Below, piece after piece: positions 1 through 64,000 of a DNA stretch of 64,000 nucleotides. The translations under genes and the position numbers were made by a program. Origin of the DNA: Xanthomonas sp. AM6 (GTDB taxonomy: Bacteria; Pseudomonadota; Gammaproteobacteria; Xanthomonadales; Xanthomonadaceae). Positions within the stretch are counted from its first letter, which is position 1, and each line of letters starts with the position of its first letter. The DNA lies in NCBI RefSeq assembly GCF_025665335.1, contig NZ_CP106869.1:3684501-3748500 (forward strand), read 5' to 3'. Under the pieces are notes generated by a model, which was not told the DNA's origin, did not search any database, and saw only the letters and a list, made by a program, of their open reading frames with translations.

Positions 1-86
1 GCTCTTCAACTGCATTGCCGATTCCAGGAGAGGTGAACGGTGCACGCCCGGCGCTGCCGGAGGCGTCGTCGCGCAGCATAGCCGAA

Positions 87-160
87 GGCCGGACGCCGCG
101 GCGTCCGGCCACCTGGACCGGCCATCGAATGTCCCGTGCAGGCCTGGCCGGCCTGCACGG
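87..160 (-). terminator. two strong hairpins past the metalloprotease gene
   Basis: Two GC-rich inverted repeats lie just past the stop of the minus-strand metalloprotease. One has an 11-bp stem (87-97 with 100-110, GGCCGGACGCC and its complement). The other has an 11-bp stem (134-144 with 150-160). Neither is followed by a clear T-run, so they may act as 3'-end stabilisers or weak terminators. Confidence 0.45.
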
Positions 161-176
161 AAGGGGACGCCCAGAC

Positions 177-1424
177 TCAGCGGAACGCGGCGACCGTCGC
201 CTTGGTGTTGACCAGCACGCGCTGGTTGTCGGCGCTGCTGGCATTGCCCATCGGCACGCCGCCGTAGGAAATGTTCGGGTTGGACCAGTAGTTCAGGCGC
301 GGGCAGCTGACCGCGCAGTTGTAGGCCATGATCGTGCGCCAGTTGTTGCCGTAGCGGTAGCCATGGCCGTAGGCGTACGGCGAGGTGCTGGGGTCGGTGG
401 CGATGTCGTGGCGCGCGCTCTGCAGGTGGCCGATCTCGTGGGCGAAGCTGTAGTAGCCGGTGGCGCAGTCCCAGTACACCGCGGCGAACGCGGTGGCCGC
501 GGTCGAGCCGATGCCCGAGGCCAGACCGCAGTAGCTGGCGTTGTCGATGATCAGCACGCCGACGTCGGCGGCCACGCTGTTGCGCGTGGTGTGGATGCTG
601 TCCATGTAGCCGTCGCTGGTGCCGCGGAAGCGGCTCAGGTCGGTGGTGAAATCGCCCGACTCGGCATAGCTGGTGGTCTGGTAGCCGGCCAGCACCATGT
701 TGATGCCGACGTTGCTGTTGACGTAGCCCTGGTTGGACTCGGCGACCGCCAGCTGCACCAGCGACTGCATGTTGCCGCCGTAGCTGGTGACCGCCTGGTT
801 GGTGGCCACCACCAGCACGCGGATGGTCGCGGTCGGGCCGGCGGAGGGGGACGCGATGGTCGCGCGGTCGTCGTCGACCACGGCCTGCGGCATGCGGATG
901 GTCGGCAGCAGCGCGTACTCGGCCGGATGCTCGGCCGGCATGCGGCTTTCGTCGACCTCGACCAGCACGTGGCCGCCGCCGGCGATCGGGCGCAGGTGGA
1001 ACAGGGTGCCGTTGCTGCGGATGCTGCCGGTGATGGTGTCGCCGCTGCGCACCAGGATCGCCGAGTTCAGCGGATCCAGGCCGGAGCGCGCGCGCGCCTT
1101 GGCCGCGGCGGCGTTGCCCAGGTTGCCGTACCAGATGCTGTTGCCGCCTTCCAGCTGCTCGGTCTTCAGTTGCGTGGCGGTGATGCGCTGGCCCAGCAGG
1201 TCCAGCTCCAGCTGCGCCTGCGTGGCATCGACCGCGGCGGCGTCCACGCGCACGCTCTGCACCGCGCCGGTGGCGGGATTGGCCAGCACGCGGCTCAACG
1301 CCGGCTCGCCGGGAATGGCCTTGGAAATGTACTGGCTGCTCTGGAACAGGGGTTTTCCGGCCGCGGAGGCGGAACCGGCGACACACAGGGCAAGCATCGC
1401 GGTGAGGCAGCAGATCGGCTTCAT
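177..1424 (-). CDS. secreted zinc metalloprotease, metzincin (M12/reprolysin-like)
   Basis: A 415-residue exported protein. The first 22 residues are a signal peptide (MKPICCLTAMLALCVAGSASA). The catalytic motif HEIGHLQSARHD at residues 329-340 fits the metzincin pattern HExxHxxGxxH followed by D, except that Ser replaces the usual Gly. A Met-turn candidate, IMAYN, follows at about residue 366. A region of about 200 residues between signal and catalytic domain probably acts as a propeptide. Four cysteines near the active site (YCGL, WDCATG, NCAVSC) suggest disulfides in a periplasmic or secreted enzyme. The ATG at 1424 was chosen because it opens the signal peptide and has GGGAG upstream; a longer in-frame start reaches 1559 but adds a non-signal-like extension. 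Substrate unknown; general extracellular proteolysis is an inference. Confidence 0.85.
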   Translation of the reverse strand: MKPICCLTAMLALCVAGSASAAGKPLFQSSQYISKAIPGEPALSRVLANPATGAVQSVRVDAAAVDATQAQLELDLLGQRITATQLKTEQLEGGNSIWYGNLGNAAAAKARARSGLDPLNSAILVRSGDTITGSIRSNGTLFHLRPIAGGGHVLVEVDESRMPAEHPAEYALLPTIRMPQAVVDDDRATIASPSAGPTATIRVLVVATNQAVTSYGGNMQSLVQLAVAESNQGYVNSNVGINMVLAGYQTTSYAESGDFTTDLSRFRGTSDGYMDSIHTTRNSVAADVGVLIIDNASYCGLASGIGSTAATAFAAVYWDCATGYYSFAHEIGHLQSARHDIATDPSTSPYAYGHGYRYGNNWRTIMAYNCAVSCPRLNYWSNPNISYGGVPMGNASSADNQRVLVNTKATVAAFR

Positions 1425-1754
1425 GTCGTACTCCCAGGGTGGTGAGAAGAGACGGCGCGGCGTCCCTCGCGCTGTCGGCGTCAGGCGCAGCGCTTGGGGG
1501 ATTCCGATTAGCCGCTCGGCCGCGAGGCAGTGCAAGCGACAAATGCGCGGCGTTTCCACTCAGAGATAGCCATTCCAGAAGGCGTCGTGATCGCCATCAA
1601 CGCGAACGCCGCCGCGGTTCGCGGGTCCGACTGCGGCATGGACGTCGCTTCATCGCGCAGCGACCGCGCAGGCGCCGCCCGCACGCGATGCCGTGCGCGA
1701 CGACCCGCGCAGCGGCGCACGCCGCTGCGTCGCCGTCGCCGCGGCGTGGGCGCG
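1425..1754. other. intergenic region, no gene recognised
   Basis: About 330 bases between the metalloprotease start and the end of the DUF455 gene. It must hold the metalloprotease promoter, but no convincing -35/-10 pair is visible. Open frames here are short, arginine- and alanine-rich and resemble no protein family I know. Confidence 0.4.
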
Positions 1755-2576
1755 TCAGCCGGCCTGGTGCTGCAAGGCCAGCAGCTCGTCCTCGTCGAAG
1801 CCGGCCAGCAGCCGCGCCGGCAGGTTGAACGGGCCGTGCAGATAGCCGCCGGCGTATTCGCGCAGCAGCTCGGCGAACCGCGCGCGCGGCTCGATGTCGG
1901 CGCGTTCGCAGTACCAGCGGTACCAGCGCGAACCGGCGGCGACATGCGCCACTTCCTCGCGCAGGATCAATTCCAGTATCTCGGCGGTGGCCTCGTCGCC
2001 GAGCGCGCGCAGCTTGACGATCATCCCCGGGGTCACGTCCAGTCCGCGCGCCTCCAGCACGCGCGGCACCAGCGCCATGCGCGCCAGGCCGTCGTGCGCG
2101 GTCTTCTCGCACATCTCCCACAGCCCGTTGTGCGCGGCGAAATCGCCGTAGTCGTGGCCCAGCGCGCGCAGGCGGTCGCGCAGCAGCACGAAATGGCGCG
2201 ACTCGTCGGCGGCCACCGCCACCCAGTCGGCATGGAACGCCTCGGGCAGCCCGCGGAAACGGTAGACCGCGTCCCAGGCCAGGTCGATCGCATTGAGTTC
2301 GATGTGCGCGATCGCATGGATGAACGCCGCGCGGCCTTCGGCGCTGCCGAGCCCGCGCCGCGGCAGTTCGCGCGGATGCACCAGCACCGGCCGCGGCGGG
2401 CGCCCCGGCATGCGGATCGGTTCGGGGTCGCCGGGATCGGCCGGCACGCGCAGCTCGCCGGCGGCGAACGCGGCGGCGTAGCGCTGGGTCAGCGCGACCT
2501 TGTCCTCGGGCGCGCTGGCGGCCAGGCACAACCGCGCGGCTTGCAGCAGATCCCCGCCGGCATCAGCGTCCTGCAT
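1755..2576 (-). CDS. DUF455 ferritin-like protein
   Basis: A 273-residue protein of the DUF455 (PF04305) family, a ferritin-like four-helix fold of unknown reaction. Carboxylate and histidine motifs of a di-iron type site are visible: HIELNAIDLAWDA near residue 90, ADESRHF near 130 and REEVAHV near 210. Xanthomonads and many other proteobacteria carry one copy. It ends 22 bases upstream of the purF stop region, on the same strand, and may be co-transcribed with purF. The ATG at 2576 gives a normal length for the family. Metal content and substrate are not established; the ferritin-like fold is family knowledge and the metal site is inferred. Confidence 0.85.
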   Translation of the reverse strand: MQDADAGGDLLQAARLCLAASAPEDKVALTQRYAAAFAAGELRVPADPGDPEPIRMPGRPPRPVLVHPRELPRRGLGSAEGRAAFIHAIAHIELNAIDLAWDAVYRFRGLPEAFHADWVAVAADESRHFVLLRDRLRALGHDYGDFAAHNGLWEMCEKTAHDGLARMALVPRVLEARGLDVTPGMIVKLRALGDEATAEILELILREEVAHVAAGSRWYRWYCERADIEPRARFAELLREYAGGYLHGPFNLPARLLAGFDEDELLALQHQAG

Positions 2577-2598
2577 CTTTGCGCCGCGCAGCGCCGCC

Positions 2599-4065
<1,467 letters not shown>

Positions 4066-4093
4066 TTGAGCGCTCTCCGCGGCGATTGCGCCG

Positions 4094-4846
4094 CTATTGG
4101 GAAGGTGGCCGTGCCTGGCCGTTGGATTCGACCCGTGCCGGGTCGTTTGTTGCCGGACGCGCCTGCGCCGGATCGATGTTCGCAGGCAGGACCTGCGCCG
4201 GATCGCCACCGGGCTGCGCGGATCGGGCACCCGGACGCCCCAGGGCCTTGGACATCACGTCCTGCAGGCCGCTGGCCGACAGGGCATCGCCCAGGGCGCC
4301 ATTATCGCCTGCCGCGGGCAACTTGCCCAAATCCATCTGCTGCATGTTCATCTGCGACATGTTCAGCTGCGGCATCTGCGGCATGCGCCAGTCCGGCAAC
4401 TGCGCGCGCATCCAGTGCACGCCGGGGTTCAGCACCGGCAGCACCACCGACTGGCGCCAGGCCGGCTCGCGGGTCAGCGGGGTGAAACTCATCAGCAGCA
4501 CCAGCACCGCGGCGAAGAACCCGCCGCGCAACGTGCCCAGGCCGAAGCCCAGCGCGCGGTCGGTGCCGGACAGCGCGGTGGCGCGCACCGCGCTGCGGAT
4601 CACCATGCCGGTGATGCCGACCACCGCCATCGTCACCACGAAGGTCAGCGCATAGCCGCCCAGGTAGTAGGTCATGCTCGGGCGCGCGCCGTCGGCCAGC
4701 CAGCGCCCGGCATCGCCGCCGAACTGGAAGGTGGCCCAGCCGGACAGCAGCCACGACAGCGTGCCGACCACGATGCCGACGAAGCCGCGCAGGGCGCCGA
4801 GCAGCGCCGAGAGCAGGATCACCGCCAGCAGCACCATGTCGATCAT
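4094..4846 (-). CDS. cvpA: CvpA family inner-membrane protein
   Basis: A 250-residue membrane protein, the CvpA (colicin V production) homologue. About four transmembrane segments are visible (near residues 3-20, 24-40, 63-83 and 105-122). It is clearly longer than the roughly 160-residue enterobacterial CvpA because of a hydrophilic C-terminal tail of about 100 residues. The tail begins with a Met/Gln-rich stretch (six Met at 155, 158, 163, 166, 168 and 171) and ends in a Pro/Ala-rich disordered region. It sits between dedD and purF, 28 bases before purF. The family is linked to envelope homeostasis; the molecular role is unsettled. Confidence 0.92.
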
Positions 4847-4946
4847 GCGCGCCTCCTGCGGCCAGGCCGCCGCACCGTGGCGACGGCGACGCGCCGCGCT
4901 TCCCTTCCCTGGTACATGCTTGCGACTCCGCGGGCCGGGGCCCGGT

Positions 4947-5978
4947 TCAAGGGTGTGGACGTACCATACCGCTGATGCCGACCTTGGCCGCGACCTGCGC
5001 GCGCAGCTGCTCGGCTTCGGCGCGATTGGCGACAGGGCCGACCCGCACCCGGTTCAGCGCGCCCTTGTCGGTGCGCACCTGTTCGACGAAGGCGCTGAAG
5101 CCGGCGGCGCGGACCTTGTCGCGCATCGCGTTGGCGTCCTCGGCCTTGCCGAAGGCGCCCAGCTGCACGGCGAAGCCGGTGCCGGCCGCGGCCGGTGCGG
5201 CCGGCACGCTCGGCGCGGGCTTGGCCGCGGCCACCGGGGCCGGCGCCGGCTTGGCCGGCTCGGGCTTGGCGGGTTCGGGCTTGGGCGCCGCGGCGACCGG
5301 CGGCTTGGCCGCGGGCACCGGCTTGGCCGGTTCCGGCGGCAGGGCCTCGGTCTTGACCGGCGCGGCGGTCGCGGCCGGCGCCGCGGCGGCCACCGAACTT
5401 GCGCTCGGCGCGTCCAGGGTCACTACCTGCGCGTTGACGTCGTTGCGCACCTTCACCGCCTGCAGGCGTACCGATTCGGCCTGGGCCCGGTCGGCATACG
5501 GGCCGATCCGCACCCGCCAGGCCTGGCGCCCGCCGATCGTGGCCGCCTCGCGGAAGCCCGGCAGCTGCGCCTGCTTGAGCCGCGCGATCACCGCATCGGC
5601 GTCGGCCGGGGTCGAATAGGCGCCGAAATTGACCGCGTAGTTGCCGGCCGCCGCGGTCGGCGGCAGCGGCTGCGCGGCGCTGCTGGCGGCCGGCGCGGCC
5701 AGGTCGGCGGCATCGGGGTTGTCCTGCACCGGCGCCGGCGCCGCGGCCGGCGCGCTGGCCATGCCCACGGCGCCGCCGCTGGGCGCGTCGCCCGGCGTCA
5801 CCAGCGGCAGCTCGCGGGTCTGGAACTGGCCGTCGGCCGGCGCGTCCGGGGCCTTCAGCGGGACATTGGCGACGCCGCTGTCGGGCGCGGGGCCCTTGAC
5901 CAGCATCGGCAGGAAGATCACGGCGAGCGCCACCAGGACGAGGGCGCCAATCAGTCGCTGTTTCAGGACGGTATCCAC
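4947..5978 (-). CDS. dedD: SPOR-domain cell-division protein, DedD type, with two SPOR domains
   Basis: A 343-residue protein with one N-terminal transmembrane anchor (about residues 8-27), so mostly periplasmic. Two SPOR-like domains are visible: residues 113-189 (NYAVNFGAY... RVRIGPYADRAQAE) and 268-341 (FAVQLGAF... RVRVGPVANRAEAE). A Pro/Ala/Lys-rich linker (about 215-257, repeated KPEPA/AKPAP units) joins them. SPOR domains bind peptidoglycan stripped of stem peptides at the septum. Enterobacterial DedD has a single SPOR, so the duplication is notable. It lies between folC and cvpA, as in the classical locus. The name rests on position and architecture. Confidence 0.85.
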   Translation of the reverse strand: MDTVLKQRLIGALVLVALAVIFLPMLVKGPAPDSGVANVPLKAPDAPADGQFQTRELPLVTPGDAPSGGAVGMASAPAAAPAPVQDNPDAADLAAPAASSAAQPLPPTAAAGNYAVNFGAYSTPADADAVIARLKQAQLPGFREAATIGGRQAWRVRIGPYADRAQAESVRLQAVKVRNDVNAQVVTLDAPSASSVAAAAPAATAAPVKTEALPPEPAKPVPAAKPPVAAAPKPEPAKPEPAKPAPAPVAAAKPAPSVPAAPAAAGTGFAVQLGAFGKAEDANAMRDKVRAAGFSAFVEQVRTDKGALNRVRVGPVANRAEAEQLRAQVAAKVGISGMVRPHP

Positions 5979-6047
5979 GGAAAGCTTGAGGGGGCGGCAT
6001 GGCGGAGTGCCGCCGCGATTATAAGGTCGGGCCGGCGGCGGGCGGGG

Positions 6048-7307
6048 TCAGCCGGCTGAATGCAGCCAGTGCAAGGCGTCGGCCGCGGTGTGGAACGAGC
6101 CGAAGACCAGCACCCGGTCGCCCGGCCGCGCCTGCGCCAGGGCCTGCTGCAGCGCCTGCGCCACGCTGTCGGCGACCATGCCGACGGCCGCGTCGGTGCC
6201 GGCCAGGCGCGCCTGCAGCTGCGCGCCGCTCTGCCCGCGCGGGCCGGGCAGCCCGGCCAGATGCCAGGCGGCGACCTGCCCGGCCAGCGCCTGCACCACG
6301 CCGGCCGCGTCCTTGTCGGCCAGCGCGGCGAACACCGCGCGGGTGCTGCCGGCGCACGGCGTCGCCTGCAGCGCCGCGGCCAGCTCGCGCGCGGCCTGCG
6401 GGTTGTGGCCGACGTCGACCAGCAATTCCACCCCGTCGCGCGCGAACGGCTGCAGGCGCCCGCGCAGCCGCGCCGCGGCGATGCCCTCGGCGTAGGCGGT
6501 GCGCGGCAAGGCCTTGCGCAGCGCGCGCAGCGCGGCGATGGCGGTGGCGGCATTGGCGCGCTGCACCGGCGCGCGCAGCTGCGGCCACGGCAGCTCCAGT
6601 TCGGTGCCGACGTCGCGCCAGCGCCACTGCTCGGCGTCGATCGGCTCGTGGAAGAAATCGCTGCCGGCGCGGATCGCGTTGGCGCCGATCGCATAGGCGC
6701 GGCGCAGCACGCTCGACGGCGGATCGATCTCCCCCAGCACCAGCGGCTTCCACGGCCGCGCGATGCCGGCCTTCTCCGCGCCGATCGCCTCGCGGTCGGT
6801 GCCCAGCCAGTCGGTGTGGTCGATGTCGACGGTGGTGATCACCGCCACGTCGGCGTCGATCAGGTTCACCGCGTCCAGGCGCCCGCCCAGCCCCACTTCC
6901 AGCACCGCCAGGTCCAGCCCGGCCTGCTCGAACAGCCACAGCGCCGCCAGCGTGCCGTACTCGAAATAGGTCAGCGGCGTATCGCCGCGCGCGGCGTCCA
7001 CCGCTTCGAAGCCCGCCACCAGTTGCGCATCGCTGGCCTCTTCGCCGCCGATGCGCACGCGCTCGTTGTAGCGCAGCAGGTGCGGCGAGGTGTAGCTGCC
7101 CACCGTCCAGCCGCCGGCACGCGCGATCGCCTCGACGAAGGCCACGGTCGAGCCCTTGCCGTTGGTGCCGCCGACGGTGATGACTTTCTTCGCCGGCCGG
7201 GTCAGGCGCATGCGCTCGGCCACCGCGCGCACGCGCTCCAGGCCCATCGCGATGTCCTGCGGGTGTTGCTGCTCGATGTAGGCGAGCCATTCGTGGAGGG
7301 TTTTCAT
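6048..7307 (-). CDS. folC: bifunctional dihydrofolate/folylpolyglutamate synthase
   Basis: FolC ligates glutamate to dihydropteroate and adds further glutamates to folates in the cytoplasm. The 419-residue protein has the Mur-ligase-like P-loop GTNGKGST at residues 47-54, then TSPHLLRYNERVRIGGE and the Mg-binding VGLGGRLDAVN. A DVGHNPQAAREL motif lies in the C-terminal domain. The start MKTLHEWLAYIEQQ at 7307 matches the family N-terminus; the in-frame extension to 7652 runs through a structured repeat element and is not coding. It heads the folC-dedD-cvpA-purF run. Unlike many gammaproteobacteria, accD is not directly upstream. Confidence 0.96.
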   Translation of the reverse strand: MKTLHEWLAYIEQQHPQDIAMGLERVRAVAERMRLTRPAKKVITVGGTNGKGSTVAFVEAIARAGGWTVGSYTSPHLLRYNERVRIGGEEASDAQLVAGFEAVDAARGDTPLTYFEYGTLAALWLFEQAGLDLAVLEVGLGGRLDAVNLIDADVAVITTVDIDHTDWLGTDREAIGAEKAGIARPWKPLVLGEIDPPSSVLRRAYAIGANAIRAGSDFFHEPIDAEQWRWRDVGTELELPWPQLRAPVQRANAATAIAALRALRKALPRTAYAEGIAAARLRGRLQPFARDGVELLVDVGHNPQAARELAAALQATPCAGSTRAVFAALADKDAAGVVQALAGQVAAWHLAGLPGPRGQSGAQLQARLAGTDAAVGMVADSVAQALQQALAQARPGDRVLVFGSFHTAADALHWLHSAG

Positions 7308-7328
7308 CTGTGTATTTCCAGCCTTTCG

Positions 7329-7620
7329 ATGAGGTGTGTTCCGATCACACGCCTCGAAGAAGCAAAGCTTTCGCGCTGACGCGCGAGTCACTTTTCTTTG
7401 CTTGTGCAAAGAAAAGTAACCAAAAGAAAGCACACCCGGGCGCCGCGCCCTCCGCGCTTCGCGCTCCGGGTTCGCACTTGGCCTGGGCATTTTTCGAAGG
7501 CACATCCTTGTGCCATCGAAAAACGGCGCGCATCGTGCGCGCCGCCCCTTCGGGGTTTTCGCCCAGACCAAGTGCCGCGGCTCACGGGACCCGAGAAGCA
7601 AAAGCAAAGAAGCAAAGCAA
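7329..7620 (-). repeat. structured RNA-like repeat element upstream of folC
   Basis: A dense set of nested inverted repeats fills the gap between the phosphatase gene and folC. Stems: 7331-7338 with 7346-7355; 7372-7376 with 7381-7385; a perfect 12-bp stem 7390-7401 with 7406-7417 (ACTTTTCTTTGC, loop TTGT); 7435-7439 with 7466-7470; and an outer 15-bp stem 7474-7488 with 7561-7575. The outer stem encloses three hairpins: 7490-7504 with 7509-7523, 7525-7532 with 7536-7543, and 7545-7548 with 7552-7555. The single imperfect pair of the outer stem is C-A on the plus strand but G-U on the minus strand, the strand of folC. From memory, very similar sequence is dispersed in xanthomonad genomes; no database check was possible. 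Confidence 0.7.
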
Positions 7621-7676
7621 CACCATGCACGAGGCTGGACTCGGAACTGCAATCCAGATCGCGGATTTCGTCGTAC

Positions 7677-8321
7677 CTACAGCGCCCGGTGCTTGGCCTC
7701 GCCGAAGAACGGCGTGTGGTGCGCGCAGTCGTTCAGGCGCACCACTTCCAGGTGTTCCACGTCCGGGCCTTCGAGCAGGTTCAGCGTGGTCGGCGCCTGG
7801 CGGAAGCTCCACAGCTTGGCGATCGGCAGGCCCAGCACCCGGCACAGGATCACCCGGTTGACCGCGTCGTGCGCCACCACCAGCAAGGTGTCGTCCTCGC
7901 CCAGGCCCTCGGCGGCGCGGGTCAGGCCGCGCCAGGAACGGTCCAGCACCTGGCGCAGCGATTCGCCGCCCGGCATCAGCACCGTGTCCGGCTCCTCGCG
8001 CCAGGCGCGCAGCCGCGCCGGATCCTTGTCGTTGATCTCGCTGGCGAGCAGGCCTTCCCATTCGCCGTGGGCGATTTCCTGCAGGTCCGGATCGGTCAGC
8101 AGCATCGCTTCGCGTTGCGCGCCCAGCGCGTAGCGGGCCGTGCTCTGCGCGCGCGACAGCGGCGAGGCCACCGCGCGGGTCAGCGGTACCTCGCGCAAGC
8201 GTGCGCCCAGCGCCTGCGCCTGCGCTTCGCCGACTGGCGACAACGCGATGTCGATCTGGCCCTGGTAGCGGCCTTCGGCGTTCCACGGGGTTTCGCCGTG
8301 GCGAGCGAGCAGGATGCGCAT
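7677..8321 (-). CDS. histidine phosphatase family protein (phosphoglycerate mutase-like)
   Basis: A 214-residue cytoplasmic enzyme of the histidine phosphatase superfamily. The RHG motif is at residues 7-9 (LLARHGETPWN), with His8 as the phospho-acceptor. SPLSRAQSTA follows near 54, HGEWEG near 85 and the second catalytic His at 151 (VVAHDAVN). It resembles GpmB/CobC-type phosphatases rather than glycolytic dPGM, so substrate assignment is open. Start MRILLARHG at 8321 places the RHG motif normally. It lies upstream of the structured element and folC on the same strand. Confidence 0.88.
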   Translation of the reverse strand: MRILLARHGETPWNAEGRYQGQIDIALSPVGEAQAQALGARLREVPLTRAVASPLSRAQSTARYALGAQREAMLLTDPDLQEIAHGEWEGLLASEINDKDPARLRAWREEPDTVLMPGGESLRQVLDRSWRGLTRAAEGLGEDDTLLVVAHDAVNRVILCRVLGLPIAKLWSFRQAPTTLNLLEGPDVEHLEVVRLNDCAHHTPFFGEAKHRAL

Positions 8322-8500
8322 GCGCTGGAATTCCGTTGGGGGAGAGGTCCGTCTCGCGAACGAAAACGGAGCGGCATGATACCTGCTCCGTCGCCGGAAA
8401 CCCCCGAACCGCATCCCGCTCCGCGACCGCCATCGCCGCCGTTTAGCGGCGGGCAGGCCGCGCGGTGGCGGCGACCGCACGCCGCCGCCCTGCCCTGCGC

Positions 8501-10654
<2,154 letters not shown>

Positions 10655-10673
10655 CGAGTGGATTCCTTCGCGA

Positions 10674-10695
10674 CTAACGTTAGACAGACGTTAGA
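10674..10695. promoter_or_regulatory. candidate operator upstream of the S46 peptidase
   Basis: A perfect 10-bp palindrome CTAACGTTAG (10674-10683) overlaps the first of two direct repeats ACGTTAGA (10677-10684 and 10688-10695). The repeats are set 11 bases apart, about one helical turn. It lies 20-41 bases before the S46 start codon, in a locally AT-richer stretch. The arrangement is typical of a repressor site; the regulator is unknown. Confidence 0.45.
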
Positions 10696-10756
10696 TTGTA
10701 ACAAATGCAACCGGCGCCGCGGCCGTGACCAACGGCACCCCGCCCGCGCCGCAACA

Positions 10757-10783
10757 TTGGCGCGCCTGCGGGCGGCTTATACT
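10757..10783 (+). promoter_or_regulatory. candidate promoter of tdh
   Basis: TTGGCG at 10757-10762 and TATACT at 10778-10783, spaced by 15 bases, lie 33 bases before the first possible tdh start. The -10 is close to consensus; the spacing is short, so confidence is moderate. Confidence 0.4.
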
Positions 10784-10828
10784 TCGCGCCCTCTCAACCC
10801 CGAGTCTTGCACCGCCATGGCGCAAACA

Positions 10829-11848
10829 ATGAAGGCGCTGGTCAAGCGCGACGCAGCCAAGGGCATCTGGCTGGAACAGGTGCCGGTGCCGGTGCCCGGC
10901 CCCAACGAAGTGCTGATCAAGCTGGAGAAGACCGCGATCTGCGGCACCGACCTGCACATCTACCTGTGGGACGAATGGAGCCAGCGCACGATCAAGCCCG
11001 GCCTGACCATCGGCCACGAGTTCGTCGGCCGCATCGCCGAGCTCGGCTCGGCGGTCAGCGGCTATCAGGTCGGCCAGCGCGTGTCGGCCGAAGGCCACAT
11101 CGTCTGCGGCCATTGCCGCAACTGCCGCGGCGGCCGCCCGCACCTGTGCCCGAACACGGTCGGCATCGGCGTCAACGTCAACGGCGCCTTCGCCGAGTAC
11201 ATGGTGATGCCGGCTTCCAACCTGTGGCCGATCCCGGACCAGATCCCGTCCGAGCTGGCCGCCTTCTTCGACCCGTACGGCAACGCCGCGCATTGCGCGC
11301 TGGAATTCGACGTGATCGGCGAGGACGTGCTGATCACCGGCGCCGGCCCGATCGGCATCATCGCCGCCGGCATCTGCAAGCACATCGGCGCGCGAAACGT
11401 GGTGGTCACCGACGTCAACGACTTCCGCCTCAAGCTCGCCGCCGACATGGGCGCCACCCGCGTGGTCAACGTCGCCAACCAGTCGCTCAAGGACGTGATG
11501 GCCGACCTGCACATGGAAGGCTTCGACGTGGGCCTGGAGATGAGCGGCAACCCGCGCGCGTTCAACGACATGCTCGACTGCATGTACCACGGCGGCAAGA
11601 TCGCCATGCTCGGCATCATGCCGCGCGGCGCCGGCGCCGACTGGGACAAGATCATCTTCAAGGGCCTGACCGTGCAGGGCATCTACGGCCGCAAGATGTA
11701 CGAGACCTGGTACAAGATGACCCAGCTGGTGCTGTCCGGCTTCCCGCTCGGCAAGGTGCTCACCCACCAGCTGACCATCGACGAATTCCAGAAGGGCTTC
11801 GACCTGATGGAGGAAGGCAAGGCCGGCAAGGTGGTACTGAGCTGGTGA
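10829..11848 (+). CDS. tdh: L-threonine 3-dehydrogenase
   Basis: Zinc-dependent medium-chain dehydrogenase that oxidises L-threonine to 2-amino-3-ketobutyrate, which Kbl (encoded at 17141) cleaves to glycine and acetyl-CoA. With start MKALVKRD the protein is 339 residues and its metal ligands fall exactly at the E. coli numbering: Cys38, His63 and Glu64 for the catalytic zinc; Cys93, Cys96, Cys99 and Cys107 for the structural zinc. The Rossmann motif GAGPIG follows near residue 172. An upstream ATG at 10817 would add only MAQT. tdh and kbl are about 5 kb apart here, not adjacent as in E. coli. Confidence 0.96.
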
Positions 11849-11914
11849 TGCCTGGCGCGGCGGCGATGTCGCCGCCTCGCCGCCCGGGTCTGCGTCGTCG
11901 TCCTGGCCATCGCA

Positions 11915-11946
11915 CAAAAAAGAAGGGCGCCATGGGCGCCCTTCTT
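11915..11946 (-). terminator. rho-independent terminator of the TorF-type porin gene
   Basis: A perfect 12-bp stem (11920-11931 with 11935-11946, AAGAAGGGCGCC, loop ATG) is followed on the minus strand by a T6 run. It ends the porin transcript from the minus strand. It may also stop tdh from the other side, but without a T-run there. Confidence 0.9.
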
Positions 11947-11969
11947 CGTTCGCGACGATGCGGTGCGGA

Positions 11970-12677
11970 TCAGAACGCGATCGTGCCCGACACCACGACG
12001 CGGTGGTCGGCCAGCTTCTCGCCGAAGTTCTGGTTGCCCTTGTCGTCGGTGTCGTAGTAGCCCACGCTCAGCGCCAGCGGGCCGAGCGCCTTGCCGACGC
12101 TGACGCTGTAGTCGGTGTAGTCCTGGTAATCGACCAGCGCGCTGGCATAGGTGGTGCGGCCGACGTGCGCGCCGATGGTGAAGTCGTGCGGCAGGGTCCA
12201 GTTCCCGTCCAGCGCGTAGTAGAAGCTGTCCTCGTCCAGGCCGTAGACGTCGTCGGTGTAGGCGACGGTCAGCGCGTAGGTGTCCAGGAACTTGGTCTTG
12301 GTGATCAGCTCGTTGTAGTTGGAACCGCCTGCGCCGGGGTAGCCGTAGCGGTTGAGCATCACGTCGAAGTTCCAGTTCTCGGCGAAGTCGACGTTGTAGC
12401 CGATGAAGCCGTCCACTTCCCAGTCCGGATCGCCTTCGCCGAAATCGACGTTGGAGCCCCAGGTGCCGACGTACAGGCCGAACGGCGAGGTGTAGGTGAG
12501 GCCGGCCTGGAACGCGACGCCTTCGTCGGTCTGCGAGACGCCGCGGAACACGTAGTCGCTGACCACGCCGTAGGAACCGGTGATCGGCGAGGCAGGCGCC
12601 TCGTCCTGGGCCAGGGCACTCAGCGGGGAGGCGGCCAGCACCACGGCCAGGGCGACACCAAGCTTGATCTTGTTCAC
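11970..12677 (-). CDS. TorF family putative outer-membrane porin
   Basis: A 235-residue outer-membrane beta-barrel protein of the TorF/TIGR02001 family. Residues 1-23 are a signal peptide (ends PLSALAQ). The mature part starts with the family hallmark SYGVVSDYVFRGVSQTDEG and continues with alternating aromatic beta-strands, ending in VVVSGTIAF with a terminal Phe typical of barrels. Some relatives sit next to glnK-amtB, but here the neighbours are tdh and the sulfate transporter. It is a single-gene unit with its own promoter candidate and strong terminator. Transported solute is unknown. Confidence 0.88.
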   Translation of the reverse strand: MNKIKLGVALAVVLAASPLSALAQDEAPASPITGSYGVVSDYVFRGVSQTDEGVAFQAGLTYTSPFGLYVGTWGSNVDFGEGDPDWEVDGFIGYNVDFAENWNFDVMLNRYGYPGAGGSNYNELITKTKFLDTYALTVAYTDDVYGLDEDSFYYALDGNWTLPHDFTIGAHVGRTTYASALVDYQDYTDYSVSVGKALGPLALSVGYYDTDDKGNQNFGEKLADHRVVVSGTIAF

Positions 12678-12743
12678 CGGTCATTCTCCTGCGGTTTGTC
12701 GAGGGGTGGTTCCAGCGCCTTGCCCCTGCACTGGCTTCACACT

Positions 12744-12772
12744 TTTTTAACCGCTTTTTTCTTGCAGTGCAA
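12744..12772 (-). promoter_or_regulatory. candidate promoter of the TorF-type porin
   Basis: On the minus strand TTGCAC (12767-12772) and TAAAAA (12744-12749) are separated by exactly 17 bases, about 67 bases before the start codon. The -35 overlaps an 11-base palindrome TTGCAGTGCAA (12762-12772), which could be an operator. The stretch is much more AT-rich than its surroundings. Confidence 0.5.
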
Positions 12773-12885
12773 CACTTTCAAGACAAACCAGTCATTGCAG
12801 GCCCGGCGCCGGCGTGCGTGAGGTCAAAGCTTGTCTACGTCATGCCCCACGCTCGGCGCTGGCCAGACCTGCCGGCAACTGCTCC
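12773..12885. other. upstream part of the porin-cysA gap
   Basis: Sequence between the porin promoter and the REP-like element. No gene, hairpin or promoter is evident. Confidence 0.3.
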
Positions 12886-12957
12886 CTGTAGGAGCGACTT
12901 CAGTCGCGACAGGGCCTTTCCCGGGAGAGCCCCGTCGCGGCCGAAGTCGCTCCCACA
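12886..12957. repeat. REP-like palindromic element, copy 1
   Basis: Two inverted GTAG-type REP units: CTGTAGGAGCGACTTCAGTC at the left, and the partly degenerate mirror GTCGCGGCCGAAGTCGCTCC at the right. Each unit can fold as GCGAC-TTCA-GTCGC. It lies past the 3' end of cysA. Confidence 0.85.
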
Positions 12958-13026
12958 ACCAGCCGCTTGGCGACAAACTCGGTCGAAAACGCGCAAGCGC
13001 CGCTGCCCCGCGGATCCGGACGGATC

Positions 13027-14070
13027 CTAGCCGCGCTGCGCGAACAGGCCGAAGCGGCGCGCGCTCAGCTGCAGCACCTGGCCCGGCGCATAGCGCGCCG
13101 TGCCCTCGCCGGCCGGCAGTTCCACTTCCACTTCGTCCTGGCCGTGCGCCAGTTGCGCGCGCAGGCGCAGGCGCGAGCCGCTGCGCTGCGAGGACAGCAC
13201 CGTCGCCGCCCAGCCGCTGTCGCCGGGGGCCAGGTCCTCCGGGCGCACGTACAGGTCGACCGGGCCGCTGGACAAGGGCGTGTCCGGCGCCGGCAGCGCC
13301 AGCCCGGCGACCTGCAGCTGGCCGTCGTGCAGCTGCGCCGGCAGCCGGTTGACCGCGCCGACGAAGCCGTACACGAACGGCGACACCGGGCGGTCGTAGA
13401 CATCGGCCGGGCTGCCGAGCTGCTCGATGCGCCCGCGGTTGAGGATCGCCACGCGGTCGGCCAGTTCCAGCGCCTCTTCCTGGTCGTGGGTGACGAACAC
13501 GGTGGTCAGCCCGGTGCGGTCGTGCAGTTCGCGCAGCCAGCGCCGCAGGTCGCGCCGCACCTGCGCGTCGAGCGCGCCGAACGGTTCGTCCAGCAGCAGC
13601 ACGCGCGGCTCGATCGCCAGCGCGCGGGCCAGCGCCACGCGCTGGCGCTGGCCGCCGGACAGCTGCGTGGGATAGCGCGATTCCAGCCCGTCGAGCTGCA
13701 CCAGCGCCAGCAACTCGCTGACCCGTTCGCGGATCCGCGGCTCGGCCAGGCGCTCGGCGCCGCGGCGCACGCGCAGGCCGAAGGCGATGTTGTCGCGCAC
13801 GTTCATGTGCCGGAACAGCGCGTAGTGCTGGAACACGAAGCCGACCCGGCGCGACTGCACCGGCAGGCCGGTCGCGTCCTCGCCGTCGATCAGCACGCGC
13901 CCGGCGTCGGCGTGTTCGAGCCCGGCAATGACCCGCAGCAGCGTGGTCTTGCCCGAGCCCGACGGCCCGAGCAGCGCCAGCAGCTCGCCCTGGTGGATGT
14001 CCAGGCTGACGTCGTCGAGCGCGACGAACGCGTCGAATCGCTTGCCCAGGTGCTGTACGCGGATGGTCAT
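13027..14070 (-). CDS. cysA: sulfate/thiosulfate ABC transporter ATP-binding protein
   Basis: The ATPase of the CysPTWA-type sulfate importer, 347 residues. Walker A GPSGSGKT is at 35-42, the Q-loop QHYALF at about 81, the signature LSGGQRQR at 137-144 and Walker [13 protein letters not shown] at 157-168. The H-loop is [10 protein letters not shown]. The C-terminal part (after about 240) has the TOBE-like regulatory fold, including VRPEDLAPG. It is last in the sbp-cysT-cysW-cysA operon, starting 7 bases after the cysW stop. Confidence 0.95.
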
Positions 14071-14077
14071 CGCAACC

Positions 14078-15037
14078 TCAGTGTCGGTGATTGGCGGCCA
14101 GCGATTCGCCGTGGCGCCATTCCAGGTAGGACTTCAGCGCCAACGTCAGCAGCGCGGTCAGCGCCAGCAGGCTGGCGCAGGCGAACGCGGCGCTGTAGGC
14201 GTATTCGTTGTAGAGGATTTCCACATGCAGCGGCAGCGTGTTGGTGCGGCCGCGGATGTGCCCGGACACCACCGACACCGCGCCGAACTCGCCCATCGCC
14301 CGCGCACTGCACAGCAGCACGCCGTACAGCAGGCCCCAGCGGATGTTGGGCATGGTCACCCGCCAGAACATCTGCCAGCCGCTGGCGCCCAGGCTCAGCG
14401 CCGCCAGTTCCTCGTCGCTGCCCTGCTGCTCCATCAGCGGCATCAGCTCGCGGGCGATGAACGGGAAGGTGACGAAGGTCGTCGCCAGCACGATGCCGGG
14501 CAGCGCGAACACGATCCGCGGCAGCTGCAGCAGCACCTCGCCGAACACCGGCAGGTGCAGCCGCCAGCCCTCGTCGATCAACGGCCAGGCCCAACCGTTG
14601 CGGCCGAAGATCAGGATGAAGACCAGGCCGGCGACCACCGGCGACACCGAGAACGGCAGGTCGATCAGGCTCACCAGCAGGCGCTTGCCGGGAAAGCGGT
14701 GCTTGCTCACCGCCCACGCCGCGGCCACGCCGAACACCAGGTTCAACGGCACCACGATCGCGGTCACCAGCAGGGTCAGGCGGATCGCGGCCAGCGCATC
14801 GGGATCGGACACCGCCCGCCAGAACACGCCCAGCCCGCCGCGCAACGCTTCGACGAACACCAGCAGCAGCGGCAGGAACAGGAACGCCAGCAGGAAGCCC
14901 AACGCGCCGAGGATCAGCAGCGCCTGCACCCACCACGGCTCGGTGGTGACCGACGCGGCGCGGCGGCGGACGGGCGGCGATGCGCTCAACGCATTCTCCG
15001 AAAACGGCAGGGTCAACGTGGACACGGTATCGCTCAT
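14078..15037 (-). CDS. cysW: sulfate ABC transporter permease CysW
   Basis: One of the two inner-membrane permeases of the sulfate importer, 319 residues. An N-terminal hydrophilic extension of about 35 residues is followed by six predicted transmembrane segments. The cytoplasmic EAA-type loop ([20 protein letters not shown]) couples to CysA. It starts 1 base after the cysT stop, indicating translational coupling. Confidence 0.94.
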
Positions 15038-15038
15038 C

Positions 15039-15899
15039 TCAGTGCGCCGCCAGGCCGCGCCGCGCGAACCGCGCCTGCACGCCGTTGACCAGCAACAGCA
15101 TCAGCAACGACAGCAGCAGCATCGCCGCGGCGATCGCGGTGGCGCCGGCATAGTCGAACTCCTCCAGGCGGATGGTGATCAGCAGCGGCGCGATCTCGGT
15201 GGCGTTGGGCAGGTTGCCGGCGATGAAGATCACCGAGCCGTACTCGCCGACGCCGCGCGCGAAGGCCAGCGCGAAGCCGGTCAGCACCGCCGGCCACAGC
15301 CCCGGCAATACCACGCGGCGGATGGTCTGCCAGCGACCGGCGCCGAGCGTGGCCGCGGCCTCTTCCAGTTCGCGCTCGGCCTCGGCCAGCACCGGCTGCA
15401 CGATCCGCACCACGAACGGCAGGCCGACGAACACCAGCGCCACCACGATGCCGAGCTGGGTGTAGGCGATCTTCAGCCCCAACGGTTCCAGCCAGCGGCC
15501 GACCCAGCCGTTGCCGCCGTACAGCGCGGTCAGCGCGATGCCGGCCACCGCGGTCGGCAGCGCGAACGGCAGGTCGATCATCGCGTCGAACAGGCGCTTG
15601 CCGGGGAAGCGGTAGCGCACGAACACCCAGGCCACCCAGGTGCCCATCACCGCGTTGAACGCGGCGGCGGCGAACGCGGTGCCGAAGCTGACCCGCAGCG
15701 CCGACAGCACCCGCGGTTCGCTCCACACCTGCCACACCCCGTGCCAGCCCAGGCCGCTGGTCTTGAGCACCACGCCCAGCAGCGGGATCAGCACCACCAG
15801 CCCCAGCCAGGCCAGGGTGATCCCCAGGCTCAGGCCGAGCCCGGGGATCACCCTGCGCCGCGAGCGGGGGCGTGCGACCGCGGCGGCGTTCACTGCCAT
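15039..15899 (-). CDS. cysT: sulfate ABC transporter permease CysT
   Basis: The partner permease of CysW (also called CysU), 286 residues with six membrane segments. The segment GLSLGITLAWLGLVVLIPLL near the N-terminus is the first helix. The EAA loop reads AATLGAGRWQTIRRVVLPGLW. It starts 18 bases downstream of the sbp stop and directly abuts cysW, so the four genes form one operon. Confidence 0.94.
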   Translation of the reverse strand: MAVNAAAVARPRSRRRVIPGLGLSLGITLAWLGLVVLIPLLGVVLKTSGLGWHGVWQVWSEPRVLSALRVSFGTAFAAAAFNAVMGTWVAWVFVRYRFPGKRLFDAMIDLPFALPTAVAGIALTALYGGNGWVGRWLEPLGLKIAYTQLGIVVALVFVGLPFVVRIVQPVLAEAERELEEAAATLGAGRWQTIRRVVLPGLWPAVLTGFALAFARGVGEYGSVIFIAGNLPNATEIAPLLITIRLEEFDYAGATAIAAAMLLLSLLMLLLVNGVQARFARRGLAAH

Positions 15900-15917
15900 G
15901 CGTTCACTGCCATTGCG

Positions 15918-16940
15918 TCACTTGCTCGCCTGGATCTGGTCGAACAGGCCGCCATCGTTGAAATGCTCGGCCTGGGCCTTGGCCCAGGACCCGAACTGCT
16001 GGTCGATGGTCACCAGCTGCACCTTCGGCAGGCGTGCGACGTCGGCGCGGTCGGCGTACTCGGGGTGGCGCGGGCGGTAGTAGTGCCTGGCCGCGATCTT
16101 CTGCCCTTCCGGCGAGTACAGGTACTTCAGGTACTCCTCGGCGACGGCGCGGGTGCCGTGCTTGTCCACGTTCTTGTCGACCACCGCCACCGACGGCTCG
16201 GCCAGGATCGACAGCTTCGGCACCACGATCTCGAACTTGTCCTTGCCCAGTTCCTCCTGGGCCAGGAACGCCTCGTTCTCCCAGGCCAGCAGCACGTCGC
16301 CGATGCCGCGCTGGACGAAGGTGGTGGTGGCGCCGCGCGCGCCGGTGTCCAGCACCGGCACGTTGCGGAACAGCGCGCGCATGTAGCCGAGGATGCGCTC
16401 GCGGTCGCCCTTGAAGATGTGGTCGGCGTAGGCCCAGGCGGCCAGGTAGTTCCAGCGCGCGCCGCCGGAGGTCTTCGGGTTCGGGGTGATCACCGACACG
16501 CCGGTGCGCAGCAGGTCCGGCCAGTCCTTGATCTTCTTCGGATTGCCCTTGCGCACCAGGAACACGATGGTGGAGGTGTACGGCGCGCTGTTGTCGGGCA
16601 GGCGCTTGGCCCAGCCCGGATCGATCAGCTTGCCCTTCTCGGCGATCGCGTCCACGTCGTAGGCCAGCGCCAGCGTCACCACGTCGGCCTCGACCCCGTC
16701 GATGACCGAGCGCGCCTGCTTGCCGGAGCCGCCGTGGGAGGTCTCCACGGTGACCTTGTCGCCGCCGTGGGTCTGCTCCCAGTGCTTGGCGAAGGCCGCG
16801 TTGTAGTCGCGGTACAGCTCGCGCGTGGGATCGTAGGACACGTTGAGCAACTGCACGTCGCGCGCGGCAGCGCTGCCGGCGAACGCGCACAGCGCGAGCG
16901 CGAGCAGCGGGCTGAATCGGCGCGGCAGGAGGCTGGGCAT
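15918..16940 (-). CDS. sbp: sulfate ABC transporter substrate-binding protein
   Basis: Periplasmic sulfate-binding protein, 340 residues, first gene of the sulfate operon. Residues 1-26 form a signal peptide (ends FAGSAAA). The mature start [21 protein letters not shown] is characteristic of Sbp/CysP. Anion-contact motifs are recognisable: [31 protein letters not shown] and [23 protein letters not shown]. The family cannot be split into sulfate versus thiosulfate preference by eye. Regulation by CysB is expected but no site is convincingly visible. Confidence 0.93.
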
Positions 16941-17140
16941 GGGCGGATCTCCGGAGTGAGGGGCGGGCGACGCAGGCGGTCCGGCCGCGCGCGTCGCGGC
17001 CAGTGCGCCATGCTGCGCAGCCGCATTGGCGCGGTGAAATGACTTCGCCGCCGATGCTTATGCCATTTGTGCATGACGCCCGCCGACCTTCGCACACGCC
17101 GCGTTAAAATCTTCGCTTCTTTCCCCTGCGCGTGCCCGTC

Positions 17141-18343
17141 ATGACCGATTCCAGCCTTACCCAGCACTACGCCGACGAACTGGACGCGATCCGCGCGCAG
17201 GGCCTGTTCAAGTCCGAACGCATCATCGTCGGCCCGCAATCGGCCGAGATCGCCCTGGCCGGCGGCCGCACGGTGCTGAACTTCTGCGCCAACAACTACT
17301 TGGGCCTGGCCGACCACCCGGAGCTGATCCAGGCGGCCAAGGACGCGCTGGACAGCCACGGCTTCGGCATGGCCTCGGTGCGCTTCATCTGCGGCACCCA
17401 GGACCTGCACAAGCAGCTGGAAGCGCAGATCGCCGCGTTCTTCGGCACCGAGGACACCATCCTCTACGCCGCCTGCTTCGACGCCAACGGCGGGCTGTTC
17501 GAACCGCTGCTCGGCGAGGCCGACGCGATCATCTCCGACGCGCTCAACCACGCCTCGATCATCGACGGCGTGCGCCTGTGCAAGGCCAAGCGCTTCCGCT
17601 ACGCCAACTGCGACATGGCCGACCTGGAGGCGCAGCTGCAGGCCGCCGACGCGGCCGGCTGCAAGACCAAGCTGATCACCAGCGACGGCGTGTTCTCGAT
17701 GGACGGCTTCATCGCCCCGCTGGACCAGATCACCGCGCTGGCGAAGAAGTACAACGCGCTGGTGCACATCGACGAATGCCACGCCACCGGCTTCCTCGGC
17801 GCGACCGGCCGCGGCTCGGCCGAGGTCAAGGGAGTGATGGACCGGATCGACATCTTCACCGGCACCCTGGGCAAGGCCATGGGCGGCGCGCTGGGCGGCT
17901 TCACCACCGGCCGCCGCGAGGTGATCGAACTGCTGCGCCAGCGCTCGCGCCCGTACCTGTTCTCCAACTCGCTGCCGCCGCACGTGGTCGCCGCCGGGAT
18001 CAAGGCGTTCGCGATGCTGGACGCGGCCGGCGAGCTGCGCGCGCAGCTGGCTGAGAACACCGCCTACTTCCGCGAGCGCATGGCCGCGGCCGGCTTCGAC
18101 ATCAAGCCCGGCACCCACCCGATCTGCCCGGTGATGCTGTACGACGCGCCGCTGGCGCAGCGCTTCGCCGAGCGGCTGCTGGAGGAAGGCATCTACGCGA
18201 TCGGCTTCTTCTTCCCGGTGGTGCCCAAGGGGCAGGCGCGGATCCGCACCCAGATCAGCGCCGCGCACACCCGCGCGCAGCTGGACCGGGCGATCGACGC
18301 GTTCGTGCGCATCGGCCGCGAGTTGAACGTCATCCCCGCCTGA
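17141..18343 (+). CDS. kbl: glycine C-acetyltransferase (2-amino-3-ketobutyrate CoA ligase)
   Basis: A PLP enzyme of the alpha-oxoamine synthase family that cleaves 2-amino-3-ketobutyrate with CoA into glycine and acetyl-CoA, completing threonine breakdown with Tdh. 400 residues. The internal-aldimine lysine is Lys245 ([15 protein letters not shown]). The cofactor pocket includes [38 protein letters not shown] and [12 protein letters not shown]. The ATG at 17141 is used; a GTG nine bases earlier is less likely. AT-rich TAAAAT lies at 17105-17110 as a possible -10. Confidence 0.96.
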
Positions 18344-18345
18344 GC

Positions 18346-18739
18346 ATGCGCGCGGCGCTGCGCCAACGGCTGTTGCTGGCGGCGCAGACCGACGCGCAGG
18401 CGCAGGCGGTGGACGGCGCCTGGGAGACGCGCTGCCTGCATTGCCGCCGGCGCCTGCGCCTGCGCGCCGACGGCGAACCGCTGGGCCACAGCACGCTGGA
18501 ACACGTGGTGCCGCAGGCCTGGTTCGGCCGCCGCGCCGCGGCCGCGCTGTGCGAGCTGACCGGCGGCGAACCGAACGCGGCGCGCAACCTCGCCCTGGCC
18601 TGCGCCGGCTGCAACCACGCCAAGGGCCGCCGCCACGACGCGCGCGGCCCGCAGGATGCGCGCGCTGAGCGAGGTGGTCGCCACCCTGCTCAGCGCGCGG
18701 CTGGCGCGCTGGCGTCCGCCGCCGGCGCCAGCGCCCTGA
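18346..18739 (+). pseudogene. small HNH-endonuclease-like protein, apparent frameshift
   Basis: The reading frame opens 2 bases after the kbl stop. It encodes an HNH/zinc-knuckle pattern: CLHCRRRL, LEHVVPQAWFG and NLALACAGCNHAKG. After about residue 103 the frame loses protein character and would run to 19029 antisense to the next gene. The neighbouring frame (codons from 18656) continues plausibly as RALSEVVATLLSARLARWRP and stops at 18739. The switch falls in a GC dinucleotide run (GATGCGCGCGCTGAG), where two extra bases would restore one frame. It could be slippage, a real mutation or a sequencing error. The 3' end overlaps the convergent pseudouridine synthase by 50 bases. Function beyond HNH family is unknown. 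Confidence 0.55.
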
Positions 18740-19523
18740 CTTCGTCGGCACTGAGTTCGCGCCAGCCGCCCTTGCCCAGTTCGCCCAATACCAGTGGACC
18801 GATCGCCACGCGCACCAGGCGCAGCACACCCAGGCCCAGCGCCTCGAGCAGGCGCCGGATCTGCCGGTTGCGGCCCTCGTCCAGTACCACTTCCAGCCAG
18901 GCGTGCCTGTCGCCCTGGCGCAGCAGCCGCGCCTGCCTGGCGCGCAGCGGCTCGCCGTCGACCACCACGCCGGCGCACATGCGCGCGAGCAGCGCCGCGT
19001 CCGGCACGGCATCGACCTGCACGTGGTAGGTCTTGTCCGGGCCGCTGGCCGGGTCGGTGACCCGCGCCGCCCACTGCGGATCGTTGCAGAACAGCAGCAG
19101 CCCTTCGCTGGCCTTGTCCAGGCGCCCGACCGGGGCCAGCCAGGGCAGCCCGGCGCCATCGAAACAGCGGTAGACGGTGTCGCGGCCGCGCTCGTCCTGC
19201 GCGGTGGTGACCAGGCCGCGCGGCTTGTTGAGCATCAGGTAGATGCGCCGGCTCGCGGCCAGCGGCACGCCGTCCAGCGCCAGCCGGTGGCGGCCGCGCA
19301 GGATCGGGAATTCGGGATCGGTGACGGTGCGCCCGTCGACCGCGACGCGGCCGGCGGCGATCCAGCGCGCGGCCTCGGTGCGCGAGCACAGGCCGAGCTT
19401 GGACAAGGTGCGCGCCAGGCCGTGGCGGGCCTCGCCGGCAGCGGCGCCGCGCGGTCTCGGCGCGGCACTGACCGCAGACGCCGCGGGACGCGGCGCCGGG
19501 CGGCGGGAACGCGGAGGCTTCAC
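18690..19523 (-). CDS. rRNA pseudouridine synthase, RsuA/RluB/RluE family
   Basis: A 277-residue RNA-modifying enzyme. An N-terminal S4 RNA-binding domain (about residues 36-85, LSKLGLCSRTEAARWIAAG) precedes the catalytic domain. The catalytic Asp136 lies in the family motif GRLDKASEGLLL. RRIYLMLNKPRGLVTT and EGRNRQIRRLLEALG are further signatures. The first 33 residues are Arg/Pro/Ala-rich and probably disordered. Which uridine and which rRNA are modified cannot be told from the sequence alone. It converges on the HNH gene. Confidence 0.9.
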   Translation of the reverse strand: MKPPRSRRPAPRPAASAVSAAPRPRGAAAGEARHGLARTLSKLGLCSRTEAARWIAAGRVAVDGRTVTDPEFPILRGRHRLALDGVPLAASRRIYLMLNKPRGLVTTAQDERGRDTVYRCFDGAGLPWLAPVGRLDKASEGLLLFCNDPQWAARVTDPASGPDKTYHVQVDAVPDAALLARMCAGVVVDGEPLRARQARLLRQGDRHAWLEVVLDEGRNRQIRRLLEALGLGVLRLVRVAIGPLVLGELGKGGWRELSADEVRALAPAADASAPAAR

Positions 19524-19569
19524 CGCTCGCGCTTCGTGCGCAGGCGCGGCCGGCGACCGCGCGCCGCGC

Positions 19570-20073
19570 TTACTGCTTGTCGGCCGGCTTGGCCGCGTCG
19601 GGCGCCGCCACGGCAGGCACCGCCGCTGCGGCCGGACGCGCCTTGACCACGCGCACGCCGCGCGCCTTCATCCAGGCGTCGAATTCCTCGGCGGTCATGC
19701 GCTTGCCGTTCTGGCTCATGTCGAACCGCCAGGGCGTGTTGTCGAACGCGGTGGTCGGCTTGTAGGCGGCCGGGTCGTTCGGCTTCACCGCGCCGCCGGC
19801 GGGGATCGCGTTGGCCAGGCTCTGGCAGCCCTCGGCACGCAGGCGCAGCAGCACGCGGTCCAGCGACTGGTCGCTGCTGTAGCCCTGCGCCAGCACGCCG
19901 CTGGGCATGCCCAGCTGCAGGTTGCGCGTGGACAGCTCGGAGGCGACCGGCGCACCGACCGTGGCGGGCAACGGCAGCGGCTTGGGCAGAACGTCGCCGG
20001 AACAATCCGGTGCGGCATGGGCGGCAGGAATCAGCGCCAGGCCAAGCAGGCCGGCCGTAACGATACGCAGCAT
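19570..20073 (-). CDS. exported hypothetical protein
   Basis: A 167-residue protein not recognised as a named family. A signal peptide covers about residues 1-20 (LGLALIPAAHAA). The mature part has two Cys (DCSGDV and EGCQSL) that may form a disulfide. It includes the segment NGKRMTAEEFDAWMKARGVR, which recurs from memory in small xanthomonad exported proteins. The C-terminal 25 residues are Ala/Pro/Lys-rich. It lies 46 bases upstream of the pseudouridine synthase on the same strand. Confidence 0.7.
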   Translation of the reverse strand: MLRIVTAGLLGLALIPAAHAAPDCSGDVLPKPLPLPATVGAPVASELSTRNLQLGMPSGVLAQGYSSDQSLDRVLLRLRAEGCQSLANAIPAGGAVKPNDPAAYKPTTAFDNTPWRFDMSQNGKRMTAEEFDAWMKARGVRVVKARPAAAAVPAVAAPDAAKPADKQ

Positions 20074-20225
20074 CGGTTTTTTTCCATTCAGGCGAGACGA
20101 CGCCGCGAGTGTAGGCAGGGCCCGGCGCAGTTTCAACCAATACCGGCACTGCATACGCTAAATAACTGGGGAGGCTGAAAAAGTTCAGCTTGGTGGGCGC
20201 TGTTCGGTGTTTCAGCCATGCGACC

Positions 20226-20288
20226 CTGCAGGAGCGGCTTCAGCCGCGACCGGGCTTTTCCCGGTCGCGGCTGAAGCCGCTCCTGCAG
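20226..20288. repeat. REP-like palindromic element, copy 2
   Basis: CTGCAGGAGCGGCTTCAGCC and its mirror image CGGCTGAAGCCGCTCCTGCA face each other across a short GGGCTTTTCCCGG centre. Each arm folds as GCGGC-TTCA-GCCGC. It lies past the ompA terminator. Confidence 0.9.
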
Positions 20289-20319
20289 AGGCAGCGCGGC
20301 GTTCCCGCACCCCACAAAG

Positions 20320-20348
20320 GCAAAGCCCGGCGCGAGGCCGGGCTTTGC
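20320..20348 (-). terminator. terminator of ompA
   Basis: A perfect 12-bp stem (20320-20331 with 20337-20348, GCAAAGCCCGGC, loop GCGAG) lies 21 bases past the ompA stop. The following T-run is interrupted (CCTTTG), so it is a strong hairpin with a modest U-tract. Confidence 0.75.
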
Positions 20349-20368
20349 TTGAGACATGAAGCGTCCGA

Positions 20369-21475
20369 TCAGTTCTGGACGTTCAGCTCGGTACGACGGT
20401 TCTTCGCACGGCCTTCCGGATTGTCCGAACCATCCGGGTTGGTGTTCGGCGCGATCGGGCGGCTCTCGCCGTAGCCGATCGGACCGACCAGACGCGAAGC
20501 GTCCACGCCGTTCTTGGTCAGGTAGTCGTACACCGCAGTCGCGCGACGCTCCGACAGCTTCTGGTTGTAGGCGTCGGTACCCTTCGAGTCGGTGTGACCG
20601 GCGACCTCGACCTTCAGGTCGGGGTAACGCTTCAGGATCTCGGTGGCCTCGCTCAGGATCGCGATCGCGTCCGGACGCAGGGTCGACTTGTTGAAGTCGA
20701 AGTTCACGCCCTTCAGGTCGATCGACACCGGCACCGGGCAACCGTCCGGACCGATGGTCTGGCCAGGCTGCGAAGCCGGGCACTTGTCGTCGCAGTTGTT
20801 GACGCCGTCGCCGTCGTCATCCATGTCCGCGCAGCTCGGGGCAGCGGTCGGAGCCGGAGCGGCAACCGGAGCCGACGGCGGCGGGCCGAGCGGGATCACG
20901 ACGCCGACCGAGGCCAGCACGTCGCCGAACCAGTCCTTGTCTTCGCCGGCCAGGGCCGGGTTGATGCTCTGGTCGTCGAAGTCAGCGCGGTAGGCCACTT
21001 CGGCACGCACGGCAACGCGCTTGTCGAAGGTGGTCTGCAGGCCGACGCCGGCCTTGGCGGCGAAGTTGCCGTCCTTGCGCTGGCCCGGGGACACGGCGGC
21101 GCCGGTGTCGAACTCTTCTTCCGAGCGCTGGTAGCCCAGGCCGAACAGCAGGTACGGGTTCCAGCCGCGGCCTTCCTGGATGAAGTGGCGACGCAGGTCG
21201 AACGAGATGCCGTACTGGCTCCAGTTCAGGTCCTGGTTGTCGTCGAAGTTCGGGTTCTGATAGTTCAGCTCACCGTCGATCGACCAGTTGGGGCTGACGA
21301 ACTTGCCCAGGCCCAGGGTGACGAACGGGGCATCGTTGGTGCCGCGATCATTGTTCTGGAAGTTGAAACCAGCCGAACCGGTCAGGTACCAGCGGTCGTC
21401 GAATTCCTGTGCGGACGCTGCCTGGGCGACGGCCAGACCGCCCAGCAACGCGGCGGTGAGAATTTTCTTGTTCAT
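20369..21475 (-). CDS. ompA: OmpA family outer-membrane protein with thrombospondin type-3 repeat
   Basis: A 368-residue outer-membrane protein tethering the membrane to peptidoglycan. Residues 1-22 are the signal peptide, about 23-203 an OmpA-like beta-barrel, 204-224 a Pro/Ala linker and about 225-248 a calcium-binding type-3 thrombospondin segment (DMDDDGDGVNNCDDKCP). About 258-365 is the OmpA C-terminal domain, with NFDFNKSTLRPDA and GHTDSKGTDAYNQKLSERRA, which include the peptidoglycan-contacting Asp and Arg. A good Shine-Dalgarno AAGGAG precedes the ATG at 21475. It has its own terminator hairpin and is probably highly expressed. Confidence 0.93.
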   Translation of the reverse strand: MNKKILTAALLGGLAVAQAASAQEFDDRWYLTGSAGFNFQNNDRGTNDAPFVTLGLGKFVSPNWSIDGELNYQNPNFDDNQDLNWSQYGISFDLRRHFIQEGRGWNPYLLFGLGYQRSEEEFDTGAAVSPGQRKDGNFAAKAGVGLQTTFDKRVAVRAEVAYRADFDDQSINPALAGEDKDWFGDVLASVGVVIPLGPPPSAPVAAPAPTAAPSCADMDDDGDGVNNCDDKCPASQPGQTIGPDGCPVPVSIDLKGVNFDFNKSTLRPDAIAILSEATEILKRYPDLKVEVAGHTDSKGTDAYNQKLSERRATAVYDYLTKNGVDASRLVGPIGYGESRPIAPNTNPDGSDNPEGRAKNRRTELNVQN

Positions 21476-21754
21476 TAATACAGCTCCTTGTTTCGGGGAT
21501 ATAGAAACCGATAGGGCATGGTTCAGTTACAGATGTCTCGTCACATCCAGACGGCCGTTTCCGCACGCCATCGCCGCGCACATTATGCTCGGCATGGTGA
21601 AGACGGCGTTAACAGGCGCGTAACATGTGAAACCCATGACCAGACCCTCAGCGGCCGTGGATACACCGTATACAGCTTCATGAAATGATGCAATGCGGTG
21701 CTTCGGCGGCTGTCTGCGCCTGTAGACAGTACGCCGGCGTGTCGTTCCGGTATC

Positions 21755-22690
21755 TCAGCCCGGGCGCTCCCAGGGCGGCGGGTCGGCCAGCTGAACCTGC
21801 ATGAACTCGACGAAGGCGCGCACCCGCGGCGGCACCAGCCGGCGCTGCGGCATCACCGCGTAGATGCCGGTCTCGGCGATCGCGTACTGCGGCAGCACCT
21901 GGCGCAGGCGCCCGCGGCGCAGGTCCTCGGCCACGTGCCACACCGAGTGCAGGGCGATGCCCTGGCCGTTCAGCGCCGCATCGCGCAGCACCTCGCCGAA
22001 GTTGGACTCCAGCGGACCGCGCACCCGGACCGCCACCTCGCCCTCGGCGCCGTGCAGGCGCCAGGTGTCCTGGCGGCCCTCGGCGCCGGTCAGCAGCAGG
22101 CAGGCGTGCGTGGCCAGGTCCGCCGCGGTCGCCGGTTCGCCGTGGCGGCGCAGGTAGTCGGGAGACGCGCACAGCAGGCGGCGGTTGCCGGCCAGGCGCC
22201 GCGCCACCAGGCTGGAATCGCGCAGCGCGCCGATCCGGATCGCCAGGTCGAAGCCTTCGCTGACTAGGTCGACCACGTTGTCGCTCAGGTGCACGCTCAG
22301 CCGCACCTGCGGGTGCAGGGCCATGAACTGCGGCAGCAGCGGCGACACGTACTGGCGCCCGAACGAGGCCGACATCGTCACCCGCAAGGTGCCGGCGGCG
22401 GCGTGGCCGGCGGCGCGCAGGCCGCCGGCCAGCGACTCCAGGTCCTCGACCAGCGCGCGCCCCTGCTCGGCCAGCTGCAGTCCTTCGGGCGTGGGATGCA
22501 GGCGCCGCGTGGTCCGGTGCAGCAGGCGCACGCCGAGGTCGCGCTCCAGCCGCTTCAGGCGCTGGCTGGCGACCGCCACCGACAGGTCCAGGCTGCGCGC
22601 GGCGGCGCTGATCGAGCCCAGGTCGAGCACGCGCAGGAACAGGGCGATGTCGCCGATCCGGTCCACTTTATCGATTCCGTTGAAAGTCAC
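21755..22690 (-). CDS. LysR family transcriptional regulator
   Basis: A 311-residue LTTR with an N-terminal winged helix-turn-helix (about residues 15-74, LGSISAAARSLDLSVAVASQRLKRLERDLGVRLLHRTTR) and an effector-binding domain. It diverges from an efflux MFS/oxidoreductase operon, the usual layout for local control by an LTTR. Two GTG starts are possible: 22690, and 22666 eight codons later. With the later one, the inverted repeat ACTTT-N13-AAAGT (22665-22687) would lie at the very edge of the gene. Inducer unknown. Subgroup resembles the quinone/xenobiotic-responsive LTTRs with AKR or quinone reductase targets (inference). Confidence 0.9.
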   Translation of the reverse strand: MTFNGIDKVDRIGDIALFLRVLDLGSISAAARSLDLSVAVASQRLKRLERDLGVRLLHRTTRRLHPTPEGLQLAEQGRALVEDLESLAGGLRAAGHAAAGTLRVTMSASFGRQYVSPLLPQFMALHPQVRLSVHLSDNVVDLVSEGFDLAIRIGALRDSSLVARRLAGNRRLLCASPDYLRRHGEPATAADLATHACLLLTGAEGRQDTWRLHGAEGEVAVRVRGPLESNFGEVLRDAALNGQGIALHSVWHVAEDLRRGRLRQVLPQYAIAETGIYAVMPQRRLVPPRVRAFVEFMQVQLADPPPWERPG

Positions 22691-22762
22691 TCAACATATT
22701 GCCAGTTTCTGCTGATAAAGCGCGGACCTAGGCTGTGCTCCTCCCGCCTTCCGGTCTCCGCC

Positions 22763-24010
22763 ATGTCCCCCTCCCCCGCGCTTTCGCCCGCCGCCGCGCC
22801 GCCGCCGCGGCGGCCGCTGGCCCTGTTCGCGCTGACCGCCGGCGCGTTCGGCATCGGCACCACCGAGTTCGTGATCATGGGCCTGCTGCTGCAGGTCGCG
22901 GCCGACCTGCAGGTCAGCGTGCCGGCCGCCGGGCTGCTGATTTCCGGCTACGCGCTGGGCGTGTTCGTCGGCGCGCCGCTGCTGACCGTGGCCAGCCGGC
23001 GCTGGCCGCGCAAGCGGGTGCTGGTGGCGCTGATGCTGGTGTTCACCGCCGGCAACCTGGCCTGCGCGCTGGCGCCGGACTACGCCACGCTGATGGCGGC
23101 GCGGGTGGTCACTTCGCTGGCGCACGGCACCTTCTTCGGCGTCGGCGCGGTGGTCGCCACCGGCCTGGTGGCACCGCAGCGCAAGGCCTCGGCGATCGCG
23201 ACCATGTTCACCGGGCTGACCGTCGCCACCCTGCTCGGGGTGCCGGCCGGCGCCTGGCTGGGCCTGCAGTTCGGCTGGCGCGCGACGTTCTGGGCGGTGG
23301 CCGCGATCGGCCTGCTGGCCACCGTGGTGATCGCCGCGCTGGTGCCGGCCAGCGGCGACGCCGCGCCCGCCACGCCGCTGCGCGCGGAACTGCGCGCGGT
23401 CGGCCGCGCGCCGGTGCTGCTCGGGCTGGCGACGACGGTGCTCGGCTATGCCGGCGTGTTCACCGTCTACACCTACATCCAACCGATCCTGACCCGGGTC
23501 ACCGGCCTGGGCGAGGGCGCGGTCTCGCCGCTGCTGCTGGTGTTCGGGGTCGGCATGATCGCCGGCAACCTGCTCGGCGGGCGCCTGGCCGACCGCCATC
23601 CGCGGCAGGCGCTGCCGCTGACCCTCGGGCTGCTGGCGATGGTGCTGGCGGCATTGGCCTTCGCGCTGCGCTCGGCGCCGGCGATGGTGCTGCTGGTCGG
23701 CCTGCTCGGGGTGGCCGCGTTCGCCACGGTGGCGCCGCTGCAGCTGTGGGTGCTGGGCAAGGCCGGCGATGCCGGCCGGCACCTGGCGTCGAGCCTGAAC
23801 ATCGGCGCGTTCAACCTGGGCAATGCGCTGGGCGCCGGCCTCGGCGGGCTGGTGATTGGCCACGGCGGCACCCTGGCGCAATTGCCGTGGGCGGCGGCGC
23901 TGGTCACCGCGGCCGGCCTGGCGGTGGCCTTGCTGGCGCTGCGCCTGTCGCCCGCGCCTGCGCCGGAACCTGCAGCGGTGGCGGCATGCGCCGCGGGCGG
24001 TGCGGCATGA
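22763..24010 (+). CDS. MFS efflux transporter (DHA1/AraJ-like)
   Basis: A 415-residue inner-membrane protein with 12 predicted membrane segments. The start of TM1 reads FALTAGAFGIGTTEFVIMGLL, the signature of the AraJ/PbuE/NepI group of drug:H+ antiporters. The loop RRWPRKRVLV between TM2 and TM3 is the MFS motif A region. Substrates in this group include purines, arabinose-like compounds and drugs, so none is assigned. It is the first gene of the operon divergent from the LysR regulator, and its stop overlaps the next start (ATGA). Confidence 0.88.
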   Translation: MSPSPALSPAAAPPPRRPLALFALTAGAFGIGTTEFVIMGLLLQVAADLQVSVPAAGLLISGYALGVFVGAPLLTVASRRWPRKRVLVALMLVFTAGNLACALAPDYATLMAARVVTSLAHGTFFGVGAVVATGLVAPQRKASAIATMFTGLTVATLLGVPAGAWLGLQFGWRATFWAVAAIGLLATVVIAALVPASGDAAPATPLRAELRAVGRAPVLLGLATTVLGYAGVFTVYTYIQPILTRVTGLGEGAVSPLLLVFGVGMIAGNLLGGRLADRHPRQALPLTLGLLAMVLAALAFALRSAPAMVLLVGLLGVAAFATVAPLQLWVLGKAGDAGRHLASSLNIGAFNLGNALGAGLGGLVIGHGGTLAQLPWAAALVTAAGLAVALLALRLSPAPAPEPAAVAACAAGGAA

Positions 24011-25281
24011 ACGGCCAGCTGCGCCGGGCCGCGCTGGCCACGACCCTGCTGGGCGCGCTCGCGTTGCCGGCGGGCGCCGCCGAGCGCGACTGGATCGCGA
24101 CCTGGCAGGCCAGCCCGCAGCCGCTGTGGGCGGCGGACTTCCCGTTTCCGACCCAGACCCCGTTCAACCTGTGGCGGCAGACCGTGCGCCAGGTGGCGCG
24201 GATCAGCCTGGGCGGCGACGAAGTGCGCGTGGAGCTGTCCAACGCCTATGGACGCGAACCGCTGCACATCGGCGCCGCACGCCTGGCGCTGGCCGGCGAC
24301 GGCGCGGCGACCGTGCCCGGCTCGGACCGCGAGCTGCGGTTCGGCGGGCAGCGCGCGGTGACCATTCCGGCCGGCGCGCCGGTGCTCAGCGATCCGGTCG
24401 CGCTGCGCGTGCCGGACCTGGCCCGGCTCAGCGTCAGCCTGTACCTGCCGCAGCCGACCGCACCGTCCACCTTCCATTGGGAAGGCCTGCAAAGCGCCTG
24501 GCTGGCGCCGGGCGAGCGCACCGCGGACGCCGCCCTGGGCGACGCCGCCGCGCTGCCGGTACGCCTGTTCGTCAGCGGCATCCAGGTGCGCCGCGCCGAT
24601 GCCGCCGGCGCGGTGGTGGCGCTGGGCGATTCGATCACCGATGGCGCCGCCTCCACCGCGGGCCGCGACCAGCGCTGGCCGGACCACCTCGCCACGCGGC
24701 TGGCAGGCCAGCGCGTGGCGGTGCTCAACGCCGGCATCTCCGGCGGCCGCGTGCTGCGCGACCGCATGGGCAGCAACGCGCTGGCGCGGCTGGACCGCGA
24801 CGTGCTGGCGCAACCGGGCGTACGCACATTGGTGCTGCTGATCGGCATCAACGACATCAGCTGGTACGCCACGCCGTTCGCGCCGGACGATGCGCCCGTC
24901 TCCGCGCAGGAGCTGATCGCCGGCTACCGCCAGTTGCTGCAGCGCGCGCAGGCGCGCGGCCTGCGCGTGATCGGCGCCACGCTGACCCCGTTCGAGGGCG
25001 CGTTGCCGGACACGCCGATCGCCGGCTACTACAGCGCCGACAAGGAACGCGTGCGCCAGCAGGTCAATGCGTGGATACGAAATGGCAACGGTTTCGATGC
25101 GATCATCGATTTCGACGCCCTGCTCCGCGACCCCGCACACCCCACCCGCATGCTGCCCGCGTTCGATTCCGGCGATCACCTGCACCCCGGCGACGCCGGC
25201 TACGCCGCCATGGCCGAAGCCGCCGCGCGCGTGCTCGGCGATCCGGCCGCCACGCCCGCCGCGTCCGCTTCGCCACGCTGA
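24007..25281 (+). CDS. SGNH/GDSL hydrolase, exported
   Basis: A 424-residue exported esterase-like protein. The signal peptide ends about residue 25 (ALALPAGAA). An N-terminal beta-rich domain (about 30-195) precedes the SGNH domain, with block I VALGDSITDGA (nucleophile Ser), GISGGRV for Gly, LIGINDI for Asn and DHLHPGDAGY for the Asp-His pair. It overlaps the MFS gene by four bases (ATGA), showing coupled translation. The substrate may be an acetylated or acylated compound; this is open. Confidence 0.88.
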   Translation: MNGQLRRAALATTLLGALALPAGAAERDWIATWQASPQPLWAADFPFPTQTPFNLWRQTVRQVARISLGGDEVRVELSNAYGREPLHIGAARLALAGDGAATVPGSDRELRFGGQRAVTIPAGAPVLSDPVALRVPDLARLSVSLYLPQPTAPSTFHWEGLQSAWLAPGERTADAALGDAAALPVRLFVSGIQVRRADAAGAVVALGDSITDGAASTAGRDQRWPDHLATRLAGQRVAVLNAGISGGRVLRDRMGSNALARLDRDVLAQPGVRTLVLLIGINDISWYATPFAPDDAPVSAQELIAGYRQLLQRAQARGLRVIGATLTPFEGALPDTPIAGYYSADKERVRQQVNAWIRNGNGFDAIIDFDALLRDPAHPTRMLPAFDSGDHLHPGDAGYAAMAEAAARVLGDPAATPAASASPR

Positions 25282-25322
25282 TTCCGCATCCCCACCGTTT
25301 CCCCGCATCAAGGAGTCTCACC

Positions 25323-26357
25323 ATGGAATACCGTCATCTCGGCGCCTCCGGCTTCAAGGTCCCCGTGCTCAGCTTCGGCACCGGCACCTTCGCCGGCTCG
25401 GACGATTTCTTCGCCTCCTGGGGCAACTCGGACGTGGACCAGGCGCGGCGCCTGATCGACATCTGTCTGGAAGCCGGCGTCAACCTGTTCGACAGCGCCG
25501 ACATCTATTCCGGCGGCGCCGCCGAGTCGGTGCTGGGCGCGGCGATCAAGGGCCGCCGCGACCAGGTGCTGATCTCGACCAAGGCCACGTTCCGCTTCGA
25601 CCGCGACGACCCGAACAGCGTCGGTTCCTCGCGCTTCCATCTGGTGCGCGCGGTCGAGGCGGCGCTCAAGCGCCTGGGCACCGACTACATCGACCTGTTC
25701 CAGCTGCACGGCTTCGACGCCAAGACGCCGGTGGAGGAAACCCTGTCCACGCTCGACGACCTGGTCCGCGCCGGCAAGCTCCGCTACCTGGGCGTATCCA
25801 ACTTCTCCGGCTGGCACCTGATGAAGTCGCTGGCGGTGTCCGACCGCTATGGCTGGTCGCGCTACGTCGCCAATCAGGCCTACTACTCGCTGATCGGCCG
25901 CGACTACGAAGAGGAGCTGATGCCGCTGGGCCTGGACCAGGGCGTCGGCGCGGTGGTGTGGAGCCCGCTGGGCTGGGGCCGGCTGACCGGCAAGATCCGC
26001 CGCGGCCAGCCGCTGCCGGACAGCAGCCGCCTGCACAACAGCAAGGTCACCGAGGCCGGCCCGCCGGTCGAGGACGAGCGCCTGTACCGGGTGGTCGACG
26101 CGCTGGACGCGATCGCCGCCGAGACCGGCAAGAGCGTGCCGCAGATCGCGCTGAACTGGCTGCTGCAGCGGCCCACGGTGAGCAGCGTCATCATCGGCGC
26201 GCGCAACGAGGAGCAGCTGCGGCAGAACCTGGGCGCGGTCGGCTGGAACCTCGACGCCGCGCAGATGCAGCGGCTGGACGCGGCCAGCGCGGCGGTGCCG
26301 GCGTACCCGTACTGGCACCAGCGCGGCTTCGCCGAACGCAATCCGCGGCCGGTGTGA
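25323..26357 (+). CDS. aldo/keto reductase
   Basis: A 344-residue NADPH-dependent oxidoreductase with a TIM-barrel fold. The catalytic tetrad is recognisable: Asp57 and Tyr62 (LFDSADIYSGG), Lys87 (ISTKATF) and His129 (LFQLHGFD). The C-terminal NADPH contacts include SSVIIGARNEEQLRQNL. It has a good ribosome site (AAGGAGTCTCACC before ATG) and is third in the LysR-linked operon. Physiological substrate unknown. Confidence 0.93.
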   Translation: MEYRHLGASGFKVPVLSFGTGTFAGSDDFFASWGNSDVDQARRLIDICLEAGVNLFDSADIYSGGAAESVLGAAIKGRRDQVLISTKATFRFDRDDPNSVGSSRFHLVRAVEAALKRLGTDYIDLFQLHGFDAKTPVEETLSTLDDLVRAGKLRYLGVSNFSGWHLMKSLAVSDRYGWSRYVANQAYYSLIGRDYEEELMPLGLDQGVGAVVWSPLGWGRLTGKIRRGQPLPDSSRLHNSKVTEAGPPVEDERLYRVVDALDAIAAETGKSVPQIALNWLLQRPTVSSVIIGARNEEQLRQNLGAVGWNLDAAQMQRLDAASAAVPAYPYWHQRGFAERNPRPV

Positions 26358-26409
26358 GCCGGCCGCGCAGCGCATGCCCATCACCGACTTCCCCACGCCT
26401 GGAGACACC

Positions 26410-27435
<1,026 letters not shown>

Positions 27436-27613
27436 GCGTCGCGGCGACGGCCGGCGGCGGCATGACTGCCACGCCGGCCGTACGGCAAGAAAATCGCGCA
27501 GGATCAATACCGGCCTCAGGGCGAAGCCGCAGCGACCGGCATCGCGGCATTGGTCCGCGCGCCGTCGCTGCCCGGAGGCGCGGCCGCGGACAGCGGCCGC
27601 GCCGGGTCGGCGC

Positions 27614-28669
27614 TTATTCGACCGACACGGTGCCCGAGCGCGGATACACGCGGTAGACGCGGTTGTTGGTGTTGGAGCGGATGCGGATTTCATCCCCGGC
27701 CACGCCGTCGAGATTGGCGTAGCCGACCAGCGTCCACGTGCTGCCGAAGCTGCCGGCGCCGTTGATGGTCTGCAAGGTGCCGACGGCCGGGCGCAGGATC
27801 AGCAGGTTGCCGCTGCCACCGCCCTGCGCCATCGCGACGTCGTTGCCGGCCAAGCCATCGAGGTCGCGTACGCCGTTGTCCAGGGTCGCGTACTGGCTGC
27901 CGATCCAGTAGCTGTTCAGCGCGCCCGACTTCAGCGAGTAGACCTTCACTTCGCTGGGTAGCGCGAGCAGCAGCTCGGCGCCGGCAACGCCATTCATGTC
28001 GCTGGCGCAGTTGGCGATGTCGGCGCAGATCTTCCAGTTGGTGCCGCTGGTGACCCAGTTCGTGCGCAACCCCGTATTGCGGCCGTAGACCACCAGGTTG
28101 CTGCCGGCCTCCAGCGGAATTTCGTTGCCGGGCAGGCCGTCCATGTCGGCGATGGCGCCGGCGGCGACGTGGGAGGCGGTGCCGATGTAGTGATCGGTGA
28201 TGCTGCCGGTTCTCGGGTAGACGATGCGCAGCAGGGTCGGCGTGGTGATCGCGATCTCGTTGCCGGCAATGGCATCCACGTCGGTGAATGCGCCGATGTC
28301 CCAGGCGGTGGTGCCGATGTAGATGGCGGCCGTGGTACGCGCGTAATGCTTGACGAGCGTGAGCTGGTTGCCCTGCTTGAGCACCACCTCCGCCCCGGGC
28401 GATCCGTCCACGTCGACGACCGAGGCCAGCGTCCAGGGCGTGTTGCTCAGCGGATAGCGGGTGGCGGCGCTGCCGCTGACGACATTGATTTCGCTGTAGC
28501 CGTTGCAGACCGCGTCCAGGGTGCCGTTGCCGTCCAGGTCGGCGGTCTGCAGCAATTCGCCGTAATAGGCGGTCGCCGTGGTACACGACTGTGCGAAGGC
28601 CTGGGAAGGCACGACCGCGGCGGCGGCCATGAACAACGCAAAGACCATGTTTCGGATCGGATGGCGCAT
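27614..28669 (-). CDS. secreted protein with seven DxDG-type repeats (propeller-like)
   Basis: A 351-residue exported protein with no named family. Residues 1-27 are a signal peptide (ends SQAFAQ). Seven repeats of 42-50 residues each carry an (A/V/T/S/R)-D-x-D-G-x-x-G-x-E type core, at residues 43 (ADLDG), 85 (VDVDG), 129 (TDVDA), 174 (ADMDG), 223 (SDMNG), 268 (RDLDG) and 318 (ANLDG). The spacing and acidic core resemble FG-GAP/VCBS calcium-binding blades, so a seven-bladed beta-propeller is likely. The C-terminal RVYPRSGTVSV resembles the start of an internal repeat (IVYPRTGSI), consistent with ring closure. It is a lone gene; function unknown. Confidence 0.75.
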   Translation of the reverse strand: MRHPIRNMVFALFMAAAAVVPSQAFAQSCTTATAYYGELLQTADLDGNGTLDAVCNGYSEINVVSGSAATRYPLSNTPWTLASVVDVDGSPGAEVVLKQGNQLTLVKHYARTTAAIYIGTTAWDIGAFTDVDAIAGNEIAITTPTLLRIVYPRTGSITDHYIGTASHVAAGAIADMDGLPGNEIPLEAGSNLVVYGRNTGLRTNWVTSGTNWKICADIANCASDMNGVAGAELLLALPSEVKVYSLKSGALNSYWIGSQYATLDNGVRDLDGLAGNDVAMAQGGGSGNLLILRPAVGTLQTINGAGSFGSTWTLVGYANLDGVAGDEIRIRSNTNNRVYRVYPRSGTVSVE

Positions 28670-28909
28670 GGGAAACTCCTTTTAGGGGACGGGTTGGCGA
28701 CGGTCCGGCCCGATGCGGGATGCCCGGGCCACCGACGATGACGAATGGCGGCGGGTTCCCCCTCCGGCGCGGCCGGGCAAAACCCGCTTTTGGGATCGCC
28801 GTCGTGCTGCGTGGCGCCCACCCTGCACGCGGCTGCACCGGCGCGCCGGCGCCGGGCCAGGCGCGCGCCTCTTGCCGTGGCCCGGGTTTCGCGGCACCCT
28901 GCGCGCTTC

Positions 28910-30980
<2,071 letters not shown>

Positions 30981-31010
30981 GCGCGCGCGCCGCGCTACCG
31001 CGGCACGCGC

Positions 31011-31454
31011 TTACCTGGCGCAGGGGAAGGACGCGCGCAACGCCTGGATCACCAGCAGCGAAGCGCGCTGTTGCAGCTGTGCCGGCGGCAATGCGTCGAG
31101 CGCGGTGCACACGCGATCGGCCAGTTCGTGCCGCAACACGCGCGTGCCGCCGGCGCACCATTGCGTGCCCTCGGCGCCATCGGCGACGCCTGCGATGTAA
31201 TGCTGCGCCGCTGCGCTGGCCTGCTGGCGACGGCGTTCGGCGCGCTGCGGTTCCAACCCGGCAACGGCCTGCGGATCTCCCTTCAGCAGTTGCAGCAGGC
31301 GCTCCCCGGAGAGGTCATAGACCGCGGCGTTCGGACTTTGCGCTGGCGCCGCCGTGACAGGCATGGCGTTCCCCGCCGCCAGCGGACAAAGCGCGATCAG
31401 TGCTGCAACGGCACGTGCACGCGCAGTGCGGCTTCGACACGCGACACCGCACAC
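31011..31454 (-). CDS. Rap1a/Tai-like periplasmic protein
   Basis: The C-terminal 90 residues match the Rap1a/Tai immunity-protein pattern: AAQHYIAGVADGAEGTQWCAGG, then a Leu-rich helix and SLLVIQALRASFPC. The GTG start at 31454 gives 147 residues and a credible signal peptide (AVAALIALCPLAAGNA). The first ATG, at 31364, would lose it. Rap1a/Tai proteins neutralise periplasm-acting type VI effectors (Ssp1/Tae4) in Serratia, but the fold is widespread outside such pairs. No effector gene is adjacent here, so an immunity role is not supported. The first conserved Cys of the usual pattern is absent. Confidence 0.6.
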   Translation of the reverse strand: MCGVACRSRTARARAVAALIALCPLAAGNAMPVTAAPAQSPNAAVYDLSGERLLQLLKGDPQAVAGLEPQRAERRRQQASAAAQHYIAGVADGAEGTQWCAGGTRVLRHELADRVCTALDALPPAQLQQRASLLVIQALRASFPCAR

Positions 31455-32017
31455 GACGCGATGCGCGCGCCGTGCAGCTTGGCGATACGGCTTGGATTCC
31501 TCCACGCGCAGTCGCTGCGCGCCGACGCAACGCCTTGTAGGAGCCGGACCATTCGCGTTCGCGCATCCGCATGCGGCGTTCGCCACGACAATGCGAGTAC
31601 AACGCGGTCGCGATGGTCGATCCGCGCATCGCTGCCGCCTGCGCGATTCTTCGGTGCCGTCGTCATCGCGTACGCGTGGAAACCAATCGCGCGCGAGCGT
31701 ATGCGGCGTGGCGCGATGCGGATGTGATGCGCGCCGTTCGCGCATCGACGAAGCAGATGCGCCCTCGGCGCGCGCTGCACCGCACCACGGCAAGCGTGAA
31801 CGCTGTCAATGCCAGGGGTTCAGTTGCGATTGGGGAAGCGGCGCCTATTGTGCGCGCCACTTCCGATCTGCCCATCTTGGCGGATCCGCCGGCCTCCACA
31901 TTGCGCCGGCACCCGGGCGGCCCGTGACAGGCCGCCTCCCCATGACGCCAAGCCGCATCGCCTTGCCGCGCCACCCGGCGCAGCCCCGATGACGGCCCAT
32001 ACGGAGCAAGGAGTTAT
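31455..32017. other. gene-free stretch
   Basis: About 560 bases between the Rap1a-like gene and the cell-wall hydrolase. Reading frames on both strands are Arg/Ala/Cys-rich without family resemblance. CGCATGCG- and GCGATGCG-like words recur. A 7-bp hairpin (31916-31922 with 31930-31936) is the only clear structure. It could be a decayed gene. Confidence 0.35.
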
Positions 32018-32479
32018 ATGAAACTGGCCTGGATTCTCTGGCTGTCGCAACTGTTGCCGCAACCTGCCGCCGATTCGCTGTGCTTGAGCACCACCGTGTA
32101 CCTGGAAGCGCGCGACCAGACGTTGCGCGGCCAGCAGGCGGTCGCCGAAGTGGCGCTGCGGCGCCTGGACAGCGGCCTGTGGGGCAACTCGATGTGCCAG
32201 GTGGTCACCGCGCGCAAGCAGTTCGCGCCCGGGCTGGTGAAACCGGGCACCGAACTGAAGAACGACGACGCCTGGGCCGATGCGGTCAACGTCGCCTTCG
32301 CCGCCGAGCGCAACTGGGCGCTGCCGCAGGGCCAGCGCAAGGAGATCGTGCCCGGCGCCAGCCACTTCGCCGCGCATGCCATCGCCAGTCCGAGCTGGCG
32401 CAACGCCTACCAGGTGGCGACGATCGGCGACCACACGTTCTACCGCGTGCAGAAGCTGCGGCCGCGCAACGCGTCCTGA
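32018..32479 (+). CDS. cell-wall hydrolase, SleB/Hydrolase_2 family
   Basis: A 153-residue protein of the Hydrolase_2 (SleB) group, predicted lytic transglycosylase-like peptidoglycan hydrolases. The N-terminal 19 residues are hydrophobic and may be an export signal. The catalytic-region signature is visible at about residues 21-52 (LCLSTTVYLEARDQTLRGQQ), where the Glu of YLEAR is the likely catalytic acid. GASHFAAH and FYRVQKL are later family blocks. A strong ribosome site (AAGGAG, 6 bases) precedes the ATG. Confidence 0.8.
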   Translation: MKLAWILWLSQLLPQPAADSLCLSTTVYLEARDQTLRGQQAVAEVALRRLDSGLWGNSMCQVVTARKQFAPGLVKPGTELKNDDAWADAVNVAFAAERNWALPQGQRKEIVPGASHFAAHAIASPSWRNAYQVATIGDHTFYRVQKLRPRNAS

Positions 32480-32551
32480 GCGGTCCGCCACCGCATCGCC
32501 AAAGCATGGCGCTGCGGGTACGCTCTTGCACCTCTCACGTGCGGAGCCTGC

Positions 32552-33160
32552 ATGAAACTCTATTCCAAGCCCGGCGCCTGTTCGCTGGCCGACCACATCG
32601 CGTTGCGCTGGGCGGGATTGCCGTTCGAACTGGAACTGCTCGACGCCGCCGCGATGAAGGCGCCCGAGTATCTGGCCCTCAACCCGGCCGGCGCGGTGCC
32701 GGCGCTGCAGATGGACGACTGGGTACTGACCCAGAACTCGGCGATCCTCAACTACATCGCCGATCTCGCCCCCGACGCGCAGTTGGCCGGCGATGGCAGC
32801 GCGCGCGGCCGCGCCGAAGTGCAGCGCTGGCTGGCCTTCCTCAACGCCGACCTGCATCCCGCCTTCCATCCCTTGTTCGGCAGCACCCGCTACCTGGACG
32901 ACGCGGTGGTGATCGCGCGCACCCAGGAGCATGCGCGCGAGCGCCTGCGCACGCTGTATGCGCGCGTGGACGCGCAGCTGGCAACGCAGCCGTGGCTCGC
33001 CGGCGCGCAGCGTTCGATCGCCGATGCCTATCTGTTCGTCACGCTGCGCTGGGCGCGCGCGCTGAAGATCGAACTCGGCGCTAACCTGCAGCGTTTCTTC
33101 GAACGCATGATGGCCGATCCGCAGGTGCAGGCGGCGCTGCATGCCGAAGGCCTGGGCTGA
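32552..33160 (+). CDS. gstA: glutathione S-transferase, beta class
   Basis: A 202-residue cytosolic GST. The thioredoxin-like N-terminal domain has the beta-class cysteine Cys10 (KPGACSLADH) and the cis-proline region GAVPALQMDD, with NSAILNYIADL binding the gamma-glutamyl moiety. The helical C-terminal domain follows, with the N-capping box-like SIADAYLF. It is monocistronic by spacing, and two REP-like elements follow its stop. The symbol follows the E. coli beta-class homologue; the substrate is unknown. Confidence 0.88.
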   Translation: MKLYSKPGACSLADHIALRWAGLPFELELLDAAAMKAPEYLALNPAGAVPALQMDDWVLTQNSAILNYIADLAPDAQLAGDGSARGRAEVQRWLAFLNADLHPAFHPLFGSTRYLDDAVVIARTQEHARERLRTLYARVDAQLATQPWLAGAQRSIADAYLFVTLRWARALKIELGANLQRFFERMMADPQVQAALHAEGLG

Positions 33161-33243
33161 GCCCGGACAACGGCAGCATGCAGCGTCATGCGCTGCGTGC
33201 AAGAGCGGTTGCCAGAGAGTTTCCGCATCGGATGATGGCAAGG

Positions 33244-33310
33244 TGTGGGAGCGACTCCAGTCGCGACGGCGTTATCGGTAATGCCCGTCGCGACTGAAGT
33301 CGCTCCCACA
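33244..33310. repeat. REP-like palindromic element, copy 3
   Basis: TGTGGGAGCGACTCCAGTCG and mirror CGACTGAAGTCGCTCCCACA. The arms fold as GCGAC-TCCA-GTCGC and GCGAC-TTCA-GTCGC. Its tail (TGTGGGAG/CTCCCACA) differs from the TGTAGGAG or TGCAGGAG of the other copies. Confidence 0.88.
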
Positions 33311-33453
33311 AACATCCCGGCTGCCACGGCCTGGACTCCGCACTGCTTCCACGTGGCGTGATATCCGCGGGTACAGGCAGCGCCGCATGCCAAATGCCTG
33401 GCCGGGTCCGCGCAACCAGAACGATTTCTCTTGGCCGTCTGCATGCAGCGAAA

Positions 33454-33524
33454 CCTGCAGGAGCGGCTTCAGCCGCGACAGGATGTTTCCGGCAGCGCCT
33501 GTCGCGGCTGAAGCCGCTCCTGCA
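33454..33524. repeat. REP-like palindromic element, copy 4
   Basis: CCTGCAGGAGCGGCTTCAGC and mirror GTCGCGGCTGAAGCCGCTCC, ending TGCA. The arms fold as GCGGC-TTCA-GCCGC. It lies 144 bases from copy 3 in the same gap. Confidence 0.88.
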
Positions 33525-33587
33525 ACGGCAGCATGGCGACCGCGGCACGCTGACATCTGCCTGCGCGGCATTGGCGCTCGATCGCGG

Positions 33588-34169
33588 CTACTGCGGATCG
33601 TCGCCGAGCGTGTCCTGCAACCAGCGCGCAGCCAACGCCGGGCTCTTGGCCTTGCCGAGTGCGGCGGTCAGTTCCGGCAGCAGCGCCTCGAGCGCGGCGG
33701 CATCGCTGCAGCGCTCGATCTTCAGCTGCATGAAATAGCCCTTCAAGCCCAGGTACTGGCGCACCGCTTCGCTCATCGCGTCGTAGAGGCGCGAATAGCG
33801 CTGCGCCGCTTCGCGCGACACCGGTGCAGCGCTGGGATCGGCCAGTGCGTGGAGGGCACCGGCCACCGCCGCCGCCGATGCCGGTGGCGGCGCGTTCGAT
33901 GCGGACGCGGATGCAGATGGCGCGACAGGTGCAGTTACGGGCGGCAACGGCGCATCGCCGCCACGGCGGATCAGGCCCATCTGCTGCAACTGCGCCAATG
34001 CATCGGCGGGCGCATGCACGCCGGCGACGATCTGCTGCAGCGTGTCGTCGTCCTTTTGCCCGTCCACCACCAGCAGGATCGAGCGCAGTTGCGCCGGCAG
34101 GCGGCGCGCGCGATCCGCGATCTCCTGCCGTCCCGCCTCGGTCTTGGCATACCATCCGCTCTCGCTCAT
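33588..34169 (-). CDS. conserved hypothetical protein
   Basis: A 193-residue cytoplasmic protein, not assigned. The N-terminal 50 residues (YAKTEAGRQEIADRARRLP and LRSILLVVDGQKDDDTL) recall a short domain seen, from memory, at the N-terminus of several proteobacterial proteins of unknown role. A middle Ala/Pro/Ser-rich linker (about 75-105) leads to a helical C-terminal half. No signal peptide or membrane segment. It lies 73 bases downstream of prpE on the same strand. Confidence 0.7.
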   Translation of the reverse strand: MSESGWYAKTEAGRQEIADRARRLPAQLRSILLVVDGQKDDDTLQQIVAGVHAPADALAQLQQMGLIRRGGDAPLPPVTAPVAPSASASASNAPPPASAAAVAGALHALADPSAAPVSREAAQRYSRLYDAMSEAVRQYLGLKGYFMQLKIERCSDAAALEALLPELTAALGKAKSPALAARWLQDTLGDDPQ

Positions 34170-34242
34170 CCCCCGCCTCCCCTGGTTGCGCGTCAGCGAC
34201 AGCCGGCGCGGTTGCTGCGCGATGCAGGCGCGCAGCGCTGCC

Positions 34243-36114
34243 TCAATGCCCCAACACCCGGCGAATCTCGTCGAGCGCGCCCGGATCGTCCAGCGTCGAC
34301 AGGTCGCCCGGATCGCGCTGCTCGGCCAGCGCCTGCAGCGAGCGCCGCAGCAGCTTGCCCGAGCGCGTCTTCGGCAGCGCCTGCACCAGGTACACCTGTG
34401 CCGGCCGCGCCACCGCGCCGAGCCGCTCGACCACGCAGTGCCGCAACTGCTCGGCGATGTCGTCGCTTGCGGAGGCTGCCTGCTTGAGCGTGGCGAACAC
34501 CACCGGCACCTGCCCCTTCAGTTCGTCGTGCATGCCGATCACCGCGACCTCGGCCACGTCCGGATGCCCGGCGATGGCTTCTTCGATCTCGCGCGTGCCC
34601 AGGCGATGGCCGGCGACGTTGATCACGTCGTCGGTGCGGCCGAGGATGAAGGTGTAGCCGTCGTCGTCGCGGATCGCCCAGTCCAGCGAGCTGTACAGCA
34701 GTTCCTCGAAATGGCTGAAGTAGCTGCGCAGAAAGCGCGCGTCGTCGTTCCATACCGTGGTCATGCAGCCCGGCGGCAACGGCGGCTCGATCACCAGCAC
34801 GCCCTTGCGCCCGGCCGGCACCTCGGCGCCCTGCGGATCGACGATCTTCATCCTGTAGCCGAGGTTGGGAAAGCCCGGCGACCCCGGTTTGACCGGCCGC
34901 ATCTCCACGCCCGGCAGCAAGGTCAGCGCCGGCCAGCCGGTCTCGGTCTGCCAGTAGTTGTCGATGACCGGCTTGCCCAGCGCCTCGCCGATCCACAGCG
35001 CGGTCGGTTCGTCCAGCGGCTCGCCGGCCAGGAACAGGTACTGCAGCGCGCGCAGGTCGCGGTCGCGGATGTGGTGCAGCGGATGCTTCTTCAGCACGCG
35101 GATCGCGGTCGGCGAGGAGAACATCGTGCGCACCCGGTATTTCTCGCACAGCGCCCACCACACGCCCGGATCCGGATGCACCGGCAACCCTTCGTACAGC
35201 AGCGAAGTGCAGCCGGCGATCAGCGGGCCGTACACGTTGTACGAATGGCCGACCGCCCAGCCGACGTCGGAGGTGGAGAACATCGCCTGCCCGGGCGCGC
35301 AATCGAACACCGTGCGCATCGACAGCGCCAGCGCCACCGCGTAGCCGCCGACGTCGCGCTGCACGCCCTTGGGCTTGCCGGTGGTGCCGGAGGTGTACAG
35401 CAGGTAGCTGGGTTCGTTGGATTCCAGCCAGGCCACCGGCACCTGCGCGTCGCCGACCTGCGCACGCAGATCGGCGTAGTCGACGTCGCGCCCGGCGACG
35501 CGCGGCTGCGCCGGATCCAGCCCGCGCGAGACGATCAGCACCTTCGGCGGCGGCGCGCTGGCTTCCGCGCACGCGGCATCGACCAGCGGCTTGTAGGGAA
35601 TGATCTTGCCGCCGCGGCTGCCGGCATCGGCGGCGATCAGCAGCTTCGGCGCCGCGTCGTCGATGCGCAGCGCCAGGTTGTGCGCGGCGAAGCCGCCGAA
35701 CACGACCGAGTGCACCGCGCCGATGCGCGCGCAGGCCAGCATCGCGAACACCGCCTCGGCCATGTTCGGCATGTAGATGACCACGCGGTCGCCGCGCTGC
35801 ACGTCCAGGCGCAGCAGCACCGCGGCGAAGGCGACGACCTCGGCGTGCAACTGCGCATAGGTGAATTCGCGGGTCTGCCCGGTCTCGCTGGACACCGCCA
35901 CCAGCGCCAGTTGCGCGGCGCGCTCGGGCAGGTGCCGGTCGACCGCGTTGTGGCACAGGTTGGTCAGCCCGCCGCCGAACCAGCGCCGGAACGGCGGGCG
36001 GTCGTATTCCAGGATGGTCTGCGGCGGCCGCTGCCAGTGGATGGCCTTGGCCTGCTCCGCCCAGAACTCCTCCGGCTGCTCGATCGAGCGCCGGTACAGC
36101 GTCGCGTAGTCCAT
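34243..36114 (-). CDS. prpE: propionyl-CoA / acyl-CoA synthetase
   Basis: An AMP-forming acyl-CoA synthetase of 623 residues. The ATP/AMP motif YTSGTTGKPKGVQRD, the acid/CoA region DNYWQTETGWP and the C-terminal lysine motif RSGKLLRRSLQ (acetylation-regulated Lys) are all present. The N-terminal MDYATLYRRSIEQPEEFWAEQA and RWFGGGLTNLCHNAVDRHL fit PrpE rather than Acs. The start at 36114 was chosen for its GGGAGGG ribosome site and family-typical N-terminus; 36153 is an alternative. The propionate preference is inferred from similarity; no prpBC genes are nearby. Confidence 0.88.
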   Translation of the reverse strand: MDYATLYRRSIEQPEEFWAEQAKAIHWQRPPQTILEYDRPPFRRWFGGGLTNLCHNAVDRHLPERAAQLALVAVSSETGQTREFTYAQLHAEVVAFAAVLLRLDVQRGDRVVIYMPNMAEAVFAMLACARIGAVHSVVFGGFAAHNLALRIDDAAPKLLIAADAGSRGGKIIPYKPLVDAACAEASAPPPKVLIVSRGLDPAQPRVAGRDVDYADLRAQVGDAQVPVAWLESNEPSYLLYTSGTTGKPKGVQRDVGGYAVALALSMRTVFDCAPGQAMFSTSDVGWAVGHSYNVYGPLIAGCTSLLYEGLPVHPDPGVWWALCEKYRVRTMFSSPTAIRVLKKHPLHHIRDRDLRALQYLFLAGEPLDEPTALWIGEALGKPVIDNYWQTETGWPALTLLPGVEMRPVKPGSPGFPNLGYRMKIVDPQGAEVPAGRKGVLVIEPPLPPGCMTTVWNDDARFLRSYFSHFEELLYSSLDWAIRDDDGYTFILGRTDDVINVAGHRLGTREIEEAIAGHPDVAEVAVIGMHDELKGQVPVVFATLKQAASASDDIAEQLRHCVVERLGAVARPAQVYLVQALPKTRSGKLLRRSLQALAEQRDPGDLSTLDDPGALDEIRRVLGH

Positions 36115-36235
36115 GCAGCCCCTCCCAAGGCGTGATGCACCCGCACCGAGCATAGTCCCTGCGCCGCGCAGGCGTGCTTCGACCTTGGTCGAAGTGGCGC
36201 TGGCCGGGGTTGCCGGCCCGCGCCCCTGTCGCGCG

Positions 36236-38734
36236 CTACCGCTGCTGCGGGCTCGCCGCCGCCGCGGCCGGCGCGGCGTTCTTCACGTAGCGGTCGAACC
36301 ACTCCAGCATTTCCGCCACCACGTCCTCGTTGGACTCGCGCGCGCTGTACCAGTGCGGTTCGAACGGCAGCAGCACCAGCCGCGCGGTGCCGCCGTTGCC
36401 GCGGATCGCCTGGAACAGGCGCGGCGCCTGGGTGGTCTCGGTGCCGGGATTGGCGTCGTCCATGCCGTGCACGATCAGCAGCGGCTCGTTGATCTTGTCG
36501 GCATGGAAGAACGTCGAGGCCTGCGCGTAGACCTCCGGCGCGGCCCAGAACGAACGCCGCTCGTTCTGGAAGCCGAACGGGGTCAGGGTCTTGTTGTAGC
36601 TGCCGCTGGTGGCCACGCCGGCGCGGAACAGGTCGGTATGCGCCAGCAGGTTGGCCGCCATCAGCGCGCCGTGGCTGTGGCCGGTGACGCCGATCCGCTG
36701 GCGGTCGACCACGCCCAGCTCCACCGCCTTGTCCACCGCCGCGGTGGCGTTGTCCACCAGCTGCTGCAGGTAGGTGTCGTAGGCGGTCTTGGGATCGCCC
36801 ACGATCGGGAACGCGGTGTCGTCGATGATCGCGTAGCCGGCCAGCAGCAGCAGCTGGTAGGAACTCAGGCGGGTGAAGTCGCGCTCGTTGGCGCCGCTGA
36901 CCTGGCCGGCCTTGGACGGGTCGGCGTAGTCGAGCGGATACGCGTACAGGATCGCCGGCACCCGCGTGCCGTCCTTGTAGCCGGGCGGCGTGTACAGGGT
37001 GAACGACAGTTCCACCCCGTCCTTGCGCTTGTAGGTCACCAGCCGCTTCTTGATCTGCCGCACCAGCGGCGTCGGATCGGGGAAACGGGTGACCGGCGCG
37101 AGGCTGGACGCGTAGCCCGCCTCGCCCGCGGCCGCGCCGGGCTGCGCCTGGCCCAGCGTGCGCAGGTACACGTTCGGCGGGTCGACCGGCGACTGCCGCC
37201 AGGTCAGCAGCCGGGTCGTGTCGTCGCCGGCGAACCCGGCGAATACCTCGTCGACGCTGGCCTCGCTGCGGAACAGGCGTTCGCTCTTGCCGCTGGCCAG
37301 GTCGTAACGGTCGAGGAAGGCGCGGTCGCCGGCGGGCGTGGCGCCCTGCCCGCTCAGGAACAGCGCGCCGCGGTCCTCGTGCAGCACCGCTTCGCCGTTG
37401 GCCAGCACGCGCAGTTCCGGCGTGCCGGGATCGGCGTACAGGTCGTCGGTGGACAGGTCGAACAGCACCCGGGCCGTGCCGGGGCGGTCGGCGTCCAGCA
37501 ACGAGGTGCGGCGCCAGTGGCGGTTCTCGTCGTATTCGTCCAGCAGCGTCCGGCCGCCCTCGGCGAACCAGGACAGCCCGGCGTAGCGCTGGGTCACCCG
37601 CGCCAGTTCGCGCGGCTTGGCGGTGAACGGCGCCGCCAGGGTCAGCAGCTTGTCACGCGCCGGCACGTTGGCCTTCCAGTCGCCGCCGTCCAGCGCCTCG
37701 GCCCAGACCAGCGTGGCCGGCTGGTTGGCGCGCCAGGAATAGGCGCGCGGGCCGGTCGGCACGCCGTGCACCGGCACCCGGTCGGCGACCGGCAGGTCGG
37801 CGAGCACGCGCTCGCGGCCGCTGGCCAGGTCCAGCACCGCGACGTCGTGGGCGAACCGCGCGTAGGTGGTGATGTAGGAATACGGCCGCTTGAGCCGCTC
37901 CACGCGCACGTGGCGGCCGTCGGGCGCGCCATCGACCGCGCTGTAGACCGCCGGCGCGCCGACCTTGCCCTGCGTGCCGGTGGCGGCATCGACCTTGAGC
38001 AGCTGCGAGGTGGCGTAGTACGTGAACAGGGCCTCGTCCTCGGGGCTTGAGAGCGTGTCGCGCGCCTCGTAGGTGCTGCTTTCGCCCTTGCCCTGGACGG
38101 TCTCCTTGACCTCCGGCCCCGGCGGCACCGCCGCCTTGCGCGGCGCGGCGCCCAGGTCCTGCGGCACGGCCTTGAGCAGCAGCGTGTCGCTGCCGCCCAG
38201 CCACTGGATCTCGCCGCCCAGCACCGGGTTGAGCTGCACACCGTCGATCCGGCGCACGCTGCCGGTGGCGACATCGCCCAGCCACAGCTCGACGCGGTCG
38301 GCGGCGGTGTTGTTGAAGGCGAAGCGGCGCCCGTCCGGCGACCACACCGGCAGCGCCGGGCAGGCGCCGGCCGGCAGGGTCACCGCGGTCTGCTTGCCGC
38401 TGGCCACGTCGACCAGGGCGAAGCCGTCCAGGCAGGTACGGATGCCGTAGCCGTTGGACATGTCGTGGCGGCTGTGGCTGCGCGGCTCCACCCGCACCCC
38501 GGCCAGCTTCAGATATGGCTCGGCCACCCGCGCGATCGGCGGGTACTGGTTGCGTTGCACCAGCAACAGCGTCTTGCCGGTGGGGTCCAGCCGCGGCGAC
38601 GGATTGAGCGGCGCGCGCATCACCCCCAGCAACGGCTCCGGCGGCTGCCGGTAGCCGCCTTCGGCGGCCGTGGCGGCGAGCGGCGACAGGCTGGCGAGCG
38701 CCAGCATCCCGATCCATCGGTACGATTTGTCCAC
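36236..38734 (-). CDS. S9 family peptidase, S9D glutamyl-endopeptidase-like
   Basis: An 832-residue exported serine peptidase. The GTG at 38734 was preferred because AGGGGA lies 8 bases upstream and it opens directly into a signal peptide (WIGMLALASLSPLAATA). A long beta-propeller region (about 30-580) precedes the alpha/beta-hydrolase domain, with Ser687 (GHSHGALMA), Asp at 759/760 (HGMDDANPG) and His794 (FEPHWYSARES). The NPGTE and ESNED segments resemble chloroplast glutamyl endopeptidase (S9D) more than prolyl oligopeptidase. Cleavage after Glu is therefore a reasonable but unproven expectation. Confidence 0.88.
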   Translation of the reverse strand: MDKSYRWIGMLALASLSPLAATAAEGGYRQPPEPLLGVMRAPLNPSPRLDPTGKTLLLVQRNQYPPIARVAEPYLKLAGVRVEPRSHSRHDMSNGYGIRTCLDGFALVDVASGKQTAVTLPAGACPALPVWSPDGRRFAFNNTAADRVELWLGDVATGSVRRIDGVQLNPVLGGEIQWLGGSDTLLLKAVPQDLGAAPRKAAVPPGPEVKETVQGKGESSTYEARDTLSSPEDEALFTYYATSQLLKVDAATGTQGKVGAPAVYSAVDGAPDGRHVRVERLKRPYSYITTYARFAHDVAVLDLASGRERVLADLPVADRVPVHGVPTGPRAYSWRANQPATLVWAEALDGGDWKANVPARDKLLTLAAPFTAKPRELARVTQRYAGLSWFAEGGRTLLDEYDENRHWRRTSLLDADRPGTARVLFDLSTDDLYADPGTPELRVLANGEAVLHEDRGALFLSGQGATPAGDRAFLDRYDLASGKSERLFRSEASVDEVFAGFAGDDTTRLLTWRQSPVDPPNVYLRTLGQAQPGAAAGEAGYASSLAPVTRFPDPTPLVRQIKKRLVTYKRKDGVELSFTLYTPPGYKDGTRVPAILYAYPLDYADPSKAGQVSGANERDFTRLSSYQLLLLAGYAIIDDTAFPIVGDPKTAYDTYLQQLVDNATAAVDKAVELGVVDRQRIGVTGHSHGALMAANLLAHTDLFRAGVATSGSYNKTLTPFGFQNERRSFWAAPEVYAQASTFFHADKINEPLLIVHGMDDANPGTETTQAPRLFQAIRGNGGTARLVLLPFEPHWYSARESNEDVVAEMLEWFDRYVKNAAPAAAAASPQQR

Positions 38735-38780
38735 AGATGTTCCCCTGGCGAATGGCTGCAAAAACGTAGCACACCGCACC

Positions 38781-38812
38781 AGCCGCAGAAGCCGCAGAAG
38801 CCGCAGAAGCCG
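38781..38812. repeat. tandem 9-bp repeat AGCCGCAGA
   Basis: Three perfect copies of AGCCGCAGA plus five bases of a fourth. It lies 47 bases upstream of the S9 peptidase start, inside its presumed promoter region, and could vary in copy number by slippage. Confidence 0.85.
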
Positions 38813-39054
38813 ATCCTTCTTTTTCCGATTGGAACCCTGGCTTCCGGTCGGGGAGTCCAGCAGGGGCGGATGCGGGTACGGCGCGAAGCCCCTGCGCCCT
38901 GAATCCGCGAGACGCTTCGCGCCGGACCCTCACCCCAACCCCTCTCCCGGGGGCAGAGGGGCTAGAGCGCGCCGCGGCTGCCTTTCCTTCTCCCGTCGGA
39001 ACATGGTCCCCTTGTCGGGGAAGGTGGCCCGCAGGTTCGGATCCCCGAAACGCA

Positions 39055-39079
39055 GAACGCCGGGCAGAGCCCGGCGTTC
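39055..39079 (-). terminator. terminator hairpin of mdh
   Basis: A perfect 11-bp stem (39055-39065 with 39069-39079, GAACGCCGGGC, loop AGA) lies 23 bases past the mdh stop. No clean T-run follows on the minus strand. Confidence 0.7.
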
Positions 39080-39101
39080 GGTGAAGCGACCGCGAGAACG
39101 A

Positions 39102-40500
<1,399 letters not shown>

Positions 40501-40584
40501 CGAAATGGGCGCGCGGCAGTCAACCGGGAAATGTTAGCACGCAGGCCAGCGGCGACCGGCCTGCGCGGCCGGTCGCGGCGGCAC

Positions 40585-41079
40585 TCAGGCGCTGAGCAGG
40601 CGGTTCCACTCGGCGACGCGGTCGGCCTTGGCGGCCAGCACCGCATCGGCGTCGCCTTCGATGGTGATCTTGTTGATCGCATCGCCCTGAGCGACGCTGT
40701 CGACCACGTCCAGGCCCTCGATCACCTTGCCGAACACGGTGTGCTTGCCGTCCAGCCACGGGGTGGCGGTGTGGGTGATGAAGAACTGGCTGCCGTTGGT
40801 GCTGGGGCCGGCGTTGGCCATCGACAGCACGCCGCGCTCGTGGCGCACGCCGTTGTCGGTCTCGTCCTCGAAACGGTAGCCCGGGCCGCCGCGGCCGGAG
40901 CCTTCCGGGCAGCCGCCCTGGATCATGAAGTCGGCGATCACGCGGTGGAAGTTCAGCCCGTCGTAGAAGCCGCGCTTGGCCAGGTTCACGAAGTTGGCCA
41001 CGGTCAGCGGCGCCTTGTCGGGGTACAGCTCGATCTTGATCGGGCCGCGGGCGGTGTCGAAATGGGCGATCAGGGACAT
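40585..41079 (-). CDS. ppiB: peptidyl-prolyl cis-trans isomerase, cyclophilin type
   Basis: A cytoplasmic cyclophilin of 164 residues, catalysing proline isomerisation during folding. Active-site blocks: [13 protein letters not shown] (catalytic Arg), [20 protein letters not shown] and [16 protein letters not shown]. No signal peptide, so PpiB rather than PpiA. The start at 41079 gives the standard N-terminus [12 protein letters not shown]; an upstream in-frame ATG at 41106 is less likely. Divergent from typA. Confidence 0.95.
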
Positions 41080-41225
41080 GGGATTCCTTGGAAACGGGGG
41101 CGTCATTTGGGGCGCATAGGATACACGGCGGCCTGTTTCGCCCGCTCCCGGCCCCGCGTACGGGACTGAACGGCCGCCGCCAGCGGCCGCGGAATCCTGA
41201 ACCGGCAGCCGCCCCGGGATACAGG

Positions 41226-41231
41226 TATAAT
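41226..41231 (+). promoter_or_regulatory. candidate -10 box of typA
   Basis: A perfect TATAAT lies 49 bases upstream of the typA start in otherwise GC-rich sequence. A convincing -35 hexamer is not visible at 16-18 bases. Confidence 0.5.
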
Positions 41232-41279
41232 AGGGGGCTTACTCTCCTTCCTTTCTGGCGCCGGTTGGCCCCCTTTCGC

Positions 41280-43109
41280 ATGTCCATCGAAAATCTTCGC
41301 AATATCGCCATCGTCGCCCACGTCGACCATGGCAAGACCACCCTCGTCGACTGCCTGCTGAAGCAGTCCGGCACCCTCTCCGAGCGCACGGTGCTGGCCG
41401 AGCGCGTGATGGACAGCAACGATCAGGAAAAGGAACGTGGCATCACGATCCTGGCCAAGAACACGGCCATCACCTGGCAGGGCAACCGCATCAACATCGT
41501 CGACACCCCCGGACACGCCGACTTCGGCGGCGAAGTGGAGCGCGTGCTGTCGATGGTGGACTCGGTGCTGATCCTGGTCGACGCGATGGACGGGCCGATG
41601 CCGCAGACCCGCTTCGTGACCCAGAAGGCCTTCGCGATGGGCTTCAAGCCGATCGTGGTGGTCAACAAGATCGACCGCCCCGGCGCGCGTCCTGACTGGG
41701 TGATCGACCAGGTGTTCGACCTGTTCGACAAGCTCGGCGCGACCAACGAGCAGCTCGACTTCCCGATCGTCTACGCCTCGGCGCTGCACGGCTACGCGAG
41801 CCTGGACGACAGCGCCCGGGAAGGCGACATGACCCCGCTGTACGAAGCGATCATGAAGCACGTGGCGCCGCCGCAGGTGGACCCGGACGGTCCGTTCCAG
41901 ATGCGCATCAGCCAGCTGGACTACAACAACTTCGTCGGCCTGATCGGCATCGGCCGCATCCAGCGCGGCAAGATCCGCAAGAACATGCCGGTCAGCATCG
42001 TCGACCGCGAAGGCAAGAAGCGCCAGGGCAAGGTGCTGCAGGTGCTGGGCTTCATGGGCCTGGAGCGCGTGGAAGTCGAAGAGGCCGAGGCCGGCGACAT
42101 CATCGCCATCTCCGGCGTCGCCGAGCTGAGCATCTCCGACACCGTCTGCGCGCTGGACGCCCCGGAAGCGCTGCCGGCGCTGACCGTGGACGAGCCGACC
42201 ATCTCGATGACCTTCCAGGTCAACAACTCGCCGTTCGCCGGCCACAAGGAACACAGCGGCGGAAAGTTCATCACCAGCCGCCAGATCCGCGAGCGCCTGG
42301 AGCGCGAGACGTTGCACAACGTCGCGCTGAAGGTCGAGGAAGGCTCGGACCCGGACAAGTTCCTGGTCTCCGGCCGCGGCGAGCTGCACCTGTCGGTGCT
42401 GATCGAGAACATGCGCCGCGAAGGCTTCGAGCTGGCGGTGTCGCGCCCGGAAGTGATCATCAAGGAGATCGACGGGCAGCTGATGGAGCCGGTCGAGCAG
42501 CTGGTGGTGGACATCGAGGAACAGCACCAGGGCGGCGTGATGGAGAAGCTGGGCGTGCGCAAGGGCCAGCTGAAGAACATGGAGCCGGACGGCAAGGGCC
42601 GAGTGCGCCTGGACTACCTGATCCCGGCGCGTGGCCTGATCGGCTTCCAGAACGAGTTCCGCACCCTGACCCAGGGCTCGGGCCTGCTGTTCCACGTGTT
42701 CGACCACTACGGTCCGCGCGAGCAGGGCGCCATCGCCAAGCGCCAGAACGGCGTGATGATCGCCAACGCGCCGGGCGCCACCCCCGCCTACGCGCTGGGG
42801 CCGCTGGAAGAGCGCGGCCGCCTGTTCGCCGCCGAAGGCGACAACGTGTACGAAGGCCAGCTGATCGGCATCCACTCCAAGGACAACGATCTGACCGTCA
42901 ACGCGATCAAGACCAAGCCGCTGACCAACATGCGCGCCTCGGGCAAGGACGATGCGATCAAGCTGACCCCGGCGATCAAGTACACGCTGGAGCAGGCGCT
43001 GGACTTCATCGAGGACGACGAGCTGGTCGAAGTCACCCCGAAGGAAATCCGCCTGCGCAAGAAGTTCCTGACCGAAAGCGATCGCAAGCGCGCCGGTCGC
43101 GGCGGCTGA
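41280..43109 (+). CDS. typA: translational GTPase TypA/BipA
   Basis: A ribosome-associated GTPase of 609 residues, needed for 50S assembly and stress adaptation. G1 [10 protein letters not shown] (residues 13-22), switch/G2 region EKERGITI, G3 [11 protein letters not shown] and G4 NKID are all present, followed by EF-G-like domains and the BipA-specific C-terminal domain. Length and start [11 protein letters not shown] match the family. A perfect TATAAT lies upstream. DUF2127 follows 13 bases later on the same strand. Confidence 0.97.
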
Positions 43110-43122
43110 TCGCAGCCCTCCC

Positions 43123-43605
43123 GTGGCCCGCAAGAAGGCGTACAACCCGGATCCGCATGCGCATCCGGGCCTGCACCTGATCGCACTGCTGGAGGCCGGC
43201 AAGGGCCTGCTGGCGGTGCTGGCGGCCACGGGGCTGGAACTGATGGGCCCGCTGCCGCTGCGCGCGGCGGTGGGCCGGCTGATCGTCCGCTTCAGCCTGG
43301 ACCCGGAGCACGGCGCGCTGCCGTCGCTGCTCACCATGATCAATCCCGGCGCGGTGCACCTGGCCGCCGCCGGCATGCTCGCCTACGGCGTGCTGCATAT
43401 CGTCGAAGCCTGGGGCCTGTGGCGCGCCAAGGCCTGGGCGTCCATGCTGGGCTGCGTCTCGGCGGCCATCTACCTGCCGTTCGACATCTACGCGATCGTG
43501 CGCCATCCCGGCTGGGCCGCGTGGGCGGTGCTGGCGATCAACCTCGCCGTGGTTGGCATCCTGGCCCGCGACCTGATCCGGCGCCGGCGCCGTCCTGCCG
43601 CCTGA
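43123..43605 (+). CDS. DUF2127 membrane protein
   Basis: A 160-residue predicted inner-membrane protein with about four membrane segments, of the DUF2127 family. Characteristic segments: GLHLIALLEAGKGLLAVLAA, VHLAAAGMLAYGVLHIVEAWGLWR and LPFDIYAIVRHP. GTG start at 43123 with no strong ribosome site; translation may depend on typA 13 bases upstream. Function unknown. Confidence 0.82.
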   Translation: MARKKAYNPDPHAHPGLHLIALLEAGKGLLAVLAATGLELMGPLPLRAAVGRLIVRFSLDPEHGALPSLLTMINPGAVHLAAAGMLAYGVLHIVEAWGLWRAKAWASMLGCVSAAIYLPFDIYAIVRHPGWAAWAVLAINLAVVGILARDLIRRRRRPAA

Positions 43606-43694
43606 GCATCGCGCAGGCCGTGCATCCGCAGCGGTTTGCCAATCCCCGTAGCGCTGCGTAGCCTCCTGGAGAACATCTCTCCGGGACCGTGCCG

Positions 43695-45308
43695 ATGCGT
43701 CTGCTGCCCGCCCTGCTGTTGTGCGGTGCCCTCGCCGGCTGCCGGCATGGCGCCCTGCCCGACCCTGCCGCGACCGCGCCAACGTCTGCGCCGGCCGCAT
43801 TCGCCCACGCCGAAGCCGACATCGCCACGCTGCAGGCGCAGATGGCGCGCGGCACGCTCGACAGCGCCGGCCTGACCGCCGCCTACCTGCGGCGCATCGA
43901 CGCGCTGGACCGGCGCGGACCGGCGCTGCACGCGATCATCGAGCGCAACCCGCAGGCCCTGGACGACGCGCGCCGGCTGGACGCCGAACGCAGCGCCGGC
44001 CACCTGCGCGGCCCGCTGCACGGCATCCCGATCGTGCTGAAGGACAACATCGATGCGCGGCCGATGGCCAACTCGGCCGGCTCGCTGGCGCTGGCCGGAT
44101 TCCACCCGCAGCACGACGCGTTCCTGGTGCAGCGCCTGCGCCAGGCCGGCGCGGTGATCCTGGGCAAGAGCAACCTCAGCGAATGGGCCAACTTCCGCTC
44201 CAGCGCATCCAGCTCCGGCTGGAGCGCGCGCGGCGGGCAGACCCGCAACCCGTACGTGCTCGACCGCAATCCCTGCGGCTCCAGCGCCGGCACCGGCGTG
44301 GCGGTGTCGGCGAACCTGGCCGCGGCCGGCATCGGCACCGAGACCGACGGCAGCATCGTCTGCCCGGCCGCGGTGAACGGCCTGGTCGGGCTGAAGCCGA
44401 CCGTGGGCCTGGTCAGCCGCGACGGCATCATCCCGATCTCCGCCAGCCAGGACACCGCCGGGCCGATGACCCGCAGCGTCGCCGACGCCGCGGCGCTGTT
44501 GACCGTGCTGGCCGCGGCCGACGCGGCCGATCCGGCCACCGCCGCGGCGCCACGCGCGCCCGGCTACGACTACAGCGCGCACCTGCGCCGCGACGCGCTG
44601 CGCGGCGCGCGCATCGGCCTGTTGCCCTCGCCACTGACCCAGACAGCGGACATCGCCGCGGCGCAGGCGCGCGCGGTGGCCACGCTGCGCGCGGCCGGTG
44701 CCGTCGTGGTCGACGCGCGCATCCCCAGCGCCGGGCAATGGGACGACGCCGAACTGACGGTGCTGCTGACCGAATTCAAGGCCGGGCTGGAGCGCTACCT
44801 CGACACGCGCCAGGCGCCGCTGCGCACCCTGGCGCAGCTGATCGCGTTCAACCGCGCGCATGCCGGGCGCGAACTGGCGCATTTCGACCAGGCCCTGTTC
44901 GAACGGGCGCAGGCCACCGGCGGACTCGACGACCCGGCCTACCTGGCGGCACGGGCCAAGGCCAGGCGCCTGGCCGGCCCGGACGGCATCGACGCGGCGC
45001 TGCGCGCGCAGCGGCTGGACGCGCTGATCGCGCCGACCACCGGCCGCGCCTGGAAAACCGATCCGCTCCATGGCGACGACTTCCCCGGCGCCAGCTACGG
45101 CGCGGCGGCAGTGGCCGGTTATCCGAGCCTGACCGTGCCGATGGGCGCCAGCGACGGCTTGCCGCTGGGATTGATCTTCATCGGCGGCGCCTGGAGCGAA
45201 CCGCGCCTGATCGAGCTGGGCTACGCCTACGAGCAGCGCAGCCGCGCACGCACGCCGCCGACGTTCCTGCCGACGCTGCCATCCGCGCAGGCAACGGATG
45301 CGCCATGA
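43695..45308 (+). CDS. amidase signature family lipoprotein
   Basis: A 537-residue amidase. The N-terminus is a lipoprotein signal with lipobox LAGC (Cys16), so it is probably membrane-anchored in the periplasm. The Ser-cisSer-Lys triad regions are visible: Lys in IVLKDNIDARP, the Gly/Ser signature GSSAGTGVAVSANLAAAGIG, and ETDGSIVCPA. The substrate could be peptide or aryl amides. ATG 43695 is preferred over GTG 43689 because the GGGA ribosome site is then at a normal distance. A REP-like element follows the stop. Confidence 0.88.
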   Translation: MRLLPALLLCGALAGCRHGALPDPAATAPTSAPAAFAHAEADIATLQAQMARGTLDSAGLTAAYLRRIDALDRRGPALHAIIERNPQALDDARRLDAERSAGHLRGPLHGIPIVLKDNIDARPMANSAGSLALAGFHPQHDAFLVQRLRQAGAVILGKSNLSEWANFRSSASSSGWSARGGQTRNPYVLDRNPCGSSAGTGVAVSANLAAAGIGTETDGSIVCPAAVNGLVGLKPTVGLVSRDGIIPISASQDTAGPMTRSVADAAALLTVLAAADAADPATAAAPRAPGYDYSAHLRRDALRGARIGLLPSPLTQTADIAAAQARAVATLRAAGAVVVDARIPSAGQWDDAELTVLLTEFKAGLERYLDTRQAPLRTLAQLIAFNRAHAGRELAHFDQALFERAQATGGLDDPAYLAARAKARRLAGPDGIDAALRAQRLDALIAPTTGRAWKTDPLHGDDFPGASYGAAAVAGYPSLTVPMGASDGLPLGLIFIGGAWSEPRLIELGYAYEQRSRARTPPTFLPTLPSAQATDAP

Positions 45309-45374
45309 GGCGGATGTTGCCGCCAGCGTGCCAAGGCGGCAACGCAGCAGCAGACAGCAGGCGAAGAACGTCTT

Positions 45375-45446
45375 TGCAGGAGCGGCTTCAGCCGCGACCA
45401 GGCGTTACCGGGAAAGCCACGGTCGCGGCTGAAGCCGCTCCTACAG
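45375..45446. repeat. REP-like palindromic element, copy 5
   Basis: TTGCAGGAGCGGCTTCAGCC and mirror GGCTGAAGCCGCTCCTACAG, between the convergent amidase and mechanosensitive-channel genes. The arms fold as GCGGC-TTCA-GCCGC. The two outer ends differ (TGCAG versus CTACAG). Confidence 0.88.
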
Positions 45447-45566
45447 GGTTGGTGGCCTGTTTCATTGCCTGCGGGCAGACGCGAGAAACATGCCTTTGGG
45501 GCCATCCGCTAGCGCATCGACCCAGGCCAACACGGCAACGCGAAGACAGCGCAGCACGACACCAGG

Positions 45567-46736
45567 CTACGCCGCCGGCTTCGGTTCGCCCACACCAGGC
45601 GCCGCTGTCGCCGCCGGTGCCCCATCCTCGGCGCCGGGCGAGCGCATCGCCGCCGAATCGCTGGTCGTGGACGGCGGGCGCGGCGCGCGCGCGCTGTCGG
45701 AGGAGATCTCGGCACGCAGCTTCGGCAAGGCATAGGGATGCTCGCGGGTCAGGAAGTCGATCATCCGCTCGCGCACGATGCAGCGCAGGTCGAACGCATC
45801 GCCGGAGTTGCGCGCGCTGACCAGCAGGCGCACCTGGATCGTGCTCTCGCTGGTCTCGGTGACCTGGGTCACGCAGACCTGCCCGTCCCACAGCGGTTCG
45901 CTCCTGCAGATCCGCTCCAGTTCGGCGCGCACCTGCGCCATCGGCGTGCGGTAGTCCAGCCACAGGAACGCGGTGCCGAGCAGATCGGCGCTGCTGCGCG
46001 TCCAGTTCTGGAAGGGGTTCTCGATGAACCAGGTCAACGGCACCACCATGCGCCGCTTGTCCCAGATGCGCACCACCACATAGGAACTGCCGATCTCCTC
46101 GATGCGGCCCCACTCGCCTTCGACGATGACCACGTCGTCGAGCCGGATCGGCTGGGTCAAGGCGATCTGCAGGCCGGCGATCAGGTTGCCGAACACCGGC
46201 TTGGCGGCGATGCCGGCAACCAGGCCGATGATGCCGGCCGAGGCCAGCAGCGTGGTGCCGATCTGCCGCACCGCCGGGAAGGTCAGCAGCACCACCGAGG
46301 TGCCGAGCAGGACGATCGTGCCCATCGCCACGCGCGCCAGCACCCGGGTCTGGGTCTGGACCCGGCGCGCGGTCAGGTTGTCGGCCACCTCGATCGGATA
46401 GCTGCGCAGGATCGCCCGCTCCAGCGCGGCGACGCCGCGTACCAGCAGCCAGGTCACGCAGCCGATCATGCCGATGTGCAGCAGGTGCTGCAGGTCGGTC
46501 AGCGCGCGCTCGTCCAGCGGCGTGGATTCCAGCGCGAAGCTGAGCATCAGCATCGGCAGCAGGAACGCCATCGGCACGCTGACCACGCCGATGATGCGCG
46601 CGCGCCGGTAGTCGCGCCCACGCATGCGCTGGGCAATGCGCAGCAACAGCCACCAGGCGAGGAAGCCGAGCACCAGCGCGGCGCCGATCGGCAGCGTGTA
46701 GTCACGCCACGGGATCCAGTCAAGGTCCAGGTTCAA
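45567..46736 (-). CDS. mechanosensitive ion channel family protein (MscS-like)
   Basis: A 389-residue inner-membrane channel of the MscS family. Four or five membrane segments precede the pore helix (LLASAGIIGLVAGIAAKPVFGNLIAGLQIALTQPIRLDD), which has the Gly/Ala pattern of TM3 and its kink. A cytoplasmic beta domain follows (VIVEGEWGRIEEIGSSYVVVR), then a C-terminal alpha/beta domain and a Pro/Ala tail of about 40 residues. The enlarged N-terminus resembles the YbdG/Ynai group. It acts as an osmotic safety valve in the family. Confidence 0.9.
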   Translation of the reverse strand: MNLDLDWIPWRDYTLPIGAALVLGFLAWWLLLRIAQRMRGRDYRRARIIGVVSVPMAFLLPMLMLSFALESTPLDERALTDLQHLLHIGMIGCVTWLLVRGVAALERAILRSYPIEVADNLTARRVQTQTRVLARVAMGTIVLLGTSVVLLTFPAVRQIGTTLLASAGIIGLVAGIAAKPVFGNLIAGLQIALTQPIRLDDVVIVEGEWGRIEEIGSSYVVVRIWDKRRMVVPLTWFIENPFQNWTRSSADLLGTAFLWLDYRTPMAQVRAELERICRSEPLWDGQVCVTQVTETSESTIQVRLLVSARNSGDAFDLRCIVRERMIDFLTREHPYALPKLRAEISSDSARAPRPPSTTSDSAAMRSPGAEDGAPAATAAPGVGEPKPAA

Positions 46737-47307
46737 GATGCGCTCCTTTGAAGGGGGGAGGAGTCGCGACAGTGTGGCAAAGCAAGCATAAGCGCGATGT
46801 CGAGCGGCACCGCGTGGCGCCGTCGAAGCGACGGCGACATGCGCGTGCAGCGGCGCGCGGCCGCCCTAGGCCGATGAGATCCCGCTGCGACAGCCCGGAT
46901 AGAGGAAGGGCTTGGCCAGACGCGCATCCACTTCACGCATGACGCCACGCGACGCGAATGCAATCGCCATAAGGCACCACGAGCTGCGACGCGGCGCCCG
47001 GCAAAGCCCGCCGCGAAAGCTGCAGGTCAGCGCGATCGGCGCGCGGCGCAGCGGCAAGCGGGCGCTGCCGGTACGGGACCGCATCGCATGGTCTTGCTGG
47101 CAACGGGCAGCCCACCGAGCCCGCCAAAAATGCTGCGAAGGTTTCGCCAGTCGACCCGCGCCCCGACTAGGCAGGCTGTACGCGCATTGCGCGCCCTCGC
47201 TTGCCACGCACCTGGGAACTGGGACAAACGCCGCCGACTGGCATCCCTGCCCGTGCACGGGCTTTGCGACGCGCGCCAGCCCGCGCGCGCATGCTCGGCC
47301 GCGCGCG
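46737..47307. other. gene-free stretch
   Basis: About 570 bases between the MscS-like and DAHP synthase genes. No frame on either strand looks like a protein: they are Cys/Arg-rich and lack family blocks. The DAHP synthase 3' end is included at the right edge, but no clear terminator is visible. Confidence 0.35.
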
Positions 47308-48705
<1,398 letters not shown>

Positions 48706-48928
48706 GAAAGGACTCCTCGGCAACCTGCGATGTTCGCAGAGCCTGGCCGCGACGCAAAGCACTTGCGTGTCGCGGACGCTGCCATCGCAGCGGCGACAGC
48801 CAAGTCATGAACGGCAAGCAACCCCGCCATGCCGGACGTGACTTCCGGCCTACGCCGGTGCCGCTGCGGAAGCAGAATGTTAGTCAATAACAAAACCCTC
48901 CTCCCCCTTTCTTCCCGGTCGCACTGCC

Positions 48929-51064
48929 ATGACTCCTCGCCCCCTCTCCACCGCCATCGCCCTCGTCCTGCTCGCCGCGCCCGGCCTGGTCCTCGCCGCA
49001 GACGCGGCCACCGCCGACACCGGCCCCGAACGCACCACCGACCTGGACGCGGTCACCGTCACCGCCAAGCTCGAAGCGGCGCGCAACGCGCTGTCGCCGG
49101 ACATCGGCAGCAGCCAGTACACCATCACCGCCGAGGACATCGCGCGGCTGCCGCTGGGCGCCTCCACCCCGCTCAACCAGGTGCTGCTGCAGGCGCCGGG
49201 CGTGGTCCAGGATTCGTACGGCGGCATCCACGTGCGCGGCGACCATGCCAACCTGCAGTACCGCATCAACGGCGTGCTGATCCCCGAGTCGATCTCCGGC
49301 TTCGGCCAGAGCCTGGACCCGCGCACCATCAAGAGCATCAAGTTGCTCGATGGCGCGTTGCCGGCGCAGTTCGGCGACCGCACCGCGGCGGTGGTCGACA
49401 TCACCACCAAGAACGGCGTGGAACTGGGCGACGGCGGCAGCATCGGCCTCACCGGCGGCTCCTACGGCACGCTCAATCCGAACGCCTCCTGGTGGGGCAG
49501 CAGCGGCCGCTGGAGCTGGTTCGTCACCGGCGACTACGCGCAGAACAAGAACGGCCTGGAGAATCCGGTCGACAGCCGCCGTCCCACGCACGACACCTCG
49601 CACCAGGGCAAGGGCTTCGCCGACCTCAGCTATCTGATCGACGAGAACACCCGGCTCAGCCTGCTGGTCGGCTACGCCAACAACCGCTTCCAGATCCCGA
49701 ACAATCCCGGGCAGACGCCCGCGTTCGACTACCTGGGCAGCACCGGCTTCGATTCGTCCAGGCTCGACGAGGACCAGCGCGAGAACACCCGCTTCGGCAC
49801 CCTGGTGCTGCAGGGCGCGCTCGGCGCCACCAGCTACCAGCTGTCGGCCGGGCAGCGCTACAGCAGCGTCGCGTTCTCGCCCGACGTCGCCGGCGACCTG
49901 ATCTTCAACGGCGTCGCCTCGCAGGTGGACCGCAGCAACCGCGCCAACACCGTGCAGGCCGACTTCTCCACCCCGCTCGGCGACGCGCACACCCTGCGCT
50001 ACGGCCTGTACGGCAATTTCGAGCACGCCATCGCCAGCAACGATTCCTACGTGTTCCCCGCCGATGCCGACGGCAACCAGACCGGCAACGTGCCGCTGTT
50101 CATCGCCGACGCCAGCCGCTTCCACGCCAGCACCTACGCGCTGTACCTGCAGGACGAGTGGAAGCTCGGCGACGACTGGACCGTGAACTACGGCGTGCGC
50201 GGCGACCGCTACAAGGCCTTCGGCAGCACCGAAGGCCAGCTCAGCCCGCGCCTGGGCGTGGTCTGGCAAGCCGGCGCCGACACCACCGTGCACGCCGGCT
50301 ACGCGCGCTACTTCACCCCGCCGGCCAGCGAACTGATCTCCACCAGCGACATCGCCCTGTACGACGGCACCACCAACCAACAGTCCACTGCCGGCGGCGC
50401 GACCACGCCGCTGAGCGAGCGCAGCGACTACTACGACCTGGGTATCTCGCAGGTGGTCAACGAGCACCTGACCCTGGGCCTGGACACCTACTACCGCAAG
50501 GCCGACCGCCTGCAGGACGAAGGCCAGTTCGGCGCCGCCTACGTCTACTCCACCTTCAACTACCGCAACGGCCGCATCCGCGGCGCGGAGTTCAGCGCCG
50601 ACTACAGCAACGGGCCGGTCACCGCCTACTTCAACGCCGCCTACAGCAAGGCGATGGGCAAGCGGGTCATGACCAGCCTGTACAACTTCGACCCCGACGC
50701 GCTGGCCTACGCCTACGACAACTGGATCCACCTGGACCACGACCAGAAGTTCACCTCCTCCGGCGGCATCGACTACGCGCTTGCCGGCGACAGCCGGATC
50801 GGCGCCAACTACCTGTTCGGCAGCGGCCTGCGCACCGATACCGACACCGTGCCCAACGGCGCCGAGCTGCCGGCGTATTTCCAGTTGAACCTCAGCGCCG
50901 GCCACGACTTCGCGCTCGGCGCGCATCCGCTGCACACGCAACTGGCGGTGCTCAACGTGCTCGATCGCAGCTACCAGCTGCGCGACGGCGGCGGCATCGG
51001 CGTGTTCGCCCCGCAATGGGCGCCGCGCCGCGGCGTGTACCTGAGCCTGCAGCAGGATTTCTGA
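48929..51064 (+). CDS. TonB-dependent receptor
   Basis: A 711-residue outer-membrane transporter. Residues 1-23 are the signal peptide (ends GLVLAA). A TonB-box-like segment DLDAVTVTAK follows near residue 38. The plug domain (about 55-165) includes QAPGVVQDSYGGIHVRGDHANLQYRINGV. The 22-stranded barrel ends with LSLQQDF, a C-terminal Phe as expected. Shorter than siderophore receptors with FecA-type signalling; no signalling extension or partner sigma/anti-sigma genes. The substrate is unknown. Single gene, followed by a REP-like element. Confidence 0.92.
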   Translation: MTPRPLSTAIALVLLAAPGLVLAADAATADTGPERTTDLDAVTVTAKLEAARNALSPDIGSSQYTITAEDIARLPLGASTPLNQVLLQAPGVVQDSYGGIHVRGDHANLQYRINGVLIPESISGFGQSLDPRTIKSIKLLDGALPAQFGDRTAAVVDITTKNGVELGDGGSIGLTGGSYGTLNPNASWWGSSGRWSWFVTGDYAQNKNGLENPVDSRRPTHDTSHQGKGFADLSYLIDENTRLSLLVGYANNRFQIPNNPGQTPAFDYLGSTGFDSSRLDEDQRENTRFGTLVLQGALGATSYQLSAGQRYSSVAFSPDVAGDLIFNGVASQVDRSNRANTVQADFSTPLGDAHTLRYGLYGNFEHAIASNDSYVFPADADGNQTGNVPLFIADASRFHASTYALYLQDEWKLGDDWTVNYGVRGDRYKAFGSTEGQLSPRLGVVWQAGADTTVHAGYARYFTPPASELISTSDIALYDGTTNQQSTAGGATTPLSERSDYYDLGISQVVNEHLTLGLDTYYRKADRLQDEGQFGAAYVYSTFNYRNGRIRGAEFSADYSNGPVTAYFNAAYSKAMGKRVMTSLYNFDPDALAYAYDNWIHLDHDQKFTSSGGIDYALAGDSRIGANYLFGSGLRTDTDTVPNGAELPAYFQLNLSAGHDFALGAHPLHTQLAVLNVLDRSYQLRDGGGIGVFAPQWAPRRGVYLSLQQDF

Positions 51065-51148
51065 GGCGGGCCGCACCAGGCCGCTCCCGCGACGCGGGCC
51101 GGCCTGGATGCGCTGGCACGCACAGCGGCGCGGCGCCCAGCGCAATCC

Positions 51149-51218
51149 CTGTAGGAGCGACTTCAGTCGCGACGGGCCTTCCCGGTAACGCCTGTCGCGA
51201 CTGAAGCCGCTCCTACAG
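51149..51218. repeat. REP-like palindromic element, copy 6
   Basis: CTGTAGGAGCGACTTCAGTC with mirror CGACTGAAGCCGCTCCTACA. The left arm is the GAC/GTC type and the right arm is a mixed GGC/GTC stem with a G-T wobble. It lies between the convergent receptor and dsbB genes. Confidence 0.88.
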
Positions 51219-51276
51219 GAAGGCGATACCGCAGGGCCCTAGCCAGGCACCTGGGGCACGGTACGCCGCGCAACCC

Positions 51277-51789
51277 TCAATGCAGCGACCGCCGCCTGGT
51301 CTTGAACCCGGCATACAGCGCGAACACCGCCAGCAGCACGAAGCAGATCAGGCACCACATCGGCATCGACAGGCCGAGGAAGCGCCAATCGATGTTGCCG
51401 CAGTCGCCGGTCCCGGTCAGCACCCGGCGCATCACCTCGAACGGCCCCAGCGTCTCGCGCAGGAAGCTCAGCGGCGGCCCGCAGGACGCCATCGGGTCGG
51501 GAAACAGCTGCACCGACACGTGCTTGGCGGAGATGCCGGCGCCGATGGCCGCGGCCAGGAACGCCAGCACGCCATAGACCTTGCGCCCGCCGCTGCGCGC
51601 CGGGCCGTGCAAGGCGCCGAGCAGGAACAGCAGCCCCAGCGCGGCGAACGCGATGCGCTGGAAGATGCACAGCGGACAGGGCTCGATGCCCAGCTGCAGC
51701 TGCACGTAGATCGCATAGCCCAGCAGCGCGGCGCAACTCAGGAAGCCGAGCAGGAACTGCGCGCGGAAACTCCAGCGGAACGGGTTCAT
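51277..51789 (-). CDS. dsbB: disulfide bond formation protein B
   Basis: Inner-membrane quinone reductase that reoxidises DsbA. 170 residues with four membrane helices. The two functional disulfide pairs are visible: Cys38/Cys41 in EPCPLCIFQR and Cys103/Cys130 (SCGPPLS and TGDCGNIDW), near the E. coli positions. The quinone-site Arg44-equivalent lies right after CPLC (CIFQR). Lone gene on this strand. Confidence 0.95.
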   Translation of the reverse strand: MNPFRWSFRAQFLLGFLSCAALLGYAIYVQLQLGIEPCPLCIFQRIAFAALGLLFLLGALHGPARSGGRKVYGVLAFLAAAIGAGISAKHVSVQLFPDPMASCGPPLSFLRETLGPFEVMRRVLTGTGDCGNIDWRFLGLSMPMWCLICFVLLAVFALYAGFKTRRRSLH

Positions 51790-51914
51790 CGGGTCGGGCT
51801 CACATGAACGATTCGGGCATTATCCGCCATCGCCCGCCTCGCCACCATGTGCCGCCCGTCGGCGGTCGGCCTGCGGCGGCGCCCGCCTGCATGCAGCGTA
51901 TCCGCCGCACGGGC

Positions 51915-51941
51915 ACAAAAAAGCCCGGACATGCCGGGCTT
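51915..51941 (-). terminator. terminator of the ribosomal protein cluster (after rplQ)
   Basis: An 8-bp perfect stem (51921-51928 with 51934-51941, AAGCCCGG, loop ACATG) is followed on the minus strand by a T6 run. It is a classical rho-independent terminator 26 bases past the rplQ stop. Confidence 0.9.
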
Positions 51942-51966
51942 CTTGCTGACGCGGTGCGGGCCGGAA

Positions 51967-52353
51967 TTACTCGGCCACTTCCTCGGCGATCGCGGTCGGG
52001 CGATCGACCAGCTCGACGTACGCCATCGGCGCGTTGTCGCCGGCGCGGAAGCCGCACTTGAGGATGCGCAGGTAGCCGCCCGGACGCGACTGGTAACGCG
52101 GGCCCAGCTCGACGAACAGCTTGCCCACCGCTTCCTTGTCGCGCAGGCGCGAGAAGGCCAGACGGCGATTGGCGACGCCATCGACCTTGGCGATGGTGAT
52201 CAGCGGCTCGGCGACGCGACGCAGTTCCTTGGCCTTCGGCAAGGTGGTCTTGATCAGCTCGTGCTTGAACAGCGAGGCCGCCATGTTGGAGAACATCGCC
52301 TGGCGATGGGCGCTGGTGCGGTTGAACTTGCGGCCGGATTTCTGGTGACGCAT
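51967..52353 (-). CDS. rplQ: 50S ribosomal protein L17
   Basis: L17, 128 residues, last gene of the alpha operon. Typical N-terminus [20 protein letters not shown] and core [29 protein letters not shown]. It is separated from rpoA by an unusually long gap of 290 bases containing a large hairpin. A strong terminator follows. Confidence 0.97.
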
Positions 52354-52595
52354 GGTCTTGGTTCCTATGGAAGGTTGAAACTGCTGGAGATCGCTGTCGC
52401 CGTCCTGGCGTTGAACAATGGACTGCGGATGGTCCGAGCCGGCCGTCCCTGACCGGACAACGCCGCGGGCTTGAAGACCCGTCGACGTAGGTGTGCAACT
52501 GATGCTGCGCGAGCGTCGCTAGGAGCGACTGCGCGTCCATCCCTGGGGACTACCGGGCTCCGCAGAGCCCTGCCCGGCCATCCGTGGCCAGACAT

Positions 52596-52643
52596 GCATC
52601 CCCGGCGGCCGATGCCGGTGCGGCATCGGCCAGGGGCGGATGC
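52596..52643 (-). other. long hairpin in the rpoA-rplQ gap
   Basis: A perfect 10-bp stem (52607-52616 with 52622-52631, GGCCGATGCC) is extended by GCATCC (52596-52601) pairing with GGATGC (52638-52643). It begins at the rpoA stop and could be a partial terminator or processing site between rpoA and rplQ. Confidence 0.6.
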
Positions 52644-53642
52644 TCAGCCGAGCATGCCGTGCTGGGCGACGCCGGCCGGCGGCCAGTTCTCCAGCTTCAT
52701 ACCGAGCGACAGGCCACGCTGGGCCAGCACTTCCTTGATCTCGGTCAGCGACTTCTTGCCGAGGTTCGGGGTCTTGAGCAGCTCCACTTCGGTCTTCTGG
52801 ATCAGATCGCCGATGTAGTAGATGCTCTCGGCCTTCAGGCAGTTGGCCGAACGCACGGTCAGTTCCAGGTCGTCGATCGGACGCAGCAGCACCGGATCCA
52901 CGCCATTGCTGGCCGGCTTGGCCGCGCCACGGTCGCGATGGGTGAAGTCGCCGAACACCGACAGCTGGTCGCTGAGGATGTCGGCGGCGGTGCGCACGGC
53001 TTCCTCGGCGTCGATGGTGCCGTTGGTCTCGATGTCCAGGACCAGCTTGTCCAGGTCGGTGCGCTGCTCGACGCGGGCGGACTCGACCGCGTAGGCGACG
53101 CGGCGTACCGGCGAGAACGACGCATCCAGGACCAGGCGGCCGATGGTGCGGGTTTCCTCGTCCGGACGGCGGCGCGCGGCGGCCGGCTGGTAGCCGAAGC
53201 CACGCTCGATCTTCAGACGCATGTTGATCGCCGTGTCCTTGGTCAGGTGGCAGATCACGTGGTCGTTGTTGAGGATCTCGACGTTGTGGTCGGTCTTGAT
53301 GTCGGCGGCAGTGACCACACCCGGGCCCTGCTTGGACAGCGACAGCGTGGCGCTGTCGCCGGTGTGCATGCGGATGGCCACGTCCTTGAGGTTGAGCAGG
53401 ACTTCCAGCACATCTTCCTGCAGCCCTTCGACCGTGGTGTACTCGTGCAGCACGCCGTCGATCTCGACTTCCGTGATCGCGAAGCCGGGAATCGAGGACA
53501 GCAGCACGCGACGCAGGGCATTGCCCAGCGTATGCCCATAACCACGCTCCAAGGGCTCGATTACGACCTTGGCGCGGTTGTCGGTAAGGCGTTCGATCTG
53601 CGGCCCACGGGGGCGCAGAACCTGGTTGGCGGTAACCGTCAT
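52644..53642 (-). CDS. rpoA: RNA polymerase alpha subunit
   Basis: The alpha subunit, 332 residues. N-terminal dimerisation domain (residues 1-235) includes [24 protein letters not shown]. The C-terminal DNA/activator-binding domain (about 250-332) includes [20 protein letters not shown] and [22 protein letters not shown]. The start [13 protein letters not shown] at 53642 excludes a long in-frame upstream extension into rpsD. It lies 50 bases after rpsD. Confidence 0.98.
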
Positions 53643-53692
53643 GTTGCGGGTTCTCCTGACGAGCCTCCGTTGCCGGAGGCTCTCCAATGTGA

Positions 53693-54322
53693 TTACTTCG
53701 AATACAACTCGACGATCAGCGCTTCGTTGATGTCGGCAGGCAGGTCCGCACGATCCGGCACGGCCTTGAAGATGCCGCTGAACTTCTTCGAATCGACCTC
53801 GACCCAGGACGGGTTCAGGTCGTGCGTTTCGGCAACGGTCAGCGCTTCCTGCACGCGAAGCTGCTTCTGGGCCTTTTCCGACAGGGCGATCGCGTCGCCG
53901 GCCTTGACCTGGTACGAGGCCAGGTTCACCGACTTGCCGTTGACCAGCACGCCACGGTGCGACACCAGCTGGCGCGCGGCCGGGCGGGTGACGGCGAAGC
54001 CCATGCGGTAGACGACGTTGTCCAGGCGGGTTTCCAGCAGCTGCAGCAGGTTCTCGCCGGTGTTGCCCTTCTTGGTCGAGGCCTTCTTGTAGTAGTTGCG
54101 GAACTGACGCTCCAGCAGGCCGTAGATACGCTTGACCTTCTGCTTCTCGCGCAGCTGGGTGGCGTAGTCGGACAGCTTGCCCTTGCGGGCGGTCGCGCCG
54201 TGCTGGCCGGGCTTCTGCTCCAGCTTGCACTTGGAGTCCAGCGCACGCGCCGGGCTCTTGAGGGAAAGATCGGCGCCTTCGCGGCGCGCGAGCTTACAGG
54301 TAGGACCGATATAACGAGCCAT
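53693..54322 (-). CDS. rpsD: 30S ribosomal protein S4
   Basis: S4, 209 residues, 16S rRNA assembly protein. N-terminus [20 protein letters not shown] lacks the multi-Cys zinc knuckle seen in some bacteria. The S4 RNA-binding domain is at about 95-160 ([20 protein letters not shown]). In E. coli S4 is the translational repressor of the alpha operon; whether this holds here is not visible. It lies 14 bases after rpsK. Confidence 0.97.
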
Positions 54323-54336
54323 TTCTTATCGCTCCT

Positions 54337-54729
54337 TTAGACGCGACGCTTCTTCGGCGGACGGCACCCGTTGTGCGGGATAGGCGTCACGTCGATGATG
54401 TTGGTGATCTTGTATCCGACGTTGTTCAACGAACGGACGGCGGACTCGCGACCCGGACCCGGGCCCTTGATGCGCACTTCCAGCGACTTCACGCCGTAGT
54501 CGAGCGCAGCGCGCCCGGCCTTCTCGGCGGCAACCTGCGCCGCGAACGGCGTGGACTTGCGCGAACCGCGGAAACCGGCGCCACCGGAGGTCGCCCAGGA
54601 CAACGCATTGCCCTGACGGTCGGTGATGGTCACGATGGTGTTGTTGAACGAAGCGTGGACGTGGGCGACGCCGTCGGTGACGACGCGCTTGATCTTCTTC
54701 TTGGTCTTTGCTGCTGCGGGCTTAGCCAT
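54337..54729 (-). CDS. rpsK: 30S ribosomal protein S11
   Basis: S11, 130 residues, part of the 30S platform contacting 16S rRNA near the mRNA exit. The core [20 protein letters not shown] and C-terminal [19 protein letters not shown] are textbook S11. Its N-terminus ([15 protein letters not shown]) is a basic tail. It lies 9 bases after rpsM. Confidence 0.97.
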
Positions 54730-54738
54730 GTCTGTCCC

Positions 54739-55095
54739 TTACTTCCTGATCGCCTTGCGCGGGCCCTTGCGGGTGCGGGCGTTGGTGCGGGTGCGCTGAC
54801 CACGCAGCGGCAGGCCACGACGATGACGCAGGCCGCGGTAGCAGCCCAGGTCCATCAGCCGCTTGATGGCGATGCCCACTTCGCGACGCAGGTCGCCTTC
54901 GACGATGTACTTGCCGACTTCGAGGCGCAGGCGCTCGATTTCCGGTTCGGACAGGTCACGGATCTTGGTGGTCGAGGTCACGCCTGCGGCTTCGCAGACC
55001 TTCTTCGAACGGGTACGGCCGATGCCGAAAATGCTTTGCAACCCGACCCAGACGTGCTTCTGGGCTGGCAGGTTGACGCCTGCAATACGCGCCAT
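54739..55095 (-). CDS. rpsM: 30S ribosomal protein S13
   Basis: S13, 118 residues, in the 30S head and bridging to 50[21 protein letters not shown] opens the protein; the C-terminal [19 protein letters not shown] tail contacts tRNA. An upstream in-frame start at 55134 is not used. It is the first gene of the alpha operon, after a gap of 339 bases with no rpmJ. Confidence 0.97.
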
Positions 55096-55434
55096 GACGC
55101 GGTTCTCCAACTGAGTGATGGCCCGACGGCGCACTGCGGCGCCATCCGGCAGGATGGATCAAAAAGTGAACTTGTAAGTCTAGCAAGGTCTCGGGTTACA
55201 TGGAAGCCCGTGGAACCTTTCGGTTCCGCAGGCCCGGCATGGGGAGTGTGCCCATGCTCCGGCGCCGGACGTCGTTGGCCAGGGTGAGGATCCACCTCGG
55301 CCGCCCGCGCTACTCCAGCGCAGGACCACCACGTCTCACCCGCGCACGAGACCGCTGCACGGGCCGCCCTTCAAGTCGGAAGACTGCGCCCGGGAACCGG
55401 GGCGTCTTCGCGGAAGGAAGTCAAATTATAGCAA
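55096..55434 (-). other. gap between secY and rpsM with promoter-like and hairpin features
   Basis: No gene, and rpmJ (L36), often found here, is absent. A perfect TATAAT lies on the minus strand at 55425-55430, right after the secY stop. Two hairpins follow in transcription order: a stem with one bulged base made from GAAGACGCCCCGG and its complement (about 55378-55410), and GGAACC-TTTC-GGTTCC (55212-55227). A separate alpha-operon promoter plus leader is likely. Confidence 0.5.
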
Positions 55435-56805
55435 TCAACCGCGGGCGAAACCGCCGCCGCGCGAGCCACCCTTGAGGTTGGCCTTCTTCAACAGGCTTTC
55501 GTACTGGTGCGACATCAGGTGCGCCTGGATCTGCGCGATGAAGTCCATCACCACCACGACCGCGATCAGCAGCGAGGTGCCGCCGAAATGGAACGAGGTG
55601 CCGAGCTGCGCGCGCATGATTTCCGGCAGCAGGCACACGATCACCAGGTACAGCGAGCCGGCCGCGGTCAGGCGGGTCAGCACGCCGTCGACGTAGTCGG
55701 CGGTGGCCTTGCCGGGGCGGATGCCCGGGATCAGCGCGCCGGACTTCTTCAGGTTGTCCGCGGTTTCCTGCGAGTTGAACACCAGCGCGGTATAGAAGAA
55801 CGCGAAGCCGATGATCAGCGCGGCGAACACGATCATGTGCACCGGCTCGCCCGGGCCCAGCGCGTTGGCGATGCGCTGCAGCCAGCTGCCGAAGGTGCTG
55901 TTGGAGGCGGCCTGGCCCGACCACATCGACAGCGTCGCCGGGAAGGCGAGGATGCTCGAGGCGAAGATCGGCGGGATCACGCCGGCCATGTTCAGCTTCA
56001 GCGGCAGGAACGAGGTCTGGTTCATGTACGCGTTGCGGCCGCCCTGGCGGCGCGCGTAGTTCACCGTGATCCGCCGCTGCCCGCGCTCGACGAACACCAC
56101 GAACAGGGTGAAGGCGAGGATGGTCAGCACGATCAGCAGCAGCGAGATGAAGCTCATGTTGCCGTCGCGGTAGGCTTCCACGGTCTGGATCGCCGCCGCC
56201 GGCAGGCCGGCGACGATGCCGGCGAAGATGATCAGCGACACGCCGTTGCCGATGCCGCGCTCGGTGACCTGCTCGCCGACCCACATCAGGAAGATGGTGC
56301 CGGCGGTCAGCGCGATCACGGCGGTGAGCACGAAGCCCATGCCCGGCGCGTACACGACCGGCGCGCCGCCCGGTGCGGTCTGGTTCTGCAGCGCCAGGGC
56401 GATACTGCCGCCCTGCACCACCGCCAGCAACACCGCGCCGATGCGCGAATACTGGGTGATCTTGCGTCGGCCGGACTCGCCTTCCTTCTGCATCGCCTTC
56501 AGCGACGGGAAGATGTGCGTGGCCAACTGGATCACGATCGATGCCGAGATGTACGGCATCACGTTCAGCGCGAAGATGCTGAAACGGTGCAGGGCGCCGC
56601 CCGAGAACATGTTGAACATGTCCACGATGCCGCCGCCCTGCGCCTGCATCAGCGCAAGCATGGCTTCGGGATTGACGCCCGGCACCGGCACGTAGCAGCC
56701 GATGCGGTAGACGATCAATGCGCCGAGAACGAACAACAGGCGCTGGCGAAGTTCCGTGAACTTGCCGAGCCCGCCGCCGAGGTTACCCATGCCAGCCTGC
56801 GCCAT
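55435..56805 (-). CDS. secY: protein translocase subunit SecY
   Basis: The channel subunit of the SecYEG translocon, 456 residues, ten transmembrane segments. Recognised parts: plug region [19 protein letters not shown], the [16 protein letters not shown] helix, [18 protein letters not shown] and the cytoplasmic C-terminal [15 protein letters not shown]. The start [14 protein letters not shown] at 56805 was chosen over 56859 because it matches the family and leaves a normal distance to rplO. Overlaps nothing; 7 bases after rplO. Confidence 0.97.
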
Positions 56806-56812
56806 CTGCGTG

Positions 56813-57256
56813 TTACTCCTGCACGCTGCCGCCGGCAGCTTCGATTGCCGCCTTGGCACCGGCGGTCGCGGCGACGCCCTTGAGCACGAACTTCTTGGTC
56901 AGTTCGCCCTTGAGGACCACCTTGGCCTTCTTCGCGGTGCTCGGGACCAGCTTCGCGGCGCGCAGCGCGGCGAAATCGATCTCGCCTTCCGGCAGGTTGT
57001 CCAGCTGGTAGGACAGCACTTCGGCGGTGTCCTTGGCCATCTTGGAACGGAAGCCGATCTTCGGCAGACGACGCTGCATGGGGGTCTGGCCGCCTTCGAA
57101 GCCGGCCTTGATCTTGCCGCCGCCCTTGCGCGCGAACGAACCCTTGTGGCCGCGGCCGCAGGTCTTGCCCAGGCCCGAACCGATGCCGCGACCGACGCGG
57201 GTGCGCTCGGTGCGCGCGCCGTCGGCGGGCTTCAGATCATTCAGATGCAAAGTCAT
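56813..57256 (-). CDS. rplO: 50S ribosomal protein L15
   Basis: L15, 147 residues, binds 23S rRNA. The Gly/Lys-rich N-terminal arm ([22 protein letters not shown]) is characteristic. The C-terminal half includes [30 protein letters not shown]. It starts 6 bases after rpmD and leads into secY. Confidence 0.97.
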
Positions 57257-57262
57257 GGTCGC

Positions 57263-57454
57263 TTACTCCTCAACCTGGACGAGGTACTGAACCTTGTTGA
57301 TCAGGCCGCGCACCTGCGGGCTGTCCTTCAGTTCACGCACATCGTTGAGCTTGTTCAGGCCCAGCGCACGCACCGACAGGCGGTGACGCGACTGGGTACC
57401 ACGAAGGCCGCGCACCAGGCGCACCTTCACCGTCTTGTTGGACTCATTAGCCAT
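57263..57454 (-). CDS. rpmD: 50S ribosomal protein L30
   Basis: L30, 63 residues, a small exchangeable 50S protein. Motif [20 protein letters not shown] near the N-terminus. Its start overlaps the rpsE end by 8 bases, implying translational coupling. Confidence 0.96.
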
Positions 57455-57992
57455 GGTTGAGTTCCTCCACCTTCTTGCCGCGCTTGGCCGCGATGCGCGA
57501 CGGCGACTGCATGTCTTCCAGGCCGCGCAGCGTGGCGCGCACCAGGTTGATCGGGTTGCGCGAACCGACCGCCTTGGCCAGCACGTTCTTGACGCCGACC
57601 GCTTCCAGCACGGCGCGCATCGCGCCGCCGGCGATGACGCCGGTACCTTCGGAGGCCGGCATCATGAACACGCGCGCCGCGCCGTGGCCGGACTTCACCG
57701 GGTGCCACAGGGTGCCGTTGTTCAGGTCGATGTTGAGCATGCCCTTGCGCGCATACTCCATCGACTTCTGGATCGCGACCGGCACTTCGCGCGCCTTGCC
57801 GTAACCGAAACCGATCTTGCCGTTGCCGTCGCCGACCACGGTCAGCGCGGTGAAGGTGAACTGGCGACCGCCCTTGACCGTCTTGCTGACGCGGTTGACC
57901 GCGACCAGCTTTTCGATCATGCCGTCGTCGACTTTCTCTTCGCGGTTGCGGTCGCGATCACGACCCCGCGGTGCACGCTGTTCTTCAGCCAT
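57447..57992 (-). CDS. rpsE: 30S ribosomal protein S5
   Basis: S5, 181 residues, involved in decoding fidelity (classical ram and spectinomycin-resistance locus). The N-terminal 20 residues are Arg/Asp/Glu-rich and longer than in E. coli. The dsRBD-like domain contains [20 protein letters not shown], then [20 protein letters not shown]. The start [12 protein letters not shown] at 57992 excludes a long upstream extension. The rplR gene ends 157 bases upstream, a moderate gap. Confidence 0.97.
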
Positions 57993-58149
57993 TGTGTATT
58001 CCTTGGTAGTTGAAAGATTTACGGCTTGTATGCCGCTTGTAGTTGTTGACTGGAACCGTGCTCCCCGGGCGCGCGCAGAAGGCGCGCCAAGGTCCGATGC
58101 AGCCCGCATCGGCAGGTCGGGCGCGGCGTGGACGCCGCGCCCGCAAGGA

Positions 58150-58509
58150 TCAGAACTGCAGGCCGCCTTCGCGCGCGGCGTCGGCCAGCGCCTTGATGCG
58201 GCCGTGGTAGCGGTAGCCCGAGCGGTCGAAGGCGACCTTCTCGATGCCCGCGGCCTTGGCGCGCTCGGCGATCAGCTTACCGACCTTGGCGGCCGCATCG
58301 CTGTTCTTGCCGTTCTTCAGGCCGTCCTTGACGTCGGCCTGCAGGGTGTTCGCCGCGGCGAGCACCTTGGAACCGTCGGCAGTGAAGACCTGCGCGTACA
58401 GGTGCTGGCCGGTGCGCAGCACCGACAGGCGGGCGACGCCGAGTTCGCGGATGTGCGCACGGGTCGACTTGGCGCGGCGCAGGCGGGCGATGTTCTTGTT
58501 GATGGTCAT
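58150..58509 (-). CDS. rplR: 50S ribosomal protein L18
   Basis: L18, 119 residues, binds 5S rRNA. Core blocks: [20 protein letters not shown] and [27 protein letters not shown]. Lies 87 bases after rplF. Confidence 0.97.
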
Positions 58510-58596
58510 GTCTATGTCCTACGGAAGCTGAAGGAGAACAGGCCTTTGCATCGAGGGGCCCGGCCATACGGCCGGGCTCCCCGCAAAGGAGCTGCA

Positions 58597-59124
58597 TTAC
58601 GCCTTCTTGGCTTCCTTGCGAATGATGGCTTCACCGGCGTACTTCACACCCTTGCCCTTGTAGGGCTCCGGCGGACGGAAACCGCGGATCTTGGCGGCGA
58701 CTTCGCCGACGCGCTGCTTGTCGGCGCCCTGCACCACGATCTCGGTCTGAGTCGGGGCGGCCAGGGTGATGCCTTCCGGCGCCTTGAACACGACCGGGTG
58801 CGAGAAACCGAGCGCCAGGCTCAGGTCCTTGCCCTGCATCGTGGCGCGGTAGCCGACGCCGACCAGCTCGAGCTTGCGCTCGAAGCCTTCGGACACGCCG
58901 TGCACCATGTTCGCCAGGATCGCGCGAACGGTGCCGGTGATGGCGATCTGCGACGGGTCGTTCGCCGACAGCGTGGCGACACCGTTTTCCTGCTTGATTT
59001 CGACGCCGGCCGGCTTCGGCAGCGACAGGGTGCCCTTCGGGCCCTTGACGCTCACCAGCTCGGGCTGGACATTCAGTTCGACGCCCTTCGGGAGGGAAAT
59101 CGGCTTCTTGGCTACGCGGGACAT
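58597..59124 (-). CDS. rplF: 50S ribosomal protein L6
   Basis: L6, 175 residues with two homologous domains, near the factor-binding site of 50[18 protein letters not shown] is the standard start; a longer in-frame start at 59196 would overlap rpsH. C-terminal [17 protein letters not shown] is diagnostic. 16 bases after rpsH. Confidence 0.97.
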
Positions 59125-59140
59125 TTGAGTACTCCTTCCC

Positions 59141-59539
59141 TTAGGCCACGAAGCACAGGACTTCGCCACCGACGCCGGCCTGACGGGCCTGCGCATCGGT
59201 CATGATGCCCTTGGACGTGGAAATGATGGCAACGCCCAGGCCGCCGAGAACCTTCGGCAGCTCGGCCTTGCCGCGATATTGGCGCAGGCCCGAACGCGAC
59301 ACGCGCTTGAGCGTATCGATGACCGGACGGCCCTCGAAATACTTCAGCACGATTTCCAGTTCGGACTTGTTGTTCTCGATCGCGTTGACGCGCAGGTCGC
59401 TGATGTAGCCTTCGGCCTTCAGCACTTCCGCGATCGCAACCTTGATCTTGGAGGACGGCATTTTCACCGTCGGCTTGCCAACCGCGGCCGCATTCTTGAT
59501 GCGGACCAGCAGGTCGGCGATGGGATCAGTCATGCTCAT
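59141..59539 (-). CDS. rpsH: 30S ribosomal protein S8
   Basis: S8, 132 residues, primary 16S-binding protein and in E. coli the spc-operon repressor. Start [17 protein letters not shown] at 59539, with AAAGG upstream. C-terminal [20 protein letters not shown] is diagnostic. It is separated from rpsN by 262 bases that carry a terminator-like hairpin and a perfect TATAAT. Confidence 0.97.
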
Positions 59540-59691
59540 GGTGTCTACCTTTGAGTGCACCGATATCCGCTTTCGCGAAAATCTTGTGATGTGAAGCTGT
59601 GGAATGACGCGGTGATGTGGAGCGTGGAACGTTCCTGGAGAAGGCCAGGGCCTGCAGCAACCCGCCCGGCCAGGCGCAGGCAAGGAGCGGG

Positions 59692-59697
59692 ATTATA
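59692..59697 (-). promoter_or_regulatory. perfect -10 box upstream of rpsH
   Basis: TATAAT on the minus strand, just beyond the T-run of the hairpin at 59706-59725 and about 150 bases before rpsH. No good TTGACA-like -35 is present at 16-18 bases, because the terminator stem occupies that position. A weak or activator-dependent internal promoter is possible. Confidence 0.45.
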
Positions 59698-59701
59698 CGA
59701 C

Positions 59702-59725
59702 AAAAAGTCCGACTTGCGTCGGACT
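59702..59725 (-). terminator. terminator-like hairpin inside the spc cluster
   Basis: A perfect 8-bp stem (59706-59713 with 59718-59725, AGTCCGAC, loop TTGC) is followed on the minus strand by T5. It lies between rpsN and rpsH. A second, GC-rich bulged hairpin (about 59763-59787) precedes it. This could cause partial termination or mark a transcript boundary. Confidence 0.7.
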
Positions 59726-59801
59726 CGTTGTTTTACGCCACACGAGCGTGCGACCGCCCTGCCCCGGGCTCCGCAAGCGGAGCCGGGAACCGCCGGCTGT
59801 T

Positions 59802-60107
59802 TTACCAGCTGGCCTTGCGCAGGCCGGGCACGTCGCCGTTCATCGTTGCCTTGCGCAGCATGTTGCGGCCGAGGCCGAACTTGCGGTACACGGCGCGCGG
59901 ACGGCCGGACAGCTCGCAACGGGTGCGCTGGCGGCTCGGCGACGAATCGCGCGGCAGCTTCTGCAGCTTGACCACGGCCTCGGCCTTCTCGTCGTAGGAC
60001 GAGCTGTCGGCGGCGATGATCTTCTTCAGCGCGTCGCGCTTGTCGGCGAACTTCTTCGCCAGCTTCTTCCGCTTGATGTCGCGGTTGACCATGGAGGTCT
60101 TTGCCAT
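59802..60107 (-). CDS. rpsN: 30S ribosomal protein S14
   Basis: S14, 101 residues, the long zinc-free form: the CxxC pairs of the short form are absent. [20 protein letters not shown] start, and [19 protein letters not shown] core. The start at 60107 ignores an upstream in-frame start that runs into repeats. Flanked by unusually repeat-rich gaps on both sides. Confidence 0.96.
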
Positions 60108-60118
60108 CTGTAAATCCT

Positions 60119-60210
60119 CGGGATTCGGGATTGGGGATTGGAGATTTGCAGAACCCGGGATGTGGCGGGCGCAGCGCCCTTTCATCCCTGATCCCGAATC
60201 CCGAATCCCG
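60119..60210. repeat. inverted heptamer repeats (GGGATTC type) between rplE and rpsN
   Basis: On the plus strand the left arm reads GGGATTC-GGGATTG-GGGATTG, and the right arm carries the complementary AATCCCG units. The 14 bases 60119-60132 are exactly complementary to 60197-60210. This heptamer type is, from memory, common in Xanthomonas intergenes but unusual inside a ribosomal protein operon. Confidence 0.85.
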
Positions 60211-60218
60211 GCTGTCGG

Positions 60219-60761
60219 TCAGTTACGGAACGGGAACTTGAACGCTTCGAGCAGCGCCTTGGCTTCGGCGTCGGTCTTGGCGGTGGTGGTGATGGCGATA
60301 TCCATGCCGCGGATCGCATCGACGGCGTCGAAGTCGATTTCCGGGAAGATGATCTGCTCCTTCACGCCCATGTTGAAGTTGCCGCGGCCGTCGAACGAGC
60401 GACCCGAGACACCGCGGAAGTCGCGCACGCGCGGCAGCGAGATGTTGATCAGGCGGTCCAGGAACTCGTACATCTTGGCGCGACGCAGCGTGGTCTTGCA
60501 GCCGATCGGCCAGCCATCGCGGATCTTGAACGACGCCACCGAGATACGCGACTTGGTGACGACCGGCTTCTGGCCGGAGACCTTGGCCATGTCGGCCACG
60601 GCGTTTTCCAGGATCTTCTTGTTCGTCGCCGCCTCGCCCACGCCCATGTTCAGCGTGACCTTGACCAGCTTCGGCACTTGCATCGGATTGGTGTAACCGA
60701 ACTTCTTCATCAGAGCCGGTACCACTTCTTCCTTGTAGATCTTTTCGAGACGGGAATTCAT
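60219..60761 (-). CDS. rplE: 50S ribosomal protein L5
   Basis: L5, 180 residues, binds 5S rRNA and contacts P-site tRNA. Blocks [40 protein letters not shown] and the C-terminal [27 protein letters not shown] fit well. Followed by a repeat-containing gap of 111 bases before rpsN. Confidence 0.97.
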
Positions 60762-60772
60762 TGTGTCATTCC

Positions 60773-61090
60773 TCAGGCGTCGAGCGCCTCACCGCTGGAG
60801 CGGAACACACGCAGTTTGCGTCCATCCTCCAGCACCTTGAAGCCAACGCGCTCGCCCTTGCCCGTTGCCGGGTTGACGATCGCCACGTTGGAGATATGGA
60901 TCGACGCTTCACGCTCGACCACGCCGCCGGCGACGCCCGCCTGCGGGTTCGGCTTGGTGTGGCGCTTGACGATGTTCGCGTTGGAGACGATCACGCGATC
61001 GCCGTCGACGCGGACGATTTCGCCCTGCTTGCCCTTGTCCTTGCCGGTAGTGACGACGACCTGGTCGCCCTTCTTGATACGGTTAGCCAT
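60773..61090 (-). CDS. rplX: 50S ribosomal protein L24
   Basis: L24, 105 residues, initiates 50S assembly. The KOW motif region is [20 protein letters not shown] at residues 5-24. 11 bases before rplE. Confidence 0.97.
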
Positions 61091-61105
61091 GTGTATGTCC
61101 TCCGC

Positions 61106-61474
61106 TCACAGCACTTCAGGAGCGAGCGAGACGATCTTCATGAACTTCTCGGAACGCAGCTCGCGGGTAACAGGCCCGAAGATACGCGTGCCGATCGGCT
61201 CCTGCTTGTTGTTGAGCAACACCGCAGCGTTGCCGTCGAAGCGGATCAGCGAACCGTCGGGACGACGCACACCCTTGCGGGTACGCACCACGACGGCGTC
61301 GTAGACTTCGCCCTTCTTGACCTTGCCGCGCGGGATCGCGTCCTTGACGGTGACCTTGATGATGTCGCCAATGTGCGCGTAGCGGCGCTTGGAGCCGCCG
61401 AGCACCTTGATGCACATCACTTCCTTGGCACCGGAGTTGTCGGCGACGTCGAGGTAGCTCTGCATCTGGATCAT
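61106..61474 (-). CDS. rplN: 50S ribosomal protein L14
   Basis: L14, 122 residues, forms inter-subunit bridge B8. [20 protein letters not shown] opening and [20 protein letters not shown] core are diagnostic. 14 bases after rpsQ. Confidence 0.97.
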
Positions 61475-61488
61475 GATTCAGATCTCCC

Positions 61489-61758
61489 TTATTCGGCCGA
61501 ACGGGTGACGATTTCGACCACCCGCCAGTTCTTGGTCTTGGACATCGGCGCAATCTCGGTCACCCGCACCACATCGCCTTCGTTGCAGGCGTTGTCGGCG
61601 TCGTGGGCGTGGAGCTTGGTCGAGCGCTTGATGTACTTGCCGTACAGCGCATGCTTGACCTGACGCTCCACCAGCACGGTGACGGTCTTGTCCATCTTGT
61701 TGCTGACGACGCGGCCTTCGACCGTGCGCAGCGTCTTGCTTTCGTTAGTGTCGCTCAT
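61489..61758 (-). CDS. rpsQ: 30S ribosomal protein S17
   Basis: S17, 89 residues. The OB-fold core reads [20 protein letters not shown] and [17 protein letters not shown]. Start at 61758 (MSDTNESKT) matches relatives; an alternative 9 bases upstream adds MAA. Confidence 0.96.
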
Positions 61759-61769
61759 GGCGGCCATCC

Positions 61770-61955
61770 TTACTTCGTGCTGCCGATCAGGTGCTTCACG
61801 CGAGCAATCTCGCGGCGCACCCGGCGGGTTTCGTGGGTCTTCGGCAGCTGCCCGGTGACCTGCTGCATGCGCAGGGCGAACTGCTCCTTGCGCAGATCGG
61901 TCAGGTGGGCCTTCAGATCGTCAGCCGACTTCTCGCGGAGTTGTTTGATGTCCAT
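61770..61955 (-). CDS. rpmC: 50S ribosomal protein L29
   Basis: L29, 61 residues, two-helix protein at the exit tunnel. [20 protein letters not shown] and [15 protein letters not shown] are diagnostic. Its start shares one base with the rplP stop. Confidence 0.96.
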
Positions 61956-62368
61956 CAGCGTACCGTCCGGGTCACGAAGGTGGTGGTCACCGAAAGCTTG
62001 GCAGCGGCCAGGCGGAACGCCTCGCGCGCGACATCTTCGCCGACGCCTTCGATTTCATAGATCATGCGACCGGGCTGGATCTGGGCGACCCAGTACTCGA
62101 CGTTACCCTTACCGGAGCCCATTCGCACTTCGATCGGCTTCTTGGTGATCGGCTTGTCCGGGAACACGCGGATCCACATCTTGCCGCCGCGCTTGACGTA
62201 GCGGCTGATCGAGCGGCGCGCCGCTTCGATCTGGCGCGCGGTCAGCTGACCGTGCGCGGTGGCCTTCAGCCCGTACTCGCCGAAGCTGACGGCGTTGCCG
62301 CTCCATGCCAGGCCGTCGTTACGGCCCTTGTGCATCTTGCGGTATTTGGTTCGCTTGGGTTGCAACAT
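61955..62368 (-). CDS. rplP: 50S ribosomal protein L16
   Basis: L16, 137 residues, near the A site of 50[21 protein letters not shown] start, and [19 protein letters not shown] core (the conserved Arg hydroxylated by YcfD in E. coli is in this region). Five bases after rpsC, overlapping rpmC by one base. Confidence 0.97.
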
Positions 62369-62373
62369 TGCCG

Positions 62374-63108
62374 TTACCTCGCTTCACGAGCCGGACGCGA
62401 CGGACGGTCACCACGGTCGCCGCGATCGTTACGATCGTTGCGCGGGGAATCGTCCTGCTTTTCCTGGCCAACCTGGGAGAAATCGAAGATCTCGCCCTTG
62501 TAGATCCAAACCTTGATGCCGATGATGCCGTAGGTCGTCTTGGCTTCGGCGAAGCCATAGTCGATGTCGGCACGCAGCGTATGCAGCGGCACGCGGCCTT
62601 CGCGGTACCACTCGGAACGGGCGATTTCCGCACCGTTCAAGCGGCCGGCGACGTTGACCTTGATGCCCAGGGCACCCAGGCGCATCGCGTTGCCGACCGA
62701 ACGCTTCATCGCGCGGCGGAACATGATGCGACGCTCCAGCTGCTGCGCGATCGACTCGGCGACCAGCTGCGCATCCAGCTCCGGCTTGCGCACTTCGGTG
62801 ACGTTGATGTGGGCGGGGACGCCCATCATCTCGCTCACTTCCTTGCGCAGCTTCTCGATGTCCTCACCGCGCTTGCCGATCACCACGCCCGGACGGGCGG
62901 TGTGGATCGTCACGCGCGCGGTCTTGGCCGGACGCTCGATCAGGATCTTGCTGATGCCCGCCTGCGCCAGCTTCTTGCGCAGCATTTCGCGAACCTTGAG
63001 GTCGGCTGCCAGGTAACCGGCGAACTCGCCCTTGTTGGCGTACCACTTGGAATTCCAGTCCTTGGAGACACCCAGGCGGATTCCAATCGGATGAACTTTA
63101 TGACCCAT
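62374..63108 (-). CDS. rpsC: 30S ribosomal protein S3
   Basis: S3, 244 residues, helicase-like mRNA entry protein. [20 protein letters not shown] start, KH domain near 40-110 ([15 protein letters not shown]). The C-terminal domain includes [20 protein letters not shown]. The last 35 residues are an Arg/Asp-rich tail ([18 protein letters not shown]). 17 bases after rplV. Confidence 0.97.
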
Positions 63109-63125
63109 CGTCTTTTCCTTTCCGC

Positions 63126-63461
63126 TTACTTGGCGGCGCCCACAACCACAGTGATGTGGCTGGTGCGCTTGAGGATGCGGGTACCGCGGCCTTTCGCCCG
63201 CGCCATGAAACGCTTCAGGGTCGGACCTTCATCAACCATGATGGTCTTGACCTTCAGCTCGTCGACATCCGCGCCCTGGTTGTTCTCGGCATTGGCGATC
63301 GCCGACTCCACCACCTTCTTGATCAGGTGGGCAGCCTTCTTGTCCGAGAACTTCAGCAGGTTGACCGCCCGCTCGGCGGAAAGACCGCGCACCTGGTCGG
63401 CGACCAGGCGGGCCTTCTGCGGGGAGATGCGCGCAGTGCGCAGGATTGCTTTCGCTTCCAT
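63126..63461 (-). CDS. rplV: 50S ribosomal protein L22
   Basis: L22, 111 residues, lines the exit tunnel. [20 protein letters not shown] start; the beta-hairpin tip region [20 protein letters not shown] is where macrolide-resistance mutations occur. Start at 63461; an MTM-form start 6 bases earlier is possible. Confidence 0.96.
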
Positions 63462-63473
63462 CGTCATCTCTCC

Positions 63474-63743
63474 TTACCGGCTCGACTTCTTGTCGCCACC
63501 GTGACCCTTGAAGGTCCGGGTGACGGCAAATTCGCCGAGCTTGTGGCCGACCATGTTCTCGTTGACCAGCACCGGAACGTGGTTCTTGCCGTTATGCACG
63601 GCGATGGTGAAGCCCACCATCTCCGGCAGGATCATCGAACGACGCGACCAGGTCTTGATCGGACGCTTGCTGCCGGCCGCGGCCTCCACCTTCTTGACGA
63701 GGTGGTGATCGACGAACGGGCCTTTCTTGAGTGAACGTGCCAT
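63474..63743 (-). CDS. rpsS: 30S ribosomal protein S19
   Basis: S19, 89 residues, forms a complex with S13 in the 30S head. [20 protein letters not shown] and [20 protein letters not shown] are diagnostic. 12 bases before rplV, 6 after rplB. Confidence 0.97.
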
Positions 63744-63749
63744 GGTCGA

Positions 63750-64000
63750 TTAGCCCCTACGATCGCGGACGATGAATTGTTCGGTGCGCTTGTTATGGCG
63801 CGTCTTGTAACCCTTGGTCGGCACGCCCCACGGGGTGACCGGATGCGGATTACCCTGACCGGCCTTCGCCTCACCACCACCGTGCGGGTGGTCGACGGGG
63901 TTCATGGCCGCACCGCGAACGGTCGGACGCACGCCGCGCCAGCGCTTGGCGCCCGCCTTGCCCAGCTTCTCGAGGTTGTGCTCGTCGTTGCCGACTTCAC
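63750..64000 (-). CDS. rplB: 50S ribosomal protein L2, C-terminal part (cut by window end)
   Basis: The last 83 codons of L2, a core 23S rRNA-binding protein near the peptidyltransferase centre. The segment [20 protein letters not shown], then [20 protein letters not shown] includes the conserved His of L2 implicated in peptidyl transfer. The stop is at 63750; the start lies beyond the window. Confidence 0.97.

Follow-up and report, generated by a model that had tools for sequence, protein, structure and literature searches.

The window analysed here is a stretch of 64,000 nucleotides from Xanthomonas sp. AM6. Its interval 7329-7620 lies between folC (ATG at 7307) and an upstream gene whose frame ends near 7677, both on the minus strand. 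The upstream neighbour is probably histidine-phosphatase-like by our reading of its open reading frame, and folC was likewise named from open reading frames. Direct reading of the interval showed the inverted repeats that the original prediction had described. The packed multi-stem structure was confirmed by the folding energy of 7329-7640, which was beyond all dinucleotide shuffles on both strands (z -7.42 on the minus and -7.75 on the plus strand; 0 of 100 shuffles each). The predicted 15-bp outer stem, P4, was found by direct reading at 7474-7488 paired with 7561-7575. Its single imperfect pair, 7482 C with 7567 A, is C-A in the plus strand and therefore G-U in the minus strand, and a second pair of this kind joins 7389 C with 7418 A. 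The 12-bp stem ACTTTTCTTTGC was free of mismatches, as had been claimed (7390-7401 with 7406-7417).

The boundaries 7329 and 7620 held only in part. The structured repeat does lie inside them, but the segment common to other copies is narrower, from about 7369 to about 7597, and a hairpin at about 7331-7355 that adjoins folC is outside the shared repeat. This separate hairpin (GAGGTGTGTTCCGATCACACGCCTC) has the repeat on one side and folC on the other. As judged by eye, its arms co-vary among several genomes with the repeat in the same direction, and a similar stretch then precedes the folC ATG. The window copy has AGCAAA-type tracts at both ends, read at 7357-7368 on the folC side and at 7595-7625 on the far side. 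AGCAAA/AGCAAC/AGCCGT-type hexamer tracts were also seen on both sides of the inspected copies of the genus, with a constant strand sense relative to the repeat (for example L005 1800-1890; L011 1470-1500 and 1790-1845).

In this genome the repeat sits between folC and its upstream neighbour in folC's own direction, as a folC leader or riboswitch-like cis element would. We compared this intergenic site in 20 genomes of the genus. The repeat was in folC's direction in nine of them (G000, G002, G006, G007, G008, G010, G014, G018 and, partially, G019), reversed in eight (G003, G004, G005, G009, G011, G012, G015, G016) and undetected in three (G001, G013, G017). In G001 and G013 the same pair of genes is separated by only about 130-150 bases, and G017 has a different sequence upstream. 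The earlier link between RNA function and the direction of folC was thus not borne out. A folC leader was rejected, since eight sites are reversed and three show no repeat; with 13 other places in the same genome as well, it is very hard to credit. The flanks of the forward and reversed forms differ, and the two orientations may have arisen by inversion, replacement or separate insertion. A single site that may carry the repeat in either orientation, or lack it, fits the word 'mobile'.

The window element is one copy of a large dispersed family and not a folC-specific element. In the window genome, blast gave 17 matches with the interval at 14 places (two matches are the palindrome matching itself, and one copy was split), and a covariance model of the core gave 15. 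The palindrome CTTTTCTTTGC-N(3-6)-GCAAAGAAAAG occurred at 12 places, and a reversed-pattern control at none. Copies were present in all 20 genomes of the genus and in 80 of 149 genomes of the family. The suspicion of a dispersed xanthomonad family was therefore right. The core extends well beyond xanthomonads. The core model, R1, was built on 67 modules, and at a threshold of E 1e-4 or better it matched 53 of 229 genomes of the class. These represent 50 of 196 genera and include two genomes of the window's family. In a further family, f6, which we infer to be Burkholderiaceae-like, 61 of 150 genomes matched. An exact pattern scan of 398 genomes of the phylum matched only four, the window genome among them, so this breadth depends on tolerating covarying changes. 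A named scan covered at least 120 stretches; among the matches listed were Xanthomonas, Stenotrophomonas, Lysobacter, Luteimonas, Pseudoxanthomonas, Dyella and Dokdonella, as well as Solimonas, Pseudomonas, Methylobacter, Rhodoferax, Mannheimia and Desulfobulbus or Desulfobacterales assemblies.

Three other explanations were set aside. A phage collection contained no match to the repeat, which speaks against a phage origin. Among 72,556 plasmid records there were 2 short matches, both on records larger than 1 Mb, and a plasmid-borne element was not supported. The open frames that recur over the repeat are its own translation, so that a protein-coding explanation was also set aside.

Covariation was counted in two hand-picked alignments. 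A2 contains 64 of 106 full copies, chosen to cut near-duplicates and to keep copies that aligned over their full length. A1 is an automatic alignment of 67 of 98 modules, again chosen to cut near-duplicates. When copies were delimited, blast pieces shorter than 60 nt were dropped, and 3 copies had no detectable hairpin. Left out of the module set were copies with names starting L109_368, L013, L131, L045, L040, L043 and L014, which have an inserted hairpin or a decayed core, together with identical modules. In A2, 96.7% of the cells of an 83-pair consensus fold were paired. Double-change cells numbered 576, against 193 in shuffles (0 of 500 reached the observed number) and at most 95 in slid controls, in line with the covariation expected of homologues. 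Because of the relatedness among copies, these numbers should not be read as probabilities, yet the slid controls preserve relatedness and fall far short of the observed double changes. The measure 'further standard pair types' was not above shuffles (311 of 500 in A2 and 392 of 500 in A1 were at least as high). Taken together, the comparison indicates that the structure of the repeat is real and is kept by compensatory change.

In the sense of the minus strand, the repeat begins near 7597 and ends near 7369; both ends are approximate and come from the 64-copy alignment and the blast ranges of copies. The consensus fold and its pair counts place a 5' block at 7576-7588, which pairs with 7435-7447 as the outer helix P0 (its two parts have 90.1% and 99.5% paired cells; both-side changes in 3 of 9 pairs). 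P4 follows, with its 5' arm at 7561-7575 and its 3' arm at 7474-7488. It is the most variable helix, and covariation supports both arms (changes on both sides in 13 of 16 pairs, 92.5% of cells paired). P4 encloses three hairpins across the copies, two of which are usually CANGGAUG-capped in the window's family. P7 (CCCC-GAA-GGGG, 7545-7556) was placed by folding and pair counts; its 3 counted pairs are invariant in the 64-copy alignment and give no covariation support. P6 (7524-7544) has both-side changes in 4 of 9 pairs. Its apex is CACGATG in the window copy, with CGA where most aligned copies have GGA. P5 (7490-7523) has both-side changes in 10 of 14 pairs and, in the apex tally, the apex ACAAGGATGT, which we take to be RsmA/CsrA-site-like. 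Hairpin P3 (7448-7470) lies outside P4 and has both-side changes in 3 of 7 pairs.

The core lies 3' of this domain. Its order in minus sense is S1a-L1-S2a-S1b-S2b: TGTGC, TTTCTTTT + G, GTTACTTTTCTTTG, GCACA and CAAAGAAAAGTGAC. The 5' strand of S1, TGTGC (7431-7435), pairs with GCACA (7403-7407), which lies inside the loop of the S2 hairpin and shares its G with the pyrimidine arm of S2. This arm (7407-7420) had 98.4% of its cells paired and both-side changes in 8 of 13 pairs; the purine arm, also supported by covariation, is at 7387-7400. The 12-bp hairpin of the original prediction is, by this comparison, the core of an H-type pseudoknot whose loop pairs with upstream bases. In A1, 94.9% of the S1 and S2 cells were paired, and 81 cells had changed on both sides, where shuffles gave 17.0 (0 of 500) and slides at most 27. 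For S1 alone, 86.0% of cells were paired and 4 of 5 pairs had changed on both sides. We also scored 73 further modules, 71 of them outside the window's family and two inside, one of these being the window copy. S1 of at least 4 bp was present in 66 of the 73, with 25 distinct S1 sequences, and exchange of partners reached the observed sum in 0 of 2,000 trials. The 3' hairpin H1 (7369-7386), placed by the fold, differs in length among copies. As a side observation, a second pseudoknot candidate was noticed 3' of S2, where CUCGC is able to pair with GCGAG in the loop of the next hairpin. Outside xanthomonads (L134-L160, L307-L335) the 3' hairpin often resembles a second pseudoknot by eye.

The short strand L1 (7422-7429), the proposed third strand of a triple helix, tracks the purine arm of S2 in parallel. 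When one changes the other follows: AAAGAAAA stands with UUUCUUUU, AAAAGAAA with UUUUCUUU, AAGAGAAA with UUCUCUUU, AAAGAGAA with UUUCUCUU, GAAAGAAA with CUUUCUUU and AAGAAGAA with UUCUUCUU. In one fixed register, all scored positions matched in 85 of 98 modules of the window's family, 28 of 36 class-level modules and 28 of 37 f6 modules. Over 39 distinct combinations, the parallel score was 230 of 296, whereas permutations had a mean of 199.7 and a maximum of 224 (0 of 10,000). An antiparallel pairing of L1 with the purine arm had been weakly possible in a smaller, earlier test (177 of 10,000, against 0 of 10,000 for parallel). It was at chance in the larger one, where 7,003 of 10,000 permutations reached the score, and it was rejected. 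Concerted three-way changes were found at 4 of 8 columns of A1. The triple fits 50 to 67 of the 67 rows per column, and gap placement in this automatic alignment explains part of the misfit. The simplest reading is that L1 and S2 would form U.A-U and C+.G-C triples in the major groove of S2.

The third strand bears on the idea of a selfish or passive repeat whose copies stay perfect through hairpin correction and through gene conversion among themselves, without any function as RNA. The hypervariable yet complementary P4 could come from template switching, and modules are common to the copies, both as expected from such a process. Correction of palindromes, however, predicts neither a parallel third-strand match nor a pseudoknot stem, and it is the hairpin loops that are conserved while the stems vary. 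We therefore regard a purely passive repeat as improbable.

The strand of the fold was then judged by its wobble pairs and loops. The fold optimised in minus sense has 213 G-U and 31 A-C cells; that optimised in plus sense has 41 G-U and 68 A-C. In the 79 pairs common to both folds, 67 cells are G-U and 31 are A-C in minus sense. The wobble argument for the minus strand, first made on the window copy, thus holds in the 64-copy alignment. The apices agree: read in minus sense, 188 of 240 5'-domain hairpins (106 copies) have GGA and 3 have TCC. In 23 class-level copies, 21 of 36 apices had GGA and none TCC, while the background from 18 loci had GGA in 3 of 37 and TCC in 7 of 37; this tally covers the 23 of 28 class-level loci with a located core, one of which, L160, is from f6. 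Single-stranded DNA would give the identical wobble bias, so RNA is favoured but not proven. Scanning for promoters gave no site, but since only 0.1 was expected this is hardly informative. Terminator-like sites numbered 4, two per strand, against 0.7 expected, and simple termination may be a role of the repeat.

The apex consensus of the 5'-domain hairpins on the RNA-sense strand is CANGGAUG, which resembles the CsrA site. Sub-threshold Rfam matches lie on the same strand: RsmW in the window, TwoAYGGAY in L123 and PrrB_RsmZ in L098, all of one clan (E 0.13-0.38). In one of the Rfam searches, however, 4 of the 6 matches were to unrelated families, two of them with lower E-values, and in the other 3 of 4 were unrelated. 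CsrA was found in 45 of 53 repeat-bearing genomes of the class and in 16 of 20 searched genomes without a repeat match, so that its presence alone does not separate the two groups. Of the eight repeat-bearing class genomes in which CsrA was not found, six are less than 90% complete and the other two are in f6. In f6, CsrA was found in 0 of 61 repeat-bearing genomes, and the pseudoknot core is therefore independent of CsrA. GGA-capped hairpins were present in 6 of 29 f6 copies, the other 23 having none, against 11 of 19 other class copies (Fisher p 0.013). Counted per hairpin, GGA was in 7 of 56 against 19 of 47 (p 0.0014). Scored for this contrast were 19 of the 27 loci at class level and 29 of the 30 in f6; the remainder were too short or not located. 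It is suggestive only, because f6 is one clade and the difference may be a single evolutionary event.

These counts were used to weigh whether the family is mainly an RsmA/CsrA decoy, an RNA that soaks up RsmA and in which the pseudoknot only stabilises. The CANGGAUG apex bias, the matches to the CsrA clan and the rarity of GGA caps in f6 are in its favour. It fits less well that GGA-capped hairpins are missing from 8 of the 19 class-level copies scored, all eight of them in CsrA-bearing genomes, or that one copy with GGA, L157, comes from a genome (87% complete) in which no CsrA was detected. In addition, unrelated Rfam families match as well as the clan, the f6 contrast may be one event, and the part kept in f6 is the pseudoknot. 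A family that is mainly a decoy is thus distinctly improbable. In the published parts of the RsmU work that we drew on, this Xanthomonas sRNA shows that an RsmA-binding RNA of the group can derive from an mRNA 3' region, and altered GGA motifs did not abolish its binding to RsmA (PMC7694677). Insofar as RsmU is a guide, GGA counts alone prove nothing. Some copies (L125, L156, L311, L314 and others) have a 5'-domain hairpin with GUCUGAGCG...AGCGAGUU, with or without GGA hairpins, and the 5' domain thus looks modular.

Many copies stand in inverted pairs. At one operon site, the same inverted arrangement was found in 13 genomes of the genus, and the operon gap could be delimited in 13 of the 20. 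The flanking genes are, by our reading, probably subunits of methylcrotonyl-CoA carboxylase. The pair shows that copies can persist, and its conservation fits slow turnover rather than active movement. In the genus loci, 18 of 18 scored pairs converge in RNA sense; because several represent one site seen in more than one species, the number of independent events is below 18. In 14 of these 18, one arm best matches query Q4 and the other Q3 or Q5, which means that the two arms differ in subtype. Other genera of the family gave 9 converging and 9 distinct diverging pairs (L062 and L099 are the same place and were counted once), and three pairs have a weak second arm (L109, L112, L113). In other families, 18 of 19 pairs with both arms within the fetched stretch diverge, with the pseudoknots at the outer ends.

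Such an arrangement raises the possibility that the fold acts as single-stranded DNA, recognised on one strand during replication by a transposase-like enzyme that moves the repeat. One-strand recognition of this kind is known for REP sequences and IS200/IS605 ends. A hairpin code on one DNA strand would produce an identical wobble bias, single-stranded DNA could also adopt the triplex, and the copies are multi-copy, intergenic, often inverted-paired and polymorphic at folC. The similarity of inverted arms fades about 20-60 nt beyond S2 in most of the 19 other-family pairs, which can also be read in this way; however, it extends at least 100 nt in L329 and L330, and in L135 and L154 no ungapped similarity is seen past S2, so the arms lack one sharply defined common end. 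The CANGGAUG loops on one strand resemble the site of an RNA-binding protein, which weighs against this reading. The neighbouring proteins were compared all against all, with the repeat's own translations excluded, and none recurred in more than 6 of 118 loci. Those 6 loci look like one conserved flagellar gene place. The first recurrent proteins had been translations of the repeat itself, and a linked transposase was not supported. On this balance, we consider recognition as single-stranded DNA unlikely, and we favour a structured RNA.

No known family accounted for the repeat. Rfam 15 gave 0 matches at gathering score on the window and 20 copy-bearing loci, and a known Rfam family was rejected. 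No description of the repeat was found in the open-access literature (subscription papers and preprints were outside this scope), and a text search with words of the core sequence returned only apparently unrelated papers. Dispersed repeats of bacteria are, as a rule, regarded as DNA palindromes. REP/BIME, REPIN and MITE elements are short, non-coding and intergenic, often in inverted pairs and without a gene of their own, and the window repeat is like them in all these points. It differs in its much larger multi-domain fold with a pseudoknot and in that no recurrent neighbouring gene was found. With regard to the RAYT association of REP/BIME, the neighbours compared at 118 loci included no protein that recurred in more than 6. 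With regard to the terminal inverted repeats of MITEs, most of the 19 pairs have arms that share sequence for about 20-60 nt past S2, with a longer stretch in 2 and no ungapped one in 2, and single copies are partnerless. The ends, where a target-site duplication of the MITE kind would lie, are blurred by the AGCAAA tracts. The CsrA/RsmA-binding RNAs of Rfam clan CL00106 (RsmW, PrrB_RsmZ, TwoAYGGAY) have GGA hairpin apices on one strand as the repeat does. Unlike them, it scores below gathering, has a pseudoknot core and keeps this core in CsrA-less genomes.

In telomerase RNA, the SAM-II riboswitch and viral or transposon ENE elements, a U-rich strand occupies the major groove of a stem rich in A-U pairs. 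Triple-helix pseudoknot RNAs are single-copy RNAs or eukaryotic and viral stability elements, and the fold is known mainly from single-copy RNAs. The U-rich strand of the window repeat would likewise lie along an A-U rich stem. The nearest published idea, in the literature as we saw it, is the intrastrand triplex DNA repeat (PMC4666352). The PIT elements, BoxC and TM_ECO described there are dispersed and intergenic, and two pyrimidine tracts with a purine tract, or the complement, can form a three-stranded hairpin. Their consensus is CCCTCNCCC N3-6 GGGNGAGGG N3 GGGNGAGGG; they were studied as G/C-rich DNA, and in the parts of that paper used here no strand-orientation bias is reported (PMC4666352). 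Like TM_ECO and BoxC, the window repeat has three tracts that appear able to form a hairpin with a Hoogsteen third strand. Unlike their published consensus (PMC4666352), its tracts are CTTTTCTTTG/CAAAGAAAAG with TTTCTTTT. As far as those parts of the paper go, it further differs from PIT, BoxC and TM_ECO in an A/U-rich tract, in a covarying S1 that makes a pseudoknot, in a strand favoured by wobbles and loops, and in that the triplex motif is one end of a larger fold. The stem 'xanthomon' is absent from the main text, and the parts seen do not contain this family (PMC4666352). The MRSC-65-2 motif is another very numerous covarying repeat, called a likely selfish element; as described in the sections we consulted (PMC11109978), it is a single long stem with UYCCGG repeats, an architecture different from that of the window repeat.

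The sequence comparisons indicate that what is kept is a 5' hairpin domain followed by a 3' H-type pseudoknot with a parallel pyrimidine strand. We put the chances at about even that the repeat is non-autonomous, dispersed and intergenic and that it functions through a structured RNA of the minus strand, transcribed by read-through, acting as a barrier at the RNA end and binding RsmA where that protein is present. The repeat would have no promoter of its own and would be read through from neighbouring genes. The pseudoknot and the 3' hairpin would be a compact barrier by which the RNA end is protected or defined. In hosts that have RsmA/CsrA, the GGA hairpins would bind this protein, and each copy would then be a small RsmA site on its host transcript. 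Frequent inverted pairing would let the unit work in either direction of transcription, and the repeat would have spread by an activity supplied in trans. The RsmA part is weakened by the CsrA-clan matches, which are below gathering scores and equalled or bettered by unrelated families, by the independence of the pseudoknot from CsrA (0 of 61 in f6) and by the CGA in P6 of the window copy.

A bolder and more tentative proposal, which we think possible rather than probable, is an undescribed class of structured RNA. It would combine an H-type pseudoknot with a U.A-U/C+.G-C triple helix, lie dispersed and often inverted-paired in a substantial fraction of gamma- and beta-proteobacteria, serve as a portable transcript-end or stability module of RNA in either direction, and have gained RsmA-binding hairpins where RsmA/CsrA is present. 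If true, a mobile repeat would be tied to a global regulator. The comparison argues for a widespread repeat kept as a strand-specific triple-helix fold. It offers many natural variants for testing the rules of triple helices, and effects of such repeats on transcripts become directly testable. With their contrast in CsrA, the families provide a natural test of whether a repeat can turn into a protein sponge in the course of evolution.

Other repeats were seen close to some copies. G/C-rich BoxC/PIT-like CCCTC...GGGAGAGGG repeats lie near L127, L154 and L160. In the window genome, inverted GTAGGAGCGGCTTCAGCCGCGAC sequences, presumably REPIN-like, stand beside or between the repeat arms (L004 about 1403-1470, L005 about 1395-1465, L014 from about 1582).
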